A program made the position numbers and the translations under genes. Shown here one piece after another: positions 1 through 64,000 of a stretch of 64,000 bases of DNA. The first letter of the stretch is position 1. The number at the start of each line of letters is the position of its first letter. The notes beneath the pieces are model-generated. The model worked only from the letters and a program-made list of their open reading frames with translations, searched no databases and was not told the DNA's origin. This DNA is from Sulfurimonas sediminis (GTDB lineage Bacteria; Campylobacterota; Campylobacteria; Campylobacterales; Sulfurimonadaceae). The DNA lies in contig NZ_CP041235.1 in assembly GCF_014905115.1 (NCBI RefSeq), positions 2,232,001 to 2,296,000 on the forward strand, in the 5' to 3' direction.

Positions 1-632
1 TACTCCGTTTTAAGATACTGGGCTTTTGTTCCGGTATCGCCTATTTTTTTACGAATATTTTTTATATGATTATCTAAAGAACGGTGTGAACTGATGGAAG
101 AGAGGGCGTTGACAAGTTCTTCCCTTCGCATAACACTGTTTTTGTTTTTGATAAGCAAAGAGAGGAGTTCAAACTCAATAGTCGTCAGATCAAGCTGTTT
201 TTGTTGAAAATAGACATGATTGTTTTTTATTTCAAAGGTTTTTTTTTCGTCTTCTGTTTTAATCGCACTGTTTTTTCCAAGCTGCAGCCATATTCTAGCC
301 TCAAGTTCTTCAAGATCCAAAGGTTTTGTCATATAGTCACTTGCCCCATATTTAAAAGCCAGGAGTTTTTTTTGTGTATCACTGTAGGCACTTGTCACTA
401 TAATTGGCACAGAAGTGTGATTTTTAAGACTTTTCAAGACTTCAAACCCGTCAAAATCAGGTAGATTTATATCAAGCAATACAAGATCAAACGGCTCGTT
501 TTTCACTTTTGCCACACCATCAGTCGCCGTAAATACAGGTTCGACGAAAAACCCGCAGTCACTCAAATATTCGAAAACAAGCTCCGAAGAGAGTTCATCA
601 TCTTCTACAAGTAATATTTTGCTCTTTCTCAT
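1..632 (-). CDS. OmpR-family response regulator (3' end cut by window edge)
   Basis: This is a DNA-binding response regulator that would be phosphorylated by a partner kinase. It starts at ATG 632 and reads off the left edge after 210 codons. Residues 1-120 form a receiver domain: acidic pair near residues 11-12, phosphoacceptor Asp54 (LLDINLPDFDGF), Thr80 and Lys103 (TKPL). Residues ~130-210 form a winged helix of the OmpR/PhoB type (LTTIEFELLSLL, then HIKNIRKKIGD). Only about the last ten residues seem to be missing. It is divergent from the signalling operon beginning at 729, and the 96-bp gap holds repeated ACAGATTT boxes that it might bind. The family is clear; the signal and targets are unknown. 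Confidence 0.9.
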   Translation of the reverse strand, partial: MRKSKILLVEDDELSSELVFEYLSDCGFFVEPVFTATDGVAKVKNEPFDLVLLDINLPDFDGFEVLKSLKNHTSVPIIVTSAYSDTQKKLLAFKYGASDYMTKPLDLEELEARIWLQLGKNSAIKTEDEKKTFEIKNNHVYFQQKQLDLTTIEFELLSLLIKNKNSVMRREELVNALSSISSHRSLDNHIKNIRKKIGDTGTKAQYLKTE

Positions 633-650
633 GAACTTTTCCAATTAAAT

Positions 651-712
651 ACAGATTTAACAGATTTTAGTGTAATTTTGCTTAGATTTGTATTTTAAAA
701 TTATAAATCTGT
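651..712. promoter_or_regulatory. Candidate regulator-binding repeats in a divergent promoter region
   Basis: The gap between the two divergent signalling genes holds two head-to-tail copies of a 9-mer, ACAGATTTA (651-659) and ACAGATTTT (660-668), and an inverted copy TAAATCTGT (704-712). OmpR-type regulators commonly bind short direct repeats, so these may be sites for the flanking regulator. The repeats are seen directly; the function is inferred. Confidence 0.4.
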
Positions 713-728
713 TTTAAGGGGTGTTATT

Positions 729-2705
729 ATGATTGAAATCAAGGAAGTCACTAGATATTCGCAGAGTTTAAAACTCTTGTATGTTGAGGATGACATTGAT
801 GCAAGAGAGATTACAACGATGCTTTTGGAGGATTTTTTCGATACTATCATTGTCGCAGAAAACGGACAGGAGGGCCTGGAAAAATTTCAAAAAGAGCATA
901 TAGATATCATTATTACAGATATTAATATGCCCCACATGAATGGGCTGGAAATGGCAAAAAAAATAAGAGCCATCGACATTGAAGTCCCTATCATCATACT
1001 TTCAGCCCATAATGAAGAGGACTTTTTTCTCAAAAGCATACAAATCGGTATTAACGGATACCTTTTAAAACCCATTGATATGAAACAGCTCTCCAGCACC
1101 ATTTTTCAGGTCACACAAAGATACAAATATGCTCTGCAGGCCAAAGAAAATCTTCATCTTCTCAAAGAGTATCAAGAAGCAACAAACAGCAGCGCTATCG
1201 TCTCTAAAACAGATACAGCAGGCATCATCACCTATGTAAACAATGCTTTTTGTGAAATTTCAGGATATACAAAAGAGGAACTTCTCGGACAAAATCATAA
1301 TATTGTACGTCATCCCGACAATCCCAAATCAATTTTTCAAGAAATGTGGAACACCATAAAAAATAAAAAGAAAATCTGGAAAGGAGTTATAAGAAACAGA
1401 ACAAAAAACGGAAAAAGCTACTATCTTGATGCTGTTGTCAAACCGATTCTTGATTTAGACGGAAATATTCTTGAGTATATTTCATTGCGACATGACATCA
1501 CAGACATTATGCATCCGCTCAAACAACTCAAAAACGAACTCAAAAATGCCCATGACCCTTTGCTTATTTATATCAAACTTGAAGACTATGATGATCTTGA
1601 GGATTTTTATGATACAAATACGCTTTATATTCTTGAACAAAAAGTACGAATATATCTACAGAATACTTTTACAAAGAAATACAGTTTTGACAAAATATAT
1701 CAATTGCAAAACGGAGAGTATGCTTTTATACTTGATGCCAAAGAACACACCGACAATATAGCATCGTTTGTGCAGGAGTTACAGGCACTGCAACAGCAGG
1801 TCCGCGATGACACCATTACTTTTGAAGGTCTTGAATATGATATTGCAATTTTACTCACCTTTGCCTATGAAGATGACAAACTCTACGAGTCGGTAAAACT
1901 TGGCATGAAAACGCTTGTAAAAGAGAAGCAGCGTTTTTTACTTGCCAATAATTTTGCGTCTCAGGAGCAGAAAAAAGCACAAGAAAATATAAAAACAGTG
2001 CATATGATCAAGGATGCCATTCGAAATTCGAAAATTATTTCTTACTTTCAGCCTATCATCAACAACAACACACAGAAAATAGAAAAATATGAGTCCCTGG
2101 TACGGCTACTCAAAGAAGACGGCACGGTGCTCTCTCCTTACTTTTTTCTCGAAACTGCCAAAAGAAGTAATTATTATCTCAAAATTACAAATATCGTCCT
2201 GGAGCACTCTTTTAGTATTTTGCACCATTGTGAGGCAGACATCTCCATCAATCTTTCGGCCTTGGATATTGAACTGCCGAGTATGCGCAAAAATATTCTC
2301 TCCCTTTTGCAAAAACACAAGGAGAATGCCCACAGAATAGTTTTTGAACTGCTTGAAGACGAACGGATCAAAGACTTTGAAACTGTCAAACAGTTTATAT
2401 CAGAGATAAAGCGCTATGGTGTGAAAATTGCCATTGATGATTTTGGAGCAGGATATTCCAACTTTGAGAGACTGCTTGACTACCAACCCGATATTCTTAA
2501 AATAGACGGATGTCTGATACGCGATATAGAAACAAGCAACTACTCTCTTTCTGCAGTAAAAAGTATTGTTACTTTTGCAAAAGAGCAGAAACTGCAAACT
2601 GTTGCAGAGTTTATTGAAAATGAAGCAATTTTTCAGATAGTCAAAGAACTTGGAATTGACTTTTCCCAAGGATACTATTTTGGAAAACCGGAGCCGCTGT
2701 CATGA
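729..2705 (+). CDS. REC-PAS-(degenerate GGDEF)-EAL response regulator, probable c-di-GMP phosphodiesterase
   Basis: A 658-residue cytoplasmic signalling protein. Residues ~12-130 are a receiver with Asp64 and Lys114. Residues ~150-260 are a PAS domain (IITYVNNAFCEISGY...HNIVRHPD). Residues ~275-410 resemble a GGDEF fold whose signature is degraded to NGEYAF at 328-333, so no cyclase activity is expected. Residues ~430-655 are an EAL domain with Glu455 in ESLVRL, INLSALD, DD at 570-571 in IDDFGAGYSNF, and QGYYFGKP near the end. The EAL catalytic signature is largely kept (ESL for EAL), so c-di-GMP hydrolysis is plausible. AAGGGG lies about 10 nt before the ATG. It overlaps the following kinase gene by 4 nt and heads the operon. 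Confidence 0.88.
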   Translation: MIEIKEVTRYSQSLKLLYVEDDIDAREITTMLLEDFFDTIIVAENGQEGLEKFQKEHIDIIITDINMPHMNGLEMAKKIRAIDIEVPIIILSAHNEEDFFLKSIQIGINGYLLKPIDMKQLSSTIFQVTQRYKYALQAKENLHLLKEYQEATNSSAIVSKTDTAGIITYVNNAFCEISGYTKEELLGQNHNIVRHPDNPKSIFQEMWNTIKNKKKIWKGVIRNRTKNGKSYYLDAVVKPILDLDGNILEYISLRHDITDIMHPLKQLKNELKNAHDPLLIYIKLEDYDDLEDFYDTNTLYILEQKVRIYLQNTFTKKYSFDKIYQLQNGEYAFILDAKEHTDNIASFVQELQALQQQVRDDTITFEGLEYDIAILLTFAYEDDKLYESVKLGMKTLVKEKQRFLLANNFASQEQKKAQENIKTVHMIKDAIRNSKIISYFQPIINNNTQKIEKYESLVRLLKEDGTVLSPYFFLETAKRSNYYLKITNIVLEHSFSILHHCEADISINLSALDIELPSMRKNILSLLQKHKENAHRIVFELLEDERIKDFETVKQFISEIKRYGVKIAIDDFGAGYSNFERLLDYQPDILKIDGCLIRDIETSNYSLSAVKSIVTFAKEQKLQTVAEFIENEAIFQIVKELGIDFSQGYYFGKPEPLS

Positions 2706-4252
2706 AAAATATTTTAGTTATAGAAGATTCACGCACCATAAACAATCTCATAAAAAAAGAGCTGGCACATCTTGGTTTTGAAGTCTCACAGGCCCACACA
2801 CTCGCTGAAGCAAAAGAGTTTTTAACGACACTGAAGTTTCAGCTTATCATTTTGGATTTGCATCTTCCTGACGGGGAAGGTTCTGAACTCATAGCCCATA
2901 TACAGTCTTTAACAAAAACAAAAGTTATTGTCCTGACATCTTCGCAAGATGCGGATCTTCGTGAAGAGCTGTTTCAGTATGGTATACTTGATTATATTCT
3001 CAAAGATACCAATTTTTTATACTCTATCTCTGAAATAGTCAAAATAATTCATACAATCAATACAAAAAAGAAAGATAAAATTTTGGTGATTGATGATTCT
3101 AGATTTATCTGTAAACAGATCAAAACAGTGCTTGAACCCAGAAACTATGATGTGCACATAGCGATGAAAGCAAAAACAGCTTTTGAAAAGCTCAAAAAAG
3201 AAGAGTACAATCTTATCATTCTGGATATGGAGCTCCCGGATATCCACGGCCTGGAATTTTTAAAACTTTTACGCAAAGACAGCCGTTTTTTGTCTATTCC
3301 CATTATTGTTCTTTCCGGAACTTCCACGCCGGATATTATTCGGGATGTTTTAAAAAACGGAGCCAATGATTTTCTAAAAAAGCCTTATGTGTTTGAAGAG
3401 TTTATCCTCAAAGTAGACCTGTGGATAGATTACTTCAAAAAAGAGAAAGAGTTGGCAGAAGCAAACTTTCAGCTCAAATACACAAATGACAACCTGGAAC
3501 GCCTTGTTTATGAAGAGGTGGAGAAAAACAGAAAAAAAGATGAAATTATGTTCACACAGTCCCGCCATGCCCAAATGGGTGAAATGATAGCCATGATTGC
3601 CCACCAATGGAGACAACCGCTCAATGCTATGGCAACAGCGGCAATCGTACTTGAACTCAAAGCGCAAAATGACAAACTCGATGCAGAAGAAGCAAAGAAA
3701 ATCTCTGAAAAACTGCAAAATTATATCAACTATCTCAGTCATACTATTGATGACTTTCGAAACTTTTTTAAACCGCAAAAAGAAAAAAGAGTGACAGATT
3801 TTGAAAAAATTCTTCACACCGTCACTGCTTTGGTCCAGCACAGTCTCGAACAAAAAAATATACATTTTGAAAAAGAGATTACTGCACCGCAACAGTTTCT
3901 GGCGTTTGGAAATGAACTTGTACAGATTGTGCTGAATATTATAAAAAATGCACAGGATGCTTTAGTCCAAAACAACATTGAGAATCCAAAAATCACTTTG
4001 AAGATTGACAAAAACAGCTTACATATCATCGATAATGCAGGAGGAATTCCTTCGCATATACAAGACAAAATTTTTCAGCCCTACTTTTCTACAAAAACCG
4101 AAAAAAACGGAACAGGACTCGGTCTCTATATGTCAAGAATGATTATAGAAAAACACAGCGGAGGAAAGCTCTCTGTACAAAATACAAAAGAGGGTGCCGA
4201 ATTTATCATAGAAATGCCTGTTTATGAAGGAGAAAAATATGATACGCACTAG
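2702..4252 (+). CDS. Hybrid sensor kinase with two N-terminal receiver domains
   Basis: A 516-residue cytoplasmic protein with two tandem receivers and a histidine kinase core. REC1 (~1-120) carries IILDLHLPDGEG; REC2 (~122-245) begins KILVIDDSR and carries IILDMELPDIHG. A coiled linker leads to the H-box MIAHQWRQPLNAM with phospho-acceptor His301, the N-box NIIKNAQDAL, DNAGGIP and GTGLGLYMSRM. There is no membrane segment, so input probably comes through the receivers from other kinases. The start overlaps the upstream gene as ATGA, suggesting translational coupling. The H-box matches the two other kinases in this cluster. Domain calls are secure; the phosphotransfer route is inferred. Confidence 0.9.
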   Translation: MKNILVIEDSRTINNLIKKELAHLGFEVSQAHTLAEAKEFLTTLKFQLIILDLHLPDGEGSELIAHIQSLTKTKVIVLTSSQDADLREELFQYGILDYILKDTNFLYSISEIVKIIHTINTKKKDKILVIDDSRFICKQIKTVLEPRNYDVHIAMKAKTAFEKLKKEEYNLIILDMELPDIHGLEFLKLLRKDSRFLSIPIIVLSGTSTPDIIRDVLKNGANDFLKKPYVFEEFILKVDLWIDYFKKEKELAEANFQLKYTNDNLERLVYEEVEKNRKKDEIMFTQSRHAQMGEMIAMIAHQWRQPLNAMATAAIVLELKAQNDKLDAEEAKKISEKLQNYINYLSHTIDDFRNFFKPQKEKRVTDFEKILHTVTALVQHSLEQKNIHFEKEITAPQQFLAFGNELVQIVLNIIKNAQDALVQNNIENPKITLKIDKNSLHIIDNAGGIPSHIQDKIFQPYFSTKTEKNGTGLGLYMSRMIIEKHSGGKLSVQNTKEGAEFIIEMPVYEGEKYDTH

Positions 4253-5852
4253 TCTTCTTGTTTTTCTTCTTGCTTTTTTATACTATATAAGCGGAACACT
4301 CAGCCTCAATCTTTTAAGCGGAAACTCGATTATCAATGTCGGACTTTTTGCAGCAGAGGGCATTGCTTTGGCGTTTGCCCTGTACTTTGGCAAAAAAGTT
4401 CTCCCGGGGATTTTTCTTGGACAGTTTTTCTTAGCCCTTGACAATGAGATCTCATTTGCGGCATCACTCAGTATTGCTCTCATAAATACAGCCGAAGCCT
4501 ACCTGGCTGTTGTTTTGTTTAAAAAATTTCATCTCCGCGTCAGCCTTGAAAAGTTTCGTGATATTTTTGGATTGGTTTTGCTGATATTTTTTGTACTACA
4601 GCCTGTGAGTGCTTTACTATCAAACACTGTACTGCTTGTAACACATCATATTTCCATTGAAAAATTTCCGCTCTATCTTTTTTCATGGTGGTTTGGCAAT
4701 GTAATGGGGCAGTTGGTTTTTACACCCTTTTTACTGCTTCTTTTTACAAACTTTCAAAAAATCCAATGGAAAGAATTTTTTCTCTGCTCAGGGCTGTTTG
4801 GTGCTTATCTTTATATACTTCAGATAGTATTTGGCATTGAAAACAGTTTTCTTCTTTTAAGTTTAACACTTCCTGTTGTAGCTCTTACGAGTGCCTACAA
4901 AGGCCTGGTATACGGAACTTTTTTCAATGTACTTGTAGCCCTTGTTGCATCCTATGCGGTTTATTTGGATATTGGGGCGTTTGCTGTTCACAACCATATA
5001 GACAATGTCATCAATTACAATCTCTTTGTTCTCGTCCATGTCTCTGTAATCCTTACCATCGGGATGCTTATTGAAGAGAGAAAGAGATACACCAAAACAC
5101 TTGAAGAAACCATTGGCACAGAAGTGAAAAAAATCCAAGAACAGCAATTGCTTCTCTACCAGCAAAGCAGACTTGCACAAATGGGAGAGATGATCAGTAT
5201 GATAGCCCACCAATGGAGACAACCACTGAATAATCTTGCCCTCATAAACCAACTGACAATTTCAAAATATGCCAAAGGAAAACTTGATGACAAGGCAATA
5301 GAGTATTTTAAAAGCCACTCTAAAAAACAGATAGATTTAATGTCTGACACCATAGATAATTTTAGAAACTTTTTTAAAAAAGAAGACAAGGCATGTATAT
5401 TTTCTCTCAATGGTGCCATCAAAGAAGTGCTGAGTATTACGGCTGATATTTTTAAGAATGAAGGAATTTTCATTGAATTTAATACTGCACAAGACTATGC
5501 ACTTTTTGCAAATCCAAATGCCCTGAGCCAAGTTCTTTTAAATATTCTCAACAATGCAAAAGATGCCTTGCTGCAAACAACACAAAACAAAAAAAAGATA
5601 GTAATAACCCTTGAAGATACAGGTGCAGAGTTACTCCTTGCCATACAGGATAATGCCGGAGGTATTGACGAAGCTATAAAAGAGAAAATCTTTGACCCTT
5701 ACTTCTCAACAAAGCAGGAAAAAAACGGAACAGGTTTGGGCTTGTATATGACAAAAATGGTTTTACAGGAACAGTTACATGCTACAATAGAAGTTTTCAA
5801 TACTCACGAGGGAGCAAACTTTGTCATCCGTCTGCCAAAAGGAGCAAAATAG
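4239..5852 (+). CDS. MASE1-type membrane sensor histidine kinase
   Basis: About 537 residues. Residues ~1-280 contain eight or so hydrophobic segments in the MASE1 pattern (early NVGLFAAEGIALAFALYFGK, typical of this integral-membrane sensor). A coiled linker follows, then MIAHQWRQPLNN with His324, N-box NILNNAKDAL, DNAGGID and GTGLGLYMTKM. The start at ATG 4239 is preferred to the in-frame ATG at 4224 because AAGGAG (4227-4232) is well spaced for 4239. It overlaps the upstream kinase by 14 nt and ends one base before the next ORF. The ligand is not known; MASE1 proteins are usually found with c-di-GMP or kinase outputs, in keeping with the neighbours. Confidence 0.88.
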   Translation: MIRTSLLVFLLAFLYYISGTLSLNLLSGNSIINVGLFAAEGIALAFALYFGKKVLPGIFLGQFFLALDNEISFAASLSIALINTAEAYLAVVLFKKFHLRVSLEKFRDIFGLVLLIFFVLQPVSALLSNTVLLVTHHISIEKFPLYLFSWWFGNVMGQLVFTPFLLLLFTNFQKIQWKEFFLCSGLFGAYLYILQIVFGIENSFLLLSLTLPVVALTSAYKGLVYGTFFNVLVALVASYAVYLDIGAFAVHNHIDNVINYNLFVLVHVSVILTIGMLIEERKRYTKTLEETIGTEVKKIQEQQLLLYQQSRLAQMGEMISMIAHQWRQPLNNLALINQLTISKYAKGKLDDKAIEYFKSHSKKQIDLMSDTIDNFRNFFKKEDKACIFSLNGAIKEVLSITADIFKNEGIFIEFNTAQDYALFANPNALSQVLLNILNNAKDALLQTTQNKKKIVITLEDTGAELLLAIQDNAGGIDEAIKEKIFDPYFSTKQEKNGTGLGLYMTKMVLQEQLHATIEVFNTHEGANFVIRLPKGAK

Positions 5853-6818
5853 ATGAACTTAAAGAATTTCACACTTTTGTATGTTGAAGATGATATGCAG
5901 GCACAGAAGCATATGAAGATGCTTTTAGCAGATGATTTCAAAGCATTTTACCAGGCATTTGACGCAGAAGAGGCTTTAGCCATCTATAAGGAAAAAAAAC
6001 CTGATATTATTTTATCAGATATCATTCTTCCCCGCTCAGACGGGCTGACACTTTCCAAAGAAATTAAAAAAACCAACAAATGGCAGCCGATTATCATTCT
6101 CTCTGCTTTTGATGAAAGAGAAAAGCTGCTTGAGGCAATTGATACGGGTATAGACTACTTTATTCCAAAACCGGTTGACATAGAGATGCTCTATGACAGG
6201 CTCCACACTATTGCCAGGAATCTTCAAAATGACATAGATGCAAAAAAAGCAAAAGAAAAAGAGCTTGAGGTCTTGTATGCGCTTGCACATTATGACACAT
6301 TGACACAGGTTGCAAACAGACACCTCTTTAGTGTCAAACTCAAAGAAACTATAAATAAAGCGCAACACTCCCATGAAAACTTTACTCTTTTTTTTATTGA
6401 TTTGGACAATTTTAAAAGCATTAATGACCAATACGGACACTCAGCAGGAGATGCAGTGCTGCAATCTGTCGCGCAAAATATAAAAAAAGTTATTCGCATC
6501 GAAGACACCTTTGCGCGCATAGGAGGTGATGAGTTTGCTTTAATTGTAGAAAGTGTGAAAAGCCTCCCTGAGACAAAGAGTCTTACCGAGAAAATCATGC
6601 AGACAGTAGCCACGCCTATAGTGTTTCAAGAACATACATTTCACATTACATGTAGTATAGGTATAGCGATTTACCCAACACAAGGCAGTTCACAAGAGGC
6701 ACTTTTACACAGTGCAGATATGGCAATGTATACGGCAAAGAAAGACGCAAAGTCTCGTTTTCAATTCAGCGATTTTTCTACAGCAACCGCAACCGGAGGG
6801 AAAAATTCAGATGTATAA
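5853..6818 (+). CDS. REC-GGDEF response regulator, diguanylate cyclase
   Basis: A 321-residue protein that should make c-di-GMP from two GTP. The receiver (~5-125) has Asp56 and FIPKPVD; the GGDEF domain (~150-310) has YDTLTQVANR, FFIDLDNFKSIND and an intact RIGGDEFALI signature (GGDEF at 224-228). AAAGGAG just before the ATG supports the start. It abuts the MASE1 kinase gene and overlaps the next kinase by 8 nt, so it is very likely co-transcribed. It supplies the enzyme opposing the EAL protein at the head of the operon. Confidence in the activity is high because the active-site signature is complete. Confidence 0.92.
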   Translation: MNLKNFTLLYVEDDMQAQKHMKMLLADDFKAFYQAFDAEEALAIYKEKKPDIILSDIILPRSDGLTLSKEIKKTNKWQPIIILSAFDEREKLLEAIDTGIDYFIPKPVDIEMLYDRLHTIARNLQNDIDAKKAKEKELEVLYALAHYDTLTQVANRHLFSVKLKETINKAQHSHENFTLFFIDLDNFKSINDQYGHSAGDAVLQSVAQNIKKVIRIEDTFARIGGDEFALIVESVKSLPETKSLTEKIMQTVATPIVFQEHTFHITCSIGIAIYPTQGSSQEALLHSADMAMYTAKKDAKSRFQFSDFSTATATGGKNSDV

Positions 6819-8526
6819 AAAACGCTATCTCTTTTTCATTGCCTTTGTAGTTTTTTTGAGTTTTTTTGTTCTACTACAGCTTAAAGAGCTCTCAAAACCT
6901 CAACATGTAACAACAAAAAATTTCTTAACTCAAAAAGAAAAAACATGGCTGCGTACTTTAAAGAAGCCTCTGAGCGTCGGTATCACCAACATTCCCAACC
7001 AGGTTATTATATCTCCTGAGGGCAAAGCTGTCGGTTTCTCTTTGGACCTTTTTCATCTCCTTGAACAGGAGCTGGGTATCTCTTTTAGATATATTTCTTT
7101 TCCCTCATGGCATACATTAATGGACGCTGCAAAAAAAGGGAAAATCGATATAGTTTTTGCAGCACAAAAAACACAGGAACGTCTGGGATATTTGGATTTT
7201 ACAGATGTTATTCTCACACAACAAAACAAAATTATCACGCAGCGTGACAATTTTTCAGTATCTGATATCGAATCACTGCAGGCAAAAAGTGTCGCACTTG
7301 TCGACAAAAGTGCGATTTATGCATACATTCAAAACAAATATCCAAGCATTCGTATCATTCCGTACGAAACAGAACTCAAAGCCCTGCAGGCTGTAGCAGC
7401 AGGAGCAGCAGAGGCAACCATCAGCGAACCTGTGAGAGCGAGCTACTACATGAGTCAGTATAATATTCAAAACCTGCGGGTTGCCGGTGATTTGGATTAC
7501 CTCTACCAACTTCGCATAGCAAGCCAAGGCAGTCTGCCTGTACTTAATGTTATCTTAAGTAAGGCGGTGTCCAATTTACCACAACAGGAGTTACAGGCTC
7601 TCTACCTAAAATGGGGGTATATCAAAGATAAAGAGCGTTATTTCGACAAGCAGACGCTGATTTATTTAGCCATTGCCTTTGGGATTATTTTACCATTTTC
7701 TATTTACCTTTATTTCATAAACCTCTCGCTCGAACGCGAAGTAAAAAGAAGAAAAGATGCCGAAGACAAACTGCGCGCACTCAATCAAAACCTTCAGCAG
7801 CAGGTCAGACAAGAAGTAGAAAAACAAAGAGAGCAGGAGTTACACATGCTGCAGCAAAACAGACTGGCACAGATGGGAAATATGATGAATATGATTGCCC
7901 ATCAATGGAAACAGCCGCTCAATGCACTTTCTATGCTTATGCAAACGGTCAGGCACAAGTACAAACAGTCTAAACTCAATGATGATTTTATTGAATATTT
8001 TGACAAAAATGCAAAAAAACAACTCCAGGAAATGACAAAAGTCACAAACGATTTTATGCACTACTTTCGACCAAAAGATAAACTGGAATTTTCTATAGAT
8101 GAAATTATCGGGCACAGTATCAATCTAGTAAAACCAATTTTTCAAGCAAAGAACATCTCCATTACCTATGAAAACAAAAGTACAAAAACATTTACACTAC
8201 AAAATGATATTATTGGACAAGTAATCATCAACATCTTGAACAATGCCAAAGATGCCTTAATTGAAAACAATATTGAAGATAAAAACATATACATTACACT
8301 TTCTTTGTTAGAAGATAAGGCTGAAATTACCATAGAAGACAACGCAGGCGGTATTCCCCAAGATATCATGCACAAAATTTTTGACCCTTATTTCAGCACA
8401 AAAGATGATACAGGAACAGGGTTGGGGCTCTATATGAGTAAAATTATCATTGAAAACTACTGTGAGGGCACTCTCTGTGTTCGCAATACCGACAAAGGTG
8501 CCCTTTTTAGTATTACTGTTGCTTAA
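6811..8526 (+). CDS. Sensor histidine kinase with periplasmic solute-binding (SBP_bac_3-like) domain
   Basis: About 571 residues. An N-terminal membrane anchor (residues ~5-24) is followed by a periplasmic substrate-binding-like domain (~45-270; PLSVGITNIPNQ, GFSLDLFHLLEQELG, GKIDIVFAAQKTQERLGYLDFT). A second transmembrane helix lies near 280-300, then a coiled linker and the kinase core MIAHQWKQPLNAL (His364), NILNNAKDAL, DNAGGIP, GTGLGLYMSKI. ATG 6811 is chosen because GGAGGG sits about 10 nt upstream; it overlaps the cyclase gene by 8 nt. The domain resembles amino-acid-type binding proteins, so a small organic ligand is possible but not shown. It overlaps the convergent trmH-like gene by 14 nt at its 3' end. 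Confidence 0.88.
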   Translation: MYKKRYLFFIAFVVFLSFFVLLQLKELSKPQHVTTKNFLTQKEKTWLRTLKKPLSVGITNIPNQVIISPEGKAVGFSLDLFHLLEQELGISFRYISFPSWHTLMDAAKKGKIDIVFAAQKTQERLGYLDFTDVILTQQNKIITQRDNFSVSDIESLQAKSVALVDKSAIYAYIQNKYPSIRIIPYETELKALQAVAAGAAEATISEPVRASYYMSQYNIQNLRVAGDLDYLYQLRIASQGSLPVLNVILSKAVSNLPQQELQALYLKWGYIKDKERYFDKQTLIYLAIAFGIILPFSIYLYFINLSLEREVKRRKDAEDKLRALNQNLQQQVRQEVEKQREQELHMLQQNRLAQMGNMMNMIAHQWKQPLNALSMLMQTVRHKYKQSKLNDDFIEYFDKNAKKQLQEMTKVTNDFMHYFRPKDKLEFSIDEIIGHSINLVKPIFQAKNISITYENKSTKTFTLQNDIIGQVIINILNNAKDALIENNIEDKNIYITLSLLEDKAEITIEDNAGGIPQDIMHKIFDPYFSTKDDTGTGLGLYMSKIIIENYCEGTLCVRNTDKGALFSITVA

Positions 8527-9316
8527 GGAAGTTATACATTAAAATGGATGCAGCCACACCTACATTAAAACTTTTAATGCCCTCTTGCATCTCTATACTA
8601 ACAATTTCATCACACAAATCCAAAATATCCTGTGCAATTCCCTTGCCCTCATGTCCCATCAAAAGCACCCATTTAGCACTTACATGTAAAGAGGACAGGG
8701 GAGTGGAATCCTCCGTAACCTCTGCAGCATAGACTCGATAACCGGCAGATTTTAAAGCAGCAATCGTCTCAAAAATATCCTTATAGATATATATGCCCAG
8801 CCTGTGTGCATAGCCCATAGAGACCCGTAAGGCACGCCTGTTAAACGGGTGAGGGGAAGATTTTGGCAAAAAATAGCTCGTTACGCCAAGTGCAGCAGCA
8901 CTTCTGGCAATCGAGCCTACATTTTCACTTGAAGTGATATTATCAAGCATAATGATACACTCACCTGCCCCCTCCAAAGCAATATCATCAGGGCGTATGC
9001 CGTGTGCCATGCAGTTATGGTGTATCTTATGTCCGACAATCCTACTCATCTCCTCTTTTGTTGTAAGATAAACTTTTGGAATATTTTTTGATTGGACCAA
9101 AGGCATGAACTCATCATAATACTCCTGCGTCGCAAGTATGCTTTTTATCTCTAAATCACTCTCAAGCAAAAGATTGACAACTTTTGGACTGTCGGCTATA
9201 AAACTTCTGTCACTTCGAAAAGCATTCTCTCTGAGTTCTTTGTAAATCTGTAGTTCGTCTGTATTAATATCATCAACTTTTATAATCATTTCATTATTTC
9301 TAAATAACCCACTCAA
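8513..9316 (-). CDS. TrmH/SpoU-family RNA 2'-O-methyltransferase
   Basis: A 267-residue SPOUT methyltransferase that would transfer a methyl group from S-adenosylmethionine to a ribose 2'-OH of tRNA or rRNA. Family motifs are visible: LDNITSSENVGSIARSAAALG (motif 1), VLLMGHEGKGI (motif 2) and SFNVGVAASILMYNF (motif 3, the knotted SAM site). The N-terminal ~100 residues form a substrate-binding extension. Two starts are possible: TTG 9316, which overlaps the upstream oxygenase stop and has AAAGGG upstream, or ATG 9289 (MIIKVDD). The RNA target cannot be told from sequence. Confidence 0.85.
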   Translation of the reverse strand: MSGLFRNNEMIIKVDDINTDELQIYKELRENAFRSDRSFIADSPKVVNLLLESDLEIKSILATQEYYDEFMPLVQSKNIPKVYLTTKEEMSRIVGHKIHHNCMAHGIRPDDIALEGAGECIIMLDNITSSENVGSIARSAAALGVTSYFLPKSSPHPFNRRALRVSMGYAHRLGIYIYKDIFETIAALKSAGYRVYAAEVTEDSTPLSSLHVSAKWVLLMGHEGKGIAQDILDLCDEIVSIEMQEGIKSFNVGVAASILMYNFLKQQ

Positions 9317-9912
9317 ACACTCAACCCTTTTTCATCAACTCTAAACCAACCGGCAATAGAATACCTCTCTTTGTTGGAAATAAAAACTTCATGTGGAAAC
9401 ACTTCACTTAAAAATACAACCATGGTATTTATATGTGGAGTGATTTTTTGTATTTGTATATCGTTTTTATCATATATAACAAGCTCTCCCCCATCGCTAT
9501 TTTCCCAATCCTCATTGAGATAGTACACAGTGGTCACAACACGATTTTTCGAGTTTTTAAAAGCATCAAGATGTTTTTCGTAAAAATCATTCGCTTCATA
9601 CAATGCAAAATGCGACTCATAATATTTCAGTCCCAAATAAAGATGGCGGTTAAGATAATTTTGCAGTCCTTTTGTAAATGAAAGATACTTACATGTAACT
9701 GCATCATCTTCATTCAGCCAATAAATCTTATCTTTTCTTCGATTTCTATCTAAAGTCGATTTGTGGGAAATTCCAGCATTTTTATACTTTGTAATATTTT
9801 TTGATATTTGAGAGAGTTCTTGGCTTAATGCAGGTTCAAGAGCATTTTCTATAACAATATAACCATCTTCAACTAAAGCATCCGTTATTTTTGAATAAAG
9901 TTTATCATACAT
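9313..9912 (-). CDS. 2-oxoglutarate/Fe(II)-dependent oxygenase (prolyl-4-hydroxylase-like)
   Basis: A 199-residue protein of the double-stranded beta-helix oxygenase fold. The iron triad is visible as the H-x-D of YEKHLDAF (residues ~113-115) and the distal His in VFPHEVF (~174). The Arg of RYSIAGWF (~183) would bind 2-oxoglutarate. TVYYLNEDW and GGELVIY match the SM-20/prolyl hydroxylase group, so hydroxylation of a protein or small molecule is plausible; the substrate is unknown. It overlaps the methyltransferase gene by 4 nt. No ribosome-binding site precedes the ATG, and a TACAAT -10-like box lies only 7 nt upstream (9919-9924), suggesting a leaderless transcript. Confidence 0.8.
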   Translation of the reverse strand: MYDKLYSKITDALVEDGYIVIENALEPALSQELSQISKNITKYKNAGISHKSTLDRNRRKDKIYWLNEDDAVTCKYLSFTKGLQNYLNRHLYLGLKYYESHFALYEANDFYEKHLDAFKNSKNRVVTTVYYLNEDWENSDGGELVIYDKNDIQIQKITPHINTMVVFLSEVFPHEVFISNKERYSIAGWFRVDEKGLSV

Positions 9913-9918
9913 GTAGAT

Positions 9919-9924
9919 ATTGTA
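9919..9924 (-). promoter_or_regulatory. -10-like box (TGCTACAAT) next to a start codon
   Basis: Read on the minus strand, TGCTACAAT is an extended -10 element ending 7 nt before the oxygenase ATG at 9912. Transcription from it would begin at or close to the start codon. No -35 consensus is obvious, which is common in Campylobacterota promoters. Confidence 0.4.
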
Positions 9925-9968
9925 GCAAGAAGAAGACTCTCCGTCAAGAGGAGAGTCAAAGAAGAGAA

Positions 9969-10949
9969 TTAGATAGGCAATACTCTTATTTTTTGTGAAA
10001 GTTTTTCTTTAAGTGTTGATTCAATTGCGTAAAGTGTCCCTGTAGCAGATGAGGCACAGCCATCACATGCACCAAGATAACGGATATAAATATCAATGTT
10101 GTCATCATTCTTTTTAATGTCTATAATTTCTACATTGCCGCCATCCATAATCAAGAACTGTCTTACGCTCTCATCAATGACAGCATCAACAGCTTTTATC
10201 TGCTGCACAAGTGTCATCTCTTCAAAATTTCCGCCACCGGCACTCATCGCATCCGCGGCTGCTTTCATTTTTTCTGCTTCCATCTCTTTACGAGTCTGCT
10301 CCAAAATGTCAACCAGATACCATTCTCTGTCTTCATGACCGCCCGGTTTGATACAAGATTTACAAAAACCGCCGGCTTTTGTATAATCTGTAATCTCTTC
10401 TACCGTTTTCAAGTCATTCAGCTTGATGACTTCCTGAATTGTTCCAAGTGAAACACGTGCACATTCACATACAATGATTTCATCTTCAAAACTCTCTTCA
10501 TCAACACCAAGGTATAATGAAGCCGCTTTTTTGATAACATCATATGCCATTACCGAACAGTGCATTTTTTGCGGTGGAACAGCCGGAGTATCCGGATCAT
10601 CACGCAGTGCTTTTTCCACATCAATATTTGTAATTTTTACCGCTTCTTGTACCGTTTTGCCGATACAAAGTTCTGTCATAACATCACTTGAAGCGATAGC
10701 AGTACCACATCCGAATGATTTAAATTTAGAGTTTACAATTTTGTCTGTTTTTGGATCAATTTCCCAGTAAAGTCTTACTGCATCTCCACAACTCTCCGCT
10801 CCAAAATCTGCAACGATGAGCTTGTTTCCGTGCGCTTCAGCTTCTTCTGGTGTAATTTCCCCTTGATGCTGGGGATTGTTCATTAATGTAGTTACTTTAT
10901 TTGAATACGCGTCCCATAGAGACTCGCCTAACATATCTGCTTTTGCCAT
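9969..10949 (-). CDS. nifU: NifU-type Fe-S cluster scaffold protein
   Basis: A 326-residue three-domain scaffold that assembles and hands over Fe-S clusters using sulfur from NifS. Residues ~1-130 are IscU-like, with cysteines in AESCGDAV, SFGCGTAIASSD and KMHCSVMA. Residues ~155-215 are a BFD-like [2Fe-2S] domain (CECARVSLG...CKSC). Residues ~245-326 are a NifU C-terminal domain with GACDGCASS. In Campylobacterota this pair is the housekeeping assembly system, and no nitrogenase genes are present here. AAGGAAAG precedes the ATG. It lies downstream of nifS, separated by 254 bp of structured, repeat-rich DNA. Confidence 0.95.
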   Translation of the reverse strand: MAKADMLGESLWDAYSNKVTTLMNNPQHQGEITPEEAEAHGNKLIVADFGAESCGDAVRLYWEIDPKTDKIVNSKFKSFGCGTAIASSDVMTELCIGKTVQEAVKITNIDVEKALRDDPDTPAVPPQKMHCSVMAYDVIKKAASLYLGVDEESFEDEIIVCECARVSLGTIQEVIKLNDLKTVEEITDYTKAGGFCKSCIKPGGHEDREWYLVDILEQTRKEMEAEKMKAAADAMSAGGGNFEEMTLVQQIKAVDAVIDESVRQFLIMDGGNVEIIDIKKNDDNIDIYIRYLGACDGCASSATGTLYAIESTLKEKLSQKIRVLPI

Positions 10950-10981
10950 ACTTTCTTTCCTTTTTTTTATTTCATAAAAAT

Positions 10982-11004
10982 AAGGGAACCTTTTTTATTC
11001 CCTT
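10982..11004. repeat. Hairpin between nifS and nifU (possible terminator or processing site)
   Basis: AAGGGAA (10982-10988) and TTCCCTT (10998-11004) form a 7-bp stem with a 9-nt loop. On the plus strand it is followed by T residues; on the minus (nif) strand it is followed by ATTTTTA. It lies just before nifU and could attenuate or process the nifS-nifU message. The structure is seen; the role is inferred. Confidence 0.4.
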
Positions 11005-11029
11005 TTTGTCACGCCAAAGGGAGTAATCC

Positions 11030-11100
11030 CTCTGGCTACGCTAACGCTTGGTTTCACCCTAGAGGGCACTTACGTCCTCAGCGCAAGGCTCGCGCAACTC
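11030..11100. repeat. Dispersed repeat R2, copy 1
   Basis: Contains a 20-nt stretch (11036-11055, starting CTACGCTAACG and ending GGTTTC) that recurs exactly at 58550-58569 beside the 16S gene, plus CTCAGCGC[A/G]AGGCTCG (from 11077) that recurs at 58571. Copy 1 carries about 21 extra bases between these two blocks. It has no ORF and is more G+C-rich than its surroundings. Confidence 0.6.
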
Positions 11101-11114
11101 GTTGCTTTACCATA

Positions 11115-11189
11115 ATGTTTTTCTCTGTAAAATGGAGAGGCTCAGACCGTAGGGAGGATTCGCCCTCGGAATTTTATAGAGAAAAACAT
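11115..11189. repeat. Structured element R1, copy 1 (hairpin with conserved loop)
   Basis: The arms 11115-11133 and 11171-11189 are complementary at 18 of 19 positions. The enclosed segment holds GAGG + CTCAGACC + 3 nt + GGGAGGATTCGC + CCTC, where GAGG and CCTC can pair. A second copy at 46450-46526 has a different outer stem and an inner GAGA/TCTC pair around nearly the same loop. This looks like a conserved structured RNA or DNA element. It lies within the nifS-nifU spacer. No known family is recognised. Confidence 0.6.
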
Positions 11190-11203
11190 GGCAACACTAC
11201 TTC

Positions 11204-12454
<1,251 letters not shown>

Positions 12455-12491
12455 TTAAATCAGACTATTTTTGTCTTCTTTTACTTCTGAC

Positions 12492-12516
12492 ATCATAATA
12501 GTTTTGTTATTATGAT
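12492..12516. promoter_or_regulatory. A/T-rich palindrome upstream of nifS, candidate operator
   Basis: ATCATAATA (12492-12500) and TATTATGAT (12508-12516) are perfect inverted repeats with a 7-nt spacer, 65 nt upstream of the nifS ATG and 90 nt before the divergent unknown gene. Read toward nifS, the second arm contains a TATTAT -10-like string. Metal- or Fe-S-responsive repressors bind such sites in related bacteria; which one would act here is unknown. Confidence 0.4.
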
Positions 12517-12576
12517 TTGCTTAAGCCAAACTGAGTTTAGATTTCGTTTAAGAATTCAAACAGCCAATAATAATGC

Positions 12577-12582
12577 TATAAT
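12577..12582 (+). promoter_or_regulatory. -10 box (TGCTATAAT) for the gene at 12606
   Basis: TGCTATAAT is a strong extended -10 element 24 nt before the ATG at 12606. The -35 region is A/T-rich without consensus, as is usual in this phylum. Confidence 0.5.
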
Positions 12583-12605
12583 AACAAATTAACAAGGAAA
12601 AAACA

Positions 12606-13109
12606 ATGTGTAACTTTAACAATCTAGACCAAAAGAAAAAAGAATTTTTACATCTTTTTTTAACAGATGCAGCCAAAAACATAGGTGGCGTAAACTATTT
12701 ACTTGCACTCATTGAAGCCATGCGTGCAAAAAAACCGCATTCACTTATGCAAAAAAACTGCCAAATTGCTTCAAACAATACAATCATAAAATGGAATAAA
12801 GTAGTTTTCAAAGATAAAGTTGATCTGATTCAAAATATTCTCGTTGCACACAGAGAGGCTGAAGAAAAAAATTTCAATATCTTACACGGAGCAAATTCAA
12901 AAGTAAAAAAGAACATCATCAATATGTCACGGGCACTTGCACCTTTGAAGTTTGTCATCACTCCCCAAAATCCCAATGACGGAGAAGGTTTCAGTTTTAC
13001 TGTTTTTGAAACACTTGAAGATGATGTTATCATCTTCAATCCTATTTTTATTGCTCTATTCTTCTGTTCAACCGAATTTACTAAAAAAGCTATTAAATAT
13101 CAAATCTAG
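12606..13109 (+). CDS. Protein of unknown function (167 aa)
   Basis: Not recognised. The ORF is preceded by an AAGGA ribosome site and a good -10 box, so it is likely real. It is soluble-looking, with an early IGGVNYLLALIEAMRAKKP helix-rich region and many Lys and Asn residues. The last ~30 residues are more hydrophobic (DVIIFNPIFIALFFCSTEFT). It lies between the divergent nifS gene and leuC and is transcribed from its own promoter. Because it is next to nifS a link to Fe-S metabolism is possible, but nothing in the sequence shows this. Confidence 0.6.
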   Translation: MCNFNNLDQKKKEFLHLFLTDAAKNIGGVNYLLALIEAMRAKKPHSLMQKNCQIASNNTIIKWNKVVFKDKVDLIQNILVAHREAEEKNFNILHGANSKVKKNIINMSRALAPLKFVITPQNPNDGEGFSFTVFETLEDDVIIFNPIFIALFFCSTEFTKKAIKYQI

Positions 13110-13143
13110 CATCTCCTGAAATATCATTTTAAATCTCTTATGC

Positions 13144-13149
13144 TATAAT
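13144..13149 (+). promoter_or_regulatory. -10 box (TGCTATAAT) for leuC
   Basis: TGCTATAAT lies 35 nt before the leuC ATG, just after the upstream stop codon, and gives leuC its own promoter. Confidence 0.5.
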
Positions 13150-13184
13150 CACAAAATTAATTATATTATAAGAGGTTAACCATA

Positions 13185-14444
13185 ATGGGTCAAACTATAA
13201 CTGAAAAAATTTTTTCACAACATATCGGTCGCGAAGTAAAAGCGGGTGAAATTATCCGTTGTGATATCGATATGGTAATCGGTAACGACATTACTACGCC
13301 TATTTCTATTAAAGCGTTTGAAGAGAGTGGTGCTGAAAAATTGGCAAATCCAGATGGATTTTCTATTGTTTTAGACCATTTTATCCCTGCAAAGGATATC
13401 GCTTCAGCAAATCAGGCAAGAATTTCACGCGATTTTGCAAAAAAACATCAACTCAAAAACTATTTTGATGAAAAAGATATGGGCATCGAGCATGCTTTAC
13501 TACCAGAAAAAGGATTAGTTGTCCCGGGTGATGTTATCATCGGTGCAGATTCACATACATGTACGCATGGGGCACTCGGTGCATTTTCGACAGGAATGGG
13601 TTCTACTGACCTTGCTTTTGCAATGATTACCGGCGGAAATTGGTTCAAAGTTCCAGAATCTATAAAAGTTATTCTTACAGGAAAACCTGGAAAATATACA
13701 ACAGGCAAGGATATCATCCTGGAGATTATCCGTCTTATCGGTGTCGACGGTGCACTGTACAAAACCTTGGAGTTTACAGGAAGTACGATTAAACACCTAA
13801 CGATAGATGACAGATTTTCTATGTGTAATATGGCGATTGAAGCCGGTGCAAAAAACGGTATCGTAGCTTATGATGAAATTACAGCAGAGTTTTTGGCAGA
13901 CAAAAACCTCGCTCGTGAACCTCGCATTCACTACTCTGATGAAGATGCAGAGTATGTTCAGGTTTTAGAGATTGATGTTGCAAACCTTGACCCTGTTATT
14001 GCCTATCCTTTTTTGCCATCAAACGGTCACTCGGTCAAAAAAGCCGTCGAAGATAAAATCAAAGTGGACCAGTCCTTTATCGGAAGCTGTACAAACGGTC
14101 GACTTGCTGACCTCAAAGTAGCCGCTGAGATACTCAAAGGACAAAAAGTCCATCCTGATGTTCGTCTTATTGTCACACCGGGAACACAAAAAATCCTGCG
14201 TGAAGCAAACCATTTGGGATATATTGACATCATTGTCGATGCCGGAGGTGTTGTAAGCAATCCGACATGCGGAGCCTGTCTTGGTGGATATATGGGTATT
14301 TTAGGGGATGAAGAAGTAGCCATCAGCACAACAAACAGAAACTTTGTCGGTCGTATGGGAAGTCGTTCTTCAAAAGTCTACCTGGCCAACTCAGCCGTTG
14401 CCGCAGCATCTGCAATTACAGGCTATATTACAGATCCAAGATAG
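13185..14444 (+). CDS. leuC: 3-isopropylmalate dehydratase large subunit
   Basis: A 419-residue aconitase-family subunit that, with LeuD, isomerises 2- to 3-isopropylmalate in leucine synthesis. It carries the three [4Fe-4S] ligand cysteines in GSCTNGR and NPTCGACLGG, and the family motif GADSHTCTHGALGAF. At about 420 residues it belongs to the shorter bacterial/archaeal class rather than the ~466-residue enterobacterial one. AGAGGT lies upstream. The partner gene leuD is not adjacent: mobA follows directly. Homoaconitase is the main alternative, less likely in this phylum. Confidence 0.92.
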   Translation: MGQTITEKIFSQHIGREVKAGEIIRCDIDMVIGNDITTPISIKAFEESGAEKLANPDGFSIVLDHFIPAKDIASANQARISRDFAKKHQLKNYFDEKDMGIEHALLPEKGLVVPGDVIIGADSHTCTHGALGAFSTGMGSTDLAFAMITGGNWFKVPESIKVILTGKPGKYTTGKDIILEIIRLIGVDGALYKTLEFTGSTIKHLTIDDRFSMCNMAIEAGAKNGIVAYDEITAEFLADKNLAREPRIHYSDEDAEYVQVLEIDVANLDPVIAYPFLPSNGHSVKKAVEDKIKVDQSFIGSCTNGRLADLKVAAEILKGQKVHPDVRLIVTPGTQKILREANHLGYIDIIVDAGGVVSNPTCGACLGGYMGILGDEEVAISTTNRNFVGRMGSRSSKVYLANSAVAAASAITGYITDPR

Positions 14445-15026
14445 ATGATAGACATGCCCTGTGTCATCTTTGCAGGTGGCAAAAGCAGCAGAATGGGAAA
14501 GAACAAAGCACTTCTCCCTTTTGCCGGTTTTAATACACTTGCAGAGTATCAATACAAAAGACTCTCTAAAATCTTCTCAAATGTTTCTATCTCCTGCAAA
14601 GACAAATCAGTTTTTTCTTTTGATGCAAACTTTATAGAAGATAAAAAAGTTTCTTCTGTTTTCGCTCCTACTCTTGGGTTTGTCACAGTATTTGATACAC
14701 TCGGTACAGAAAAAATATTTGTTCTGAGTGTTGATACCCCCTTTGTCTCCCAAAGAGAAATAGAAAAAATCATACTTGCCGACAACGCTGCTGCTGATGC
14801 GGTTATTGCCAAAACAGATGAGGGTGTTCAGCCATTATGCGGTATCTACTCCAAAAATTTACAAGCAAAATTTTTACAGATGCTTCATGAAAACAATCAT
14901 AAACTCGGCTATCTTTTAAAAAACTCCAAAACAACATATGTTTATTTTCCTGATTCAAAACCCTTTTTAAATATGAATCATCCAAAAGATTATCAAAAAG
15001 CTCTCAAAATTCTCACACATTATTAA
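14445..15026 (+). CDS. mobA: Molybdenum cofactor guanylyltransferase
   Basis: A 193-residue nucleotidyltransferase that attaches GMP to molybdopterin to make the bis-MGD/MGD cofactor. The N-terminal loop [18 protein letters not shown]-type motif (here [20 protein letters not shown]) is diagnostic, and a middle [10 protein letters not shown] matches the metal-binding region. It starts on the base after the leuC stop, either at ATG 14445 or at ATG 14454 (MPCVIFAGG). Placement between leuC and moaC suggests co-transcription with leuC. The length is typical for MobA. Confidence 0.88.
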
Positions 15027-15037
15027 CAGCACTTTGC

Positions 15038-15043
15038 TATAAT
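15038..15043 (+). promoter_or_regulatory. -10 box (TGCTATAAT) for moaC
   Basis: TGCTATAAT lies in the mobA-moaC gap, 37 nt before the moaC ATG, so moaC may have its own promoter. Confidence 0.5.
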
Positions 15044-15079
15044 AGGCTAAAACAATTTAAAAAAAGAGAATTTTACCTT

Positions 15080-15550
15080 ATGAATTTAACACATCTTGAT
15101 GAAAACCAAAGACCTAAAATGGTTGACGTAAGTGATAAGAACAATACAACAAGAGTAGCAATAGCAAGCGGTATCATAAAAATGAGTCAAGATGCCTACG
15201 ATGCTATAGTCAGCGAAAAGACAAAAAAAGGTCCTGTATTGCAAACAGCCGTTATTGCAGCTATTATGGGGACGAAAAAAACCAGCGAACTCATTCCTAT
15301 GTGTCATCCTTTAAATTTAAGCGGCATTAACTGTGATGTAGAGGAATTGGCACAGCTTCCGGGATTTAAGCTTACAGTTACAGCGAAACTCACAGGACAG
15401 ACAGGTGTTGAGATGGAAGCATTAACCGGAGTCAGCATCGGGCTTTTGACAATTTATGACATGGTAAAGGCTATCGACAAAGGAATGGTGATACAGAATG
15501 TTCAACTTGAATCTAAATCAGGAGGAAAAAGTGGAGACTTTAAACGATAA
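15080..15550 (+). CDS. moaC: Cyclic pyranopterin monophosphate synthase
   Basis: A 156-residue enzyme that makes cyclic pyranopterin monophosphate, the second step of molybdenum cofactor synthesis after MoaA. The typical motifs are present: [30 protein letters not shown]-like core followed by [27 protein letters not shown] and the C-terminal KSGGKSGDF. The conserved Cys-His of MCHPL and the DM...K active-site region are intact. It overlaps the next gene by 20 nt. The product would feed molybdenum enzymes such as SoxC 2.6 kb downstream. Confidence 0.95.
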
Positions 15551-15806
15551 ACTAAACGAAAAACAACTAGAACTTGAATATCCTTGCAACTGGTGCTACA
15601 AAGTCATTGCAAGTGAGAAAGAGGCTCTGCAAAATGCCATAAAAGAGGTCATTGATGAACGCTCACACAAACTTACAGACTCAAACAAGTCTAAAACAGG
15701 CAAATATGTCAGTATGAACCTTGATTTACTTGTTCATAACGAAGATGACAGAAAATTTATATATGATGCTTTGAAAAATCATCAAGATATTAAAATGGTA
15801 CTTTAG
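15531..15806 (+). CDS. DUF493 (YbeD-like) small protein
   Basis: A 91-residue protein of the DUF493/YbeD group, small alpha-beta proteins of uncertain regulatory role. [12 protein letters not shown] near the N-terminus and the final HQDIKMVL strand match the family. The start is GTG 15531, set by AGGAGG at 15520-15525 five bases upstream; longer in-frame starts lack such a site. It overlaps moaC by 20 nt, so it is likely translated from the same message. Membership is based on overall pattern rather than an active site. Confidence 0.7.
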
Positions 15807-15815
15807 GAGTAACCC

Positions 15816-16799
15816 ATGAATCAAAATCAAACCCTGCAAACAAAACTCAAAAATATAAACCTTGATAATCTCTCTTTAGAGGAGATGAGAACATTCGTAA
15901 ACAGTCTTATCGAGGAAGAAACGCACTCTTTAAAAGAAGATGTTGAAAAACTCTTAGAACAAAAAGAAACTATCGAAAGAGCTTTGCATAAAAAATCAGA
16001 AGAGCTGCAAATAGCAAAATATGAGGTTTTCAATGCTATTGAAGAGCAACTCAAAGATGACAAAGCTGTTCATATGCTCCATCAAATCAAACTGCAGTCC
16101 ATTGATCTGTATGATATGCTCAGCGAAATGGTGGAATCAGCCATTATTACAGCATTGGAAAAAGATACATACGGTGATGTAAACGAATCAATCAAAGAGG
16201 TTATAAAAGATATTACCTTTGAGTCTATAAAAGAAGGTTCTCTCAATACAATACGTGTGAGAAAAATCCTCTCCACAATTCTTGCAACAACTATAGAAGT
16301 TGCAGAAGCAACACCGACAAGAGCCGAAGAGATTCTCTCTGCCACACTCAAAGGTATGCGAAGCGGATTGATCAAATCTATTGACAGATTTAAACAAAGA
16401 GTTGCCTTTATGCCTGTAGAAGCCAAACATATACTTATCGAAGATTATGATACTATCATAGAAGATTTGCATCAGACAGATACACTTTTTTCACAGATAA
16501 TCATCACACAGGCTTCCCAAAGTTCACAATACATTAAAAAAATTCTTCTCGAACTTAACAAAGAGATGCGTTATGATCTCGAAGAGCTTATTCTTATTTC
16601 CAAAGAAACAGCTGAAGTTATCAAAGAAAAGTTTTCTACCTTTGCAAAAATTGCAGCCAAGAAAGCAGACAGTGCCCTGCATTCGCCAAAGGCTCAAGAA
16701 GCCAAAAAAATGGGAATACAGGCATGGGAAGTTGCCCGGGCAGCACTTGGCAGTGCAATAAAGTCAGCAAAAGATGCGATGGAAAAAAAAGATAGATAA
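15816..16799 (+). CDS. Unknown alpha-helical protein (327 aa)
   Basis: Not recognised. AGGAG lies just before the ATG, 9 nt after the DUF493 stop, so it belongs to the same cluster. The sequence is almost wholly helical: residues ~25-75 are a heptad-rich coiled coil (LIEEETHSLKEDVEKLLEQK), followed by helical repeats and a C-terminal Ala/Lys-rich stretch (AGSAIKSAKDAM-like). There is no signal peptide or transmembrane segment. The Ala-Lys tail resembles apolipoprotein/phasin-like amphipathic helices, which is only a resemblance. The function is unknown. Confidence 0.65.
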   Translation: MNQNQTLQTKLKNINLDNLSLEEMRTFVNSLIEEETHSLKEDVEKLLEQKETIERALHKKSEELQIAKYEVFNAIEEQLKDDKAVHMLHQIKLQSIDLYDMLSEMVESAIITALEKDTYGDVNESIKEVIKDITFESIKEGSLNTIRVRKILSTILATTIEVAEATPTRAEEILSATLKGMRSGLIKSIDRFKQRVAFMPVEAKHILIEDYDTIIEDLHQTDTLFSQIIITQASQSSQYIKKILLELNKEMRYDLEELILISKETAEVIKEKFSTFAKIAAKKADSALHSPKAQEAKKMGIQAWEVARAALGSAIKSAKDAMEKKDR

Positions 16800-16894
16800 A
16801 TTCCATCTTAAGATAATATATTATTATAATTAACTAAAAAATAAATTTGAATGTTGTAATATAATTTTCTAAACTCAAATACAAAGGATTTACT

Positions 16895-17497
16895 ATGATG
16901 TTACACCCTGCGACCGTACACTTTGCGATGGCTTTACCTGTAGTTGCTTCCGTTTTTGGACTTGTTTATCTTTACAGCAAAAGTGAAATGATGTCGAAAA
17001 CTTCTCTTATAATGACAATTGCAGCAGCACTTGCAATGACAGTAGCCTGGTATACAGGAAATCAAGCCGGACCGGAAATTTTTGATTATCTGAGTAAAGC
17101 AGGCAAAGAAGAACTGCTCGAACACAAAGAACTTGGTCTGTATCTGGCAATAGCAACAGGTATTATCGCATTGGTACAGATAGTCGGATATAAAATGAAA
17201 AAATTTGCTGTACAGGCATTGGCTATTCTTCTTTTACTTGCAGCAACAGCAACAACACTTTTGCAAGGAAAACACGGTGGAGAAATAGTTTACAACTACG
17301 GTATGCCTTTTAAAGCCTATATGATAGAAGATTCTCTTCATGAAGCAACAGCTAATGCTGAAGCCACTGAGGACTGTGATGAAAAAGTGGAAGCATATGA
17401 AGATGCCATAGATGAGATCAGTTCACTTTCAGAAGAAGTAGATGCCATTTATGGCAATACACCAAAAACCCAAGAAGAAGAAGATGATGACGAGTAG
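16895..17497 (+). CDS. DUF2231-family membrane protein
   Basis: About 200 residues with four hydrophobic segments in residues 1-135. The start MLHPATVHFAMALPVV is the classic DUF2231 opening (LHPxxVHFP). The conserved TGNQAGPEIFD and GKHGGEIVYNYG segments lie between helices. The C-terminal ~60 residues are strongly acidic and end in a run of Glu and Asp, probably in the cytoplasm or periplasm. The start may be ATG 16895 or 16898; AAAGGA lies upstream. DUF2231 proteins often accompany heme or redox membrane systems, but no specific function is assigned. Confidence 0.75.
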   Translation: MMLHPATVHFAMALPVVASVFGLVYLYSKSEMMSKTSLIMTIAAALAMTVAWYTGNQAGPEIFDYLSKAGKEELLEHKELGLYLAIATGIIALVQIVGYKMKKFAVQALAILLLLAATATTLLQGKHGGEIVYNYGMPFKAYMIEDSLHEATANAEATEDCDEKVEAYEDAIDEISSLSEEVDAIYGNTPKTQEEEDDDE

Positions 17498-17500
17498 ATA

Positions 17501-17638
17501 ATGCAAAAAATCAATGAAGATGCAAAAAAAAAGATGCAAGAGGCATTTGAAAAGTACAAACAGGACAAGAACTCTGTAAAAGAGTTCTATCCTTGCACAC
17601 AAAAACTTTCAAACTGGCTCAAAGAAAAGGCCAAATAA
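17501..17638 (+). CDS. Small ORF (45 aa), possible antitoxin or leader peptide
   Basis: A 45-residue ORF running from ATG 17501 to TAA 17636-17638. It is charged and helical (KKMQEAFEKYKQDKN), then EFYPCTQKLSNWLKEKAK. It starts 3 nt after the DUF2231 stop, and its stop shares a base with the start of the RelE/ParE-like gene. A tiny gene just before a toxin-like gene is the usual layout of a type II antitoxin, though 45 residues is short for one. It resembles no family I know. Confidence 0.5.
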   Translation: MQKINEDAKKKMQEAFEKYKQDKNSVKEFYPCTQKLSNWLKEKAK

Positions 17639-17907
17639 TGCAAATACTGTGCACTGACCTGTTTGAAAAACAGCTACAGGATATTTTGCAAGAACTTGCA
17701 AAAGAAGATTTTAATGCAACAAAAAACTTTAAAATCTATTTGGACACTGTCATAATCAATATTCCGACAAAAGCACAAAAATACAAACAGTCTGTCTATT
17801 TTAATGATGAAAATATAAAAGACCTTGAACACCAGGGATTTGTAATACCGTTTTTCATTGACAAAGCCTCTGAAACCTATCTTGTGCTGGGTATAGTTGA
17901 AAAATAA
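17638..17907 (+). CDS. RelE/ParE-like toxin-family protein
   Basis: An 89-residue small protein whose layout fits the RelE/ParE fold seen in many Campylobacterota annotations: an N-terminal helix pair (LFEKQLQDILQELAKEDF), then strands with YFNDENIKDLEHQGFVIPFFID and a final TYLVLGIVEK. ATG 17638 overlaps the preceding stop by one base (TAATG). In this family the protein would bind ribosomes or gyrase and be held inactive by a partner encoded just upstream. The catalytic residues of RelE are not obvious, so it may be inactive or have another role. Confidence 0.55.
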   Translation: MQILCTDLFEKQLQDILQELAKEDFNATKNFKIYLDTVIINIPTKAQKYKQSVYFNDENIKDLEHQGFVIPFFIDKASETYLVLGIVEK

Positions 17908-17936
17908 TTTTTATTATCTAATAAGTTTATGTTATT

Positions 17937-17968
17937 CTAAAAATAACCTGTGTAAATATTATTTTTAG
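17937..17968. repeat. A/T-rich inverted repeat between toxin-like gene and soxC
   Basis: CTAAAAATAA (17937-17946) and TTATTTTTAG (17959-17968) pair perfectly over 10 bp with a 12-nt loop. It could end transcription of the upstream gene or be an operator for the sox promoter about 80 nt downstream. The sequence does not decide between these. Confidence 0.35.
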
Positions 17969-18048
17969 TTATATATAGAGAGTGTTTCAATAAGTAACCA
18001 ATTAGTGCATTTTAGGTGCTAATATCACATTTTTGTCTCATTTTTTTG

Positions 18049-18054
18049 TATAAT
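18049..18054 (+). promoter_or_regulatory. -10 box (TGTATAAT) of the sox operon
   Basis: TGTATAAT preceded by a T-rich stretch is the best promoter match in the 277-nt gap before soxC. It implies a 5' leader of about 120 nt. Confidence 0.5.
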
Positions 18055-18184
18055 ATCTTTTGCTATGTATTTATAATTTAAGCATACAATGGCATAATAC
18101 AAATCAGCAATTATTTGTATTGCCTGGAAATTAATGAGATATTAAAAGTATTAAACAGAATAACAACTTACCAAGGAGAACATT

Positions 18185-19561
18185 GTGGATATAAAAAAAT
18201 CTCAACAAGATGTAGAGTCTGCTACTGACAACAGTAAAGACTCAAGTCTTGGCAGAAGAGACTTTTTCAGAAAAACAGCTGCATTATCTGTAACTGCACT
18301 TGCTGGAACTTCTCTGCTGGCATCAGAAGAAGCAGGCGATCCTGCCATTTTAGAACCTACACCGTGGGGAACAAAATGGGGAGATCCTGTAACAAAAAAT
18401 CTTTACGGAATGCCATCTAAGTATGAGCACAACGTAACAAGAAGATACACGAAGCTCCTTGCCTCGGGTAACTTCAGAGCATCTATTGCGGTTACACCTT
18501 TACAAGAGTCAAGCGGAATCATCACACCAAACGGCCTCTTTTTCAGTCGTTGTCACGGTGGTGTAGCACATATTGACCCGAATGAGCACAGACTTATGAT
18601 TACCGGTCTGGTTGAAAAGCCTCTGGTTCTTACTATGAAGCAGCTTAAGCGCTACCCAAGTGTAACACGCACTCACTTTATTGAGTGTCCTGCAAACGGC
18701 GGTCAAGAATGGAGAGGTCCACAATACAATTCTTTACAGTTTGCAAAAGGCTTTATGTCTTGCGCGGAATGGACAGGTGTTTACATTAAAGACATCCTCA
18801 AAGACTTGGGTGTAAAAAAAGAAGCACTTTGGATGCTTGCAGAAGGCGGAGATTCCTCAAAAATGGGTCGAACCATTCCAATGGAAAAAGTCTGGGATGA
18901 TGCCATGATTGTATGGGGTCAAAATGGTGAAGCATTACGTCCAGAACAAGGATATCCGATTCGCTTACTTGTTCCGGGCTGGGAAGGAAACCTCTGTGTG
19001 AAATGGCTAAGACGCTTAGATTTTGCAAGTGAACCTTGGTACTGTAAAGAAGAAACTTCGAAATACACAGTCTTGAAACCAACAGGAAAGGCCATCCAAC
19101 ACTTCTATGCAAATGAAGTAAACTCAACAGTGACTTCTCCGTCTCCGGAAATTGACTGGACAGACCTGGAAGATGGTGACATTGTAGAGATAGAAGGTCT
19201 TGCATGGTCTGGAATGGGAACAATTACAGGTGTAGACCTCTCTTTTGATGGTGGAAAAAACTATGTTGAAGCGAAACTCAAAGGTTTGGTTCTTCCTAAA
19301 TGCTGGACACGCTGGAGCTATATGCATACATACAAAAAAGGGCAGGAACTCTTCCTTACTTCTCGTGCAAGAGATGATGCAGGATACATCCAACCGACAG
19401 TTGATCAAGAAATTCTTACTGTAGGTGTAGAAGCTGTGTACCATAGAAATGCAGTGGAAACATGGAAAGTTGAAAAAGACGGAAAAATAACTCACGTTGA
19501 AGTGCGTTCTCAATTAGGGCGTAAAGCTAATGGCGAGTTAGTAATAGAAGGAAAAGCGTAA
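18185..19561 (+). CDS. soxC: Sulfur/sulfite dehydrogenase molybdenum subunit SoxC
   Basis: A 458-residue periplasmic molybdoenzyme of the sulfite oxidase family. With SoxD it oxidises the sulfane sulfur bound to SoxY. A twin-arginine signal is present (GRRDFFRK at 23-30, then a hydrophobic stretch to about 46), so it is exported folded. The molybdenum-binding Cys is in ECPANGGQEW (Cys168). GTG 18185 is chosen because AAGGAG lies 8 nt upstream. The stop overlaps the soxD ATG (TAATG), so the two are coupled. The mobA and moaC genes lie upstream in the window. SorA-type sulfite dehydrogenase is the alternative; the soxD and soxYZ neighbours argue for SoxC. Confidence 0.93.
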   Translation: MDIKKSQQDVESATDNSKDSSLGRRDFFRKTAALSVTALAGTSLLASEEAGDPAILEPTPWGTKWGDPVTKNLYGMPSKYEHNVTRRYTKLLASGNFRASIAVTPLQESSGIITPNGLFFSRCHGGVAHIDPNEHRLMITGLVEKPLVLTMKQLKRYPSVTRTHFIECPANGGQEWRGPQYNSLQFAKGFMSCAEWTGVYIKDILKDLGVKKEALWMLAEGGDSSKMGRTIPMEKVWDDAMIVWGQNGEALRPEQGYPIRLLVPGWEGNLCVKWLRRLDFASEPWYCKEETSKYTVLKPTGKAIQHFYANEVNSTVTSPSPEIDWTDLEDGDIVEIEGLAWSGMGTITGVDLSFDGGKNYVEAKLKGLVLPKCWTRWSYMHTYKKGQELFLTSRARDDAGYIQPTVDQEILTVGVEAVYHRNAVETWKVEKDGKITHVEVRSQLGRKANGELVIEGKA

Positions 19562-20718
19562 TGATGTTTACATTAAATAAAAAATTATTAATTTCAATTT
19601 CTACTGCAGCTGTATTGTCACTGGGACTTTCTGCATGTATGGAAAATGCTTCACCTGCAGGTTCAAATGTGCCTACAAAAGCTTCTATTGACGGTGGAGT
19701 GGATTATCCGGTTGTAAACGGAAAAACAGGACCATATTATGTAAATACAAATGCACATAATGCAGATGTAAAATATGGCCGTACTCCGACAAAAGCGGAA
19801 TATGACGAATGGAATTCTGATGTCATGGCTGATGGTACAGGTTTACCCGAAGGGCAAGGAAGCGTCGAAGAAGGTGAAGAAATTTACGAAGCAAAGTGTG
19901 TCATGTGTCATGGTGACTTTGGTTCAGGCGGTGGTGGTTATCCGGCACTTGCAAAAGGAAATGCCTATGAATTGCATGAAACACTGAAATACCAAAGAAT
20001 CAAACCTGATACTGACGGTCCTGTACGTGTTTTTGGTACGTACTGGCCACAGGCAAGTACTCTATGGTGGTACATTAAAGATGCGATGCCTCATCCGTTA
20101 ACTGACAGTCTCAGTGATGATGAAGTGTATGCTTTGGTTGCATATATATTAAATGCAAATGAAATGGAAATAGACGGCGTGGAAGTTGATGATGAGTATG
20201 TACTTAATCGTGAAAAATTTCTAAAAATAAAAATGCCAAACAGAGACGGATTTGAACCGGATATCGCTGGTCCGAATGGTCCTGAAAATGTACGTAAGTA
20301 TTATGCAAATGCAAAAAACTTTGGCGGACAGAAATATGATGTCAAAAATCCTGCATCAAGATGTATGAAAAACTGCCAGGAACCGACTGCGAAAGTTGTT
20401 TATATAAAAGGTGCCGGTATCAGTGACTTTCATCCACCTTTGTCTGCAGTAAGAGATCTTCCAAAAGAGAAAGAAGAAAGCAGTTTTGATGCGAAAAAAG
20501 CATATGCTGCAAACTGTGCAATGTGCCATGATACAGGTGCTGCTCCAGCACCTGGAGACAAGTCTGCATGGGCACCGTTACTTGCAAAAGGAATGGATAA
20601 AGTATATAAAAACGGTTTAAAAGGGACTGATACAGGAATGCCTCCCAAAGGTGGTGCATCGCTCTCTGACAAACAATTCAAATCAGTTGTTGACTACATA
20701 GTCAATCAAAGTAAATAA
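19561..20718 (+). CDS. soxD: Diheme c-type cytochrome SoxD
   Basis: A 385-residue secreted cytochrome that takes electrons from SoxC. The N-terminus is a lipoprotein-type signal (ISISTAAVLSLGLSAC, lipid-modifiable Cys26), so it may be anchored to a membrane. Two heme-binding motifs are visible: CVMCH (113-117) and CAMCH (319-323). The region between them has extra Cys residues (SRCMKNCQEP). Methionine-rich loops (PHPLTD; GMPPKG) supply likely axial ligands. The start is ATG 19561 or 19564. It is tightly coupled to soxC and precedes soxY by 14 nt. Confidence 0.92.
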   Translation: MMFTLNKKLLISISTAAVLSLGLSACMENASPAGSNVPTKASIDGGVDYPVVNGKTGPYYVNTNAHNADVKYGRTPTKAEYDEWNSDVMADGTGLPEGQGSVEEGEEIYEAKCVMCHGDFGSGGGGYPALAKGNAYELHETLKYQRIKPDTDGPVRVFGTYWPQASTLWWYIKDAMPHPLTDSLSDDEVYALVAYILNANEMEIDGVEVDDEYVLNREKFLKIKMPNRDGFEPDIAGPNGPENVRKYYANAKNFGGQKYDVKNPASRCMKNCQEPTAKVVYIKGAGISDFHPPLSAVRDLPKEKEESSFDAKKAYAANCAMCHDTGAAPAPGDKSAWAPLLAKGMDKVYKNGLKGTDTGMPPKGGASLSDKQFKSVVDYIVNQSK

Positions 20719-20732
20719 ACAAAAAGGATAAA

Positions 20733-21188
20733 ATGATGGAAAGAAGAAAATTTTTAAGCATGACTTTAGGTGCATTGGCGTTAGCTGTTGTACCTGCTAG
20801 TGTAAGAGCAGAAGACTATAGAAAACTTAAACCGAGTGTATGGACAGCACATACTGTTGAGGATGCAATAAAAGCAATGTATGGTTCAAATGCATTAACA
20901 ATGGAAGGCGTGAAACTTACTGCTCCTGATGTCGCAAGTAACGGTGGTGCAATTCCGGTTGATTTTTCAACTGACAAAGATGTAAAAACAATTTCTGTAT
21001 TTCAAGATGCAAATCCGGAAGCAGCAGTACTTGTTGTAGAAACAAACAAGTACAGTGTAAACAAATATTCTATTAAAATCAAAATGGCTAAATCCGGTAC
21101 GATAACAATCGTTGCTGAGGGTAAAGACGGCAAACTATACGCTGCTAAGAAAACTCTTGATGTTGCTCTTGGTGGATGTGAAGGATAA
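20733..21188 (+). CDS. soxY: Sulfur carrier subunit SoxY (variant GGCEG tail)
   Basis: A 151-residue periplasmic carrier whose C-terminal cysteine holds sulfur intermediates while they are oxidised. Residues ~1-27 form a signal peptide with a twin-Arg-like start (ERRKFLSMTLGALAL, cleavage near VRA-ED). The body has the expected immunoglobulin-like strand pattern (NGGAIPVDFSTDKD). The swinging arm ends in GGCEG, where characterised SoxY proteins end in GGCGG, so the carrier Cys is present but its second Gly is replaced by Glu. AAAGGA lies upstream of ATG 20733/20736. It is followed by soxZ. Confidence 0.93.
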   Translation: MMERRKFLSMTLGALALAVVPASVRAEDYRKLKPSVWTAHTVEDAIKAMYGSNALTMEGVKLTAPDVASNGGAIPVDFSTDKDVKTISVFQDANPEAAVLVVETNKYSVNKYSIKIKMAKSGTITIVAEGKDGKLYAAKKTLDVALGGCEG

Positions 21189-21236
21189 TTCCTTCTCATT
21201 TCGATACAGAAAAAATAAAATAAATAAGGAAATACA

Positions 21237-21551
21237 ATGGCTGGAATTAAAGTAAAAGCAAAATTAAAAGGCGGTGTTGTTAAAGTTAAAGCAATGGTAA
21301 AACACCCAATGATGACTTACAATATGGCAGAAAAGAAAACAGGGAGCAGAGATAATGCAAACTTTGTTACTCATTTAACTGCTACAGTCAACGGCGAGAC
21401 TGTTTTAGATATGTCTACTTCACAGTTCTTATCGAAAAACCCTATTTTCAAATTTCAATTTAAAGGAATTGGTAAAAAAGGTGATAAGGTTGAAATGTTA
21501 GCAGTTGACCTTAAAGGTAAAACTTACAAAGGCAAAGGTAAAATTAAATAA
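21237..21551 (+). CDS. soxZ: Sulfur carrier partner subunit SoxZ
   Basis: A 104-residue protein that forms the SoxYZ heterodimer. It has no signal peptide, as expected, because it is co-exported with SoxY. The pattern KAKLKGGVVKVKAMVKHPM and the SQFLSKNPIFKFQFKG strand are characteristic. AAGGA precedes the ATG. It is the last sox gene of the cluster and is followed by a clear terminator. soxX, soxA and soxB are not in the window, in line with the split sox clusters known for Sulfurimonas. Confidence 0.94.
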   Translation: MAGIKVKAKLKGGVVKVKAMVKHPMMTYNMAEKKTGSRDNANFVTHLTATVNGETVLDMSTSQFLSKNPIFKFQFKGIGKKGDKVEMLAVDLKGKTYKGKGKIK

Positions 21552-21568
21552 TTTTACCCTCTTTTTTA

Positions 21569-21609
21569 AGAGCCAATGACTACATTGGCTCTCATACTCT
21601 CAATTTTTT
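21569..21609 (+). terminator. Rho-independent terminator after soxZ
   Basis: AGAGCCAATG and CATTGGCTCT (21569-21592) form a perfect 10-bp stem with a 4-nt loop. A T-rich stretch with six T residues follows. It lies 18 nt after the soxZ stop. Confidence 0.75.
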
Positions 21610-21648
21610 ACAATAACTACAACAAATACAAATAATGAGCAAAAACAG

Positions 21649-22092
21649 ATGAAGAAAAACCTGCAAGGTAAAGTTCTGAAATTATTCATCACAAAAAATG
21701 ATACTGATAAAACAAGAATAAGCACCTCTCATATAGATGCCGACGAATACGGAATTCTAAATGATAAATTTTACAATAAAAATGTTCAAAGAGCTATTTT
21801 AATTACCTCTATCCAAAGCTACAATATGGCATCTGAGACAAATATAAACCTTTCAGACGGAGCACTGGGCGAAAATATTTTAATTGATATCAACCCCTAC
21901 CATTTAAATGCAGGGGACACCTTTGTAATAGGTGATACCACATTGGAAATAACACAAAACTGCACGCTATGTAAAGGTTTGTCCATCATAAATCCAAAGT
22001 TACCTAAACTGCTAAAAAACGACAGAGGTATATTTGCAAAAATAATAAGTGGTCCTTGCGTAATTAAAGTCGGAGATACAGTAAGTATTTGA
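21649..22092 (+). CDS. MOSC-domain protein
   Basis: A 147-residue protein of the MOSC group, sulfur-carrying domains related to the C-terminus of molybdenum cofactor sulfurase. The pattern ALGENILID, DTFVIGDTTLEITQNCTLCKGL and the closing GPCVIKVGDTV are typical; the CTLC cysteines are candidates for sulfur binding. It stands alone, without a desulfurase domain, after the sox terminator. Its place next to a molybdenum enzyme cluster fits a role in cofactor or sulfur transfer, but that is inference. The start is ATG 21649; the ribosome site is weak (AAAAACAG). Confidence 0.7.
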   Translation: MKKNLQGKVLKLFITKNDTDKTRISTSHIDADEYGILNDKFYNKNVQRAILITSIQSYNMASETNINLSDGALGENILIDINPYHLNAGDTFVIGDTTLEITQNCTLCKGLSIINPKLPKLLKNDRGIFAKIISGPCVIKVGDTVSI

Positions 22093-22183
22093 CTCTATTA
22101 ATATTATTTATATAACAATAATGATAAAGTTACACAGTAGAAATTTAATCCGTATTATGCAATAGAAAACTCAAGGAGACTAA

Positions 22184-23152
22184 GTGAAAAAGATATACAC
22201 TCTGATAATGGTTGTTTTAGCAACGCTGTCTATAAACGGCTGTAACGGTACATATGCCTCAACACCTTCCAAACCTGTCCAAATTCAGGATGTGCAGGTT
22301 TTTACAACACACAATACAAACAAAAAGGTTACTCCCAAAACAATAGAAGCTGCTTTTGATGCCATTGGACTGAGTGTTCCCGGAAACAATGATATGAATA
22401 AGCCGTTTAAAACCAGATTTGGCAAAGTGCATTATAAAATTTACAATCTTGCTATGTATATTAACAGTGAACTCACATATAAAATTATTAGGAAGTATCC
22501 TAAATTTGGTGCATTGACACCTTTAACTATGTCTATCTGGGAAGACAAAGACGGCAATATGAATATAGCAACCCTGACACTCAACGGAATGTCAAGAGCG
22601 ACAGGTGTTCCCAAATATGATCCGGATCTCGTAAAATATGCTGCTTTGATACAAACAGGACTGAAAAAAGCAATGCCAGACGGACATTTTAAAGACTTAA
22701 ATCACACTGTAAAATTTCCAAAAAAATCATTTGCAATCGACTTGGTAATGGAAGTAGATCCTGAAGTTTCAATGGAAGATTTTATAGAAGACTTTGAAGC
22801 AGAATTTGAAGGTGAATTAGAGCCTTTGGGATTTTTATTTCCAAACTATACAAATCTGCAAGAAGAAATATTTGATGATTACGATTTTCATGCATATGAT
22901 TTTTTTCATACATATTCTATTTGCAAATTTGATGTAATATACCCTGTTTCAAAACTGCATCCCGAAGCAGGTGCCTGGGCACCGTGCTCTTTCTATCTTT
23001 ACAAGAAAAAAAATGAAACAAAGATGTATATGGGATTTTTGGGTGTTGAAAACTGGATAAATACACTCGACATACAAGACGAAGAATCTATACGTCCGTT
23101 AAAAGAAGCCCAGGGGATGATTGTCAAAATTTTAAAAGAAATGACAGAATAA
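22184..23152 (+). CDS. Unknown lipoprotein (322 aa) near sox genes
   Basis: The start is GTG 22184 with AAGGAG 7 nt upstream. Residues 1-20 form a lipoprotein signal ending SINGC (Cys20). The rest is soluble and periplasmic or outer-membrane anchored, with an alpha/beta pattern (PLTMSIWEDKDGNMNIATLTLNG-like strands, then DLVKYAALIQTGLKKAMP) that faintly resembles the DUF302 fold. The segment ~200-240 is very acidic and aromatic (DFIEDFEAEFEGE; DDYDFHAYDFFHTY). It is not confidently assigned. It is followed 22 nt later by a DUF4395 gene, and both may belong with the sox system. Confidence 0.6.
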   Translation: MKKIYTLIMVVLATLSINGCNGTYASTPSKPVQIQDVQVFTTHNTNKKVTPKTIEAAFDAIGLSVPGNNDMNKPFKTRFGKVHYKIYNLAMYINSELTYKIIRKYPKFGALTPLTMSIWEDKDGNMNIATLTLNGMSRATGVPKYDPDLVKYAALIQTGLKKAMPDGHFKDLNHTVKFPKKSFAIDLVMEVDPEVSMEDFIEDFEAEFEGELEPLGFLFPNYTNLQEEIFDDYDFHAYDFFHTYSICKFDVIYPVSKLHPEAGAWAPCSFYLYKKKNETKMYMGFLGVENWINTLDIQDEESIRPLKEAQGMIVKILKEMTE

Positions 23153-23174
23153 TTATTACAACGAAAGGTATTTT

Positions 23175-23915
23175 ATGAATTTAAAAAGTTTTTTACTAGA
23201 CTACGGAGAAAGAGTTCCGGGTTATGATGTAACCGTCATTAACGAGCGTGAGGCAAGAGCTGCCGCTGGTATACTTGGCTTGCTGGGAATGCTTGTAATT
23301 TTTATAGGAATAGGATTTGGACATGTCATCGTAGCAAGAGTCTACTTGACATTTTTATTTATTGACTTTACAGCAAGAATGATTTCTCCCAAATACTCGC
23401 CCTCTTTACTGCTGGGTAAACTGGCTGTACAAAATCAAAAACCGGAATATGTAGGCGGACTCCAAAAACGCTTTGCCTGGACTCTTGGCTGGCTCATATC
23501 GTTGCCTATGATGCAATGGTTTGTACTCAACTGGGATATTACTTTTTACAAAGTGCTCATCTGCGTACTGTGTCTTGCATTAATGTTTCTCGAAAGTGCT
23601 TTTTCGATATGTGTAGGCTGTATGATTTACAAATTTATAACAAGAAAAAGTCCAACACTCTGCCCGGGCGGAACCTGTGAAATGCGAATAAAAGAGCCTA
23701 TACAAAGATTTAATCCTATACAAAAAGCAGTAGCAGGTATAACTATTATTGCCCTTATCAGCGGTATTTATCTTGCTTTGGCAAAATTAGAACCAAAGAC
23801 ATTTTTCGGTGCGTTTCTTCATGAAGCCGTCTTAACAAAACAACAGCTCCAAAAAGAAGAAGAATTAAAGTATCAAAAAGCAATGGAAAAAGAATTTGGA
23901 GATGATGATTTTTAA
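23175..23915 (+). CDS. DUF4395-family membrane protein
   Basis: A 246-residue inner-membrane protein with about five hydrophobic segments. It has the DUF4395 opening (INEREARAAAGI), a middle FIDFTARMISPKYSP and a cysteine cluster SICVGCMIY...CPGGTC. The conserved cysteines suggest a thiol or sulfur role, and DUF4395 genes often occur near rhodanese or thioredoxin genes, but no function is established. AAAGG precedes the ATG. The C-terminal ~30 residues are charged and probably cytoplasmic. It ends 4 nt before the convergent aroC stop. Confidence 0.75.
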   Translation: MNLKSFLLDYGERVPGYDVTVINEREARAAAGILGLLGMLVIFIGIGFGHVIVARVYLTFLFIDFTARMISPKYSPSLLLGKLAVQNQKPEYVGGLQKRFAWTLGWLISLPMMQWFVLNWDITFYKVLICVLCLALMFLESAFSICVGCMIYKFITRKSPTLCPGGTCEMRIKEPIQRFNPIQKAVAGITIIALISGIYLALAKLEPKTFFGAFLHEAVLTKQQLQKEEELKYQKAMEKEFGDDDF

Positions 23916-23918
23916 ATA

Positions 23919-24992
23919 TTATTTATAATATTTAATGACACCATCCATTTTTGAACCCATATTGAGCAGTATCATATCAGCTATAACCAAAGCGGCCATT
24001 GATTCACATACAACAGTACCGCGAATAGCAACACAGGGATCATGCCTGCCTTTGAGTGAAAAATCAACTTCCTCATTTGCCGTTGTAACAGTATGCTGCT
24101 CTTTGAAAATAGATGGCGTAGGTTTAAAATAGACATTAAGCACTATATCTTCCCCGTTACTGATACCACCGAGTATTCCACCCGAATGATTGGATTCAAA
24201 TCCGTTTGCACGTATCTGATCATTGTTTTGAGAACCGTGTACCTTGGCACTCAATACCCCATCCCCAATCTCAACAGCTTTTACAGCATTGATACCCATC
24301 ATAGCATCAGCTAAAACAGCGTCTAGTTTATAGTAAAGAGGCTGTCCCAAACCTACGGGTGTGCCTTTGATGACAACACGCGAAACACCACCGACAGAAT
24401 CATGCGCCTCTTTTGCTTTGAGTATTGCTGCTTTTTGTGCTTCTTCTTTATTGACATCAAGTGCATAAATTACACTTTTCTTCGCACCTTCATAATTAAA
24501 ATCTTCTGCCTGTATGCCTGCAACTTCACTGATACCGCTAAGCACTGTAATGCCAAGTTCTTGAAGCATTAGCTTTGCAATAGCCCCTGCTGCTACTCTT
24601 GCAGCAGTTTCTCTCGCAGAGCTGCGCCCTCCGCCTCTGTAGTCTCGTATACCATATTTGTGAAAATAGGTAAAATCTGCATGTCCGGGACGAAACACAT
24701 CTTTGATATTTGTATAGTCTTTGGATTTTTGGTTTGTATTGTAGATAACCATTGCAATTGGAGTACCTGTACTTTTCCCCTCAAACACACCGCTTAAGAT
24801 TTCAACCTTATCTGCTTCTTTTCTGGCGGTTTCAAATTTACTCTTTCCGGGTTTTCTTCTGTCAAGTTCACTTTGAATATATTCTTCATCAATATTCAAG
24901 CCCGCGGGAACACCATCCAAAAGACAACCTAATGCTTTTCCATGAGACTCTCCAAATGTTGAAAATCGTAATTTCATTCCAAAACTGTTCAC
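23919..24992 (-). CDS. aroC: Chorismate synthase
   Basis: A 357-residue flavin-dependent enzyme that makes chorismate from 5-enolpyruvylshikimate 3-phosphate, the last shikimate step. Signatures include TFGESHGKALGCLLDGVP near the start, RPGHADFTYFHKYGIRDYRGGGRSSARET, and the C-terminal GRHDPCVAIRGTVV. GTG 24992 has AAGGA upstream and overlaps the rnc stop by 4 nt; an internal ATG five codons later (MKLRFSTFGESHG) is the alternative. It is last in the conserved TPR-rnhA-rnc-aroC cluster also known in Campylobacter. Confidence 0.96.
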   Translation of the reverse strand: MNSFGMKLRFSTFGESHGKALGCLLDGVPAGLNIDEEYIQSELDRRKPGKSKFETARKEADKVEILSGVFEGKSTGTPIAMVIYNTNQKSKDYTNIKDVFRPGHADFTYFHKYGIRDYRGGGRSSARETAARVAAGAIAKLMLQELGITVLSGISEVAGIQAEDFNYEGAKKSVIYALDVNKEEAQKAAILKAKEAHDSVGGVSRVVIKGTPVGLGQPLYYKLDAVLADAMMGINAVKAVEIGDGVLSAKVHGSQNNDQIRANGFESNHSGGILGGISNGEDIVLNVYFKPTPSIFKEQHTVTTANEEVDFSLKGRHDPCVAIRGTVVCESMAALVIADMILLNMGSKMDGVIKYYK

Positions 24993-25672
24993 TTTTTTTC
25001 CTTATTTAGCATATCTACAGCAACTCTCGCAGCCTCTTGTTGCGCAATTTTTTTACTCTTTCCCTTTGCTCTGGCATACTCTTTGTCTTCTATAAATACA
25101 CCCACTTCAAATTCTTTTTGATGATCAGGACCGCGTGATGCCAAAACTTTATACTCCGGCGTTATCCCGAAGCGGGCCTGTGTCAATTCCTGAAGTGTTG
25201 TTTTAAAATCACGAAACAAAGAATCCAAAGAGATCTCATCATGATTTTTTTCTATTAAATCAATGGCTATTCTTCGCACTTCTGCCAAACCGGCTTCCAA
25301 ATATATTGCACCCATTATAGCTTCAAAAGCATTTGAAAGCAGAGAAGATTTTTCACGCCCGCCATTATTGTCTTCAGCATTTGAAAGCAGTATGTAATCA
25401 CCCAGATTCAAAGCCCGTGCCAGTTTGTCAAAACCTGTTTCATTGACCAGTGATGCCCGGATTTTGGAGAGTTTTCCTTCATCAGATGTCCGAAACTTTT
25501 TAAAAAGATACTCTCCGACCACAAGGTCCAGTACGGCATCACCCAAAAACTCCAATCGCTCATTATCGTAGGGCTGCTTATAGCTTTTATGTGTCAGCGC
25601 TTCGATAATGAGCTTTTTGTCACGAAACTCATATCCTAATTTTTCTTCCAATGTCTTTATATTTTTATGCAT
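24989..25672 (-). CDS. rnc: Ribonuclease III
   Basis: A 227-residue double-strand-specific endoribonuclease that processes rRNA and some mRNAs. The signature NERLEFLGDAVLDLVV carries the catalytic acidic residues, and the second acidic cluster is in NAFEAIMGAIYLEAG. The C-terminal ~70 residues are a double-stranded RNA-binding domain (FKTTLQELTQ; KGKSKKIAQQEAAR). Its expected substrates include the long stems that bracket the 16S and 23S genes in this window. It follows rnhA by 16 nt. Confidence 0.96.
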   Translation of the reverse strand: MHKNIKTLEEKLGYEFRDKKLIIEALTHKSYKQPYDNERLEFLGDAVLDLVVGEYLFKKFRTSDEGKLSKIRASLVNETGFDKLARALNLGDYILLSNAEDNNGGREKSSLLSNAFEAIMGAIYLEAGLAEVRRIAIDLIEKNHDEISLDSLFRDFKTTLQELTQARFGITPEYKVLASRGPDHQKEFEVGVFIEDKEYARAKGKSKKIAQQEAARVAVDMLNKEKK

Positions 25673-25688
25673 AAATACCTTCTCCTCA

Positions 25689-26120
25689 TTATGTTAAAGC
25701 TTCTTTGGCTTTTTGCGCCGCTTCTTTCGCCAATACATCGCATCGCTCATTTTCTTCATGACCGTCATGTCCCCGTACCCATATGGCATGAATCTTATGC
25801 GGTTTGGCCACTTCTATATATTCTTTCCACAAATCAGGGTTCTTGACTTTTTTAAAATCTCTTTTAATCCAGTTTTGCAACCACTCATTGATTCCTTTTA
25901 CCACATAAGAGGAATCAGAAATTATATCGACCTCACAAGGCTCTTTTAGAGCACGAAGTCCTTCTATTGCACCTTTGAGTTCCATTCTGTTATTTGTAGT
26001 ATGAAGTTCCGAGCCTGAAAGCTCTTTTTCACTTGTACCATATCGCAAAATAACGCCATAACCTCCCGGCCCTGGATTTCCCAAGGCACTGCCGTCACTG
26101 AAAAGAGTTATTTTCTTCAC
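25689..26120 (-). CDS. rnhA: Ribonuclease HI
   Basis: A 143-residue enzyme that cuts RNA in RNA-DNA hybrids. Catalytic acidic residues are in LFSDGSALGNPGPGGYG, the Glu of NNRMELKGAIEGL, and ISDSSYVVKG; the late DVLAKEAA holds the fourth Asp. The handle region NWIKRDFKKVKNPDLW is present. It overlaps the upstream TPR gene by 26 nt, suggesting coupled translation. Confidence 0.95.
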   Translation of the reverse strand: MKKITLFSDGSALGNPGPGGYGVILRYGTSEKELSGSELHTTNNRMELKGAIEGLRALKEPCEVDIISDSSYVVKGINEWLQNWIKRDFKKVKNPDLWKEYIEVAKPHKIHAIWVRGHDGHEENERCDVLAKEAAQKAKEALT

Positions 26121-27141
26121 TGAATTCCTTACCGTAATCTTTACTTAAACTGTATTCCACTCTTGCTGTATCTATCGCATGGCATGAACTGCAACGGCTA
26201 AAAGCAAAAGGATATGTCCCTTTGCAGTTATCACACACATACTCAAAACTGAGTGTTGCATTTGATTTTCCCTCAAGTTTTATCAGCACATCAAGCTCAA
26301 ATATACTGCTGTTGTATGCAAGTTTCACATCACCTCTTGCAGTATAAAGTTCCCGCAGATAGCCATTGTCTGTAATTATATCCAAATTCAAATCTTTTGA
26401 ATCACATCGCCAGAAGAGTTCTGTCAAAAGTTCACTTTTAGAGATGTCAATATTTTCCCAGGCAAGTTGCGGATTTACTTGAAAAATATAATCAAATATC
26501 AAATAAGCCAGACGATGAGCATTTTTATAGATCTCCAACAACTTTTGGACTTTTTCTTCTTTTGTCATATTCGGCGAATCAAGAGCTTCCAAAACATGTA
26601 GATACGCACGTTCAAGAATAACATCTTCTTGAAGTTCATCCAATGGCTCTAAAACTTCCAAAGCAGATTTGTAATCTTTCATATATTCATATACAAGAAG
26701 CAAATAATGTAAAGCTTCCGGTGTACGAGGATTCTTTTTCAAAATTTCTAAAAAAACATGCTTGGAACGTTCTAAAAACCCTGCTTTAAAATATGTTTTT
26801 CCAAGTAAAAACATTGTTTCTCTCGTATTTCTTTTATTTCCAAGTTTTAATATTTCATTATATATCTCTATACTTTTTTCATAATCACCGTTTTTATAGT
26901 ATGCACTTGCAAGAAGCAGCCATGATTTTTCAGACAGCCCTCCTTCAGCTATTAAAATTTTCAATTCGTTATGTGATGGCAAGGTACGAAACTGTTCCAA
27001 AAATTTACTTATCTGTTTAGAGTCCTCTTTTCTTTTATATCTCCCCCACCAATAAGAAAAAAAAGTAATTATAAATATAATGGTAAAGAAAATAATAATG
27101 GAAAAAAGAGGGTCTCGAAACTCTATAAAAAAAGTATTCAT
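26095..27141 (-). CDS. Membrane-anchored TPR protein with C-terminal zinc-ribbon (LapB-like)
   Basis: A 348-residue protein with an N-terminal transmembrane helix (residues ~10-32, FSIIIFFTIIFIITFFSYWWG), tetratricopeptide-like repeats (~60-250, e.g. WLLLASAYYKNGDYEKSIEIYNEIL) and a C-terminal Cys4 ribbon (CDNCKGTYPFAFSRCSSCHA). The order membrane helix, TPR, rubredoxin-like ribbon is that of LapB/YciM, which controls LPS synthesis in enterobacteria. Whether it does so here is not known. It sits where Campylobacter has a similar gene upstream of rnhA. It overlaps the preceding small gene by 4 nt. Confidence 0.75.
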   Translation of the reverse strand: MNTFFIEFRDPLFSIIIFFTIIFIITFFSYWWGRYKRKEDSKQISKFLEQFRTLPSHNELKILIAEGGLSEKSWLLLASAYYKNGDYEKSIEIYNEILKLGNKRNTRETMFLLGKTYFKAGFLERSKHVFLEILKKNPRTPEALHYLLLVYEYMKDYKSALEVLEPLDELQEDVILERAYLHVLEALDSPNMTKEEKVQKLLEIYKNAHRLAYLIFDYIFQVNPQLAWENIDISKSELLTELFWRCDSKDLNLDIITDNGYLRELYTARGDVKLAYNSSIFELDVLIKLEGKSNATLSFEYVCDNCKGTYPFAFSRCSSCHAIDTARVEYSLSKDYGKEFSEENNSFQ

Positions 27142-27608
27142 GAATTATATACCACCAATCCGTAATCATTTTTCAAATTATAAAATGTTGCATCCGAAGA
27201 TATTTCCAAATCCTTGATTTTCCCTAACTGTACAATGGAGTTTTTATTGACTTTAATGCCATATTCTCTGAAAAATCTTTTTACATTTACAAATTTTACA
27301 TCTTCGACAAACTTATACTCAAACTCTGTATGAAGTGCCATTTTGTTGCTTACGAACAAGTGTTCATTTACATGTAACTGATCTGATGCATATTTGATTG
27401 GCAAATAACCCGAAAGATCTGTCAGAATGTTTTCAACATATTCATGTTTTTTTGGAAGTGTCTGTTTTTGAATAAAAATATATTTATTATTCAGCTTTAG
27501 TGTTGGAGTGTTTTTCCAATATTTATAGGCAGGATTAGAAATCCCCAGTTTTACATAAACCTCTTTCCAAAGCCAAAAAGAGTTTAATGTATTTGGAATA
27601 TAGGACAA
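27138..27608 (-). CDS. Protein of unknown function (156 aa)
   Basis: Not recognised. It uses TTG 27608 as start, supported by AAGGAG 7 nt upstream. The N-terminus (FWLWKEVYVKLGISNPAYKYWK) has the feel of a short helix-turn-helix, and the remainder is mixed alpha/beta with many aromatic and Lys residues. No signal or membrane segment is seen. It overlaps the TPR gene by 4 nt and appears to be first in the TPR-rnhA-rnc-aroC unit. It may be a DNA-binding protein, but this is weak. Confidence 0.55.
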   Translation of the reverse strand: MSYIPNTLNSFWLWKEVYVKLGISNPAYKYWKNTPTLKLNNKYIFIQKQTLPKKHEYVENILTDLSGYLPIKYASDQLHVNEHLFVSNKMALHTEFEYKFVEDVKFVNVKRFFREYGIKVNKNSIVQLGKIKDLEISSDATFYNLKNDYGLVVYNS

Positions 27609-27702
27609 AATTAAACTCCTTTGTGAACTAGTATAAATATTATATAATATTTATTTAAATAGATTTATTAAGAAGCTTAAAGTGCCAAATCTGTAACAGC
27701 TC

Positions 27703-28767
27703 CTACAGAGCAGCTGTTACAAACTTCGTCACCACAAAACCACCTATAACCAGCCATGCAAACATCGCACCGGCAGTATACAGCGGTGCCAAACCAAGAC
27801 CTTTGAATTTGGAAAAGATTGTTCCCATACCCAGTGCTGTCATTGCCATCGTTAAAAGAAAAGTATCAATTGTATTGATAGTATCAACAATAGCATGCGG
27901 TACCAAATCTAAAGAGTTAAATCCGGCCATACCTATAAAATATACTGCAAACCAAGGGATAACAAGCTGTAATTTACCACCGGATTTTCCCTCTTTTTTT
28001 GCCTGCATAGACAAATAAATTCCCAAAACAATAAGCATTGGCGCAATCATAATAACACGAGTCATTTTAACAATCACTGCAGAGTTTGCCATAATTTCAG
28101 GTGCACCCGGAATAGAAGCAGGTACAGCCACAACCTGTGCCACTTCATGAATAGTCCCGCCCGTATAGATACCAAACTGTTCCGGAGTCATATGCAAAAA
28201 TCCTGTTGCCGGCTCAATAATTGATGCATACAACACAGGATACAAAAACATAGAAATTGTACCAAAGAGCACAACCATTGAAACCGCTACAGCAGTTTTA
28301 TACCCTTCTGCTTTTAAAACAGGCTCTGTTGCAAGAACTGCCGCAGCACCACAGACAGAGGCACCTGCTGCTGTAAGCATTGATGTGTCTTTATCCATTT
28401 TAAACGCTTTTATACCTAAATATGTTCCCAGTAAAAAAGTCGTGGAAAGCATAATGAGTGAGACAGTAAAACCACTGAGTCCCACATCCATAATCTGCTG
28501 AAATGTTATGCGAAAACCATAAAATACGATTGCGAAACGAAGAATCTTTTTGCCTGAAAACGTAATACCGGTTCCCCATGCGCTTGGAATATGGTTATGT
28601 AAAGTATTTGCATAAAAAATACCTAATACTATACCGATAACAAGAGGAGAGATGCCAAGTGATTTGACAAATGCAATTTGCGCTATTGATGTTGCAGCAG
28701 CTGCAAATATTGCAACAAAGATGATACCTGAAACAGTACCTTTTCTATTTTCTTTTGAGAATGCCAT
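27703..28767 (-). CDS. YeiH/UPF0324-family membrane protein (putative sulfate exporter family)
   Basis: A 354-residue integral membrane protein with about ten transmembrane segments. It carries the family landmarks: LGISPLVIGIVLGIFYAN, RFAIVFYGFRITFQQI, TAAGASVCGAAAVLATEPV and GGTIHEVAQVVA. Members are annotated as putative sulfate exporters, but the substrate is poorly established. In a sulfur oxidiser exporting sulfate or a sulfur compound would make sense. The gene stands alone, with its own -10 box (28807-28812) and a palindrome separating it from ccoG. Confidence 0.8.
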   Translation of the reverse strand: MAFSKENRKGTVSGIIFVAIFAAAATSIAQIAFVKSLGISPLVIGIVLGIFYANTLHNHIPSAWGTGITFSGKKILRFAIVFYGFRITFQQIMDVGLSGFTVSLIMLSTTFLLGTYLGIKAFKMDKDTSMLTAAGASVCGAAAVLATEPVLKAEGYKTAVAVSMVVLFGTISMFLYPVLYASIIEPATGFLHMTPEQFGIYTGGTIHEVAQVVAVPASIPGAPEIMANSAVIVKMTRVIMIAPMLIVLGIYLSMQAKKEGKSGGKLQLVIPWFAVYFIGMAGFNSLDLVPHAIVDTINTIDTFLLTMAMTALGMGTIFSKFKGLGLAPLYTAGAMFAWLVIGGFVVTKFVTAAL

Positions 28768-28806
28768 AGTTATTACCTTTTATTATAAATTTATAAATAG
28801 AGGCGA

Positions 28807-28812
28807 ATTATA
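28807..28812 (-). promoter_or_regulatory. -10 box (TGCTATAAT) of the yeiH-like gene
   Basis: Read on the minus strand, TGCTATAAT lies 40 nt upstream of the ATG at 28767, with the same extended -10 form as several other promoters in the window. Confidence 0.5.
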
Positions 28813-28865
28813 GCAAATTTTATGCTGATGAGAAAACAAATTATTTATTTGTGAAGAATTTGATA

Positions 28866-28889
28866 GAAATCACACCATGGTGTGATTTC
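28866..28889 (-). terminator. Perfect 24-bp palindrome after ccoG, probable terminator
   Basis: GAAATCACACCA followed by its exact complement TGGTGTGATTTC, centred 24 nt after the ccoG stop. It is flanked by A/T-rich DNA on both sides, so it could end transcription from either strand. It has no unpaired loop in the strict palindrome, so it might instead be a protein-binding site. Confidence 0.55.
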
Positions 28890-28901
28890 TTATTATTAAA
28901 T

Positions 28902-30347
28902 TTATTTTGAGCCTAAAAGGACATTCTCTTTAGGAAAGACGAAGATTGTATGTCTCATTACAGAAATAAGTTTACTTGGCTTTCCGTCTTTATCCAAAGC
29001 ATATGCATGAATAGTAATAGGAATAATAGTATCCTTGCGTTTGTCATCAGCCAACATTTCTGTTGTTCTGAGTGTTACAATTTTTTTCTTTTTAACACCA
29101 GGAACCACTCTAAAAGGTTTTGACGGTTTTACTATTTGAATTTTCCCTTCCATTCCTTTTGGAGGAATAACTTCAAAGAAAAATTTCATTGGTTCGTTCT
29201 CAGTATTTTGCAATAAAAAGACATAAGAATTTTCAACTGCAAATTTATTATTTGCAAGATGTTTGACAGCATAAAGTCTTGTCTCTTTGTTGATATTTAA
29301 AAGCATATGCTCTTTCGTCGTACTCATATATCCAAGTGCGAACATAAGACCCACAAGTAAAACCATATATGCTATGATTTTTGGACGAAAATATTTTGTT
29401 TTTCCTTTTTTCTCAGCTATTTCATACTCACTTGACCATGTCACGAGTGATGGTTTTCCAAGTTTGCCCATAACTGTTGTACAGGCATCAACACATTCCA
29501 GACAGTTTATACATTCAAGTTGCAGTCCCTCACGAATATCGATGTGTGTAGGACAGACAGTGACACATTTTTCACATGTCGTACATTCGGCATTTGGCTC
29601 TACTGTTTGCAACTCTTTTTGTTTTTCAAATTTTTTATGGTGATGCTCGTCGTAGATATGTCCGCCTCTGTTAAAGTCATATATCGCCATAACTGTGTGT
29701 TCATCATAGAGTACTGACTGTACACGAGAGTATGGACAGACATAAATACAAAAATTTTCTTTTAAAAATACAATGTCATAAATCAAAAATGCTGCAATCC
29801 CTACAACAAAACCAATCATTGTCAAATGCTCTCCAGGATTGCTTAGATACTGGAAAAAGGTCTCCGGCGGGACAAAATACCACATAAAATCGGCTCCTGC
29901 AATCAATGCAAGCACTGTCCATATCATAATAGCGATCGCTTTTTTGACTTTGTTTTCAGGTTTTGACATATCCGGTTCTTGTTGCTTGTTTCCGATACGC
30001 TTGCGTAAATGCAATAACTTTGTTTCAATCAAGTCACGGTAAATGACACGAAACACAGTTTGCGGACATACCCATCCACAAAAAACACGACCACCTAAAA
30101 CTGTCATACCAAATATAGTAATAAAAAGAAGCATCAATAAAAATGGCATCAAATACAACTCTTGCATATCAAACTGCACAAAAGCAAGGTCCAGTTTCAT
30201 TTTGTCAAAACTCAATAAAAAGAAGTGGTGTCCATTGACTTTAATCCATGGCAGCACCAAAGCCACTATTGTCGCCAACGCATAAACATAATAGCGTTTA
30301 ATTCTCCAAGGGGTAGGTATCTCTATACTTTTTTTCTTTTCACTCAT
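28902..30347 (-). CDS. ccoG: Cytochrome cbb3 oxidase accessory protein CcoG (FixG/RdxA family)
   Basis: A 481-residue membrane Fe-S protein required for copper delivery during cbb3 oxidase assembly. Five or so transmembrane helices are seen, with motifs CGWVCPQTVFR and CIYVCPYSRVQSVLYDEHT. A ferredoxin region of two clusters follows (CTTCEKCVTVCPTHIDIREG, CINCLECVDAC), and the C-terminal ~120 residues form a periplasmic beta-rich domain. AAAGGAG supports ATG 30347. It begins 16 nt after the recombinase-like gene, so the two are probably co-transcribed. The oxidase genes themselves are not in the window. Confidence 0.93.
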   Translation of the reverse strand: MSEKKKSIEIPTPWRIKRYYVYALATIVALVLPWIKVNGHHFFLLSFDKMKLDLAFVQFDMQELYLMPFLLMLLFITIFGMTVLGGRVFCGWVCPQTVFRVIYRDLIETKLLHLRKRIGNKQQEPDMSKPENKVKKAIAIMIWTVLALIAGADFMWYFVPPETFFQYLSNPGEHLTMIGFVVGIAAFLIYDIVFLKENFCIYVCPYSRVQSVLYDEHTVMAIYDFNRGGHIYDEHHHKKFEKQKELQTVEPNAECTTCEKCVTVCPTHIDIREGLQLECINCLECVDACTTVMGKLGKPSLVTWSSEYEIAEKKGKTKYFRPKIIAYMVLLVGLMFALGYMSTTKEHMLLNINKETRLYAVKHLANNKFAVENSYVFLLQNTENEPMKFFFEVIPPKGMEGKIQIVKPSKPFRVVPGVKKKKIVTLRTTEMLADDKRKDTIIPITIHAYALDKDGKPSKLISVMRHTIFVFPKENVLLGSK

Positions 30348-30363
30348 TTTTTCTCCTTTGATA

Positions 30364-30999
30364 TCATTCTGGACAAATGATAGTATTAATCACTTGTTCT
30401 TCTGCATTCTCTTTGGCTTCTGGTACTAATGAACCAAATGCAACCTGTTTTAACTCTCTTGATTCTATATAATCTTTTAACGAACTTCTACTTACATTTA
30501 AAAGCCGAGCCATAGAACTCACACTCTTTCCCTCTTTTAAATACTGTAAAATTTCGTTAATGTATTTATCAAATTTAGAGCTTGACCTACTCCCTTTGGG
30601 ACGACCAATCATTCGTTTTGCATCAGCTTGGATTTTTTGGCGCAACTGATCCATAAGGCCTAAAATCAACATTGCACTGCTCTCTTTGGACATTATAACG
30701 GAATGTTTAATAAAGTGTACTTTATAGTTATTTTTCATTAGGCAGCTTACCATCTGAATTAAATCTTCCATATTTGTACTCAAAACCCAAACATCATATA
30801 TCAACAGTATCGCTTCTTTTTTTGATTGGAAATAAGAGGTTACATTTGTACGTTTATCTAAGCGTTTATTTTGGGAAGTTTGATCTACAAATTCTTCATT
30901 TATTGTAATCTGCTTACTAAGAGCGTAGGCATTAATATGCTGTAATTGTTCATGTGCCGCAAGAAAATTTTTATCTGGGCGGATGTATGCTATTGTCAT
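30364..30999 (-). CDS. Serine-recombinase-like protein lacking catalytic Ser, with HTH; probable regulator
   Basis: About 211 residues. Residues 1-130 follow the resolvase/invertase fold (MTIAYIRPDK..., ILLIYDVWVLSTNMEDLIQMVSCLMKNNYKVHFI, AMLILGLMDQLRQ). The catalytic serine motif (Y-x-R-V-S) reads YIRPDK, so the nucleophile is missing, and the usual D-R-L-x-R motif is also lost. Residues ~135-190 contain IGRPKGSRSSSKFDKYINEI and an HTH (SVSSMARLLNVSRSSLKDYI). It should therefore bind DNA without recombining it. ATG 30999 is preferred to a longer frame from 31092 because a strong promoter lies inside that extension. It is followed by ccoG 16 nt later, so it may control that operon and itself. 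Confidence 0.7.
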   Translation of the reverse strand: MTIAYIRPDKNFLAAHEQLQHINAYALSKQITINEEFVDQTSQNKRLDKRTNVTSYFQSKKEAILLIYDVWVLSTNMEDLIQMVSCLMKNNYKVHFIKHSVIMSKESSAMLILGLMDQLRQKIQADAKRMIGRPKGSRSSSKFDKYINEILQYLKEGKSVSSMARLLNVSRSSLKDYIESRELKQVAFGSLVPEAKENAEEQVINTIICPE

Positions 31000-31038
31000 T
31001 CGACGATAAAACCTCACTATCTTTTTAATTTCATCGCC

Positions 31039-31095
31039 ATTATACTCTTTTTTGACGAACAAAGTCAATGATAAAATTGATTTTTTCGTCAAAAA
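31039..31095 (-). promoter_or_regulatory. Near-consensus sigma70 promoter nested in an inverted repeat
   Basis: On the minus strand, TTGACT (31063-31068) and TATAAT (31039-31044) are separated by 18 nt. Perfect inverted repeats TTTTTGACGAA (31049-31059) and TTCGTCAAAAA (31085-31095) lie in the spacer and upstream of the -35, so a dimer bound there would block RNA polymerase. This promoter drives the recombinase-like gene and ccoG. That the recombinase-like protein binds it is inference. Confidence 0.7.
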
Positions 31096-31111
31096 GTTAA
31101 AAATTTATACT

Positions 31112-32311
31112 TTACCAGCCAATTCCAACCACCAGCATATAGCGTCTGTCTTCAATTTGTCCAATTGTCGAACCTAGCTGTTCTTGGTATGTTGCAGCCT
31201 GAAGTTTAAAAATTGCAAGCTGCATATCAAAACCTGCAGTATAAGAGCCTTTGTACAAGCCGCCGTTAAGAGTCATCATAAACCAGGAATTATCAACAAG
31301 CCCCAAACTGGCACCAATTCTTAAATGCTGCAAAAGTTCATACTCTATATTGGCATTGTCATATTGATCTTGGGAACGGTATGGGTTGTAGTTTCTCACT
31401 CTCATTTGTTGGGCGTTGAAAAGGTCTATATAGTCTACTCCTACTTTTAAATCATCAAACCATGGAATTTTCGGAGAAATGGAGACCCCGAGGTTTACCG
31501 ATAAAGGCTGTGCGCCATACGCATCTTCAAAATCAAGTGTGCCTATATTCATCACACTCAAGCCCACTGCCGGATTCCATTTTTCATTGTTAAATTCGTA
31601 TAAAAAGCCAACATCCAGTCCAAAACCAGAATTATCAACCTCATATGTATCTTGAAGATATTGTGCCAAATCATCTTTATTATTAACTACTTCGCCAAGA
31701 TCCAATCCAGCTTCATAAGATTTTTGTGTTATATATTTAGCAGTAACACCTACAGTTAAAGAACCGTCAAGCTTATTCCCAAGTAAGGGAAGTTTTATAC
31801 CCGTGTATTTTTTTGCACCTGATAAAAAAATCCCGCCATAGGCTCTGGAATGTGTCTCCAGCACTCCATTTGCACCACTGTTCGTATGTGGCATAAAGTT
31901 TGCATCTACTGCTGCCAAAATACCAAGTGAGTATGCTATGTCATTTTGTGTATGGTATGAGACAGAACTATAGTTAGAAGCAGAGGCATTAAAAGCATCC
32001 CCTGAATATTTATCCAAAGTATTAATAACCTCGCTATCTTTAGAATTACTCAAATCATCTATAAAAGTCTTTGTCTTTTCAGAAGAAGTGATACCCAAGC
32101 CTAAAAGTTCAACCTCAACACCATGACTTTTTTTAATTTTAATAAGCCCTGCAGGATTATAAAAAACAGCAGTGGAATAACCGCCAACGGCAGTATTTAC
32201 TCCGCCCATTCCCATAATACGGGGATCTTTATATAAAAAAGGCTGTATTGACATATCTGCATAAACCAATGTACTTAAAGCAATAAGTGATAATGATACT
32301 ATTTTTTTCAT
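31112..32311 (-). CDS. Outer-membrane beta-barrel protein (TraF_2/PorV-like)
   Basis: A 399-residue protein with a signal peptide (MKKIVSLSLIALSTLVYA). The next region, RIMGMGGVNTAVGGYSTAVFYNPAGL, is the opening of FadL/PorV/TraF_2-type outer-membrane barrels. Alternating strands run to a C-terminal aromatic-ending strand (YMLVVGIGW). Its function could be transport or surface attachment. It lies 13 nt after the lipoprotein gene upstream, so the pair probably forms one unit. It is one of two such barrels in the window; the other is the FadL-like protein at 51465. Confidence 0.7.
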   Translation of the reverse strand: MKKIVSLSLIALSTLVYADMSIQPFLYKDPRIMGMGGVNTAVGGYSTAVFYNPAGLIKIKKSHGVEVELLGLGITSSEKTKTFIDDLSNSKDSEVINTLDKYSGDAFNASASNYSSVSYHTQNDIAYSLGILAAVDANFMPHTNSGANGVLETHSRAYGGIFLSGAKKYTGIKLPLLGNKLDGSLTVGVTAKYITQKSYEAGLDLGEVVNNKDDLAQYLQDTYEVDNSGFGLDVGFLYEFNNEKWNPAVGLSVMNIGTLDFEDAYGAQPLSVNLGVSISPKIPWFDDLKVGVDYIDLFNAQQMRVRNYNPYRSQDQYDNANIEYELLQHLRIGASLGLVDNSWFMMTLNGGLYKGSYTAGFDMQLAIFKLQAATYQEQLGSTIGQIEDRRYMLVVGIGW

Positions 32312-32324
32312 GTTCTTACTCTCC

Positions 32325-33410
32325 CTAGTTCCCGTTTAGATAGTTGATGATATCATCAACTGTAATATTGACATCATTACCATTGGTAATATCTTGTTTA
32401 AATTCTCTAATACTGTCTGTAATATCAGGATCATCTATAATAGCTGTGATGCTTTCCGTACCATTGTTGAATGTATCCACCAGAAGTTTTACAACATCTT
32501 CAGTTGCTCCATTCCCATCAAAGTCAACAGGACACGCATAACAACTTAAAGCTGCCGGATTTGTTATATCAATAGAACCATCTGTTTTTTCAATACCTTC
32601 ACAGGCTGTTCTGTTCCCGTCACTGTCACAATAGCCATCTGTCAATACAGTTGAATTGTTTGCATCTCTTGTCGTGCTTTTGCCAAGTCTGTAAAAAAGA
32701 CCATTGGTACCATAATTCACTATTACATGTGCATAGCTTTTATTACTGATGTTTACATCCTGTGCTGTTATATTCCCTTCGTTTGGTGTAAAATTACTAT
32801 CAATAAGCCAAGCAAGCGCATCCATACTTGCTTTCATATCATAGGGTGTTGTATTTGTATTATTGAGTGATTCAACCAGCTTGTCAACATCGCCTGTCAG
32901 ATATGTTACCGTATTTGTCGCTTTTACCGCATCATTAAAACTGATATAAAGGCATGCGTTTTCCAATCTTGAATCATTACGCAAATCTAAATTGCTTCTT
33001 GAACAAAGTTCTGAAACAGAACTGTTTGTATCTAATGATATTGCTGCAAGATAGTATTGCTGTGCCTTTGTCAAAAGCGGCAAAGAATCTGGATTTCTCT
33101 TTTTGCTTACACTTGAGATAAAAGTAGAAAAGGCATCATTCTGTGTATCGTTAGAATTTATGAGCATATCTGCAATATCGCTGACACTGTAACCGGATTT
33201 TCCCATATATACTGATGCAAGGTTCATATTAAGGTCACTTTGCGTATATGCTGTTCTGCATTCCCCTTCTAACAAAGAAATAGCCACATCGTAATTTCCG
33301 TCATCAATAGCATTTTGCACATCAATTCTACATGTAGTATCACTCCCCCCGCACCCGGACAATAACAATGCAGTTGCTATCAAAGAACTCGATAAAACTT
33401 TTTTATACAT
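32325..33410 (-). CDS. Unknown lipoprotein (361 aa) paired with outer-membrane barrel
   Basis: A lipoprotein with signal MYKKVLSSSLIATALLLSGC (Cys20). The mature part begins with a helical hairpin region (IDVQNAIDDGNYDVAISLLEG, TPR-like) and continues with Asn/Asp/Thr-rich sequence and cysteine pairs (GYCDSDGNRTACEG; LSCYACPVDFDGNG). The DFDGNG-type stretch could bind calcium. The start at ATG 33410 is set by GGAGTG 7 nt upstream rather than the ATG at 33440. The function is unknown; the partner barrel gene follows by 13 nt, so they may form a surface complex. Confidence 0.65.
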   Translation of the reverse strand: MYKKVLSSSLIATALLLSGCGGSDTTCRIDVQNAIDDGNYDVAISLLEGECRTAYTQSDLNMNLASVYMGKSGYSVSDIADMLINSNDTQNDAFSTFISSVSKKRNPDSLPLLTKAQQYYLAAISLDTNSSVSELCSRSNLDLRNDSRLENACLYISFNDAVKATNTVTYLTGDVDKLVESLNNTNTTPYDMKASMDALAWLIDSNFTPNEGNITAQDVNISNKSYAHVIVNYGTNGLFYRLGKSTTRDANNSTVLTDGYCDSDGNRTACEGIEKTDGSIDITNPAALSCYACPVDFDGNGATEDVVKLLVDTFNNGTESITAIIDDPDITDSIREFKQDITNGNDVNITVDDIINYLNGN

Positions 33411-33503
33411 TTTAACACTCCTACTAATAAATTTCTTCATTATAACAAATTTTTTTTAAAAGCTTTACTTTTAACAAGATTTATGAAAAATTAGATCCCA
33501 GAA

Positions 33504-34758
33504 CACCACAATCCTCTAAAAACTCAATTTTAATATTTGAGCGATAGAGTCATCCAAATCCCATCTATTGTTGATGAGTTGTTCTTGTATAGATTTTGCA
33601 CCATTAAGGTGTAAAATATTCAAAATCATACTTCTAAGAATAGTCATTAAAAATGGATTTAAATGACAATTATGAGCATCTTCTAAAAGTGAATTATCTT
33701 TGTATTGATGCATGGTTTCCACTTTCCAATGGTGTAAAATTTTATTGTGAAAGAATTCTGCACTTTCATGAAAATTTGCAATACAGAATTGAATTCTAGT
33801 GCTATTAGTAATCTCGCCAGTTTTATGATTTGTTGACTCTACTTTTTTTATAACTTTTATTATTGAGCGAATATGAGTTATGCCATTATGATAAAAAGTA
33901 GTTGGTTGATATACAAACACCTTCCTATTAATCCATTCATTAGATTGTTGGACAGGTTTAGCCTTGTAAATATTTGTCGGTTTTATATCTCTTGAAATTT
34001 CATCTATTTTATCAAGTAAGGTTTTTTGATTATCTTTTACCTTGGCAATATATTTTGAACCACTATTTTCGATAGCATCAAGAGTTTTTTTGGGTATTCA
34101 TTGCATCAAAAGTAAAGATAAATTCATCTCCCAATTCCCCTATCATAGCCTGAAGGGCAGGTATTTCATTCGACTTCTCTGCTATTTGTTGATGAGCAAT
34201 TATTACCCCTATCTCAGATAAAACAGCACCAACTACTTCTATTGATCTCTTATCTTTGTATTTGCTGCCATTCATAACCTTGCCATCTACGCTCAGGTGC
34301 TTTCCTCTTGTATCGACATAGGTTCTTATCCATTTCCTAAAAACAACTTCAACTTCTTGGCTATCAACTTTCGCTAACACATCAGAAACCAAACTTTTCT
34401 TTGGTGTTAATATAAACTCTACACCTAATAATCTTTTAACTTGTTCTTTTTGAATATGCTTCTCTATCCAAATAGATATTTGCTTATAGTCAGTTGCTCC
34501 CATCAATCCAGCCAATACTGAAAGATATAAAATATGTTCTAGTCGGTGTCTTTTACCTTGAGGTTTCCGATAGTCTGTCACCTCTGAAAACAATTTTAAA
34601 AGTTGATTTGATTGGGCTTGATCTGCATACCCTCTTATAGAACGCTTTTTCGCTAATTTTTCTCTTGTTTTTGTTGCCATATGTAATCACTTTAGTTTTT
34701 TAGAGTTCAAGCAATTATTGTTCTTCTTTTAAATTCCTGTTTTTTTAGGATTGGGGTG
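33504..34758 (-). mobile_element. ISAs1-family-like insertion sequence with target duplications
   Basis: An element of about 1255 bp. Its ends are inverted repeats: inward reading gives CACCACAATCCT on the left and CACCCCAATCCT on the right. Both ends are flanked by the same 9-bp direct repeat ATCCCAGAA (33495-33503 and 34759-34767), which marks a target duplication. The transposase resembles the ISAs1/H-repeat group but is frameshifted. The insertion lies between the lipoprotein gene and metH. The clear duplication suggests a fairly recent insertion. Confidence 0.75.
33516..34680 (-). pseudogene. Frameshifted ISAs1-family transposase
   Basis: The first part (200 residues from ATG 34680) is the typical N-terminal associated domain (LFSEVTDYRKPQGKRHRLEHIL) and the start of the catalytic domain (GKHLSVDGKVMNGSK, first Asp). 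It stops just after FTFDAMNTQ in a run of seven A (about 34086-34092 on the minus strand). If one A is removed, the frame continues as QKTLDAIENSGSKYIAKVKDNQ through to IAQILKLSF at 33516. The gene is therefore broken by one base, or rescued by slippage, or affected by a homopolymer sequencing error. The catalytic Asp-Asp-Glu layout otherwise appears complete. Confidence 0.8.
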
Positions 34759-34807
34759 ATCCCAGAATTCAACAAATCAACAAAGAGTTCTTTATGCTCT
34801 TGTTTGT

Positions 34808-34813
34808 TACAAT
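34808..34813 (+). promoter_or_regulatory. -10-like box (TACAAT) for metH
   Basis: GTTACAAT lies 33 nt before the metH ATG, just inside the DNA to the right of the insertion sequence. The IS may therefore have removed or replaced upstream control sequence. Confidence 0.4.
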
Positions 34814-34845
34814 ATAAGAATTAATTTTCTATAAAGATTTTATAT

Positions 34846-37800
34846 ATGACAACAAAACAATACATCTTGGAAACTATCAAAAAACGCCCGCTTATCATCG
34901 ATGGGGCAATGGGTACACAACTGCAGCAGCGTGATGACCAAATTCCAAAAGAGGCATGGAAAGGCAACGAAGGCTGTAATGAACTCTTAAATGTGACAGC
35001 TCCTGAAATTATGAATGATATTTTTCATGCCTATCTGACTGCCGGGGCTGATTTCATCACAACCAATACCTTTGGTTCATTTTCCTGGGTTTTGGATGAA
35101 TACAACATTGGTCACCGTGCGTATGAACTGACACGTGCCGGAGCAGAACTGGTAAAAAAGCAGTGTGAAGCTTTTTCAACACCGGAGCATCCCCGTTTTT
35201 GTTTGGGTTCCATAGGACCGGGAACCAAACTTCCTTCTCTTGGTCACATCACCTATGATGAGATGTATGCAGGCTATACTGAATTTTGTCTTGCCCTGAT
35301 TGATGGAGGAGTTGATGTATTTCTCATTGAAACGGCGCAGGACCCACTGCAGATAAAGGCTGCCCTGCATGCTATACAAGAAGCCTGCAGACAAAAAGAG
35401 GTAGAGATTCCCATTATGGTTTCTGTAACCATCGAGCTCAGCGGAACAATGCTTATAGGGACAGATGCTGAGACAATTGCAACCATTATGGAACCCTTTG
35501 ACATTCTCTCTCTTGGTTTCAACTGTGGAACAGGACCCGAACAGGTACTCAAACATGTCAAAACACTCAGTGAACTTTGGGGCAAACCAATCAGTGTGCA
35601 TGCCAATGCCGGTCTGCCACAAAACCGCGGAGGCTACACTTACTACCCGATGGGACCTGATGAGTTTGTTGCACAACAGGAGAAGTTTTTAGAGTATGAC
35701 GGTGTGAGCTTTTTAGGAGGATGCTGCGGAACAACACCTCAGCATATTCGCGCACTTGTTGATAAAGTCACAACAGTTACACCTAAAACACCATCAGGTT
35801 CTCAGCAAAATTCCATCGCTTCACTTTTTAACACCGTTCCTCTTATGCAAGAACCCGCACCGCTGCTTGTAGGTGAGCGTTCCAATGCAACCGGTTCAAA
35901 GGCATTCCGTGAACTGCTTTTGGCAGAAGATTATGAAGGCACCCTCTCCGTTGCCCAGCAGCAGGTTCGCGCAGGTGCGCATGTGCTTGATGTCAATGTC
36001 GGGTTTGCCGGGCGCGATGAAACAAAAGATATGACAGAAGTCATGGCAATGTACGCCCAAAAAATCGCCCTGCCCCTTATGCCTGACTCTACTCAGACCA
36101 AAGGACTTGAAACTGCCCTCAAACATATCGGAGGCAAACCGATTCTCAACTCTGTCAACCTTGAAGACGGCGAGCCGAAATTTGACGCCGTGTGTCAGTT
36201 GGCCAAAAAATTTGGTGCCAGTCTTGTCTGTCTGACGATTGATGAAAAAGGGATGGCAAAAACCGTCGAAGACAAAATCAGAGTAGCAGAGCGCATTATC
36301 GACCTCGCAACCAACCGTCACGGCATCAAAAAAGAGGACCTTGTATTTGATGTTTTGACCTTTACATTGGGCTCAGGTGATGAAGAGTATTTTGATGCGG
36401 GTATCAATACTATTGAAGCTATTCGCCAACTTCGTCAAAAACATCCGGAAGTCGGTGCAATTTTAGGGCTTTCAAATATCTCTTTCGGACTTGACAAAGA
36501 TGCAAGACCCTACCTCAACTCTATGTTTTTGCATCATTGTGTCGAGGCAGGACTTACCTCGGTTATCATCAATGTCAAGCATATCATTCCACTGAATAAA
36601 ATTCCAAAAGAAGATCAGGAAATTTGTGATGATTTGATTTTCAACCGCAAACCAAACGGAGAAGCGCTTTTTACCTTTATAGAACATTTTTCTTCCAAAG
36701 AGGCCGTAGACAATGATGCTGTGGATGAAGCCTATCTCAAAATGAGTGACGAAGAGAAAATCGCCAAACTCCTGATGGACGGAGACAAAGACAGAATGAT
36801 TCCTCTTGTGGAGGAGGCTCGTCACAAAATTGCTCCTGAAAAAATAGTCAATGAGATTCTCATTGATGCCATGAAAGTTGTCGGTGAACTTTTCGGTTCA
36901 GGGCAGATGCAGCTTCCTTTTGTATTACAGTCAGCAGAAACCATGAAAAAAGCAGTTGACCATCTCAAACCCTATCTGCCAAAAATTGAAAAAGAGACAG
37001 ATACCACACTGATACTGGGAACCGTTAAAGGCGATGTTCATGATGTCGGGAAAAATCTTGTGGATATTATTCTCTCAAACAACGGGTATAAAGTTATCAA
37101 TCTTGGTATAAAAGTAGAACTTGACAGCTTTCTTGAAACATTGGAAAAATCAAACGCACAGGCTCTTGGTATGAGTGGTCTTTTGGTAAAATCGACACAG
37201 GTGATGCTTGAAAACTTGAATATTTTACAGGAAAAAGGCATTAAAATTCCGATTCTTTTGGGTGGTGCAGCTCTTACACGTGCTTTTATAGATGATTTTT
37301 GCCGACCTGCCTATGACGGCCCTATTTTTTACTGCAAAGATGCTTTTGACGGTGTCACCGCCATGAGCCGCATAGAAGCCGGTAATTTTGATACAAACCT
37401 GCATCCTGATGCACCTGAAATAGAGCGAAAAGAAGTCAAAGAGGTTATTATCCCGCCGTTGTCTGAAATCAAAATGCCCTCACGGGATGTACCCGTACCG
37501 ACACCGCCGTTTTGGGGCAGACGCGAAATTAAACTTACCTCACAGCAAATTGAAATGGCTTTTGAATGGATTAACCATAAAATACTTTTCAAATCCCGCT
37601 GGGGCTACTCCTCAAAAGGCATGACAAAAGAAGCCTACCAAAAACAGCTTGATGAAGTTGTATGGCCCGCCTATGAAAAACTCAAAAAGCGTTTTATAGA
37701 AGAAAAACTTTTTGAGCCGACCATACTCTACGGCTACTGGCCGTGCAGAAGCGATGATACCTCCCTTTTGATTTTTGATGAAAGCGAAGGCTGGTTCAAA

Positions 37801-38334
37801 GAAGAAGATATCAACCGTGAACCGCTTGAACACATTATAGGACGCGCCAAAGAAGTTTTTACCTTTCCGCGTCAGAGAAAAAAACCACACCGCGCACTCA
37901 GTGACTTTTTTCATAACGACAGACATGATGTCATTGCCCTTACCTGTGTGAGTGCCGGCAGTAAAATCAGTGATGCAGAACGCGAAATCTATGAAAGAGG
38001 CGACTATACGGAGTATTATCAGTTTCATGGACTCGGGGTTGAACTTGCTGAAGCACTTGCCGAAATTGCCCATAAACAAATACGCCTTGATCTCAACATA
38101 GCAAAAGATGAAGGAAACACTCTAGCCGATGTACGCATGAACAGATATCAGGGAAGCCGCTACTCTTTTGGCTATGCCGCCTGCCCTGACTTGGAACTCA
38201 ACCGTCCTTTGTTCAACCTTTTAAAACCCGAAGAGTTTGGAATTGAATTAAGTGAAACATTTCAAATTCATCCTGAGCAGTCAACTTCGGCTCTTGTCGT
38301 TTATCATCCTGAAGCTACATATTATAATGTGTAG
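34846..38334 (+). CDS. metH: Cobalamin-dependent methionine synthase
   Basis: A 1162-residue multidomain enzyme that moves a methyl group from methyltetrahydrofolate through cobalamin to homocysteine. Domain order: homocysteine-binding (~1-315; zinc Cys pair GGCCGTT at 293-294), folate-binding (~335-600; VGERSNATGSKAFRELL), B12 cap and B12-binding (~640-870; DVHDVG with axial His732 and GMSGLLVKS), and the reactivation domain (~890-1160; RFSFGYAACPDLE-type end, here RYSFGYAACPDLE). All domains are present and the length is close to the ~1200-residue norm. No cobalamin riboswitch is visible in the short leader. The IS lies 87 nt upstream. Confidence 0.97.
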   Translation: MTTKQYILETIKKRPLIIDGAMGTQLQQRDDQIPKEAWKGNEGCNELLNVTAPEIMNDIFHAYLTAGADFITTNTFGSFSWVLDEYNIGHRAYELTRAGAELVKKQCEAFSTPEHPRFCLGSIGPGTKLPSLGHITYDEMYAGYTEFCLALIDGGVDVFLIETAQDPLQIKAALHAIQEACRQKEVEIPIMVSVTIELSGTMLIGTDAETIATIMEPFDILSLGFNCGTGPEQVLKHVKTLSELWGKPISVHANAGLPQNRGGYTYYPMGPDEFVAQQEKFLEYDGVSFLGGCCGTTPQHIRALVDKVTTVTPKTPSGSQQNSIASLFNTVPLMQEPAPLLVGERSNATGSKAFRELLLAEDYEGTLSVAQQQVRAGAHVLDVNVGFAGRDETKDMTEVMAMYAQKIALPLMPDSTQTKGLETALKHIGGKPILNSVNLEDGEPKFDAVCQLAKKFGASLVCLTIDEKGMAKTVEDKIRVAERIIDLATNRHGIKKEDLVFDVLTFTLGSGDEEYFDAGINTIEAIRQLRQKHPEVGAILGLSNISFGLDKDARPYLNSMFLHHCVEAGLTSVIINVKHIIPLNKIPKEDQEICDDLIFNRKPNGEALFTFIEHFSSKEAVDNDAVDEAYLKMSDEEKIAKLLMDGDKDRMIPLVEEARHKIAPEKIVNEILIDAMKVVGELFGSGQMQLPFVLQSAETMKKAVDHLKPYLPKIEKETDTTLILGTVKGDVHDVGKNLVDIILSNNGYKVINLGIKVELDSFLETLEKSNAQALGMSGLLVKSTQVMLENLNILQEKGIKIPILLGGAALTRAFIDDFCRPAYDGPIFYCKDAFDGVTAMSRIEAGNFDTNLHPDAPEIERKEVKEVIIPPLSEIKMPSRDVPVPTPPFWGRREIKLTSQQIEMAFEWINHKILFKSRWGYSSKGMTKEAYQKQLDEVVWPAYEKLKKRFIEEKLFEPTILYGYWPCRSDDTSLLIFDESEGWFKEEDINREPLEHIIGRAKEVFTFPRQRKKPHRALSDFFHNDRHDVIALTCVSAGSKISDAEREIYERGDYTEYYQFHGLGVELAEALAEIAHKQIRLDLNIAKDEGNTLADVRMNRYQGSRYSFGYAACPDLELNRPLFNLLKPEEFGIELSETFQIHPEQSTSALVVYHPEATYYNV

Positions 38335-38424
38335 CCAAAAACATCTGTAATTTTTCGCAACAGTGCAGCTGGTGGAAAAGGCAAATCGGTCAATTTATGT
38401 TGCATAAAAAATAAAAATAATACT

Positions 38425-39108
38425 TTAACGATCATATTTCGTTAAATGATTAAACTTAATCACCTGGTTTAACACTTTTGTGTAGTCCTCTCCCATTTCA
38501 GAATACTTATCCAGACCCTGCGTTATTTTATAGGGATCATCATACTCTAAACGCAGTTGACGAAACTTGTTATATGCCTTTCCTGTTGCAATCATTTCAA
38601 AATAGGCACGTATAGCATCTTCCAGTGTATCAAATTTTCTTAGCCATATCGTTTGTGCACCACCTCTTTTTTTACCTGCGGCAATACGTTTTTCATTTGC
38701 ATTAGAACTCCACATTCCAAAAACATTGTTTGCCTCTTTGAAAAACCTCGAAGTAGCCCATGCGCTTTCCACAGCAGCCTGGGCCAATGTAATGCTTACA
38801 GGGTGCGGTTTCAAACGTGCCAACAAATCCTCATCACTTGTCGCCTTATATTTTTTTTTCAAGAACTCAATCTCTTCTCTGTTTTCTTTATTCGCGATAT
38901 CTTTTGCAATTCGTTCATATCTTTGCATCAGTTCATTATGCACTTTACGCACAACAGGAACCAGCAACATCAAAAATCTCTTTTTTTTCTCTTTTACCGA
39001 CAGCTGATGTGTAGCTGTTTTCTTCTTGCTCTTTTTGATGACAAGACACTCATCACTCAAGACAAGTAAAGATGAGCTTAGGCATAACATAAATACAAAT
39101 TTTATCAC
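38425..39108 (-). CDS. Bax-like glucosaminidase-family protein
   Basis: A 227-residue exported protein with a signal peptide (MIKFVFMLCLSSSLLVLS) and a Lys-rich middle section. The C-terminal ~120 residues match the mannosyl-glycoprotein endo-beta-N-acetylglucosaminidase/Bax family: ITLAQAAVESAWATSRFFKEANNVFGMW, with the likely catalytic Glu in VESAW, then FDTLEDAIRAYFEMI. It would cut peptidoglycan glycan strands. It overlaps the upstream 83-aa membrane gene by 4 nt. Substrate and physiological role are inferred from the family. Confidence 0.78.
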   Translation of the reverse strand: MIKFVFMLCLSSSLLVLSDECLVIKKSKKKTATHQLSVKEKKKRFLMLLVPVVRKVHNELMQRYERIAKDIANKENREEIEFLKKKYKATSDEDLLARLKPHPVSITLAQAAVESAWATSRFFKEANNVFGMWSSNANEKRIAAGKKRGGAQTIWLRKFDTLEDAIRAYFEMIATGKAYNKFRQLRLEYDDPYKITQGLDKYSEMGEDYTKVLNQVIKFNHLTKYDR

Positions 39109-39356
39109 TTCTCTTTTTTTCCAAAATATTCATAGTCCATATATTTTATCCGATTTTTAATTTCAAAGTATCTGGCAAAAAATTTTATTATGGCAAATAT
39201 ACTGACAATTGTTATAATCAACACTGTAATATTTACCGATACTCCCATTGTAACTGCCAACAGATAAAAGAAATAGCTTGCAAAGAAAAATGCTGTTATC
39301 TGCAAAAATAAAAAAAAGATCGGTAATATTTTTGATTTTTTTCTTCTGTCATGCAT
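39105..39356 (-). CDS. Small membrane protein of unknown function (83 aa)
   Basis: Two hydrophobic segments (FFLFLQITAFFFASYFFYLL and a second Val/Ile-rich one around residues 40-60) separated by a short turn, with charged ends (MHDRRKKSK; EYFGKKEK). AAAGGAG-like sequence (AGGAGAAAAG) precedes the ATG. It overlaps the Bax-like gene by 4 nt, so the pair is probably co-translated and may work together at the envelope. It is not recognised as a named family. Confidence 0.6.
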   Translation of the reverse strand: MHDRRKKSKILPIFFLFLQITAFFFASYFFYLLAVTMGVSVNITVLIITIVSIFAIIKFFARYFEIKNRIKYMDYEYFGKKEK

Positions 39357-39429
39357 ATTTCTTTTCTCCTCTTCATTTTAAGCACACTACATGTAATACC
39401 AATCCCAACCATTGTAACTGAATGCAAAT

Positions 39430-39451
39430 AAAAGATATATAAATATCTTTT
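39430..39451 (-). terminator. Hairpin after comM, possible terminator
   Basis: AAAAGATAT (39430-39438) and ATATCTTTT (39443-39451) form a perfect 9-bp stem with a 4-nt loop, 7 nt after the comM stop. The stem is A/T-rich and the following sequence is only partly T-rich, so strength is uncertain. Confidence 0.45.
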
Positions 39452-39457
39452 ACTAAC

Positions 39458-40966
39458 CTACCTTCTTCTGTATGAAAGAGCCTCAAGCATATGTTCTTTT
39501 TCAATCAAAACGGATTGAGACAAATCTGCTATTGTCCGAGCAACTTTTTGAATTTTTTTTATACTTCTAAATGACAAGGCAAATCTTTCTATGGCAGTCT
39601 GAAGTATTGTATTGGATGCATTGTCCATTTTGCAAAATCTCTCCAGATCCTTATCTGAAAGATGCGCATTAAACTCTTTTTGCCCACGTTTTTGGCAAAA
39701 TATATGTGCTTCAATAACCGTTTTGTGCATTTCTTTTGATGAAAAGCTTGGACGATCATTTGCATTTACATGTTGCATGACCACATTTAAATCTATTCTG
39801 TCCAAAAATGGTTCAGAGAGACGATTTTTGTATTTTTGTATTTCCAAATCACTGCACCTGCACTCTTTGTGTGAATCTAATAAATTTCCGCATGGGCAAG
39901 GATTCATGGCGCCTATAAATAAAAATTTGGCAGGATACTCCACTTTAGAATTCACTCTTGAAATTCTTATTTTTCCATCCTGCATTGGCTCTCTGAGTGA
40001 TTCCAAAACAGCTTTTGAAAAATGTGGTAATTCATCAAAAAACAGTATACCGTTGTTTGCAAGCCCTACCTCTCCAATCTTAGCCTTATGACTGCCCCCG
40101 CCAAAAATGCTTGCCGGTGTAGAACTGTGATGTGGATTTTTTAGTGTTCTGTGAGGTTTGAATTGTGGCTCATACCCCTCTAAAACTTCAAGCTTGGCAA
40201 CATCCAGAATTTCATTCTCTGTCATGGGCGGAAGAATATAACGGAGTCTGTTTGCAATCATACTCTTCCCGCATCCGGGGCTGCCTTCAAAAATAATATT
40301 ATGGAACCCTGCCGCAGCTATTAAAGCCGCTCTTTTGGCAATTTCCTGTCCTTTGACATCAATAAAATCTTCTGCATACTCTTTTGTATAATAAAACCTT
40401 TGTGCCTCTAACTGATAATACGGATAGCCAATTTCACTTTGTTCTATATTTGGCGTTGCATTCTCCTGATTTTTCAAAAGACTGACAGCCTCATTGAGAC
40501 TTTTGACTCCGTAAAATGAAACATTTGGAATTTTTGACAGCTTTTGCAGTGATTCATACGGCACAACAGCTTGCGATATAAGCCCCTGATTTGCCAAAGA
40601 AAGAATTAAAGGGTAGAGCTGAATATTTTCTTTTACCTTTCCGTCAAGCCCCAGTTCACCAAAAACAAACCAGCCGTTCAAGTCCGCATCACTCTCATTC
40701 AAAAGTATAAGCAGAGCCATACTCAAATCGAACTGTGAACCCGATTTTGCAAGTTCAGACGGAGCCAGAAGAAAAGTAATTCTTTTGGGAGGAAAAGAAA
40801 AATCATTGCTCAGGAGTGCAGATTTTACCCGCTCTTTTGATTCTGTAATAGCAGTAGATGCCATCCCTACTATAGAAAACGACGGCAGCCCTTTCGTCAA
40901 GGTTGATTCCACATCAACGACTTTGGCATCTATTCCCTCATATGTTGCACAGCGAACTTTTTTCAT
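39458..40966 (-). CDS. comM: ComM/YifB-family AAA ATPase (Mg-chelatase-like)
   Basis: A 502-residue AAA+ protein. In naturally competent bacteria ComM is a helicase that helps integrate incoming DNA. The N-terminal domain has the S5-like/Lon-like pattern (GLPSFSIVGMASTAITESKERVKSAL; SELAKSGSQFDL). The ATPase core has Walker A EGSPGCGKSMIANRL, Walker B LFFDELPHF, and a zinc-like region NPCPCGNLLDSHKECRCS. Its presence suggests a competence system, relevant to the excess TACATGTA palindromes noted below. It is downstream of def by 78 nt. Confidence 0.92.
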   Translation of the reverse strand: MKKVRCATYEGIDAKVVDVESTLTKGLPSFSIVGMASTAITESKERVKSALLSNDFSFPPKRITFLLAPSELAKSGSQFDLSMALLILLNESDADLNGWFVFGELGLDGKVKENIQLYPLILSLANQGLISQAVVPYESLQKLSKIPNVSFYGVKSLNEAVSLLKNQENATPNIEQSEIGYPYYQLEAQRFYYTKEYAEDFIDVKGQEIAKRAALIAAAGFHNIIFEGSPGCGKSMIANRLRYILPPMTENEILDVAKLEVLEGYEPQFKPHRTLKNPHHSSTPASIFGGGSHKAKIGEVGLANNGILFFDELPHFSKAVLESLREPMQDGKIRISRVNSKVEYPAKFLFIGAMNPCPCGNLLDSHKECRCSDLEIQKYKNRLSEPFLDRIDLNVVMQHVNANDRPSFSSKEMHKTVIEAHIFCQKRGQKEFNAHLSDKDLERFCKMDNASNTILQTAIERFALSFRSIKKIQKVARTIADLSQSVLIEKEHMLEALSYRRR

Positions 40967-41043
40967 TGAATCAACCTTCTTCTAGTTGTTTCTATCTTAG
41001 CTGAATACTTTACATGTAAGGAATAATATGACAAATTGTCATT

Positions 41044-41568
41044 TTATTTGCTGTTTTTTCTCTCTTTTTGCATTTTTTTATACTCTTTTTCAAACTTCTT
41101 TCGTCTTGCATAGGAGAGCTTGTCTATAAATAAAATACCTTCAAGGTGATCCATCTCATGCTGAATGGCTATAGCCAAAAGCCCATCTGCTTCGAGTGTT
41201 TTTGTGTTCCCATATCTGTCTTGATAATTTATAATAATATTTTCATATCGCTTAATATCTTCATAGAACTGGGGAACACTCAAGCAACCCTCTTGATAGG
41301 TTGTTTCTCCACTTTTATGCGTCATAACCGGATTGATAATTTCAAGCAGGTTTTCAGGGGGCTGTTCACCCTCTTCATCAGGAATATTTAAAATAAGAGC
41401 TCGAATCGGATGGCCTACCTGAATCGCCGCAAGACCTATACCGTTTGTGCTTATCATCAAAGGGTTCATGGCATCAAGCAATTCATGTAAAGAATCATCA
41501 AACTCTTTGACTTCGCAAGATTTTTCTCTCAGTCTTTTATCCGGATATTCTACTATAGTTAACTTCAT
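41044..41568 (-). CDS. def: Peptide deformylase
   Basis: A 174-residue metalloenzyme that removes the N-formyl group from new proteins. The three motifs are intact: GIGLAAIQVG, EGCLSVP (metal Cys) and QHEMDHLEGILF (metal His pair and catalytic Glu). It is next to clpP and tig, as in Campylobacter, with a GGDEF-like gene between. The length is standard. Confidence 0.96.
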   Translation of the reverse strand: MKLTIVEYPDKRLREKSCEVKEFDDSLHELLDAMNPLMISTNGIGLAAIQVGHPIRALILNIPDEEGEQPPENLLEIINPVMTHKSGETTYQEGCLSVPQFYEDIKRYENIIINYQDRYGNTKTLEADGLLAIAIQHEMDHLEGILFIDKLSYARRKKFEKEYKKMQKERKNSK

Positions 41569-41590
41569 CTCTTAAAAATTTTCCTGCTTT

Positions 41591-42628
41591 TTATGATCTT
41601 AATGAGACAGCATAATCACTGTTTTTATCTTCATACGCTTTTTGGATACCATCCATTGCACTTACTACAATCTCTTCAACAGAATTTTCAGGATTTACAT
41701 CTGTCACACCGATAGAAATTTTTAGATGGATTTCTCTGTCTGCTAAAAAGAAATTAGAGTTTGAAACCAAATCACTCAGTCGCTCACTTGCCTTTTGGGC
41801 ACTCTCTATATCTGTATGCTTGAGCAGCATTGCAAAGACTCCGTTCCCGTAATGTGCCACAATGTCGCTGCGTCTTGAAGTTTTTAAAAGCAGTCTTGCA
41901 ATTGTTCTGGTCATCAGCAAAATTGCCTTATCATTGTTGACACTTTTCTTGAGCTCACGAGAAAGTTCTATCATAATAAGGGAACTCTTATGATTAAACT
42001 CTTTAATAAGCCCAATTTCCTGCTCAATTTTTGTAAGCAGATACCGTTTGTTATAAACTCCGAATTGATTGTCAAATATTGTCTCATTCTCAACATTTTT
42101 AACAATTTTAGCTGTATCATCATAGATTGTTTTCATTTGAGAACTTTGTGTTTTTAAAATAGAATTTAGTTTGGAAACATCCCCCTCTAAAATGCCAATT
42201 ATATTCACAGCCTCTTTTTCGCTAGGTACATTACTGAGCTCTTTTTTTCTTTTTTCTAAAATTTTTATCATTAAAGACATATTTTTGTACAGGTTGGCTG
42301 TTACAGTAAGAATATGCTTGATGGAACTAAAACCCTGTTTAAGATTTTGTTCCAAAACAATAGTATTTTCATCATCATTGTTTTCTTCAAGTTCCAAAAT
42401 AGAGTGTATCTGCTTGCGAAGGTTTTCACTTTTATCTTCTAGAAGTCTGTCAAAATAGAGTGAAAAGTTATTGGGAGTAGGCGGTAAATTGTCTGCAATA
42501 AGTGCGTTTAAAACCTCTTTTGCATAAATTTCGATATCACTCGAAGAACTCTCAAGATCCAGTTTTTTTATGACAGTTGTCTTTGCATTAGAGTTTTTCT
42601 GTACTTTTGATTTTAATCCACCTGCCAT
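41591..42628 (-). CDS. Degenerate GGDEF-domain protein
   Basis: A 345-residue cytoplasmic protein. Residues ~1-170 are helical with an ELEENNDDENTIVLEQNLK coiled region. Residues ~175-340 follow the GGDEF fold (FGVYNKRYLLTKIEQEI; SLIMIELSRELKK; LKISIGVTDV). The signature is YGNGVFAML in place of GGDEF, and the DxLT and substrate motifs are lost, so it is not expected to make c-di-GMP. It may bind c-di-GMP, GTP or a protein partner. It lies between def and clpP, 9 nt after the clpP stop, so it is probably co-expressed with the protein-quality-control genes. Confidence 0.8.
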   Translation of the reverse strand: MAGGLKSKVQKNSNAKTTVIKKLDLESSSSDIEIYAKEVLNALIADNLPPTPNNFSLYFDRLLEDKSENLRKQIHSILELEENNDDENTIVLEQNLKQGFSSIKHILTVTANLYKNMSLMIKILEKRKKELSNVPSEKEAVNIIGILEGDVSKLNSILKTQSSQMKTIYDDTAKIVKNVENETIFDNQFGVYNKRYLLTKIEQEIGLIKEFNHKSSLIMIELSRELKKSVNNDKAILLMTRTIARLLLKTSRRSDIVAHYGNGVFAMLLKHTDIESAQKASERLSDLVSNSNFFLADREIHLKISIGVTDVNPENSVEEIVVSAMDGIQKAYEDKNSDYAVSLRS

Positions 42629-42637
42629 ATTTTCTCC

Positions 42638-43228
42638 CTATTCTTTGTCGTTTTTCACTAAAACTTCATCAATCATGCCATACTCTTTTGCTTCTGCAGC
42701 ACTCATAAAGTTATCACGATCTGTATCTTGTTCAACTGTTTCAATGCTTTGCCCGGTATTTTTTGCCAATATTGCATTGAGCTCTTTTTTCATGCGAAGA
42801 ATCTCTTCTGCCTGAATTGCGATATCAGTTGCCTGACCCTGCGCACCGCCTAAAGGCTGGTGTATCATAATTCTTGCATGAGGGAGTGCATAGCGTTTGC
42901 CTTTTTCACCACTCGAGAGCAAGAATGCACCCATGGACGCAGCCTGTCCGATACAGATAGTGGCCACATGCGGACGAATATAGTTCATCGTATCAAAAAT
43001 AGCCATTCCCGCAGTTACAACTCCGCCGGGAGAGTTAATATAAAAATAGATGTCTTTTTCAGGATCTTCTGCTTCAAGAAACAAAAACTGTGCAACTATA
43101 GTAGAGGCCACAGCATCATTTACCTCTCCGCTGAGCATAACAATTCTGTCTTTTAAAAGACGGGAAAAAATATCATAAGAACGCTCACCGCGTCCTGTTT
43201 TTTCCACTACATAAGGAATATAGCTCAT
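42638..43228 (-). CDS. clpP: ATP-dependent Clp protease proteolytic subunit
   Basis: A 196-residue serine protease that forms the 14-subunit chamber used with ClpX or ClpA. The catalytic triad is visible as Ser98 ([11 protein letters not shown]), His123 ([10 protein letters not shown]) and Asp172 (TDRDNFMSA). The N-terminus [25 protein letters not shown] is typical. It begins 3 nt after the tig stop, an order conserved across bacteria. Confidence 0.97.
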
Positions 43229-43231
43229 GGC

Positions 43232-44530
43232 TTACGCTTCTGACTTTTCATTCAAGAGAGCAGTCAACACTTTGTCTTCCACCATTGACATTTGAATTGC
43301 CGGAAGATAGCCTGCCTCTTTATAATGCTCATAAGCCTTTTGAGGATCTTGACCCATTTGCATTGCTTCATAGTAAATAGTCTGCATAACTTCCTGCTCT
43401 TCTACTTTTATACCCATTTCCTGCGCCAATGCGTCTATAATAAATGTCGCTTTGACGCTTTTTATTGCATCATCGCGAAAACTTTCACGAAGCTCGTTGA
43501 GTTTTTCAGGGTTTTCACGCAGTTCTTTAATTTCATCTTCACTCATCTGCGATGCTTTTTTGTTGACAGCCATATCAATTTCCTGATCAACAACAAATTC
43601 AGGTAAATCAAAATCAATTTTTTCTACTAAAGTCTCAAGCAGCTTTGGTTTTAGTTCGTCATTATAAAGTTTTGCAAGTTTTTCCTGCTCAAGTGCTTTT
43701 TTTACTTCTTCTTTTAATTTTTCCAAAGTTGCATCTTCTTCACCGGGAAGCAGTTTTTTTGCAAGCTCATCATCTATAACAACCTCATCTTTTACTTTAA
43801 CACCGTTTACTTTTACTTTAAATTCGGCATCTTTTCCTGCAAGTGTGTCTGAACCGTAGTTTTCAGGAAAAGTCACATTGATTGTAACTTCTTCATCTCT
43901 TTTTACACCAATCAACTGATCTTCAAATCCCGGGATAAACTGTCCCGAACCGAGTTTAAGCTCAAAATTCTCTGCAGCACCGCCTTCAAAAGCTTTTCCG
44001 TCTATAAAACCTTCAAAGTCAATAACAGCAGTATCACCCTCTTTCATTTTACGGTTACGCTTGATGTCAACCAAAGGCGCCTGATTTTCAGCGATTTCTT
44101 TAATTCTCTCTTCAACCTCTTCATCTGTCACTTCAGGTTTTTCAAAATCAGGAACAAAAGATTTTACATTCTCCAAATTTATTTCAGGACGCATAGCTAC
44201 TTTTACGGCTACCTCAATCTTATCATCACTTTTTTCAAATTTAGAAATGGTCGGCTCACCAATCAAAGATACACTGTCAATGTTTAACTCTGTCAAGCCT
44301 TTTGCAAGCACTTCACGAAGTGCTTCCGCCTCAGCATCTTCAACAAGTTTTTCACCGTATTGCTTTTTGATAATAGCAACAGGAACTTTCCCTTTACGGA
44401 AACCTTGAACATTCGCAGTTTTAGAGAGTTGTTTCGCAATTTTTTCTGTCTTTTCATTCAGCTCATCTCTTGAGATTGTTGCTTCAATTTGAGCATTTGC
44501 ACCATTAATTTTGTTTGCTTTGATTTCCAT
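43232..44530 (-). CDS. tig: Trigger factor
   Basis: A ribosome-associated chaperone and peptidyl-prolyl isomerase of about 432 residues. The N-terminal ribosome-binding signature GFRKGKVP is present, the FKBP-like domain (~150-245; GDTAVIDFEGFIDGKAFEGG) follows, and the C-terminal helical arms run to the end. ATG 44530 (MEIKANKI) has AAGGAAA upstream; an in-frame ATG 16 codons earlier is poorly placed. It heads the tig-clpP-GGDEF-def group. Confidence 0.95.
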   Translation of the reverse strand: MEIKANKINGANAQIEATISRDELNEKTEKIAKQLSKTANVQGFRKGKVPVAIIKKQYGEKLVEDAEAEALREVLAKGLTELNIDSVSLIGEPTISKFEKSDDKIEVAVKVAMRPEINLENVKSFVPDFEKPEVTDEEVEERIKEIAENQAPLVDIKRNRKMKEGDTAVIDFEGFIDGKAFEGGAAENFELKLGSGQFIPGFEDQLIGVKRDEEVTINVTFPENYGSDTLAGKDAEFKVKVNGVKVKDEVVIDDELAKKLLPGEEDATLEKLKEEVKKALEQEKLAKLYNDELKPKLLETLVEKIDFDLPEFVVDQEIDMAVNKKASQMSEDEIKELRENPEKLNELRESFRDDAIKSVKATFIIDALAQEMGIKVEEQEVMQTIYYEAMQMGQDPQKAYEHYKEAGYLPAIQMSMVEDKVLTALLNEKSEA

Positions 44531-44602
44531 CAATTTCCTTTTATCTGTATTATATACACCATTATTTTGGGCAATCATACCAAAAATGTGCTTTTTTTGC
44601 GA

Positions 44603-45064
44603 TTAATTTTTGCATAAATTTGGTTTGAAATTTAAAATAAGCAGCCATAAAACGGCAAAATCTATCATCACATCTGCAAAATTGAAAACAGCAAAATTAA
44701 ATCCACAGTGCCAATAGACCATATCTACAACACCCTCATGAACAAATCTGTCATAAATATTGGAAAATGCCCCTCCAAGAAGTATTCCTGCGGGTAAAGC
44801 GTAACATAGCTTTTTGAGGTATAGTACATATGCCAAAACACCACTTACAAGCAAAAGCTGAATATACTTTAAATACTCGTTCAAAAATGCAAACATTGAA
44901 AATGCAACACCCTTGTTGTAAACAAGTATCAGATCTATACACTCAGTATAGTAACGAAAGCCCTCAACAAAGAGACTTTTAATATTTTGATCGATGATAA
45001 ATACACCTGCGAGACTAAAGAGCAATATCGCTGAGAGGCGTAACATTTTATTACTGTTATTCAT
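44603..45064 (-). CDS. lspA: Lipoprotein signal peptidase
   Basis: A 153-residue four-helix membrane protease that cuts signal peptides from lipoproteins after lipidation. Signature regions are [34 protein letters not shown] (first catalytic Asp) and FNFADVMID (second catalytic Asp). It overlaps glmM by 8 nt, the same glmM-lspA pairing known in Campylobacter. Lipoproteins in this window (22184, 32325, SoxD) would be among its substrates. Confidence 0.95.
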
Positions 45065-46397
45065 TGAGCACTTTTTTAAAAAATTCTACTATTTCATTCA
45101 TTTTTTCATTCATGATATCAGCCTCTTTACATTCCAAAAGAACCCGCAGTTTATTTTCTGTCCCTGAATAGCGAATCAAATGCCGTATTCCTTTCGCTTC
45201 TAAAGCAAGCAACTTTTCATCCAAAGAAGCTATTTCGCTTAAAGGCTTTTTTTTCTTTACATGTAAGTTCACAAGTTTTTGCGGATATAAAGGGAATGGC
45301 CGTAAAAGCTCTGAAGCTTTTTTATTTTTATCAATCAATAAAGCAAGCACCTGAAGTGTTGCTACAAGTCCGTCTCCGGTTTTTGCGAAATCACTAAATA
45401 TAATATGTCCGCTTTGTTCCCCGCCAAAGTTAATTCCCTGCTTTTTCATAATTTCCAAAACATGTTTGTCTCCGACATCTGATCGAAAAAGTTTCAAACC
45501 ATTTTCTGACATGTAATCTTCAAGCCCCTGATTACTCATAACGGTAGTTACTACTCCTCCACCTTTAAGCTTGTTTTGCTCATGGAGGTAAACGCCAAGT
45601 GCTCCCAGAAGATGGTCACCATCTACTGCTTCTCCTGTTTCATCTACGACCACAAGCCTGTCAGCATCACCGTCAAGCGCTATTCCCAGATCAGCTCTAT
45701 ATCTAACAACACTCTTGCATAAATCTTTTGTATGCAAAGCACCACAGTCTTCGTTAATGTTAAAACCGTTTGGTTTGTCATGCAGTACTATTACCTCAGC
45801 ACCAAGTTCTTCCAAAACAGTCGGGCCTACTTTATAAGCTGCACCGTTTGCCGTGTCAAGCACTATACGCATTCCCTGCAATGTCATATGCACAGGAAAA
45901 GAGTTCTTCAGTTGTACTATATATCGTCCTATGACATCATCAATACGCTTTGCCTTGCCTATTGCTTTTCCCGTGACTTGTGACTTGTTTATAAGCTTTT
46001 CGTTAAAATAGATGTTTTCTATCTCTATTTCTGTCTCACATGAAAATTTATCTCCGTGTGCGTTAAAAAACTTAATCCCGTTATCTTCAAAAGAGTTGTG
46101 TGAAGCCGAAATCATAATCCCGGCATCACAGCGCATATTTTCTGTAATGTATGCTATGGCCGGTGTAGGCATAGGACCAACCTGAATGACATCATACCCA
46201 ATAGCCGTCAATCCGCTCACAATAGCATTCTCTATCATGTAGCCGCTTCTGCGTGTATCTTTTCCTACAAGTATTTTATTGGTCACTGCCGATGATTTCA
46301 AATAAATCCCCGCAGCCATAGCCACTTTCATAGCAACCGAAGCGCTTAAAAAAGAACCTGCCTCACCTCTTACGCCGTCTGTACCAAATAGTTTCAT
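45057..46397 (-). CDS. glmM: Phosphoglucosamine mutase
   Basis: A 446-residue enzyme converting glucosamine-6-phosphate to glucosamine-1-phosphate for peptidoglycan and LPS. The start [14 protein letters not shown], the phosphoserine loop [16 protein letters not shown], the metal loop DGDADRLVV and the [10 protein letters not shown] sugar loop are all present, and the late [12 protein letters not shown] phosphate-binding loop is intact. It is divergent from rpsT, with the R1 element in the gap. Confidence 0.97.
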
Positions 46398-46449
46398 ATA
46401 CTATATTTCCTCTGCTTTTCTCACAAAATATTATAATTTCAGGGCTGTA

Positions 46450-46526
46450 GTTTACATAAAGAGATGAAGGAAGAGACTCAGACCAACGGGAGGATTTGCT
46501 CTCTTCTTTTAGCTCTTTATGTAAAC
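46450..46526. repeat. Structured element R1, copy 2 (hairpin with conserved loop)
   Basis: Arms GTTTACATAAAGAG (46450-46463) and CTCTTTATGTAAAC (46513-46526) pair perfectly over 14 bp. Inside, GAAGAGA and TCTCTTC form a second 7-bp stem around CTCAGACC + 3 nt + GGGAGGATTTGC. The loop nearly matches copy 1 at 11115-11189, while both stems differ in sequence but keep pairing. It lies between glmM and rpsT, upstream of both. Confidence 0.6.
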
Positions 46527-46623
46527 GGTAACCAAGACTTTGTGCATTTTACCACCCTTTAACTTAATTTTAATTATTTTTAAGGTAATATTTCGCACTT
46601 AAATTCCAAAAAGGACTCATTAA

Positions 46624-46884
46624 ATGGCAAATCACAAGTCATCAATTAAGAGAATTCGCCAGACACTCGTTCGTACTGAACGTAATCGTTTCTACAGAAC
46701 TCGTCTTAAAAATATCGTAAAAGCAGTTAGTTCAGCAGTTGAAGCTGGTAACAAAGAAGAAGCACAGGCAGCATTTAAAGTTGCAAACCAGCAAATTCAC
46801 AAATTTGTAAGCAAAGGTATCTTAAAAAAAGAGACTGCTGCAAGAAAAGTAAGCCGTCTACACAAATCTGTAAACGCAATATAA
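46624..46884 (+). CDS. rpsT: 30S ribosomal protein S20
   Basis: An 86-residue basic ribosomal protein that binds 16S r[17 protein letters not shown] and the helical Lys/Arg/Ala-rich pattern ending [13 protein letters not shown] are typical. AAAGGA lies before the ATG. It is followed 12 nt later by prfA, an arrangement shared with Campylobacter. Confidence 0.97.
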
Positions 46885-46896
46885 GGCTAGCAACAA

Positions 46897-47964
46897 ATGT
46901 TAGCAGATAAACTTACACCGTTTATCAACCGCTATAACGAACTTAGCGAACTGCTAAGTTCACCTGACATCACTTCTGACATCAAACGGATGACAGAACT
47001 TTCCAAAGAACAGTCTTCCCTTTTACCGATCGTTGAAAAAACAAAAGAGTACAAAGCGCTTTTAGAAGAAATCAGTGACTCAAAAGAGATGCTCTCAGAC
47101 CCGGAAATGGGTGATATGGCAAAAGAAGAACTTAAAGAGCTTGAACCACAGGTCTCCGTTTTGGAAGAAGAGATAAAAATGCTCCTTCTTCCAAAAGACC
47201 CGAATGATGACAGAAATATCATCGTAGAACTTCGTGCCGGTGCCGGTGGAGATGAAGCGGCAATCTTTGTCGGAGACCTGTTTGATGCCTATACACGCTA
47301 TGCAGATTTAAAAGGCTGGAAAATAGAACTGATGAGTACTTCTCCTTCAGATGCAGGCGGATACAAAGAGGTTATAGCCCTTATCAAAGGGGAACAGGTT
47401 TACAGCAGGTTGAAATACGAAGGCGGTACACACAGAGTACAACGCGTACCACAGACAGAAAGTCAGGGTCGTGTGCATACTTCGGCTATTACCGTTGCAG
47501 TTATGGCTGAGGTTGATGATGTTGAAATTGAGATTAACGAGAATGATCTAAAAATTGATGTGATGCGTTCGTCAGGTTGTGGAGGGCAGTCTGTCAACAC
47601 TACCGACTCCGCTGTTCGCATTACGCACCTGCCGACAGGCCTTGTTGTCACAAACCAGGATCAAAAATCACAGCATAAAAACAGAGAAAAAGCAATGAAA
47701 GTTCTAAAAGCAAGACTTTATGATTTACAAATGCAAGAAGCTCAAGCCGAAGATGCCGCACAGCGTGCCGCACAGGTAGGTACCGGCGACAGAAGCGGAA
47801 GAATCAGAACCTATAACTATCCGCAAAACCGTATCAGTGACCATAGAATCAATTTGACTCTCTATCGGTTAAATGAAATTATGAGTGGTGGACTGCTTGA
47901 TGAAATTATCGAACCACTCATAGCAGACCATCAGGCAAAAATTGTAGAAGCAGCAGGACTGTAA
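46897..47964 (+). CDS. prfA: Peptide chain release factor 1
   Basis: A 355-residue factor that ends translation at UAA and UAG. The GGQ hydrolysis motif is in [20 protein letters not shown]. The stop-codon recognition loop (REALDQ/PxT region) lies in the preceding domain around residues 180-200 ([18 protein letters not shown]). The final [10 protein letters not shown] is standard. It is convergent with dapF, with only 6 nt between the stops. Confidence 0.97.
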
Positions 47965-47970
47965 AAAGTC

Positions 47971-48729
47971 TTACGCTTCCCACTCTGTTTCAAAAGTTTT
48001 TTTCACACGCCCTTTAAAAGTGATAGTTTTATCATTAACACCCAGATAAAGTGTATCACCACTTGTCGGATAAACTTCAATATTGTTTTTCACAGCACCC
48101 TCTCTGTAGGCTCTGTAAAAGCAGGCAGCCATTCCTGTCCCACAGGCCAAAGTTTCATCTTCTACACCACGCTCATATGTTCGAACTCGTAAATTTCCGT
48201 CCTCTATATGCATTACATTTACATTTGCATTATAAACATAGCGAAGTTCACGTGCTTCTTCTGTGTCAAAATTTTCTATAGAGTCGGTATATCGTACCAA
48301 GTGCGGCACACCCGTATTTATCAGCCACCAGAAGTGTCCGCCAAATTCTATGTCAGTTTCAAGAATTTCAGGCGCTGTCAGTTCACTTGTCACCATAGCA
48401 CTTTTGGGAGTATTTTCTTCGACCTCTGCGCCAATAACACCGGCTCCTGTCATAAACTGCATTTTTGCAGAGGCAAGATTATGATTATATGCATAATGTG
48501 CACATGCCCGACTACCATTTCCGCACATATCCGCATGACTTCCGTCAGAATTATAAAATTCCCATTCAAAATCATACTTTTCATGAGGCACGATGACGAT
48601 CAGTCCGTCTGCTCCGATGCCCTCTTGACGATGGCATAAAGCTTTTGCAAGCTCATTGCGCTCTTGTTTTTTGTCATCATGAAATATTACAAAATCATTT
48701 CCGTTCGCACTGTATTTGCTTATTTTCAT
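47971..48729 (-). CDS. dapF: Diaminopimelate epimerase
   Basis: A 252-residue racemase-type enzyme that converts LL- to meso-diaminopimelate for lysine and peptidoglycan. The two catalytic cysteines are visible in DMCGNGSRACAHYA and ETLACGTGMAACFYRA. The start MKISKYSANGNDFVIF is typical. It overlaps coaE by 4 nt. Confidence 0.96.
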   Translation of the reverse strand: MKISKYSANGNDFVIFHDDKKQERNELAKALCHRQEGIGADGLIVIVPHEKYDFEWEFYNSDGSHADMCGNGSRACAHYAYNHNLASAKMQFMTGAGVIGAEVEENTPKSAMVTSELTAPEILETDIEFGGHFWWLINTGVPHLVRYTDSIENFDTEEARELRYVYNANVNVMHIEDGNLRVRTYERGVEDETLACGTGMAACFYRAYREGAVKNNIEVYPTSGDTLYLGVNDKTITFKGRVKKTFETEWEA

Positions 48730-49322
48730 TTTTTGTATATCTCCTTTATCTTTTCTACAAATTGCTCTACCTCATTTTGCAGATGTTTGAGATTTTTTGA
48801 GTTGTCTATAATCCAGGTCGCTTTCTCTTTTTTCTTATCAATCGGCATTTGTGAAGCAATTCGCTTCAAAGACTCCTCTTTTGAGTAACCGTTACGTTTC
48901 ACAAAACGCTCAAGCTGAATATCTTCAGGAGTATATACTACAACGCTCTCTTTTATAGGATAATTGGAGTTTTCAAAAAAAAGTGGAATATCTATAAGGT
49001 AGGGGAATTGAAATTCATCCTGCTTTTCACTGCGCTTTTGTATTTCAGCCTGTATTTTAGGATGCAGATACTCTTCAAGTGTTTTTTTCGCTGCAGGATG
49101 AGAAAAAATATAACTTCCTAACTTTGTTCTGTCTACTTTTGTACCGTTTACATACTCACTTCCAAAAGTTTCTCTCACCCATTCTACAGAGTCATCGAGA
49201 ATTTCATGCGAAATCGTATCTGCATCAATAACCCGCATTCCGTTAAGTGCCAAAAGCGAGGCTACCGTACTTTTTCCCGTAGCAATACCCCCTGTCAGCG
49301 CAATAGCATACTCATAAGCCAT
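48726..49322 (-). CDS. coaE: Dephospho-CoA kinase
   Basis: A 198-residue kinase for the last step of coenzyme A synthesis. Walker A GGIATGKSTVASLLA is at the N-terminus; VIDADTISHEIL and the LIDIPLFFEN region follow the family pattern. It overlaps dapF by 4 nt and shares one base with the speE-like stop (TAATG-type junction). The same neighbours occur in Campylobacter and Helicobacter. Confidence 0.94.
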   Translation of the reverse strand: MAYEYAIALTGGIATGKSTVASLLALNGMRVIDADTISHEILDDSVEWVRETFGSEYVNGTKVDRTKLGSYIFSHPAAKKTLEEYLHPKIQAEIQKRSEKQDEFQFPYLIDIPLFFENSNYPIKESVVVYTPEDIQLERFVKRNGYSKEESLKRIASQMPIDKKKEKATWIIDNSKNLKHLQNEVEQFVEKIKEIYKK

Positions 49323-49873
49323 TAGTTTTTAATAATGCCCAAATACTCTTTTCGAATATTATTTCCCGTAGCAAAAGCAGCAGGGTGAATATCGCAGTTG
49401 TAATACTCTAAACCGTCAAGCAGGTCTGATCTTTGCAAAATGATATCTGCTGTGGGATGATACTCTTTTGATGCTAAAAGAGCAGTTTTGCCATTGCCCA
49501 GGTTGTATGGCATGATGATTTTTGCGTACTTTCCTAAAATCTGCATGATTTTTTTGTTTTCTGCAACATCATCCAAAGACGGATGCAGCGTTACCAAAAG
49601 ACCTTCTTCGTTCAATACACGGTTAAAATGTGCCAGCACAGCAGCGTCAGTATCAAGCTCTGAAATCACTACATCATACTTGTCATCAGCTACTTCACGA
49701 AGTAGATTAATATCTGCCGAAATTACATCACAGTTAATATCATCATATTTATACTTTTGTATCTCTTGCACAAAACCTGCCGAGTTTGAACTGATGATCA
49801 AAACATTGTTTGGTTCTTTATGTGTACACAATGGTACATGTACCATCATTTCGTTATATATAAAATCTTTCAT
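49322..49873 (-). CDS. Short SpeE-like protein (spermidine synthase family, N-terminal domain missing)
   Basis: A 183-residue Rossmann-fold protein. Its start (NEMMVHVPLCTHKEPNNVLIIS) and its end (LEYYNCDIHPAAFATGNNIR) align from memory with the second half and the tail of Helicobacter SpeE, which is about 262 residues. The N-terminal beta-domain (~70 residues) is absent: an in-frame stop lies about ten codons upstream. The GGGDGG substrate loop reads ISSNSAG and the catalytic-Asp region reads DVVISELDTD, so activity is doubtful. It is upstream of coaE as in Helicobacter. It may be a regulatory or degenerate form. Confidence 0.65.
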   Translation of the reverse strand: MKDFIYNEMMVHVPLCTHKEPNNVLIISSNSAGFVQEIQKYKYDDINCDVISADINLLREVADDKYDVVISELDTDAAVLAHFNRVLNEEGLLVTLHPSLDDVAENKKIMQILGKYAKIIMPYNLGNGKTALLASKEYHPTADIILQRSDLLDGLEYYNCDIHPAAFATGNNIRKEYLGIIKN

Positions 49874-49956
49874 TCTTAAATTCCTGTTGTGGGTCCTGCC
49901 CGTAGATTAATTAAAAGCGATTTTAGCATATTTGGATTAATTTTACTTAATATCGC

Positions 49957-49962
49957 TATAAT
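49957..49962 (+). promoter_or_regulatory. -10 box (CGCTATAAT) for the DUF2892-purM unit
   Basis: TATAAT preceded by CGC lies 34 nt before the ATG at 49996 and would drive the small membrane protein and purM together. Confidence 0.5.
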
Positions 49963-49995
49963 TACATAATATTTATAAAAACTTAAAGGTATAAA

Positions 49996-50196
49996 ATGGA
50001 TTATAACAAAATTAGAAAGTTTTGCAGGGTGTTTCGCATTGCACTTGGTCTTGCTCTCATTATTGCAGGCTTAATCACAGGCATAGTATGGTTCTATCTT
50101 GGACTTATTCCTCTCATTGCGGGCTTGACTAACTTCTGTCCACTTTGTATCATTTCAAAAAAATGTGATTTACCTCAAGATTCGGAGTCTAAATAA
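49996..50196 (+). CDS. DUF2892 (YgaP-like) small membrane protein
   Basis: A 66-residue protein with two hydrophobic helices (FRIALGLALIIAGLITG; WFYLGLIPLIAGLTNFCPLC). The closing NFCPLCIISKKC cysteines match the DUF2892/inner-membrane YgaP-type family. Its role is unclear; the cysteines may bind metal or sulfur. The start has AAAGG upstream. The stop shares a base with the purM ATG (TAATG), so they are coupled. Confidence 0.75.
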   Translation: MDYNKIRKFCRVFRIALGLALIIAGLITGIVWFYLGLIPLIAGLTNFCPLCIISKKCDLPQDSESK

Positions 50197-51194
50197 TGAG
50201 TAAAATTTCATATAAAGATGCAGGTGTAGATATAGATGCAGGCAATAGTTTTGTAGAAAATATAAAACCTCTTGTAAAAAGTACAAAAGTGCCTGGTGTA
50301 CTTGGTGGTATCGGCTCTTTTGCCGGTGCTTTTGAACTGCCAAAAGGTTTTAAAGAACCTGTAATGCTTGCTGCGACTGACGGTGTCGGCACAAAACTAA
50401 AACTGGCAATTGACAGCGGTATACACAATACTGTCGGTATTGATTTGGTTGCAATGTGTGTCAATGATCTCATCTGCAACTTTGGAACACCGAGTTTCTT
50501 TCTTGATTACTATGCCACGGGAAAACTTGACGTCAATGTTGCTACAAATGTCGTTGCAGGCATAGCAGAAGGATGTAAACGTAGTGAATGTGCCCTTATA
50601 GGCGGCGAAACAGCAGAAATGCCTGGAATGTACTCTGAAGATGATTATGATTTGGCAGGTTTTGCCGTAGGTATTGCCGAAAAATCTGAAATGGACAGAG
50701 TAAGCCTTGTTCGTGCTGGTCATAAACTTATAGCGTTGCCAAGCTCAGGTTTACACTCAAATGGTTTTTCACTTGCAAGAAAAGTGCTCTTTGAAAAAAT
50801 GAAACTTAACTTTGATGACGACTTTAACGGCAAGCCGCTGATAAAAACTCTCTTAGAACCGACAAATATCTATGTAAAAACATTTAAAGCACTCAAAAAT
50901 GAAATAGTAGCTATGGCACACATCACAGGCGGAGGCATCGTAGAAAATTTACCTCGTGTACTACCTGAAAATTTAATGGCAGAAGTACAACGCGATGCCA
51001 TCAAAGTACTGCCGATATTTGAACTGATGAGTGAACATATAGCGAGAGATGAAATGTTTAGAGCATTCAACATGGGTGTAGGCATGATACTTGTCGTTGA
51101 AGAAGCAAATGTAGAAAAAGTACTCAATACTGCACAAGACTCCTACCTCATAGGAGAAATAAAAGAAGGCAAACGCGAAGCCAAGTTAGTATAG
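50196..51194 (+). CDS. purM: Phosphoribosylformylglycinamidine cyclo-ligase
   Basis: A 332-residue ATP-dependent enzyme of purine synthesis (AIR synthetase). Markers: SYKDAGVDIDAGNSFV at the start, GTDGVGTKL-like ATDGVGTKLKLA, GGETAEMPGMY and HITGGGIVENLPRVLP. Length is slightly below the ~345-residue norm but all domains are present. It overlaps the DUF2892 gene by one base. A hairpin repeat lies just downstream. Confidence 0.96.
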   Translation: MSKISYKDAGVDIDAGNSFVENIKPLVKSTKVPGVLGGIGSFAGAFELPKGFKEPVMLAATDGVGTKLKLAIDSGIHNTVGIDLVAMCVNDLICNFGTPSFFLDYYATGKLDVNVATNVVAGIAEGCKRSECALIGGETAEMPGMYSEDDYDLAGFAVGIAEKSEMDRVSLVRAGHKLIALPSSGLHSNGFSLARKVLFEKMKLNFDDDFNGKPLIKTLLEPTNIYVKTFKALKNEIVAMAHITGGGIVENLPRVLPENLMAEVQRDAIKVLPIFELMSEHIARDEMFRAFNMGVGMILVVEEANVEKVLNTAQDSYLIGEIKEGKREAKLV

Positions 51195-51220
51195 CTTTTT
51201 TCACTTTTTAAACCAGTATG

Positions 51221-51298
51221 CTTTCCTCGGAATCGGTACTTCAGTGCCGACTCATGCAACTTTTTCCAGCCCGTACTGAAGTACAGATTCTGAGAAGC
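51221..51298. repeat. Long imperfect hairpin after purM
   Basis: Segments 51221-51245 and 51275-51298 are complementary over about 24 positions with roughly five mismatches; the inner GTACTTCAGT/ACTGAAGTAC is perfect. The loop is 29 nt. No T-run follows on the plus strand, so it is not a standard terminator. It could be a remnant of a mobile element or a structured RNA. Confidence 0.5.
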
Positions 51299-51464
51299 CG
51301 TTGAGTTTAATGGAATTGAAGTTTTGCATTGGGTACTAATTCTCAAATATATACAAACACATCAGAAAATAAGATTAAAAAAAGCCAAACATAGTAGAAG
51401 GAAAAAAGGAAAAAGAACCACCGCCAAAAGGCGATGTGAAAAAAGAATTATTAATTTTCTTTTT

Positions 51465-52718
51465 CTAGAAATTATAGTTAAGTTGTACACTTACACCATC
51501 TTGAGAGTGTTTTGTTGTAATATCTTGAGCTGCAAAGTTTTTATAAGTATTTGTTACTTCAGGTGCATATGTATATGCTACATCTACTGATGCTTTATTA
51601 CTTATATCATAAGAAGCACCAATTGCATAGTGAGATTCAACAATACCTGGAAAGCCAAGTAAATTAAATGTATTTACTGTACCTGGCTGTAGCCCAGCAC
51701 TATTTGGAATATCAGTTGCAGGATTCACAACGGTTTTTTCACTGATAGGACTTGATGCATAATTATAACCTAAACGCACTGCCCAACCTTTTGTATTATA
51801 CTCATAACCTAAAGCAATTACATTTTGATCATCCCATTCGAAATCTTTATACCCTTTCGCATCAGACCATTTAATTTGCTTATAATCAACAGCTACAGTA
51901 TGCTCACCCATATTATAACTTGCACCAATACCAATCTCAGCTGGCGTAGAAAGCTTATTATTGTTATATCCAGTTGCAGTGAAAGGGCTAACAACTGTAT
52001 CAAATCCCTTATATTCCATATCAATTCTAGATTTATAAATTGCACCAAATGTAAAACCAGACATAGTATAAGCTAAGCCTATATTGTAACCAAATTTTAA
52101 ATCTTGAGCAACACCCATTCCGATTGTATCTCCCGCAGCATTTGGATCTAAAGGATTAGGACTACCTGGATACTCATAATTAATGTCCAAAGAACCATAT
52201 TGTAAAATTGGTGTTACAGCTACACTAAAACCATTTGTAGTATATGCTAATGGTACACCAAACTGCATCAATTGAAGATTAGTAACCATTTGCATTTGAG
52301 TGCCACCGGCTAATACAGAGTTAGCATCACGATAGTCAACACCCATACCTCCAGTTCCCCACATACCAATACCAACATAAAAATTATCATTAATCTTAGT
52401 TGCTAAAGAAACCTCTGGAATTACATTTAAATTAGCATCACTGTCAAATGATGAAGCACCAAAACCAATATTATTTTCATTTTTTACATTTGGCATAAAA
52501 ATTGTACCACCAAACGAAATCTCAGTCCCTTTCACAGAAGTAATTAAAGCAGGATTAGAAAGAGCAGATTCTGCACCATGACTTATACCAATACTCGTTC
52601 CTGCCATACCACGAGATTTTGCACCCGTACCGATTAATGTTGCACCATTTGTTGCAAATGCAGAAGTTGCACCTAAAGCTAATGCAGCTACTACTGCTAA
52701 TTTAATTGTTTTTTTCAT
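51465..52718 (-). CDS. FadL/OmpP1/TodX-family outer-membrane transporter
   Basis: A 417-residue beta-barrel for uptake of hydrophobic compounds. The signal peptide (MKKTIKLAVVAALALGATSAFA) is followed by NGATLIGTGAKSRGMAGTSIGISHGAESALSNPA, the hatch-type N-terminus of FadL proteins. The barrel runs to a terminal aromatic residue (SVQLNYNF). AAGGAGAG precedes the ATG, and a TATAAT box lies at 52779-52784 on the minus strand. In a likely autotroph the substrate is not obvious (fatty acids, hydrocarbons or sulfur compounds). Confidence 0.88.
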   Translation of the reverse strand: MKKTIKLAVVAALALGATSAFATNGATLIGTGAKSRGMAGTSIGISHGAESALSNPALITSVKGTEISFGGTIFMPNVKNENNIGFGASSFDSDANLNVIPEVSLATKINDNFYVGIGMWGTGGMGVDYRDANSVLAGGTQMQMVTNLQLMQFGVPLAYTTNGFSVAVTPILQYGSLDINYEYPGSPNPLDPNAAGDTIGMGVAQDLKFGYNIGLAYTMSGFTFGAIYKSRIDMEYKGFDTVVSPFTATGYNNNKLSTPAEIGIGASYNMGEHTVAVDYKQIKWSDAKGYKDFEWDDQNVIALGYEYNTKGWAVRLGYNYASSPISEKTVVNPATDIPNSAGLQPGTVNTFNLLGFPGIVESHYAIGASYDISNKASVDVAYTYAPEVTNTYKNFAAQDITTKHSQDGVSVQLNYNF

Positions 52719-53154
52719 TTTCTCTCCTTAAGAGTATGTCAAATTTTTGAGATAGCCAAAGCTATTTCGACTGAAAGTATTATATGAGATAAAAAATTAA
52801 TTGCATCTTAAGAAGAGAGACATAAGTATTATAAAAACTTATAGGTTTAATCATTACAGTTCATTTTATAATAAAAATCACTGAGGAACATAATAAAAAA
52901 TTATAAAAATGGAAGAAATAGAGAAAATATCAGCTGTATTAATAGTAAATATCACTATAAGACAAAAAAGATAAAAATCTAGATATGTGATAAAAAAATA
53001 ACAATGTGCATATTTGTAACATTTATATCACATATTAAAATATATAAGTATTGTACAAAAGAAATGTAAAAATAAAGTAAATAGAAATATACCGAAGAAA
53101 AATTTTATAAATTGATTAAAAATTTGATAGTTTTTGAAGTAAAAATCTGATCAA
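52719..53154. other. A/T-rich gap between fadL-like gene and 5S rRNA
   Basis: About 430 bp, strongly A/T-rich, with no convincing ORF. It contains the fadL-like promoter (TATAAT at 52779-52784, minus) and the region just downstream of the 5S gene where rRNA transcription must end. A weak A/T hairpin (TTTTTGAAGTAAAAA, 53127-53141) near 53130 is the only terminator candidate. Nothing else was recognised. Confidence 0.5.
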
Positions 53155-53272
53155 CTAGGCAGCGACCTACATTCCCACAAGTGAAACCTGCAGTATTATC
53201 AGCGATGAGAGGCTTAGCTTCTGGGTTCGGAATGGGGGCCAGGCGTTTCCCTCTCTCTATAGCCACCTAGAC
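53155..53272 (-). rRNA. rrf: 5S ribosomal RNA
   Basis: Read on the minus strand the sequence begins TCTAGGTGGC, contains the conserved CCCATTCCGAACCCAGAAG loop and ends near GCTGCCTAG, whose ends pair. It is the last gene of the operon; boundaries are approximate by a few bases. Confidence 0.93.
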
Positions 53273-53574
53273 AAGATCAGATATAAAGACATGAGTTACA
53301 TGTATTTATATCTAATCTCATAAGGATCAGTTGAGTGAGTAATGAGTAAAAACTCATTAAGTTAAAATTGGTAAAATCAACAACAGTTAAATTAAATAAC
53401 CTGACAAATCTTTCTCTTATTTAATGTGTTTATTAATCTGCTTCGTAAGAAGCTAGCTTTAGTCGCCTCAGCGGCGCAAGCGAGTAAAAGGGACAAGTTC
53501 CTTTTACGGACTAACAAATATATACACTAAATAAGGTAGTGAAGCAATTGTGTTCACTTAAGAACTTGGTAAAA
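53273..53574 (-). other. 23S-5S spacer
   Basis: About 300 bp without a tRNA. It holds the 3' half of the 23S processing stem (53523-53543) and a G+C-rich stretch near 53463-53510 with a small hairpin (AAAAGGGACAAGTTCCTTTT). Confidence 0.6.
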
Positions 53575-56461
<2,887 letters not shown>

Positions 56462-56527
56462 TGTTATTAGCACGCAATCTGAACAAAGTCCAGATTACTA
56501 CGTTAGACACTAGGTCACTAAAGTACA

Positions 56528-56546
56528 AAAAAGCTTTCGGCTTTTT
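56528..56546 (-). repeat. Terminator-like hairpin inside the rRNA spacer
   Basis: On the minus strand, AAAAAGC-CGAAA-GCTTTTT forms a 7-bp stem followed by more T. It resembles a Rho-independent terminator although it lies upstream of 23S, so read-through would depend on the rRNA antitermination complex, or it may be a processing signal. Confidence 0.5.
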
Positions 56547-56594
56547 CATAAAAAAGTTCTCTAATCTCCAACTAACTAATTATTCTATGTTGCG

Positions 56595-56615
56595 TTCACT
56601 ACCTTATTTAATGTA
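56595..56615 (-). repeat. 5' arm of the 23S precursor processing stem
   Basis: These 21 nt are complementary, with one G-U pair, to 53523-53543 on the other side of 23S. Such long stems are cut by RNase III, whose gene is at 24989. Confidence 0.75.
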
Positions 56616-56792
56616 CTAATACACTAAACAAGATGAATGATCTGTTATTGTAGTTATTTAATTTATAATAAATCTCTTTATTATAGTTGTTGACTTTAAC
56701 AATTGTAATTTAATGAACAAGACTAATATAAATAAAAGTCTAATTTAAATTCTAAACACTTAGAACTTAAATTAAATTTTTACTTTTAGTAA

Positions 56793-56869
56793 TGGTGGGC
56801 CTAGGAGGACTTGAACCTCCGACCTCACCCTTATCAGGGGTGCACTCTAACCAGCTGAGCTATAGGCCC
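56793..56869 (-). tRNA. ileT: tRNA-Ile (GAT anticodon)
   Basis: A 77-nt cloverleaf on the minus strand: acceptor GGGCCTA pairs with TAGGCCC, the anticodon loop is CTGATAA (anticodon GAT), the T arm is GGAGGTTCAAGTCCTCC and CCA is encoded. It lies in the 16S-23S spacer. Confidence 0.96.
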
Positions 56870-56890
56870 GGATAAGTAATATAATACACA

Positions 56891-56916
56891 GATCACTGAA
56901 AACTAAGCAAGTAAGA
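56891..56916 (-). repeat. 3' arm of the 16S precursor processing stem
   Basis: These 26 nt match the complement of the leader segment 58882-58907 at 25 of 26 positions, so the two ends of the 16S precursor can form a long duplex for RNase III. Confidence 0.8.
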
Positions 56917-57000
56917 CTTAGAAGATGACCAATAAACTATTTCTCTTGTGAGATTTTCTTGTGTTGAGCCAATCAAACGAATGATTGCTCTTTACTCTAG

Positions 57001-58520
<1,520 letters not shown>

Positions 58521-58545
58521 TTGGTCGGTGTCGGAAGTAATTCCG

Positions 58546-58605
58546 TCACCTACGCTAACGCTTGGTTTCGCTCAGCGCGAGGCTCGAAGCACTGCTGCTT
58601 CTTGT
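58546..58605. repeat. Dispersed repeat R2, copy 2
   Basis: The 20 nt at 58550-58569 are identical to 11036-11055, followed directly by CTCAGCGCGAGGCTCG, which matches the second block of copy 1 with one change. It lies in the rRNA leader, about 30 nt before the 16S 5' end. Confidence 0.6.
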
Positions 58606-58881
58606 CTTTTGCTTATTGAACTCTACTTTACTATTAACTTTTATGAAAAGATAAATAAATTTAATTACTGATCTTTTGCCCAAGATTATTAAATCATTGG
58701 CTTTGTTATTTTAAGTCTTAATAAAACTGCTTAAGGTCTTATTACTAGACTGTATAGTTATCTATTACTATTAAGGGAACCATTCAGGTAAACCTGTATG
58801 GATTTCAAAATAGAATAGACGGTTGTTGTTTATTAGTTATTTCTAAGTAATTTATCTCTTTAACTCTAAAGTTAAAAAGTC

Positions 58882-58907
58882 TCTTACTTGCTTAGTTTTC
58901 AATGATC
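58882..58907 (-). repeat. 5' arm of the 16S precursor processing stem
   Basis: Complementary at 25 of 26 positions to 56891-56916 beyond the 3' end of 16S; the single difference still allows a wobble-type pair. Confidence 0.8.
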
Positions 58908-58982
58908 TCAAACATATTCAGCGGCTTCAACTCGAAGTCTCTTTAGGCCTTTTAAACAAGGTCTCTCTGTTTGTGGATGGGA

Positions 58983-59011
58983 ATTATAGGAGATTTTGAC
59001 TTTAATGTCAA
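58983..59011 (-). promoter_or_regulatory. Consensus promoter of the rRNA operon
   Basis: On the minus strand TTGACA (59006-59011) and TATAAT (58983-58988) are perfect matches to the sigma70 consensus with a 17-nt spacer. This is the strongest promoter in the window, as expected for an rRNA operon. Confidence 0.85.
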
Positions 59012-59216
59012 TAGTATTTGAGAGAAATTTTAAATTTCTTTTGGGTCTGTTTCGTTTAGAATTAGTTTTGCTTATTTTAGTATAGTTTGTTCACTGATAT
59101 ATATTATAGTGTAAGCATTCTTCTTCTCTTATGTTGCCTTCCATTAACTTTTTATCTATAGAATTCACTAAAATAAAAAAATATCTTATGGATAGATATT
59201 GAAAAAGGAAAAAATT

Positions 59217-59915
59217 ATGGGACTATATGATCGTGATTACGCAAGAGGTAATACTTATGCTTCACATGTAGAGAGTCGCAGCGAAGCGCAGATAGTCTCT
59301 TTTGTAAAAGAGACATATAAGCTTTTCGCTGCATCAATGCTTGCAGGAGCTGCTGGAGCTTATGTAGGTGTGCCTTTGGCTGCAAGTATTTCAGGTTTGA
59401 TCTGGCCGCTCTTCTTTTTGGAAATCGGTCTTTTAATCGGGTTACAGTTTGTAAAAAACAAACCAGGTATCAATCTGCTTGTAATGTTTGCTTTTGTCTT
59501 TGTGACAGGACTTACAACAGCACCGTTATTGGCTTATACACTTGGAATGAACGGTGGTGGCGCAATAGTCGGTAATGCTTTTGCAATGACAGCTGTAGTA
59601 TTTGGTGCAATGAGCTTTTTTGCTATAAAAAGCACAAAGGATTTTACAGGATACGGAAAACCTTTAATGATTGCTCTTTTTGTAATCATCGGATTTTCAA
59701 TAATAAACATATTTCTTGGTAATCCGATGTTTCAAATTATCATTGCCGGAGCAGTAGTCATACTCTTTAGCATTCTGGTAATTTATGATACGCAAAATAT
59801 TATGAAAGGAGCGTACCAAACTCCTATTGACGGTGCCATTGCACTCTATTTAGACTTTTTAAATATCTTTATAGCACTGTTACAACTTTTTGGTATCTTT
59901 GGAAATGAAGACTAA
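59217..59915 (+). CDS. Bax inhibitor-1/YccA-family membrane protein
   Basis: About 232 residues with seven hydrophobic segments. The N-terminal ~35 residues are polar, ending in QIVSFVKETYKLFAASMLAG, which is the typical opening of the BI-1 family. The last helices contain IYDTQNIMKGAYQTPIDGAIALYLDFLNIFIALLQLFG-type sequence, with the conserved acidic residues thought to form a calcium or proton switch. ATG 59217 is chosen because AAGGA precedes it; an upstream TTG (59199) would include the ribosome site. The function in bacteria is not settled. Confidence 0.88.
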   Translation: MGLYDRDYARGNTYASHVESRSEAQIVSFVKETYKLFAASMLAGAAGAYVGVPLAASISGLIWPLFFLEIGLLIGLQFVKNKPGINLLVMFAFVFVTGLTTAPLLAYTLGMNGGGAIVGNAFAMTAVVFGAMSFFAIKSTKDFTGYGKPLMIALFVIIGFSIINIFLGNPMFQIIIAGAVVILFSILVIYDTQNIMKGAYQTPIDGAIALYLDFLNIFIALLQLFGIFGNED

Positions 59916-60312
59916 CTCTCTTTCACCCGAACTTTTTCGGGTGATTGATGCCAACATAAACCGCCTCAAAGAAGGCATACGCGTTGTTGAAGATATACTT
60001 CGATATAAAGACAACAACAAAGAACTCTCCTCCAGACTCAAATCACTCCGACACAAAGCACAGATTCAAGAAACAAAAGAGCTGCTTAAAAACAGAGACA
60101 GCATAAATGATGTCTTGCGACCCTCTACAAAAAGTGAACAAAACCGTTCTTCACTTGAAGATATTCTGACTGCCAACTTTAAACGTGCGCAGGAATCTGC
60201 CAGGGTTTTAGAAGAGTTGTTTAAGCTAGACAACATAGACTACAGTGAAAATTTTAAAACTCTGCGTTATGAACTCTATACTTTAGAAAAAGAAGTTCTG
60301 CTCAATAGATAA
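59905..60312 (+). CDS. ThiD2-like domain protein (thiamine synthesis-related)
   Basis: A 135-residue helical protein. LFRVIDANINRLKEGIRVVEDILRYKDN and SLRHKAQ...NRDSINDVLRPSTK closely follow the pattern of the ThiD2 domain usually fused to the N-terminus of ThiE (thiamine phosphate synthase). No ThiE barrel follows, so it stands alone here. ATG 59905 overlaps the BI-1 stop by 11 nt; an upstream TTG (59890) is less likely. Whether it has hydroxymethylpyrimidine kinase-like or regulatory activity is unknown. It overlaps the convergent methyltransferase gene by 11 nt. Confidence 0.65.
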   Translation: MKTNSLSPELFRVIDANINRLKEGIRVVEDILRYKDNNKELSSRLKSLRHKAQIQETKELLKNRDSINDVLRPSTKSEQNRSSLEDILTANFKRAQESARVLEELFKLDNIDYSENFKTLRYELYTLEKEVLLNR

Positions 60313-60982
60313 AGGCTACTTCAAACTCCAAATAGCTTAGGGGATACTCCTGCATCAGTTTTTTCATCTCTTTGTAGCTTAAAACATTGCGGGAGGCACT
60401 GACTCCGCTCTTTTTTATATAACGGAACATATCTCTCACATTATCAAAGTCCAGCTTATACCGTACTACTTCAAATCGGGCATTAAAATACTTTCTTTGC
60501 AGAGACTCAAGTTTACATGTATCTATAAGCAGTGGTTCCAATCCTGCTGTTACATGTAAGGTTTTAAATGTATTTGCCGTAAAAACTGCGAGTGCAACAG
60601 GGGTATGAAAAGCTTGCAGTTGTTGGAATGTTTTTTCCATATCATCTGCCCATTGCAATGCCGAAGCAGAGAAAATATAATCAAAATTGTATTCTCTGAG
60701 CATTTCAAAAAGATTTACATCATTAAAGTTTCCGTAAATGCACTCTATCTTTTGAGACTTTGGATGCAATTCCAACATTCCCGGAGCAAAATCAACCGCC
60801 ATCAGTTTATCATACTGCCAATTTATTTTTCTTGCCAAAGTGCCGCTTCCGCAACCAAGGTCCAAAATATTTTTTGGTTGTGAGGTGATCAGAGAGAGGA
60901 GTTTATCCGCCACTTTTTGCTGAATAACATTATAGGAACCATAATGCATTGCATACTTGGAAAATTCAGAACTTATCTTCAT
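60302..60982 (-). CDS. BioC-like SAM-dependent methyltransferase
   Basis: A 226-residue class I methyltransferase. The opening (FSKYAMHYGSYNVIQQKVADKLL) and SAM-binding motif I (NILDLGCGSGTLARKI) match BioC, which methylates malonyl-ACP to start biotin synthesis. YIFSASALQWADD is also in the BioC pattern. At 226 residues it is shorter than the ~250-residue enterobacterial BioC but close to other BioC-like proteins. Other biotin genes are not nearby, so a different methyltransferase is possible. Confidence 0.7.
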   Translation of the reverse strand: MKISSEFSKYAMHYGSYNVIQQKVADKLLSLITSQPKNILDLGCGSGTLARKINWQYDKLMAVDFAPGMLELHPKSQKIECIYGNFNDVNLFEMLREYNFDYIFSASALQWADDMEKTFQQLQAFHTPVALAVFTANTFKTLHVTAGLEPLLIDTCKLESLQRKYFNARFEVVRYKLDFDNVRDMFRYIKKSGVSASRNVLSYKEMKKLMQEYPLSYLEFEVAFIY

Positions 60983-60992
60983 CTGTTCTCTA

Positions 60993-61790
60993 TCATTTCT
61001 TGTTTATTATCAGTGAAACAATAAAAATAACTATAATTGAGAGTACTATAGTAGCCCCGGAAGGTAAAGAATAGTAGTAGGAAAGACTCATCCCAAATAT
61101 AACACTGAAAAGGGCAAAAAAGAGTGAAATAAGCATTGTACTTCTAAAGCCCACTCTGTACTGCAAGGCAGCAACAGTCGGAATCACCATCAAAGCTCCG
61201 ATAAGCAGACTTCCCACAACCCGAATCGAAAGTGCAATAATAACAGCCACTACGGTAACAAGTAAAAAGTTTAAAAACTTTACTTTGATACCGCTTGTTT
61301 GAGCCACTTCTTCGTCATAAGCAATAAAATAAAGTTCTTTTGAAAAAAGCAGTAAAAAGAGTAAAGAGAGACTCCCCACCGTGACTATTGTCATTACATC
61401 CTCATTTGTCACCGATAAAATAGAACCAAACAGATAAGAAAAAAGAGAGTTGTTAAAAGCACCGCCCAAAGAGACAATAATCACAGCAATTGCCAGTGAA
61501 CCTGAAAGGATTATAGCCAATATGGCGTCGCTGTAAAGTGAAAATGCACTTCGCAGATATTCTATCAACCATGCCGAAGCAATCGCAACACCAACAGCAA
61601 CCCATAAAGGATTATATCCTGCCACAAGTCCTACAGCAACCCCGACAAGCGCCGAATGTGCCAGAGTCTCGCTCATAAGAGAGTAACGGCGAAGCACTAC
61701 AAAATTTCCGCTTACAGAAGCCAGCACGGCTATAAAAAGTCCTGCAACAAAGGCTCTTTGCATAAAATCATATTCAAACATTTCAAACAT
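60993..61790 (-). CDS. znuB: Zinc ABC transporter permease ZnuB
   Basis: A 265-residue ABC-3 family permease with about eight membrane helices. The start EYDFMQRAFVAGLFIAVLASVSGNFVVLRRYSLM and LAHSALVGVAVG are typical of zinc/manganese permeases. It is 8 nt downstream of znuC. It forms the membrane channel of the import system. Confidence 0.92.
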   Translation of the reverse strand: MFEMFEYDFMQRAFVAGLFIAVLASVSGNFVVLRRYSLMSETLAHSALVGVAVGLVAGYNPLWVAVGVAIASAWLIEYLRSAFSLYSDAILAIILSGSLAIAVIIVSLGGAFNNSLFSYLFGSILSVTNEDVMTIVTVGSLSLLFLLLFSKELYFIAYDEEVAQTSGIKVKFLNFLLVTVVAVIIALSIRVVGSLLIGALMVIPTVAALQYRVGFRSTMLISLFFALFSVIFGMSLSYYYSLPSGATIVLSIIVIFIVSLIINKK

Positions 61791-61798
61791 AGGAATCC

Positions 61799-62569
61799 TT
61801 AATGCTCATGCTTATGGTGATGAAGTGCATGAGCATCTATGCCGTACAAATCACTCACCTCTTCACAAGAAAGCATCTTTTTTGGGTCATTACAAATTGT
61901 CGCTTTTTGGTTTATCGTGAATAAACGTCCGATATCATCAGCTATAACACCGATATCATGCGTGATAAACAAAATGGTTATCTTTTCTTCTTTATTCAAC
62001 TTTGCCAACAATGTGTAAAATCTTTGCTGAGACACCATATCTACACCGGTATTTGGTTCGTCAAGAATCAGAATTTTTGGGCAAGAGGCCAGAGCTCTTG
62101 CTATCATGACCCGTTGACGCTGACCACCCGAGAGTGTACCAACCATTTTATCTCTTAAATTAAGAATATCCATTTTTATCATGGCATCTTCTACCATCTC
62201 TTTATCTTCTCTGCTGATGCCGGCCAGTATTCCTCTTTTTGCGATACGTCCCATTTTTACAATATCTTCAACAGTCGCCGGAAAGTTTTCGTCTACGAGC
62301 GTTGCGCGCTGTGGCACATAGCCTATTTTATACCACTCTTTAAACTCTTTTAGCTTTTTGCCAAATATCCTGATTTCCCCGGATGTAGGCTGTTCGAGCC
62401 CAAGCAGCATACGAATAAGTGTTGTTTTTCCACCACCGTTTGGTCCGATAATGGCGATGTATTCTCCCTCGAAAATTTCAAAGGAAATATCCTGGAGGAT
62501 TGTCTGCCCACGAACAATAAAATTAAGCTTTTTTACATCAAAGATGGGAACTTTGAATTTCATCTGCAC
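61799..62569 (-). CDS. znuC: Zinc ABC transporter ATP-binding protein ZnuC
   Basis: A 256-residue ABC ATPase. Walker A GPNGGGKTTLIRMLLG, signature LSGGQRQRVMIARALA, Walker B KILILDEPNTGVD and the switch His in FITHDIG are intact. The C-terminal tail HALHHHKHEH is His-rich, as often seen with zinc. It overlaps znuA by 10 nt. Confidence 0.93.
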   Translation of the reverse strand: MQMKFKVPIFDVKKLNFIVRGQTILQDISFEIFEGEYIAIIGPNGGGKTTLIRMLLGLEQPTSGEIRIFGKKLKEFKEWYKIGYVPQRATLVDENFPATVEDIVKMGRIAKRGILAGISREDKEMVEDAMIKMDILNLRDKMVGTLSGGQRQRVMIARALASCPKILILDEPNTGVDMVSQQRFYTLLAKLNKEEKITILFITHDIGVIADDIGRLFTINQKATICNDPKKMLSCEEVSDLYGIDAHALHHHKHEH

Positions 62570-63495
62570 ATAAGCGCCTTTGAAAGTTTTTTAAGATTTT
62601 TTTGCATAATTGTCCGGTATGTCATACCCGCCTTGGCTTCATCTGCTGTGATATTGCCCAAAGGCTGAAAAACATCAACAGTGATATTGGCGTCCTTTGC
62701 TATTGTTTTGGTTACCTTGTCATTTACAAAATTTTCATAAAAAATTGTCTGTATGCCTTTTTTGCGTATATCCTGAAAAACTCTTTTCATTGCTTTGGCA
62801 CTCGGCTGGGCTTCAGGAGAGAGTCCCGTCAATGATTCCACTCCAAATCCGTACCTGTCTGCAACATAGCCAAGAGCATTATGTGTAACAACAACACTTT
62901 TTTGCCTACAGTTTGCAAGTCTTTGTTTGTATTCCTGCTCAAGTCCATCCAACATCTTTATATAACTGTCTCTGTTTTTGATGTAAAATTCTTTATATTG
63001 AGGCTGCAGTGCAATAAGCTCTTTTGTTATTACTTTTGCGGCTTTTTTCATATTGTCAAAATCAAGCCAGTAGTGAGGGTCTACGCCTTCATGATGGTGA
63101 TGCCCGGCATGTTCCTCTTCTTCGTTTTCATCCGTATCTGCAAGTTCCCGTAATTTTACATACCTGCTGATATTTACAGCTTTTTGTTTAAATGCAAATC
63201 CGTGCACCCATGGTTCCAATCCCGCGCCGCTGTAAAAAACCAAGGCACTTTTTTCTATATTGCCCATAAGCTTGGGAGTTGGCTCAAAACTGTGAGGGTC
63301 AACACCAAAAGGCAAAATATTAACGACATCAAGAGTATCACCTGCAATATGCTTTGCAATGTCATAAAGGGCAAATGTGGTTACCCCGACTATCGGTTTT
63401 GTATTTGTTTGAGGTTTTTTTTCATTTTCTATAACAAGAAACAGACTTGCCATAAGCAAAATAAGAATCAATGCAATAATTTTTATATTTTTCAC
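62560..63495 (-). CDS. znuA: Zinc ABC transporter substrate-binding protein ZnuA
   Basis: A 311-residue periplasmic metal-binding protein of cluster A-I. The N-terminal hydrophobic segment (IIALILILLMASLFLV) is a signal or anchor. Metal-binding His residues appear in VDPHSFEPTP, VDPHYWLD and VTHNALGY. A loop of acidic and His residues (ENEEEEHAGHHHHEG) is characteristic of zinc rather than manganese proteins. It is first in the znuABC unit, with the MITE-like element 34 bp upstream of its start. Confidence 0.92.
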   Translation of the reverse strand: MKNIKIIALILILLMASLFLVIENEKKPQTNTKPIVGVTTFALYDIAKHIAGDTLDVVNILPFGVDPHSFEPTPKLMGNIEKSALVFYSGAGLEPWVHGFAFKQKAVNISRYVKLRELADTDENEEEEHAGHHHHEGVDPHYWLDFDNMKKAAKVITKELIALQPQYKEFYIKNRDSYIKMLDGLEQEYKQRLANCRQKSVVVTHNALGYVADRYGFGVESLTGLSPEAQPSAKAMKRVFQDIRKKGIQTIFYENFVNDKVTKTIAKDANITVDVFQPLGNITADEAKAGMTYRTIMQKNLKKLSKALMCR

Positions 63496-63528
63496 TGCCC
63501 ACCCTTCGAAATAATTTTTATTTAATAA

Positions 63529-63712
63529 TTAGACTTCTTGCAAAACCCAGATATACCTCAGAGGGTAAACAAGTAGTAACCTAGCACAAAAAGAAGAGCT
63601 TTACTCTGCGTTAGATAACCCCAACCGTAGCTACAGCTACGCTTGAGAACATCTGCCTTGATTAAAACTCTTCTTTTTGTGCTGAGGCATATCTGGGTTT
63701 TGCAAGAAGTCT
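63529..63712. mobile_element. MITE-like palindromic element
   Basis: The 32-nt terminal arms (63529-63560 and 63681-63712) are complementary at 31 of 32 positions, starting TAGACTTCTTGCAAAACC. A second perfect 16-bp inverted repeat (63582-63597 and 63667-63682) and a central stem CGTAGC/GCTACG (63625-63640) lie inside, so the whole 184 bp can fold as one hairpin. The ends are flanked by ATT on both sides, or share TA, suggesting a 2-3 bp target duplication. No transposase is encoded. It lies between divergent znuA and secG. Confidence 0.8.
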
Positions 63713-63763
63713 ATTGTAATTATACCCTCTTTTTTAGAGTTTGATAATATAAGGTTTTTTAGA

Positions 63764-63769
63764 TATAAT
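63764..63769 (+). promoter_or_regulatory. -10 box (TATAAT) for secG
   Basis: GATATAAT after a T-rich stretch lies 28 nt before the secG ATG. Confidence 0.5.
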
Positions 63770-63796
63770 TCTCCACTTTATAATTTAGGAAAATAT

Positions 63797-64000
63797 ATGA
63801 CAACCAGTCTTTTACTTATAATTCAAATCGTCTTGGTCATCATCTTGGTCATAGCTGTGCTGTTGCAAAAAAGCTCAAGTATAGGCCTTGGTGCTTACAG
63901 TGGTTCAAATGAATCAGTTTTTGGTGCAAAAGGACCAAGCAGTTTCTTGGCAAAAACGACATTTACCATCGGCTTTTTGTTTGTTGTCAATACCATTACA
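63797..64000 (+). CDS. secG: Protein-export membrane protein SecG (3' end cut by window edge)
   Basis: The first 68 codons are present. It begins TSLLLIIQIVLVIILVIAVLLQKSSSIGLGAYSGSNESVFGAKGPSSFLAK, the conserved SecG pattern of a first helix, the LLQ...GLG and SVFGAKG segments, and then the start of the second helix (FTIGFLFVV). SecG is the third subunit of the SecYEG channel. AAAAT with weak AGGA (TTTAGGA) lies upstream. The C-terminus is beyond the window. Confidence 0.93.
   Translation, partial: MTTSLLLIIQIVLVIILVIAVLLQKSSSIGLGAYSGSNESVFGAKGPSSFLAKTTFTIGFLFVVNTIT

Follow-up and report, generated by a model that had tools for sequence, protein, structure and literature searches.

REPs are short intergenic hairpins (PMC8266576), and integron attC sites are imperfect hairpins with variable stems and a strand preference, in which the folded strand rather than the sequence is recognised (PMC6393395). 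In REP/REPIN (BIME) systems, a 5' tetranucleotide GTAG accompanies conserved palindromes, and carriers have the Y1 transposase TnpA_REP (RAYT). MITEs and other palindromic small mobile elements are also non-coding, short, multi-copy and intergenic. Sheared first-third pairs are known for both DNA and RNA hairpin loops; in extra-stable d(GNA) mini-hairpins, in the promoters of the phage N4 virion RNA polymerase and in Frpo of the F plasmid, a C-G-closed triloop with such a pair lies on a defined DNA strand near gene starts.

Here we describe a family of ~75-base intergenic hairpins in Sulfurimonas and other Campylobacterota that is new as far as the literature was searched, a scope that one important candidate-RNA survey lies outside. 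Like REPs, these hairpins are intergenic and multi-copy, fold specifically as one single strand, occur in inverted doublets and are sporadically distributed, but they combine a constant tip with free arms, GTAG is rare, and Y1 transposase is missing from the richest Sulfurimonas genomes. They resemble attC sites as imperfect, variable-stem hairpins with a strand preference, and the d(GNA), N4 and Frpo hairpins in their C-G-closed, sheared-pair triloop on a defined strand near gene starts. The N4 and Frpo hairpin promoters, however, belong to phage or conjugative DNA, whereas the present element lies at chromosomal housekeeping genes, has no conserved flanking promoter elements and, in either tip class, was not found in viral contigs. 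In contrast to MITEs, it has no clear target-site duplication and no arm sequence shared across most copies, and it is compensated at orthologous loci.

Results

Two hairpins in a 64-kb window of the Sulfurimonas sediminis chromosome

The window, by which we mean the whole 64-kb stretch of DNA analysed (positions 2232001-2296000 of a chromosome of 2.32 Mb whose first gene is dnaA), contains two copies of the hairpin. Copy 1, proposed at 11115-11189 in the initial annotation, is real: a de-novo palindrome scan of the 64 kb recovered 11115-11189 as the fourth-ranking palindrome, and a covariance model matched 11117-11187 with 73.2 bits. Its 5' arm (11117-11140, + strand) pairs with 11164-11187 in a stem of 24 bp or more and holds the GGA of a GGA/GGA internal loop. 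The conserved tip CTCAGA-CC-GTA-GG-GAGGATTCG (11141-11162, +), an exact pattern match that is kept in 195 elements, comprises a two-base-pair inner stem and a GNA-type triloop, and is followed by an unpaired Y (11163) and the 3' arm (11164-11187; together 11163-11187, +).

Copy 2 is the strongest palindrome of the window and matches the model at 46453-46523 with 72.3 bits. It consists of a 5' arm (46453-46476, +), the exactly matching tip CTCAGA-CC-AAC-GG-GAGGATTTG with an ANC-type triloop (46477-46498, +), and an unpaired Y (46499) with the 3' arm (46500-46523; together 46499-46523, +). The stem continues outward to 46443/46533, with a foot TAG at 46448-46450 and a foot CGG at 46526-46528. 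The near-identical core first reported for this distant copy is indeed present in both hairpins, although it starts at 46477 rather than at 46481. The inner stems read GAGG/CCTC in copy 1 and GAGA/TCTC in copy 2, just as had been described, and the outer stems are unrelated in sequence yet pair in both copies (+ strand fold z of -4.45 and -6.43, respectively). The core CTCAGACC-N3-GGGAGGATTYG, also written CTCAGACC-N3-GGGAGGATTYGC, occurs as an exact pattern twice in the window, both times in these hairpins, and not once in 100 dinucleotide shuffles; the covariance model likewise matched copies 1 and 2 only.

Copy 1 was correctly placed in the nifS-nifU spacer. Upstream of it lies nifS, encoding a NifS family cysteine desulfurase (11204-12427, -; TIGR03403 nifS_epsilon, 737 bits, above cut-off), and downstream a nifU-like Fe-S scaffold gene that is antisense to the folded strand (9969-10949, -; TIGR02000 NifU, E=1.4e-66, below the curated cut-off). 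Copy 2 is flanked by glmM, whose start is the nearest to the 5' foot (45057-46397, -; TIGR01455 glmM, 512 bits), and by the divergent rpsT, for ribosomal protein S20 (46624-46884, +; TIGR00029 S20).

Other features of the window are recorded here for completeness. The remainder of the nifU-nifS spacer (10975-11110) is GC-richer and repeat-like; it is missing in G053 and differs even in the close relative G117. A hairpin at 51226-51294 (GGTACTTCAGTGC..GTACTGAAGTAC) resembles GCCGGCACTTCAGTGCCGGC of the element-free queD-queE spacer of G117 (L224) and possibly belongs to a separate repeat family. Close to the window end, at 63582-63684, a 25-bp stem with a 53-nt loop is unrelated to the constant-tip hairpins.

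A constant tip on free but covarying arms

Across the 195 distinct elements that we extracted, the tip is nearly invariant, while its inner pairs vary as C-G, G-C, T-A and A-T. The triloop follows a simple rule: a first base G is accompanied by a third base A in 85 of 86 elements, and a first base A by A or C in 105 of 107, the listed triloops being GNA, ANA and ANC, with no GNC. These combinations are the ones that can form sheared first-third pairs, and isosteric sheared pairs would give exactly this pattern. In many copies a purine-rich internal loop interrupts the stem four pairs below the tip; in copy 1, GGA faces GGA there. Stem length ranges from 19 to 48 bp with a mode of 28-30, so we rejected a fixed arm length acting as a molecular ruler; an outer second stem past the feet was not above control, a short tail excepted.

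A second tip class, CTCGTGA-N-xy-AAG-z-GAGGATTTG (CTCGTGAN-xy-AAG-z-GAGGATTTG), has the same kind of stems, and its positions y and z tend to pair. Its loci (L315, L317, L319, L322, L323, L325, L330, L331 and L333) lie mostly in genomes that also have class 1; among the matches found, one genome, G149, has the second class only. Class-2-like matches TGATAAAAGGGAGGATTTG were discarded, as they look like ribosome-binding sites after stop codons rather than elements.

Some copies are arranged unusually. Inverted doublets 70-350 bp apart were seen at L063 (G091, 688833-/688940+), L077 (G079, 429409-/429493+), L317 (G177, 971396-/971468+), L038 (G154), L179 and L211, and the G177 doublet joins a class-2 and a class-1 element that directly abut. 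At L420 (G567:C227), a class-1 copy is split by ~40 nt right after the tip, with both arms still flanking.

In 63 dissimilar copies, 26 of the 29 pairs showed double compensatory changes, with a covariation score of 0.828 versus 0.176 after shuffling and at most 0.23 for all slid controls. Because these copies had been picked for pairing, we repeated the pairing test on 183 sites chosen by core sequence alone. Of these, 163 paired at no fewer than 14 of the 16 outer positions of the stem, versus 4 of 3000 random places. The arms change together and keep pairing, which points to selection on the folded strand. Selection on structure, whether of a structured RNA or of a protein-bound DNA hairpin, had been suggested at the outset and is supported by these data: further copies exist, their stems are paired, and the pairing holds where sites are chosen by core.

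The family is spread sporadically through the Campylobacterota

The S. sediminis genome has five copies, all on the + strand and within 2.02-2.32 Mb; they occupy the nifU-nifS, glmM-rpsT, queD-queE, formate dehydrogenase-SDR and ppnP-ruvC spacers (names partly from sequence reading). A covariance-model search, as proposed in the initial annotation, had a match in 32 of 100 genomes of the genus. Carrier relatives have 1-41 copies each, and nearly all carriers are Campylobacterota. When 200 genomes of the family were searched with the core pattern, multi-copy genomes were nearly confined to the same genus (G091 with 17 copies, G001 with 12, G079 with 10, G177 and G053 with 8 each), and many others had none; the reversed-pattern control gave occasional single matches only. 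Among 397 good genomes of the phylum, carriers, multi-copy ones included, are spread sporadically over several families, and there are same-genus relatives without the element. One genus outside the family is rich in copies, with up to 41 in G567. The exact core had at least 120 matches among 84,980 GTDB species; among those listed, 117 of 120 contigs are from Campylobacterota, and the three matches from elsewhere have no stem. Plasmids that we searched gave matches at chance level only.

None of the known families or machineries that we considered, namely an Rfam family, integron attC boxes, a Y1/REP transposase or a reverse transcriptase, explains the hairpins. The Rfam 15 covariance models had no match at gathering score at either window copy and, at a lax threshold (E<=5), nothing credible at any of the five genome copies. 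The attC simple sites RYYYAAC and GTTRRRY stood at element ends in 2 and 3 of 194 copies, which is chance level, and never together, and no integron cassette arrays were seen at the copies examined. The Y1 transposase domain (PF01797, E<=0.001) had no match in G001, G079, G091, G145 and G154 and is present in some other carriers. Reverse transcriptase (PF00078), which a retroelement or group II intron product would require, is missing from G001, G079, G091, G567, G507 and G428. As the richest Sulfurimonas genomes have neither enzyme, we rejected both as trans factors, and REP/RAYT and retro-type machinery is not needed for the element. We found no DNA-binding or recombining protein for the hairpin.

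Copies lie beside gene starts, mostly antisense

Sulfurimonas copies adjoin the upstream stop codon and lie ~17-60 nt before the next start codon. At co-directional sites the folded strand is antisense to the genes in 53 cases and sense in 8. A first tally counted 44 divergent versus 7 convergent spacers, and in long divergent spacers the element stands beside the antisense start in 9 of 12 (p=0.0008). In G567, sense and antisense placement are about equally frequent, again near the start codon, with mostly 47-64 nt from core end to sense start. The neighbours are unrelated housekeeping genes, no other gene recurs beside the copies, and a regulon of one pathway is therefore ruled out. In six complete genomes the folded strand lies on lagging-strand sequence in 44 of 54 copies. 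However, at the three lagging-strand operon sites the element is still antisense to the genes; gene orientation thus explains the data equally well or better, and we rejected replication strand as the driver of orientation.

Vertical inheritance, loss and inversion of the core

Copies are inherited vertically at the same spacers and evolve compensatorily; they are often lost, in some cases with a stump left behind, and the core can be inverted between the arms. About ten species have the element at one position and orientation between queD and queE, where other species have spacers of 0-25 nt; G000, G177 and G193 have stems that are clearly related yet compensated, and presence and absence at this site imply at least 8 changes on a 30-taxon tree. 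In the nifS-nifU spacer, G053 has the same arms as G000 and G117 with the core in the opposite orientation, and at bioV-mogA the core is inverted in G177.

At some element sites, relatives of G567 have a short hairpin, TTGAACTA-AAA-TAGTTCAA, consistent with deletion of the tip, and loss by tip deletion is therefore likely. At two loci orthologous to L386 (L444, G568:C47; L445, G572:C6), a different long hairpin, with stem GCACCTCT..AACCCTATA and a core of approximately ACTGATAGAAACCT, stands where G567 has a class-1 element, and its core is inverted between the two species. We found no clear insertion junction: element-free sites in G567 relatives have mostly no or a short hairpin, and direct repeats at element ends are in slight excess at 7-8 nt only (7 versus 1.8). 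The short hairpins may be deletion remnants and thus do not demonstrate new insertion. The idea that arms are fresh copies of the target flank is unsupported in Sulfurimonas, where orthologous stems are related.

The strand carrying CTCAGACC is the one that folds

Under a scoring that favours neither strand, stems read on the CTCAGACC strand have 144 G.T versus 32 A.C mismatches (p=4e-18) and 46 G.A versus 12 C.T. The ratio of G.T to A.C is 75:11 for copies antisense to both flanking genes, 30:10 between divergent genes and 16:6 for sense copies. Because G.T outnumbers A.C, antisense copies included, we conclude that it is the CTCAGACC-carrying strand that folds. If the hairpin acted in mRNA, the bias would be expected to flip in antisense copies, and no such flip is seen. 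Neither -10-like boxes 5' of the element (96 of 190, versus 85.8 shuffled) nor T5 tracts 3' of it (32 of 195, versus 26.7 expected) are enriched, and a conserved signal in the flank near position -50 is explained most simply as the Shine-Dalgarno sequence of the antisense gene. Taken together, the strand-specific mismatch bias, the antisense orientation and the lack of promoter and terminator signals speak for a DNA hairpin, as the better reading, rather than for a leader RNA.

Discussion

We infer, tentatively, that the hairpins are a non-coding interspersed element family that acts as DNA, has been mobile, and has its constant tip read by a putative trans-acting factor. The CTCAGACC strand would fold on itself when single-stranded, negatively supercoiled or extruded as a cruciform, giving a stem of 24-30 bp with, in many copies, a purine-rich internal loop of the sheared G.A type four pairs below the tip. 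The tip itself would be built from a CTC/GAG helix, a stem of two pairs and a single-base loop, which a sheared pair (G.A, A.A or A.C) closes. The putative factor would read this tip, leaving the arms free in sequence provided they pair. Copies would have dispersed in the past; they now stand in intergenic sites beside ribosome-binding sites and are vertically inherited, and they would be kept by selection at the level of structure and lost on tip deletion or when the factor disappears.

A dedicated structured RNA is possible but on balance unlikely. Here a promoter of its own, or an antisense promoter, would drive transcription of the CTCAGACC strand into a protein-binding small RNA, and the copies would form a paralogous sRNA family. 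Every fold statistic fits RNA as well as DNA on that strand, the tandem G.A internal loop and triloop resemble a protein-binding RNA motif, and antisense transcription is common in related Epsilonproteobacteria. However, the hairpins have no Rfam match, no promoter is enriched upstream and no terminator lies downstream, most copies are in short operon spacers where this strand is antisense, and the arms share no sequence, unlike those of typical sRNA families. An RNA reading of the opposite strand is conceivable too, because a GNA loop has as its complement C(UNCG)G, which is known as a stable tetraloop in RNA.

We regard it as rather unlikely that the hairpins are non-functional palindromes in which replication template-switching copies arm onto arm and the tip is conserved only since the copies are fairly young. 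Quasi-palindrome correction is an established mutational process, and it fits G567, where copies at separate loci have the inner arm in common and the differences between them are paired changes only, with no intermediates. Stems there are 27-48 bp long with locus-specific outer parts, 684 of ~714 pairs (96%) are Watson-Crick, and the residual mismatches (15 G.T, 11 A.C) have no strand bias; many genomes, moreover, have lost every copy. Given this unbiased and nearly perfect pairing, mutational palindrome correction may contribute, and template-switch correction rather than selection could explain part of the perfect pairing, chiefly in G567. It does not fit the older Sulfurimonas copies, with their strand-specific G.T excess and invariant tip. 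At orthologous queD-queE loci the tip stays the same despite widely diverged stems, the covariation of the inner stem (C-G, G-C, T-A) and the loop rule both lie within the tip, and the changes between close relatives (L026/L062) include G.T and one-sided ones, which is what selection acting on point mutations would produce.

The position of copies 17-60 nt before a start codon, often right after the upstream stop codon, and the 47-64 nt between core end and sense start in most G567 cases would suit a cis-acting leader or spacer element whose site of action is the mRNA immediately 5' of the ribosome-binding site. We consider this improbable, as the mRNA of the antisense copies would carry the A.C partners of the preferred G.T (75:11), the opposite of what selection on RNA would produce; in addition, both orientations occur, even at the same locus, and the target genes are functionally unrelated. 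A REP-like or IS200/IS605-like single-stranded DNA transposition substrate, mobilised by a Y1 (HUH) transposase, is disfavoured and very improbable: the hairpins are intergenic and of the ssDNA type, TAG is at the 5' foot in 32 of 81 Sulfurimonas copies, and G091 and G079 have inverted doublets, but there is no Y1_Tnp match in G001 (12 copies), G079 (10) or G091 (17), GTAG is at the foot in only 24 of 194 copies versus 10.9 expected from shuffles, and the tip is constant while the arms are free.

The reading of the family as a DNA hairpin has a bolder form, which we hold to be unlikely, in which the host maintains a strand-specific DNA-structure code: a constant sheared-pair tip on compensating arms, read by a dedicated protein near gene starts when single-stranded or extruded. 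If true, selection would here maintain a class of secondary-structure element made of DNA (not RNA), with two or more tip classes. What is usually kept in bacterial elements is either sequence, as in binding sites and REPs, or RNA structure, as in riboswitches and sRNAs. In the present family, hundreds of copies keep the tip and the ability to pair while the arms drift, and the mismatch statistics name the relevant DNA strand. If a protein reads the hairpin in DNA, the family would be a clear example from nature of DNA secondary structure under selection beyond integrons, REPs and phage or plasmid origins; if mutational palindrome repair is at work, it would document that process on a large natural scale. 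In both cases, the orthologous sites with present, absent, inverted and deleted forms are a directly testable data set.

Follow-up and report, generated by a model that had tools for sequence, protein, structure and literature searches.

Recombinases are known to repress their own genes as a side effect, and the Tn3/gamma-delta resolvase (TnpR) and Sin are DNA-binding dimers able to shut a promoter when their site overlaps it. For example, Sin is reported to repress a promoter which its binding site overlaps (PMC2428073), and Tn3 resolvase is called a 'self-regulated repressor' in a reference title of another paper (PMC7157771). A recombinase fold which has lost recombination is described for MrpR (YopR) of phage SPbeta, now a repressor that binds a repeated element (PMC10516654). 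The accessible part of a review on domesticated mobile elements names serine invertases and Xre-type regulators, and within that part no serine-recombinase-derived regulator is named (PMC8987985). A search by title and abstract opening, with subscription papers and preprints outside its scope, gave no prior report of a serine-recombinase-derived regulator of ccoG.

Here, we analysed a 64,000-nucleotide stretch of Sulfurimonas sediminis DNA (the window), in which a gene for a resolvase-like protein, hereafter the pseudo-recombinase, is found beside ccoG. We propose, with a probability of roughly 0.8, that a chromosomal serine recombinase has been exapted in Campylobacterales as an autoregulating, non-cutting transcription regulator which controls ccoG together with a second operon. 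The likeness to the Tn3/gamma-delta resolvase and Sin lies in the fold and the domain order. In contrast to these two, which are active and have the catalytic Ser and Arg residues, the pseudo-recombinase has the Ser, D67, R68 and R71 positions replaced, no crossover site was seen, and the gene is chromosomal, vertically inherited and tied to ccoG. Its dyad of 39 bp is also longer than the res sites, which are 28, 34 and 25 bp. Whereas MrpR is derived from a tyrosine recombinase and controls a prophage, the pseudo-recombinase is derived from a serine recombinase and stands beside a host respiratory gene. The best NCBIfam match is the Mpi-family DNA invertase (NF009949; residues 1-184, E 4.4e-11), but it scores 42.8 bits where the cut-off is 272, the catalytic Ser is absent, and no invertible segment was seen.

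The features of the locus are listed in Table 1. The original prediction had read the whole of 30364-31095 as the gene, of which only 30364-30999 is coding, the remainder being promoter. The reading-frame start TTG at 31092 is too early: homologues begin at the position of ATG 30999, and the TTG was rejected because the promoter elements are downstream of it. The protein is 100% identical to its nearest named record, which comes from a Sulfurimonas MAG. The resolvase fold and the C-terminal HTH, both proposed from pattern reading, were borne out. PF00239 matches residues 15-120 above the Pfam cut-off (E 1.1e-6), and the best Foldseek matches of the predicted structure are Tn3/gamma-delta resolvases (E 5.7e-7), with VIA Z scores of 12.8 and 12.2 against serine recombinases. 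The AlphaFold model (mean pLDDT 83, pTM 0.67), built on an alignment of 63 rows (the window protein and 62 of 80 loci, near-copies excluded), retains helix E and places the HTH helices at 144-155, 160-166 and 171-180; the HTH_7 match (E 5.8e-4) is below the Pfam cut-off.

Table 1. Features of the pseudo-recombinase-ccoG locus (positions in the window).
Feature	Position	Strand	Description and basis
ccoG	28902..30347	-	Downstream gene, same operon, 16-nt gap; TIGR02745 E 5.7e-138
Pseudo-recombinase CDS	30364..30999	-	211 aa, ATG start; resolvase fold lacking the catalytic residues, then linker GRPKGSxSxSKFD, HTH and a C-terminal tail with Cys
Codon of Cys209	30373..30375	-	Clade-specific, C-terminal tail; coordinates computed
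Codon of Cys86	30742..30744	-	Clade-specific; coordinates computed
Codon of Asp9	30973..30975	-	Place of nucleophilic Ser10 of resolvases; alignments, computed from ATG 30999
O2	31001..31039	-	Second 39-bp dyad-like site, from -10 box end to start codon; offset in relatives
-10 box TATAAT	31039..31044	-	Spacer 18
O1	31053..31091	-	39-bp dyad, TGACGA...TCGTCA, enclosing the -35 box; exactly 39 bp in 63/79 homologous upstreams
-35 box TTGACT	31063..31068	-	Inside O1

The catalytic motifs are altered as had been predicted. Y-x-R-V-S reads YIRPDK, with D9 at the Ser position, and the D-R-L-G-R stretch, an instance of the predicted missing D-R-L-x-R motif, reads W-V-L-S-T, so that W71, V72 and T75 stand at the positions of the catalytic Asp67, Arg68 and Arg71; for these residues and Arg8 and Arg45 we assume the usual numbering of serine recombinases. 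Relatives were compared in a set of 47 proteins (a selection of 25 CcoG-linked rows, 8 of a second group and 14 ordinary relatives; the fragment L147 was excluded). The nucleophilic Ser of Y-x-R-x-S occurs in none of the 25 CcoG-linked rows and in all 14 ordinary relatives, which read Y-x-R-V-S, and the R68 and R71 positions are replaced in 25/25 CcoG-linked rows, as is the D67 position. No conserved Ser was found at or near the nucleophile position across the relatives: positions 8-10 vary freely in the CcoG-linked clade, and in a few members a single Ser stands one residue before the nucleophile position or two after it. Gln18 and Arg50 are invariant and Arg7 is kept in at least 90% of a 22-row alignment; in the profile of these 22 rows, which were drawn from 49 proteins, Arg50 aligns to R45 of gamma-delta resolvase. 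We take Arg7, Gln18 and Arg50 to be gamma-delta R8, Q19 and R45. Judged from these alignments, the nucleophile and most of the phosphate-binding residues are lost. The CcoG-linked rows form a single clade (support 100/99).

A second resolvase-fold group was also observed in family f9 (L048, L049, L131, L132, L133, L142, L135 and L140). With support of 100/100, its eight members group together and separately from the CcoG-linked clade, and most are without the catalytic Ser, with L131 keeping Y-x-R-x-S; N-V-F-G-R-T replaces D-R-L-G-R. Genes resembling rplI-hslV-hslU (named by eye) adjoin in 6 of the 8 loci. This group is possibly a second exaptation.

The original prediction had placed ccoG 16 nt downstream and raised the question whether the two genes always stay together; the gap and, by TIGR02745, the identity of CcoG were confirmed, and the homologues proved to be tied to ccoG almost universally rather than scattered. 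In the named scan, in which 80 loci were kept of 235 confirmed places, ccoG lies downstream on the same strand in 80/80. The gap is 52 nt or less in 76 of them, larger gaps being 82, 176 and 222 nt, and slight overlaps of the two genes occur in a few loci. An order-wide search of 198 genomes gave a strong group of 85 places, of which at least 78 have a verified ccoG link (G176 and G099 were left out of this check). At least 68 places are linked among the ccoG matches listed, three more (G000, G016 and G020) through their own loci, and seven (G155, G205, G212, G100, G171, G147 and G187) through sequence stretches, with ccoG cut by the contig end in G147 and G187. The genes of G123 and G167 lie at contig ends, and three exceptions have no intact ccoG adjoining: G097, where a broken ccoG-like stretch of 32% identity adjoins the gene and an intact ccoG is found elsewhere, G169, where no ccoG adjoins the pseudo-recombinase, and G075. 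The strong group is present in families f1, f2, f4, f5, f6, f7, f17, f18, f20 and f22, and in a sample of the phylum it was found at E <= 1e-25 in 28 of 150 genomes, all of the same order.

Separately, ccoG repeats of 1412-1440 bp with 98-100% identity were seen in G076, G093, G062, G189 and G145 (L171-L180), one copy being beside the pseudo-recombinase and the other elsewhere, at the ccoNOQP operon in G076, G062 and G189. These near-identical copies were considered as a sign of recombinase activity and set aside: the repeat is the ccoG gene alone, so homologous exchange explains the duplicates better, and they likely arose by gene conversion.

The inverted repeat noticed upstream of the gene is real, and it is conserved across species to an extent far above chance. 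Within the window alone, O1 is no more than chance would give, since 48 of 100 shuffles held at least one such match. Among 79 upstreams (the 80 loci minus one with a short upstream), TGACG...CGTCA spans 39 bp in 63, 38 bp in 3, 40 bp in 4 and 54 bp in 1, and a reversed-letter control was found in none of the 79; TGACG...CGTTA spans 39 bp in 35 loci and 40 bp in 8. Of the 63 TGACG...CGTCA dyads of 39 bp, 62 have a -10-like hexamer in the next 25 nt, and the starts of O1 and O2 are 52 bp apart in 30 of the 31 offsets found. The O2 arms in the window (TGGCGA/TCGTCG) are less exact than those of the relatives. Among 15 loci from other families, the dyad with exact arms is 38 bp long in 4 and 39 bp long in 4. 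Others have variant arms, for example TGGCGA with TCGCCA on both sides in L041, L183 and L184, and L037 and L038 are without the CGTCA arm; the dyad is recognisable even in families at about 30% protein identity. We looked by eye for particular HTH residues tied to the TGGCGA/TCGCCA variant and found no consistent rule. Directly upstream of the promoter, an outer-membrane TraF_2/PorV-like protein is encoded (31112-32311, minus strand), which adjoins the pseudo-recombinase in only part of the relatives.

No 39-bp operator was found near ccoG in 24/24 genomes without the pseudo-recombinase, nor upstream of ccoN (ccoNOQP) in the window's own genome. In that genome, the pattern TTGACTNNNNNCGTCA has 35 matches against 53 in the mirror control and is exact only at the own promoter, so these numbers do not point to a regulon. 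One-mismatch dyads are also fewer genome-wide than in the mirror control, and thus only conserved placement is informative. As a separate observation, a different AT-rich palindrome, TTATAATNATTATAA, stands upstream of ccoG in Sulfurimonas without the pseudo-recombinase (L254-L277); at least 13 of its 14 fixed letters plus N are present in 19/24, compared with 6% of simulated upstreams and 3/79 pseudo-recombinase upstreams. Another regulator may have taken over before ccoG in these genomes.

Of 14 Sulfurimonas genomes with the pseudo-recombinase, 10 carry a third operator elsewhere, whereas 0/5 Sulfurimonas genomes without it do. In G000, it reads TGACGATAAAACAAAATAAAAAATAGACTTAAGTCGTCA (C1:1422195-1422233). 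In each of the ten genomes, the site precedes the called start of a membrane protein of 64-80 aa by 88-118 nt; this gene is followed by an M48 peptidase (PF01435 2.6e-38 in the own genome) and, where the stretch is long enough, a prmC-like gene; this operon is unlinked to the pseudo-recombinase-ccoG locus. The operator also precedes the same small gene in G155, G227, G196 and G186, three of which belong to other genera (the small gene of G227 was read by eye from the DNA, the list of reading frames having given another frame). Among 27 M48 loci, five are from genomes with the pseudo-recombinase, of which two score 9/10, G009 has the left half and G020 and G041 have none; none of the 22 from genomes without it scores above 8, and no such site was found in them. 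On the M48 tree (36 rows), presence of the pseudo-recombinase needs 3 changes, which leaves few independent events behind its co-occurrence with the third operator. An independent-pairs test of this co-occurrence was set aside, the independent changes being too few. In G000, the likely -10 of the M48 operon, read by eye, is about 42 bp beyond the operator, and this position would suit activation.

Taken together, these observations suggest how the pseudo-recombinase could act. The resolvase-fold domain would be kept as a dimerisation module and the HTH would read DNA, the dimer binding the 39-bp dyad through the outer half-sites TGACGA/TCGTCA. O1 and O2, 52 bp or about five helical turns apart, would lie over the -35 box and over the region between the -10 box and the start codon. 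With the promoter covered in this way, RNA polymerase should be kept out by the bound dimers and the pseudo-recombinase-ccoG operon repressed; such occlusion by a resolvase-type protein is realistic because Sin over a promoter lowers expression. The third dyad, upstream of the operon for the small membrane protein and the M48 peptidase, may serve activation in Sulfurimonas and some sister genera. That the pseudo-recombinase is a regulator as such, which had been predicted, appears quite probable, with a conserved operator at its own promoter which is repeated at one other operon. The narrower prediction of a regulator of respiratory-oxidase assembly stands in part: it fits ccoG, but ccoNOQP in the window's own genome has no such operator upstream and the second predicted target is the M48 peptidase operon.

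Particularly, C86 and C209 are candidates for sensing residues. Both are present in 24 of 25 CcoG-linked rows and in 0 of 22 other proteins, the exception being L046, a divergent copy on a 3.1-kb contig. CcoG is reported to be a cupric reductase for the cbb3 oxidase, and its loss in C. jejuni cuts oxidase activity by about half (PMC8267372). The likely signal would be thiol redox state or copper, relieving repression, and copper is proposed because it fits the role of CcoG; perhaps the pseudo-recombinase is redox or copper responsive. From the distribution of the two residues, we consider the sensing role of the pair plausible, if somewhat short of an even chance. The full scheme, in which a two-cysteine redox or copper sensor represses the ccoG operon and activates the membrane-peptidase operon, and the same exaptation took place again in Arcobacteraceae-like genomes beside rplI-hslV-hslU, is doubtful; if true, dead serine recombinases would repeatedly have supplied their hosts with transcription factors. 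A serine recombinase which has lost catalysis, is maintained by selection across many bacterial families and is tied to ccoG, with conserved operators of its own, would in itself be a new origin of such factors and would offer a candidate controller of copper supply to the cbb3 oxidase. With the operators and cysteines defined, the proposal is directly testable.

Other explanations were weighed against this reading. The protein could still be a recombinase with an unusual active site, using Asp9 or another nucleophile and acting on the dyads, and the retained fold with helix E, together with Arg7, Gln18 and Arg50, would agree with this. We consider it very unlikely, because other residues stand at the D67, R68 and R71 positions, the clade shows no conservation at residues 8-10 and so keeps no alternative nucleophile there, and gene, promoter and ccoG stand in one orientation in 80/80 named loci with no inverted form seen. 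A decaying mobile-element relic which lies beside ccoG by chance would explain the lost catalytic residues and the distant relatives among plasmid recombinases (27 plasmid records, all below 60% identity; 28% identity). However, no match was found among 50,697 phage records, reading frames are intact in many species, and the clade is monophyletic with its own invariant residues. The median dN/dS (NG86) is 0.069 and the highest 0.12 over 36 pairs with 80-97% identity and dS < 1.6, taken from the window and 37 of the 80 loci (38 sequences, all 633 nt long, other lengths being excluded), whereas neutral evolution would give a value near 1. The pseudo-recombinase is thus no relic, and the chance of that explanation is negligible.

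It is improbable, to a lesser degree, that the 39-bp dyads belong to another transcription factor and that the pseudo-recombinase acts otherwise, for example by binding CcoG or as a nucleoid protein. The loss of gene and operators together in few events would allow this, but the dyads stand at the own promoter even where protein identity is about 30%, no part of the protein is more conserved than the HTH, and genomes which keep ccoG and the M48 operon without the pseudo-recombinase are also without the dyads.

Repeat and transposon-like sequences were also noticed. The string TGACGGGAAGTGGCTGAGAGGTAGCGACGTGAATGGTCA, which has no match within the window, occurs at many places in the G000 genome and is thus part of a multi-copy repeat. 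In the window, two reading frames at 33516-34680 (minus strand) resemble pieces of a broken DDE transposase: that at 33516-33920 has no Pfam match, and that at 34078-34680 matches DDE_Tnp_1_assoc (E 1.4e-16).
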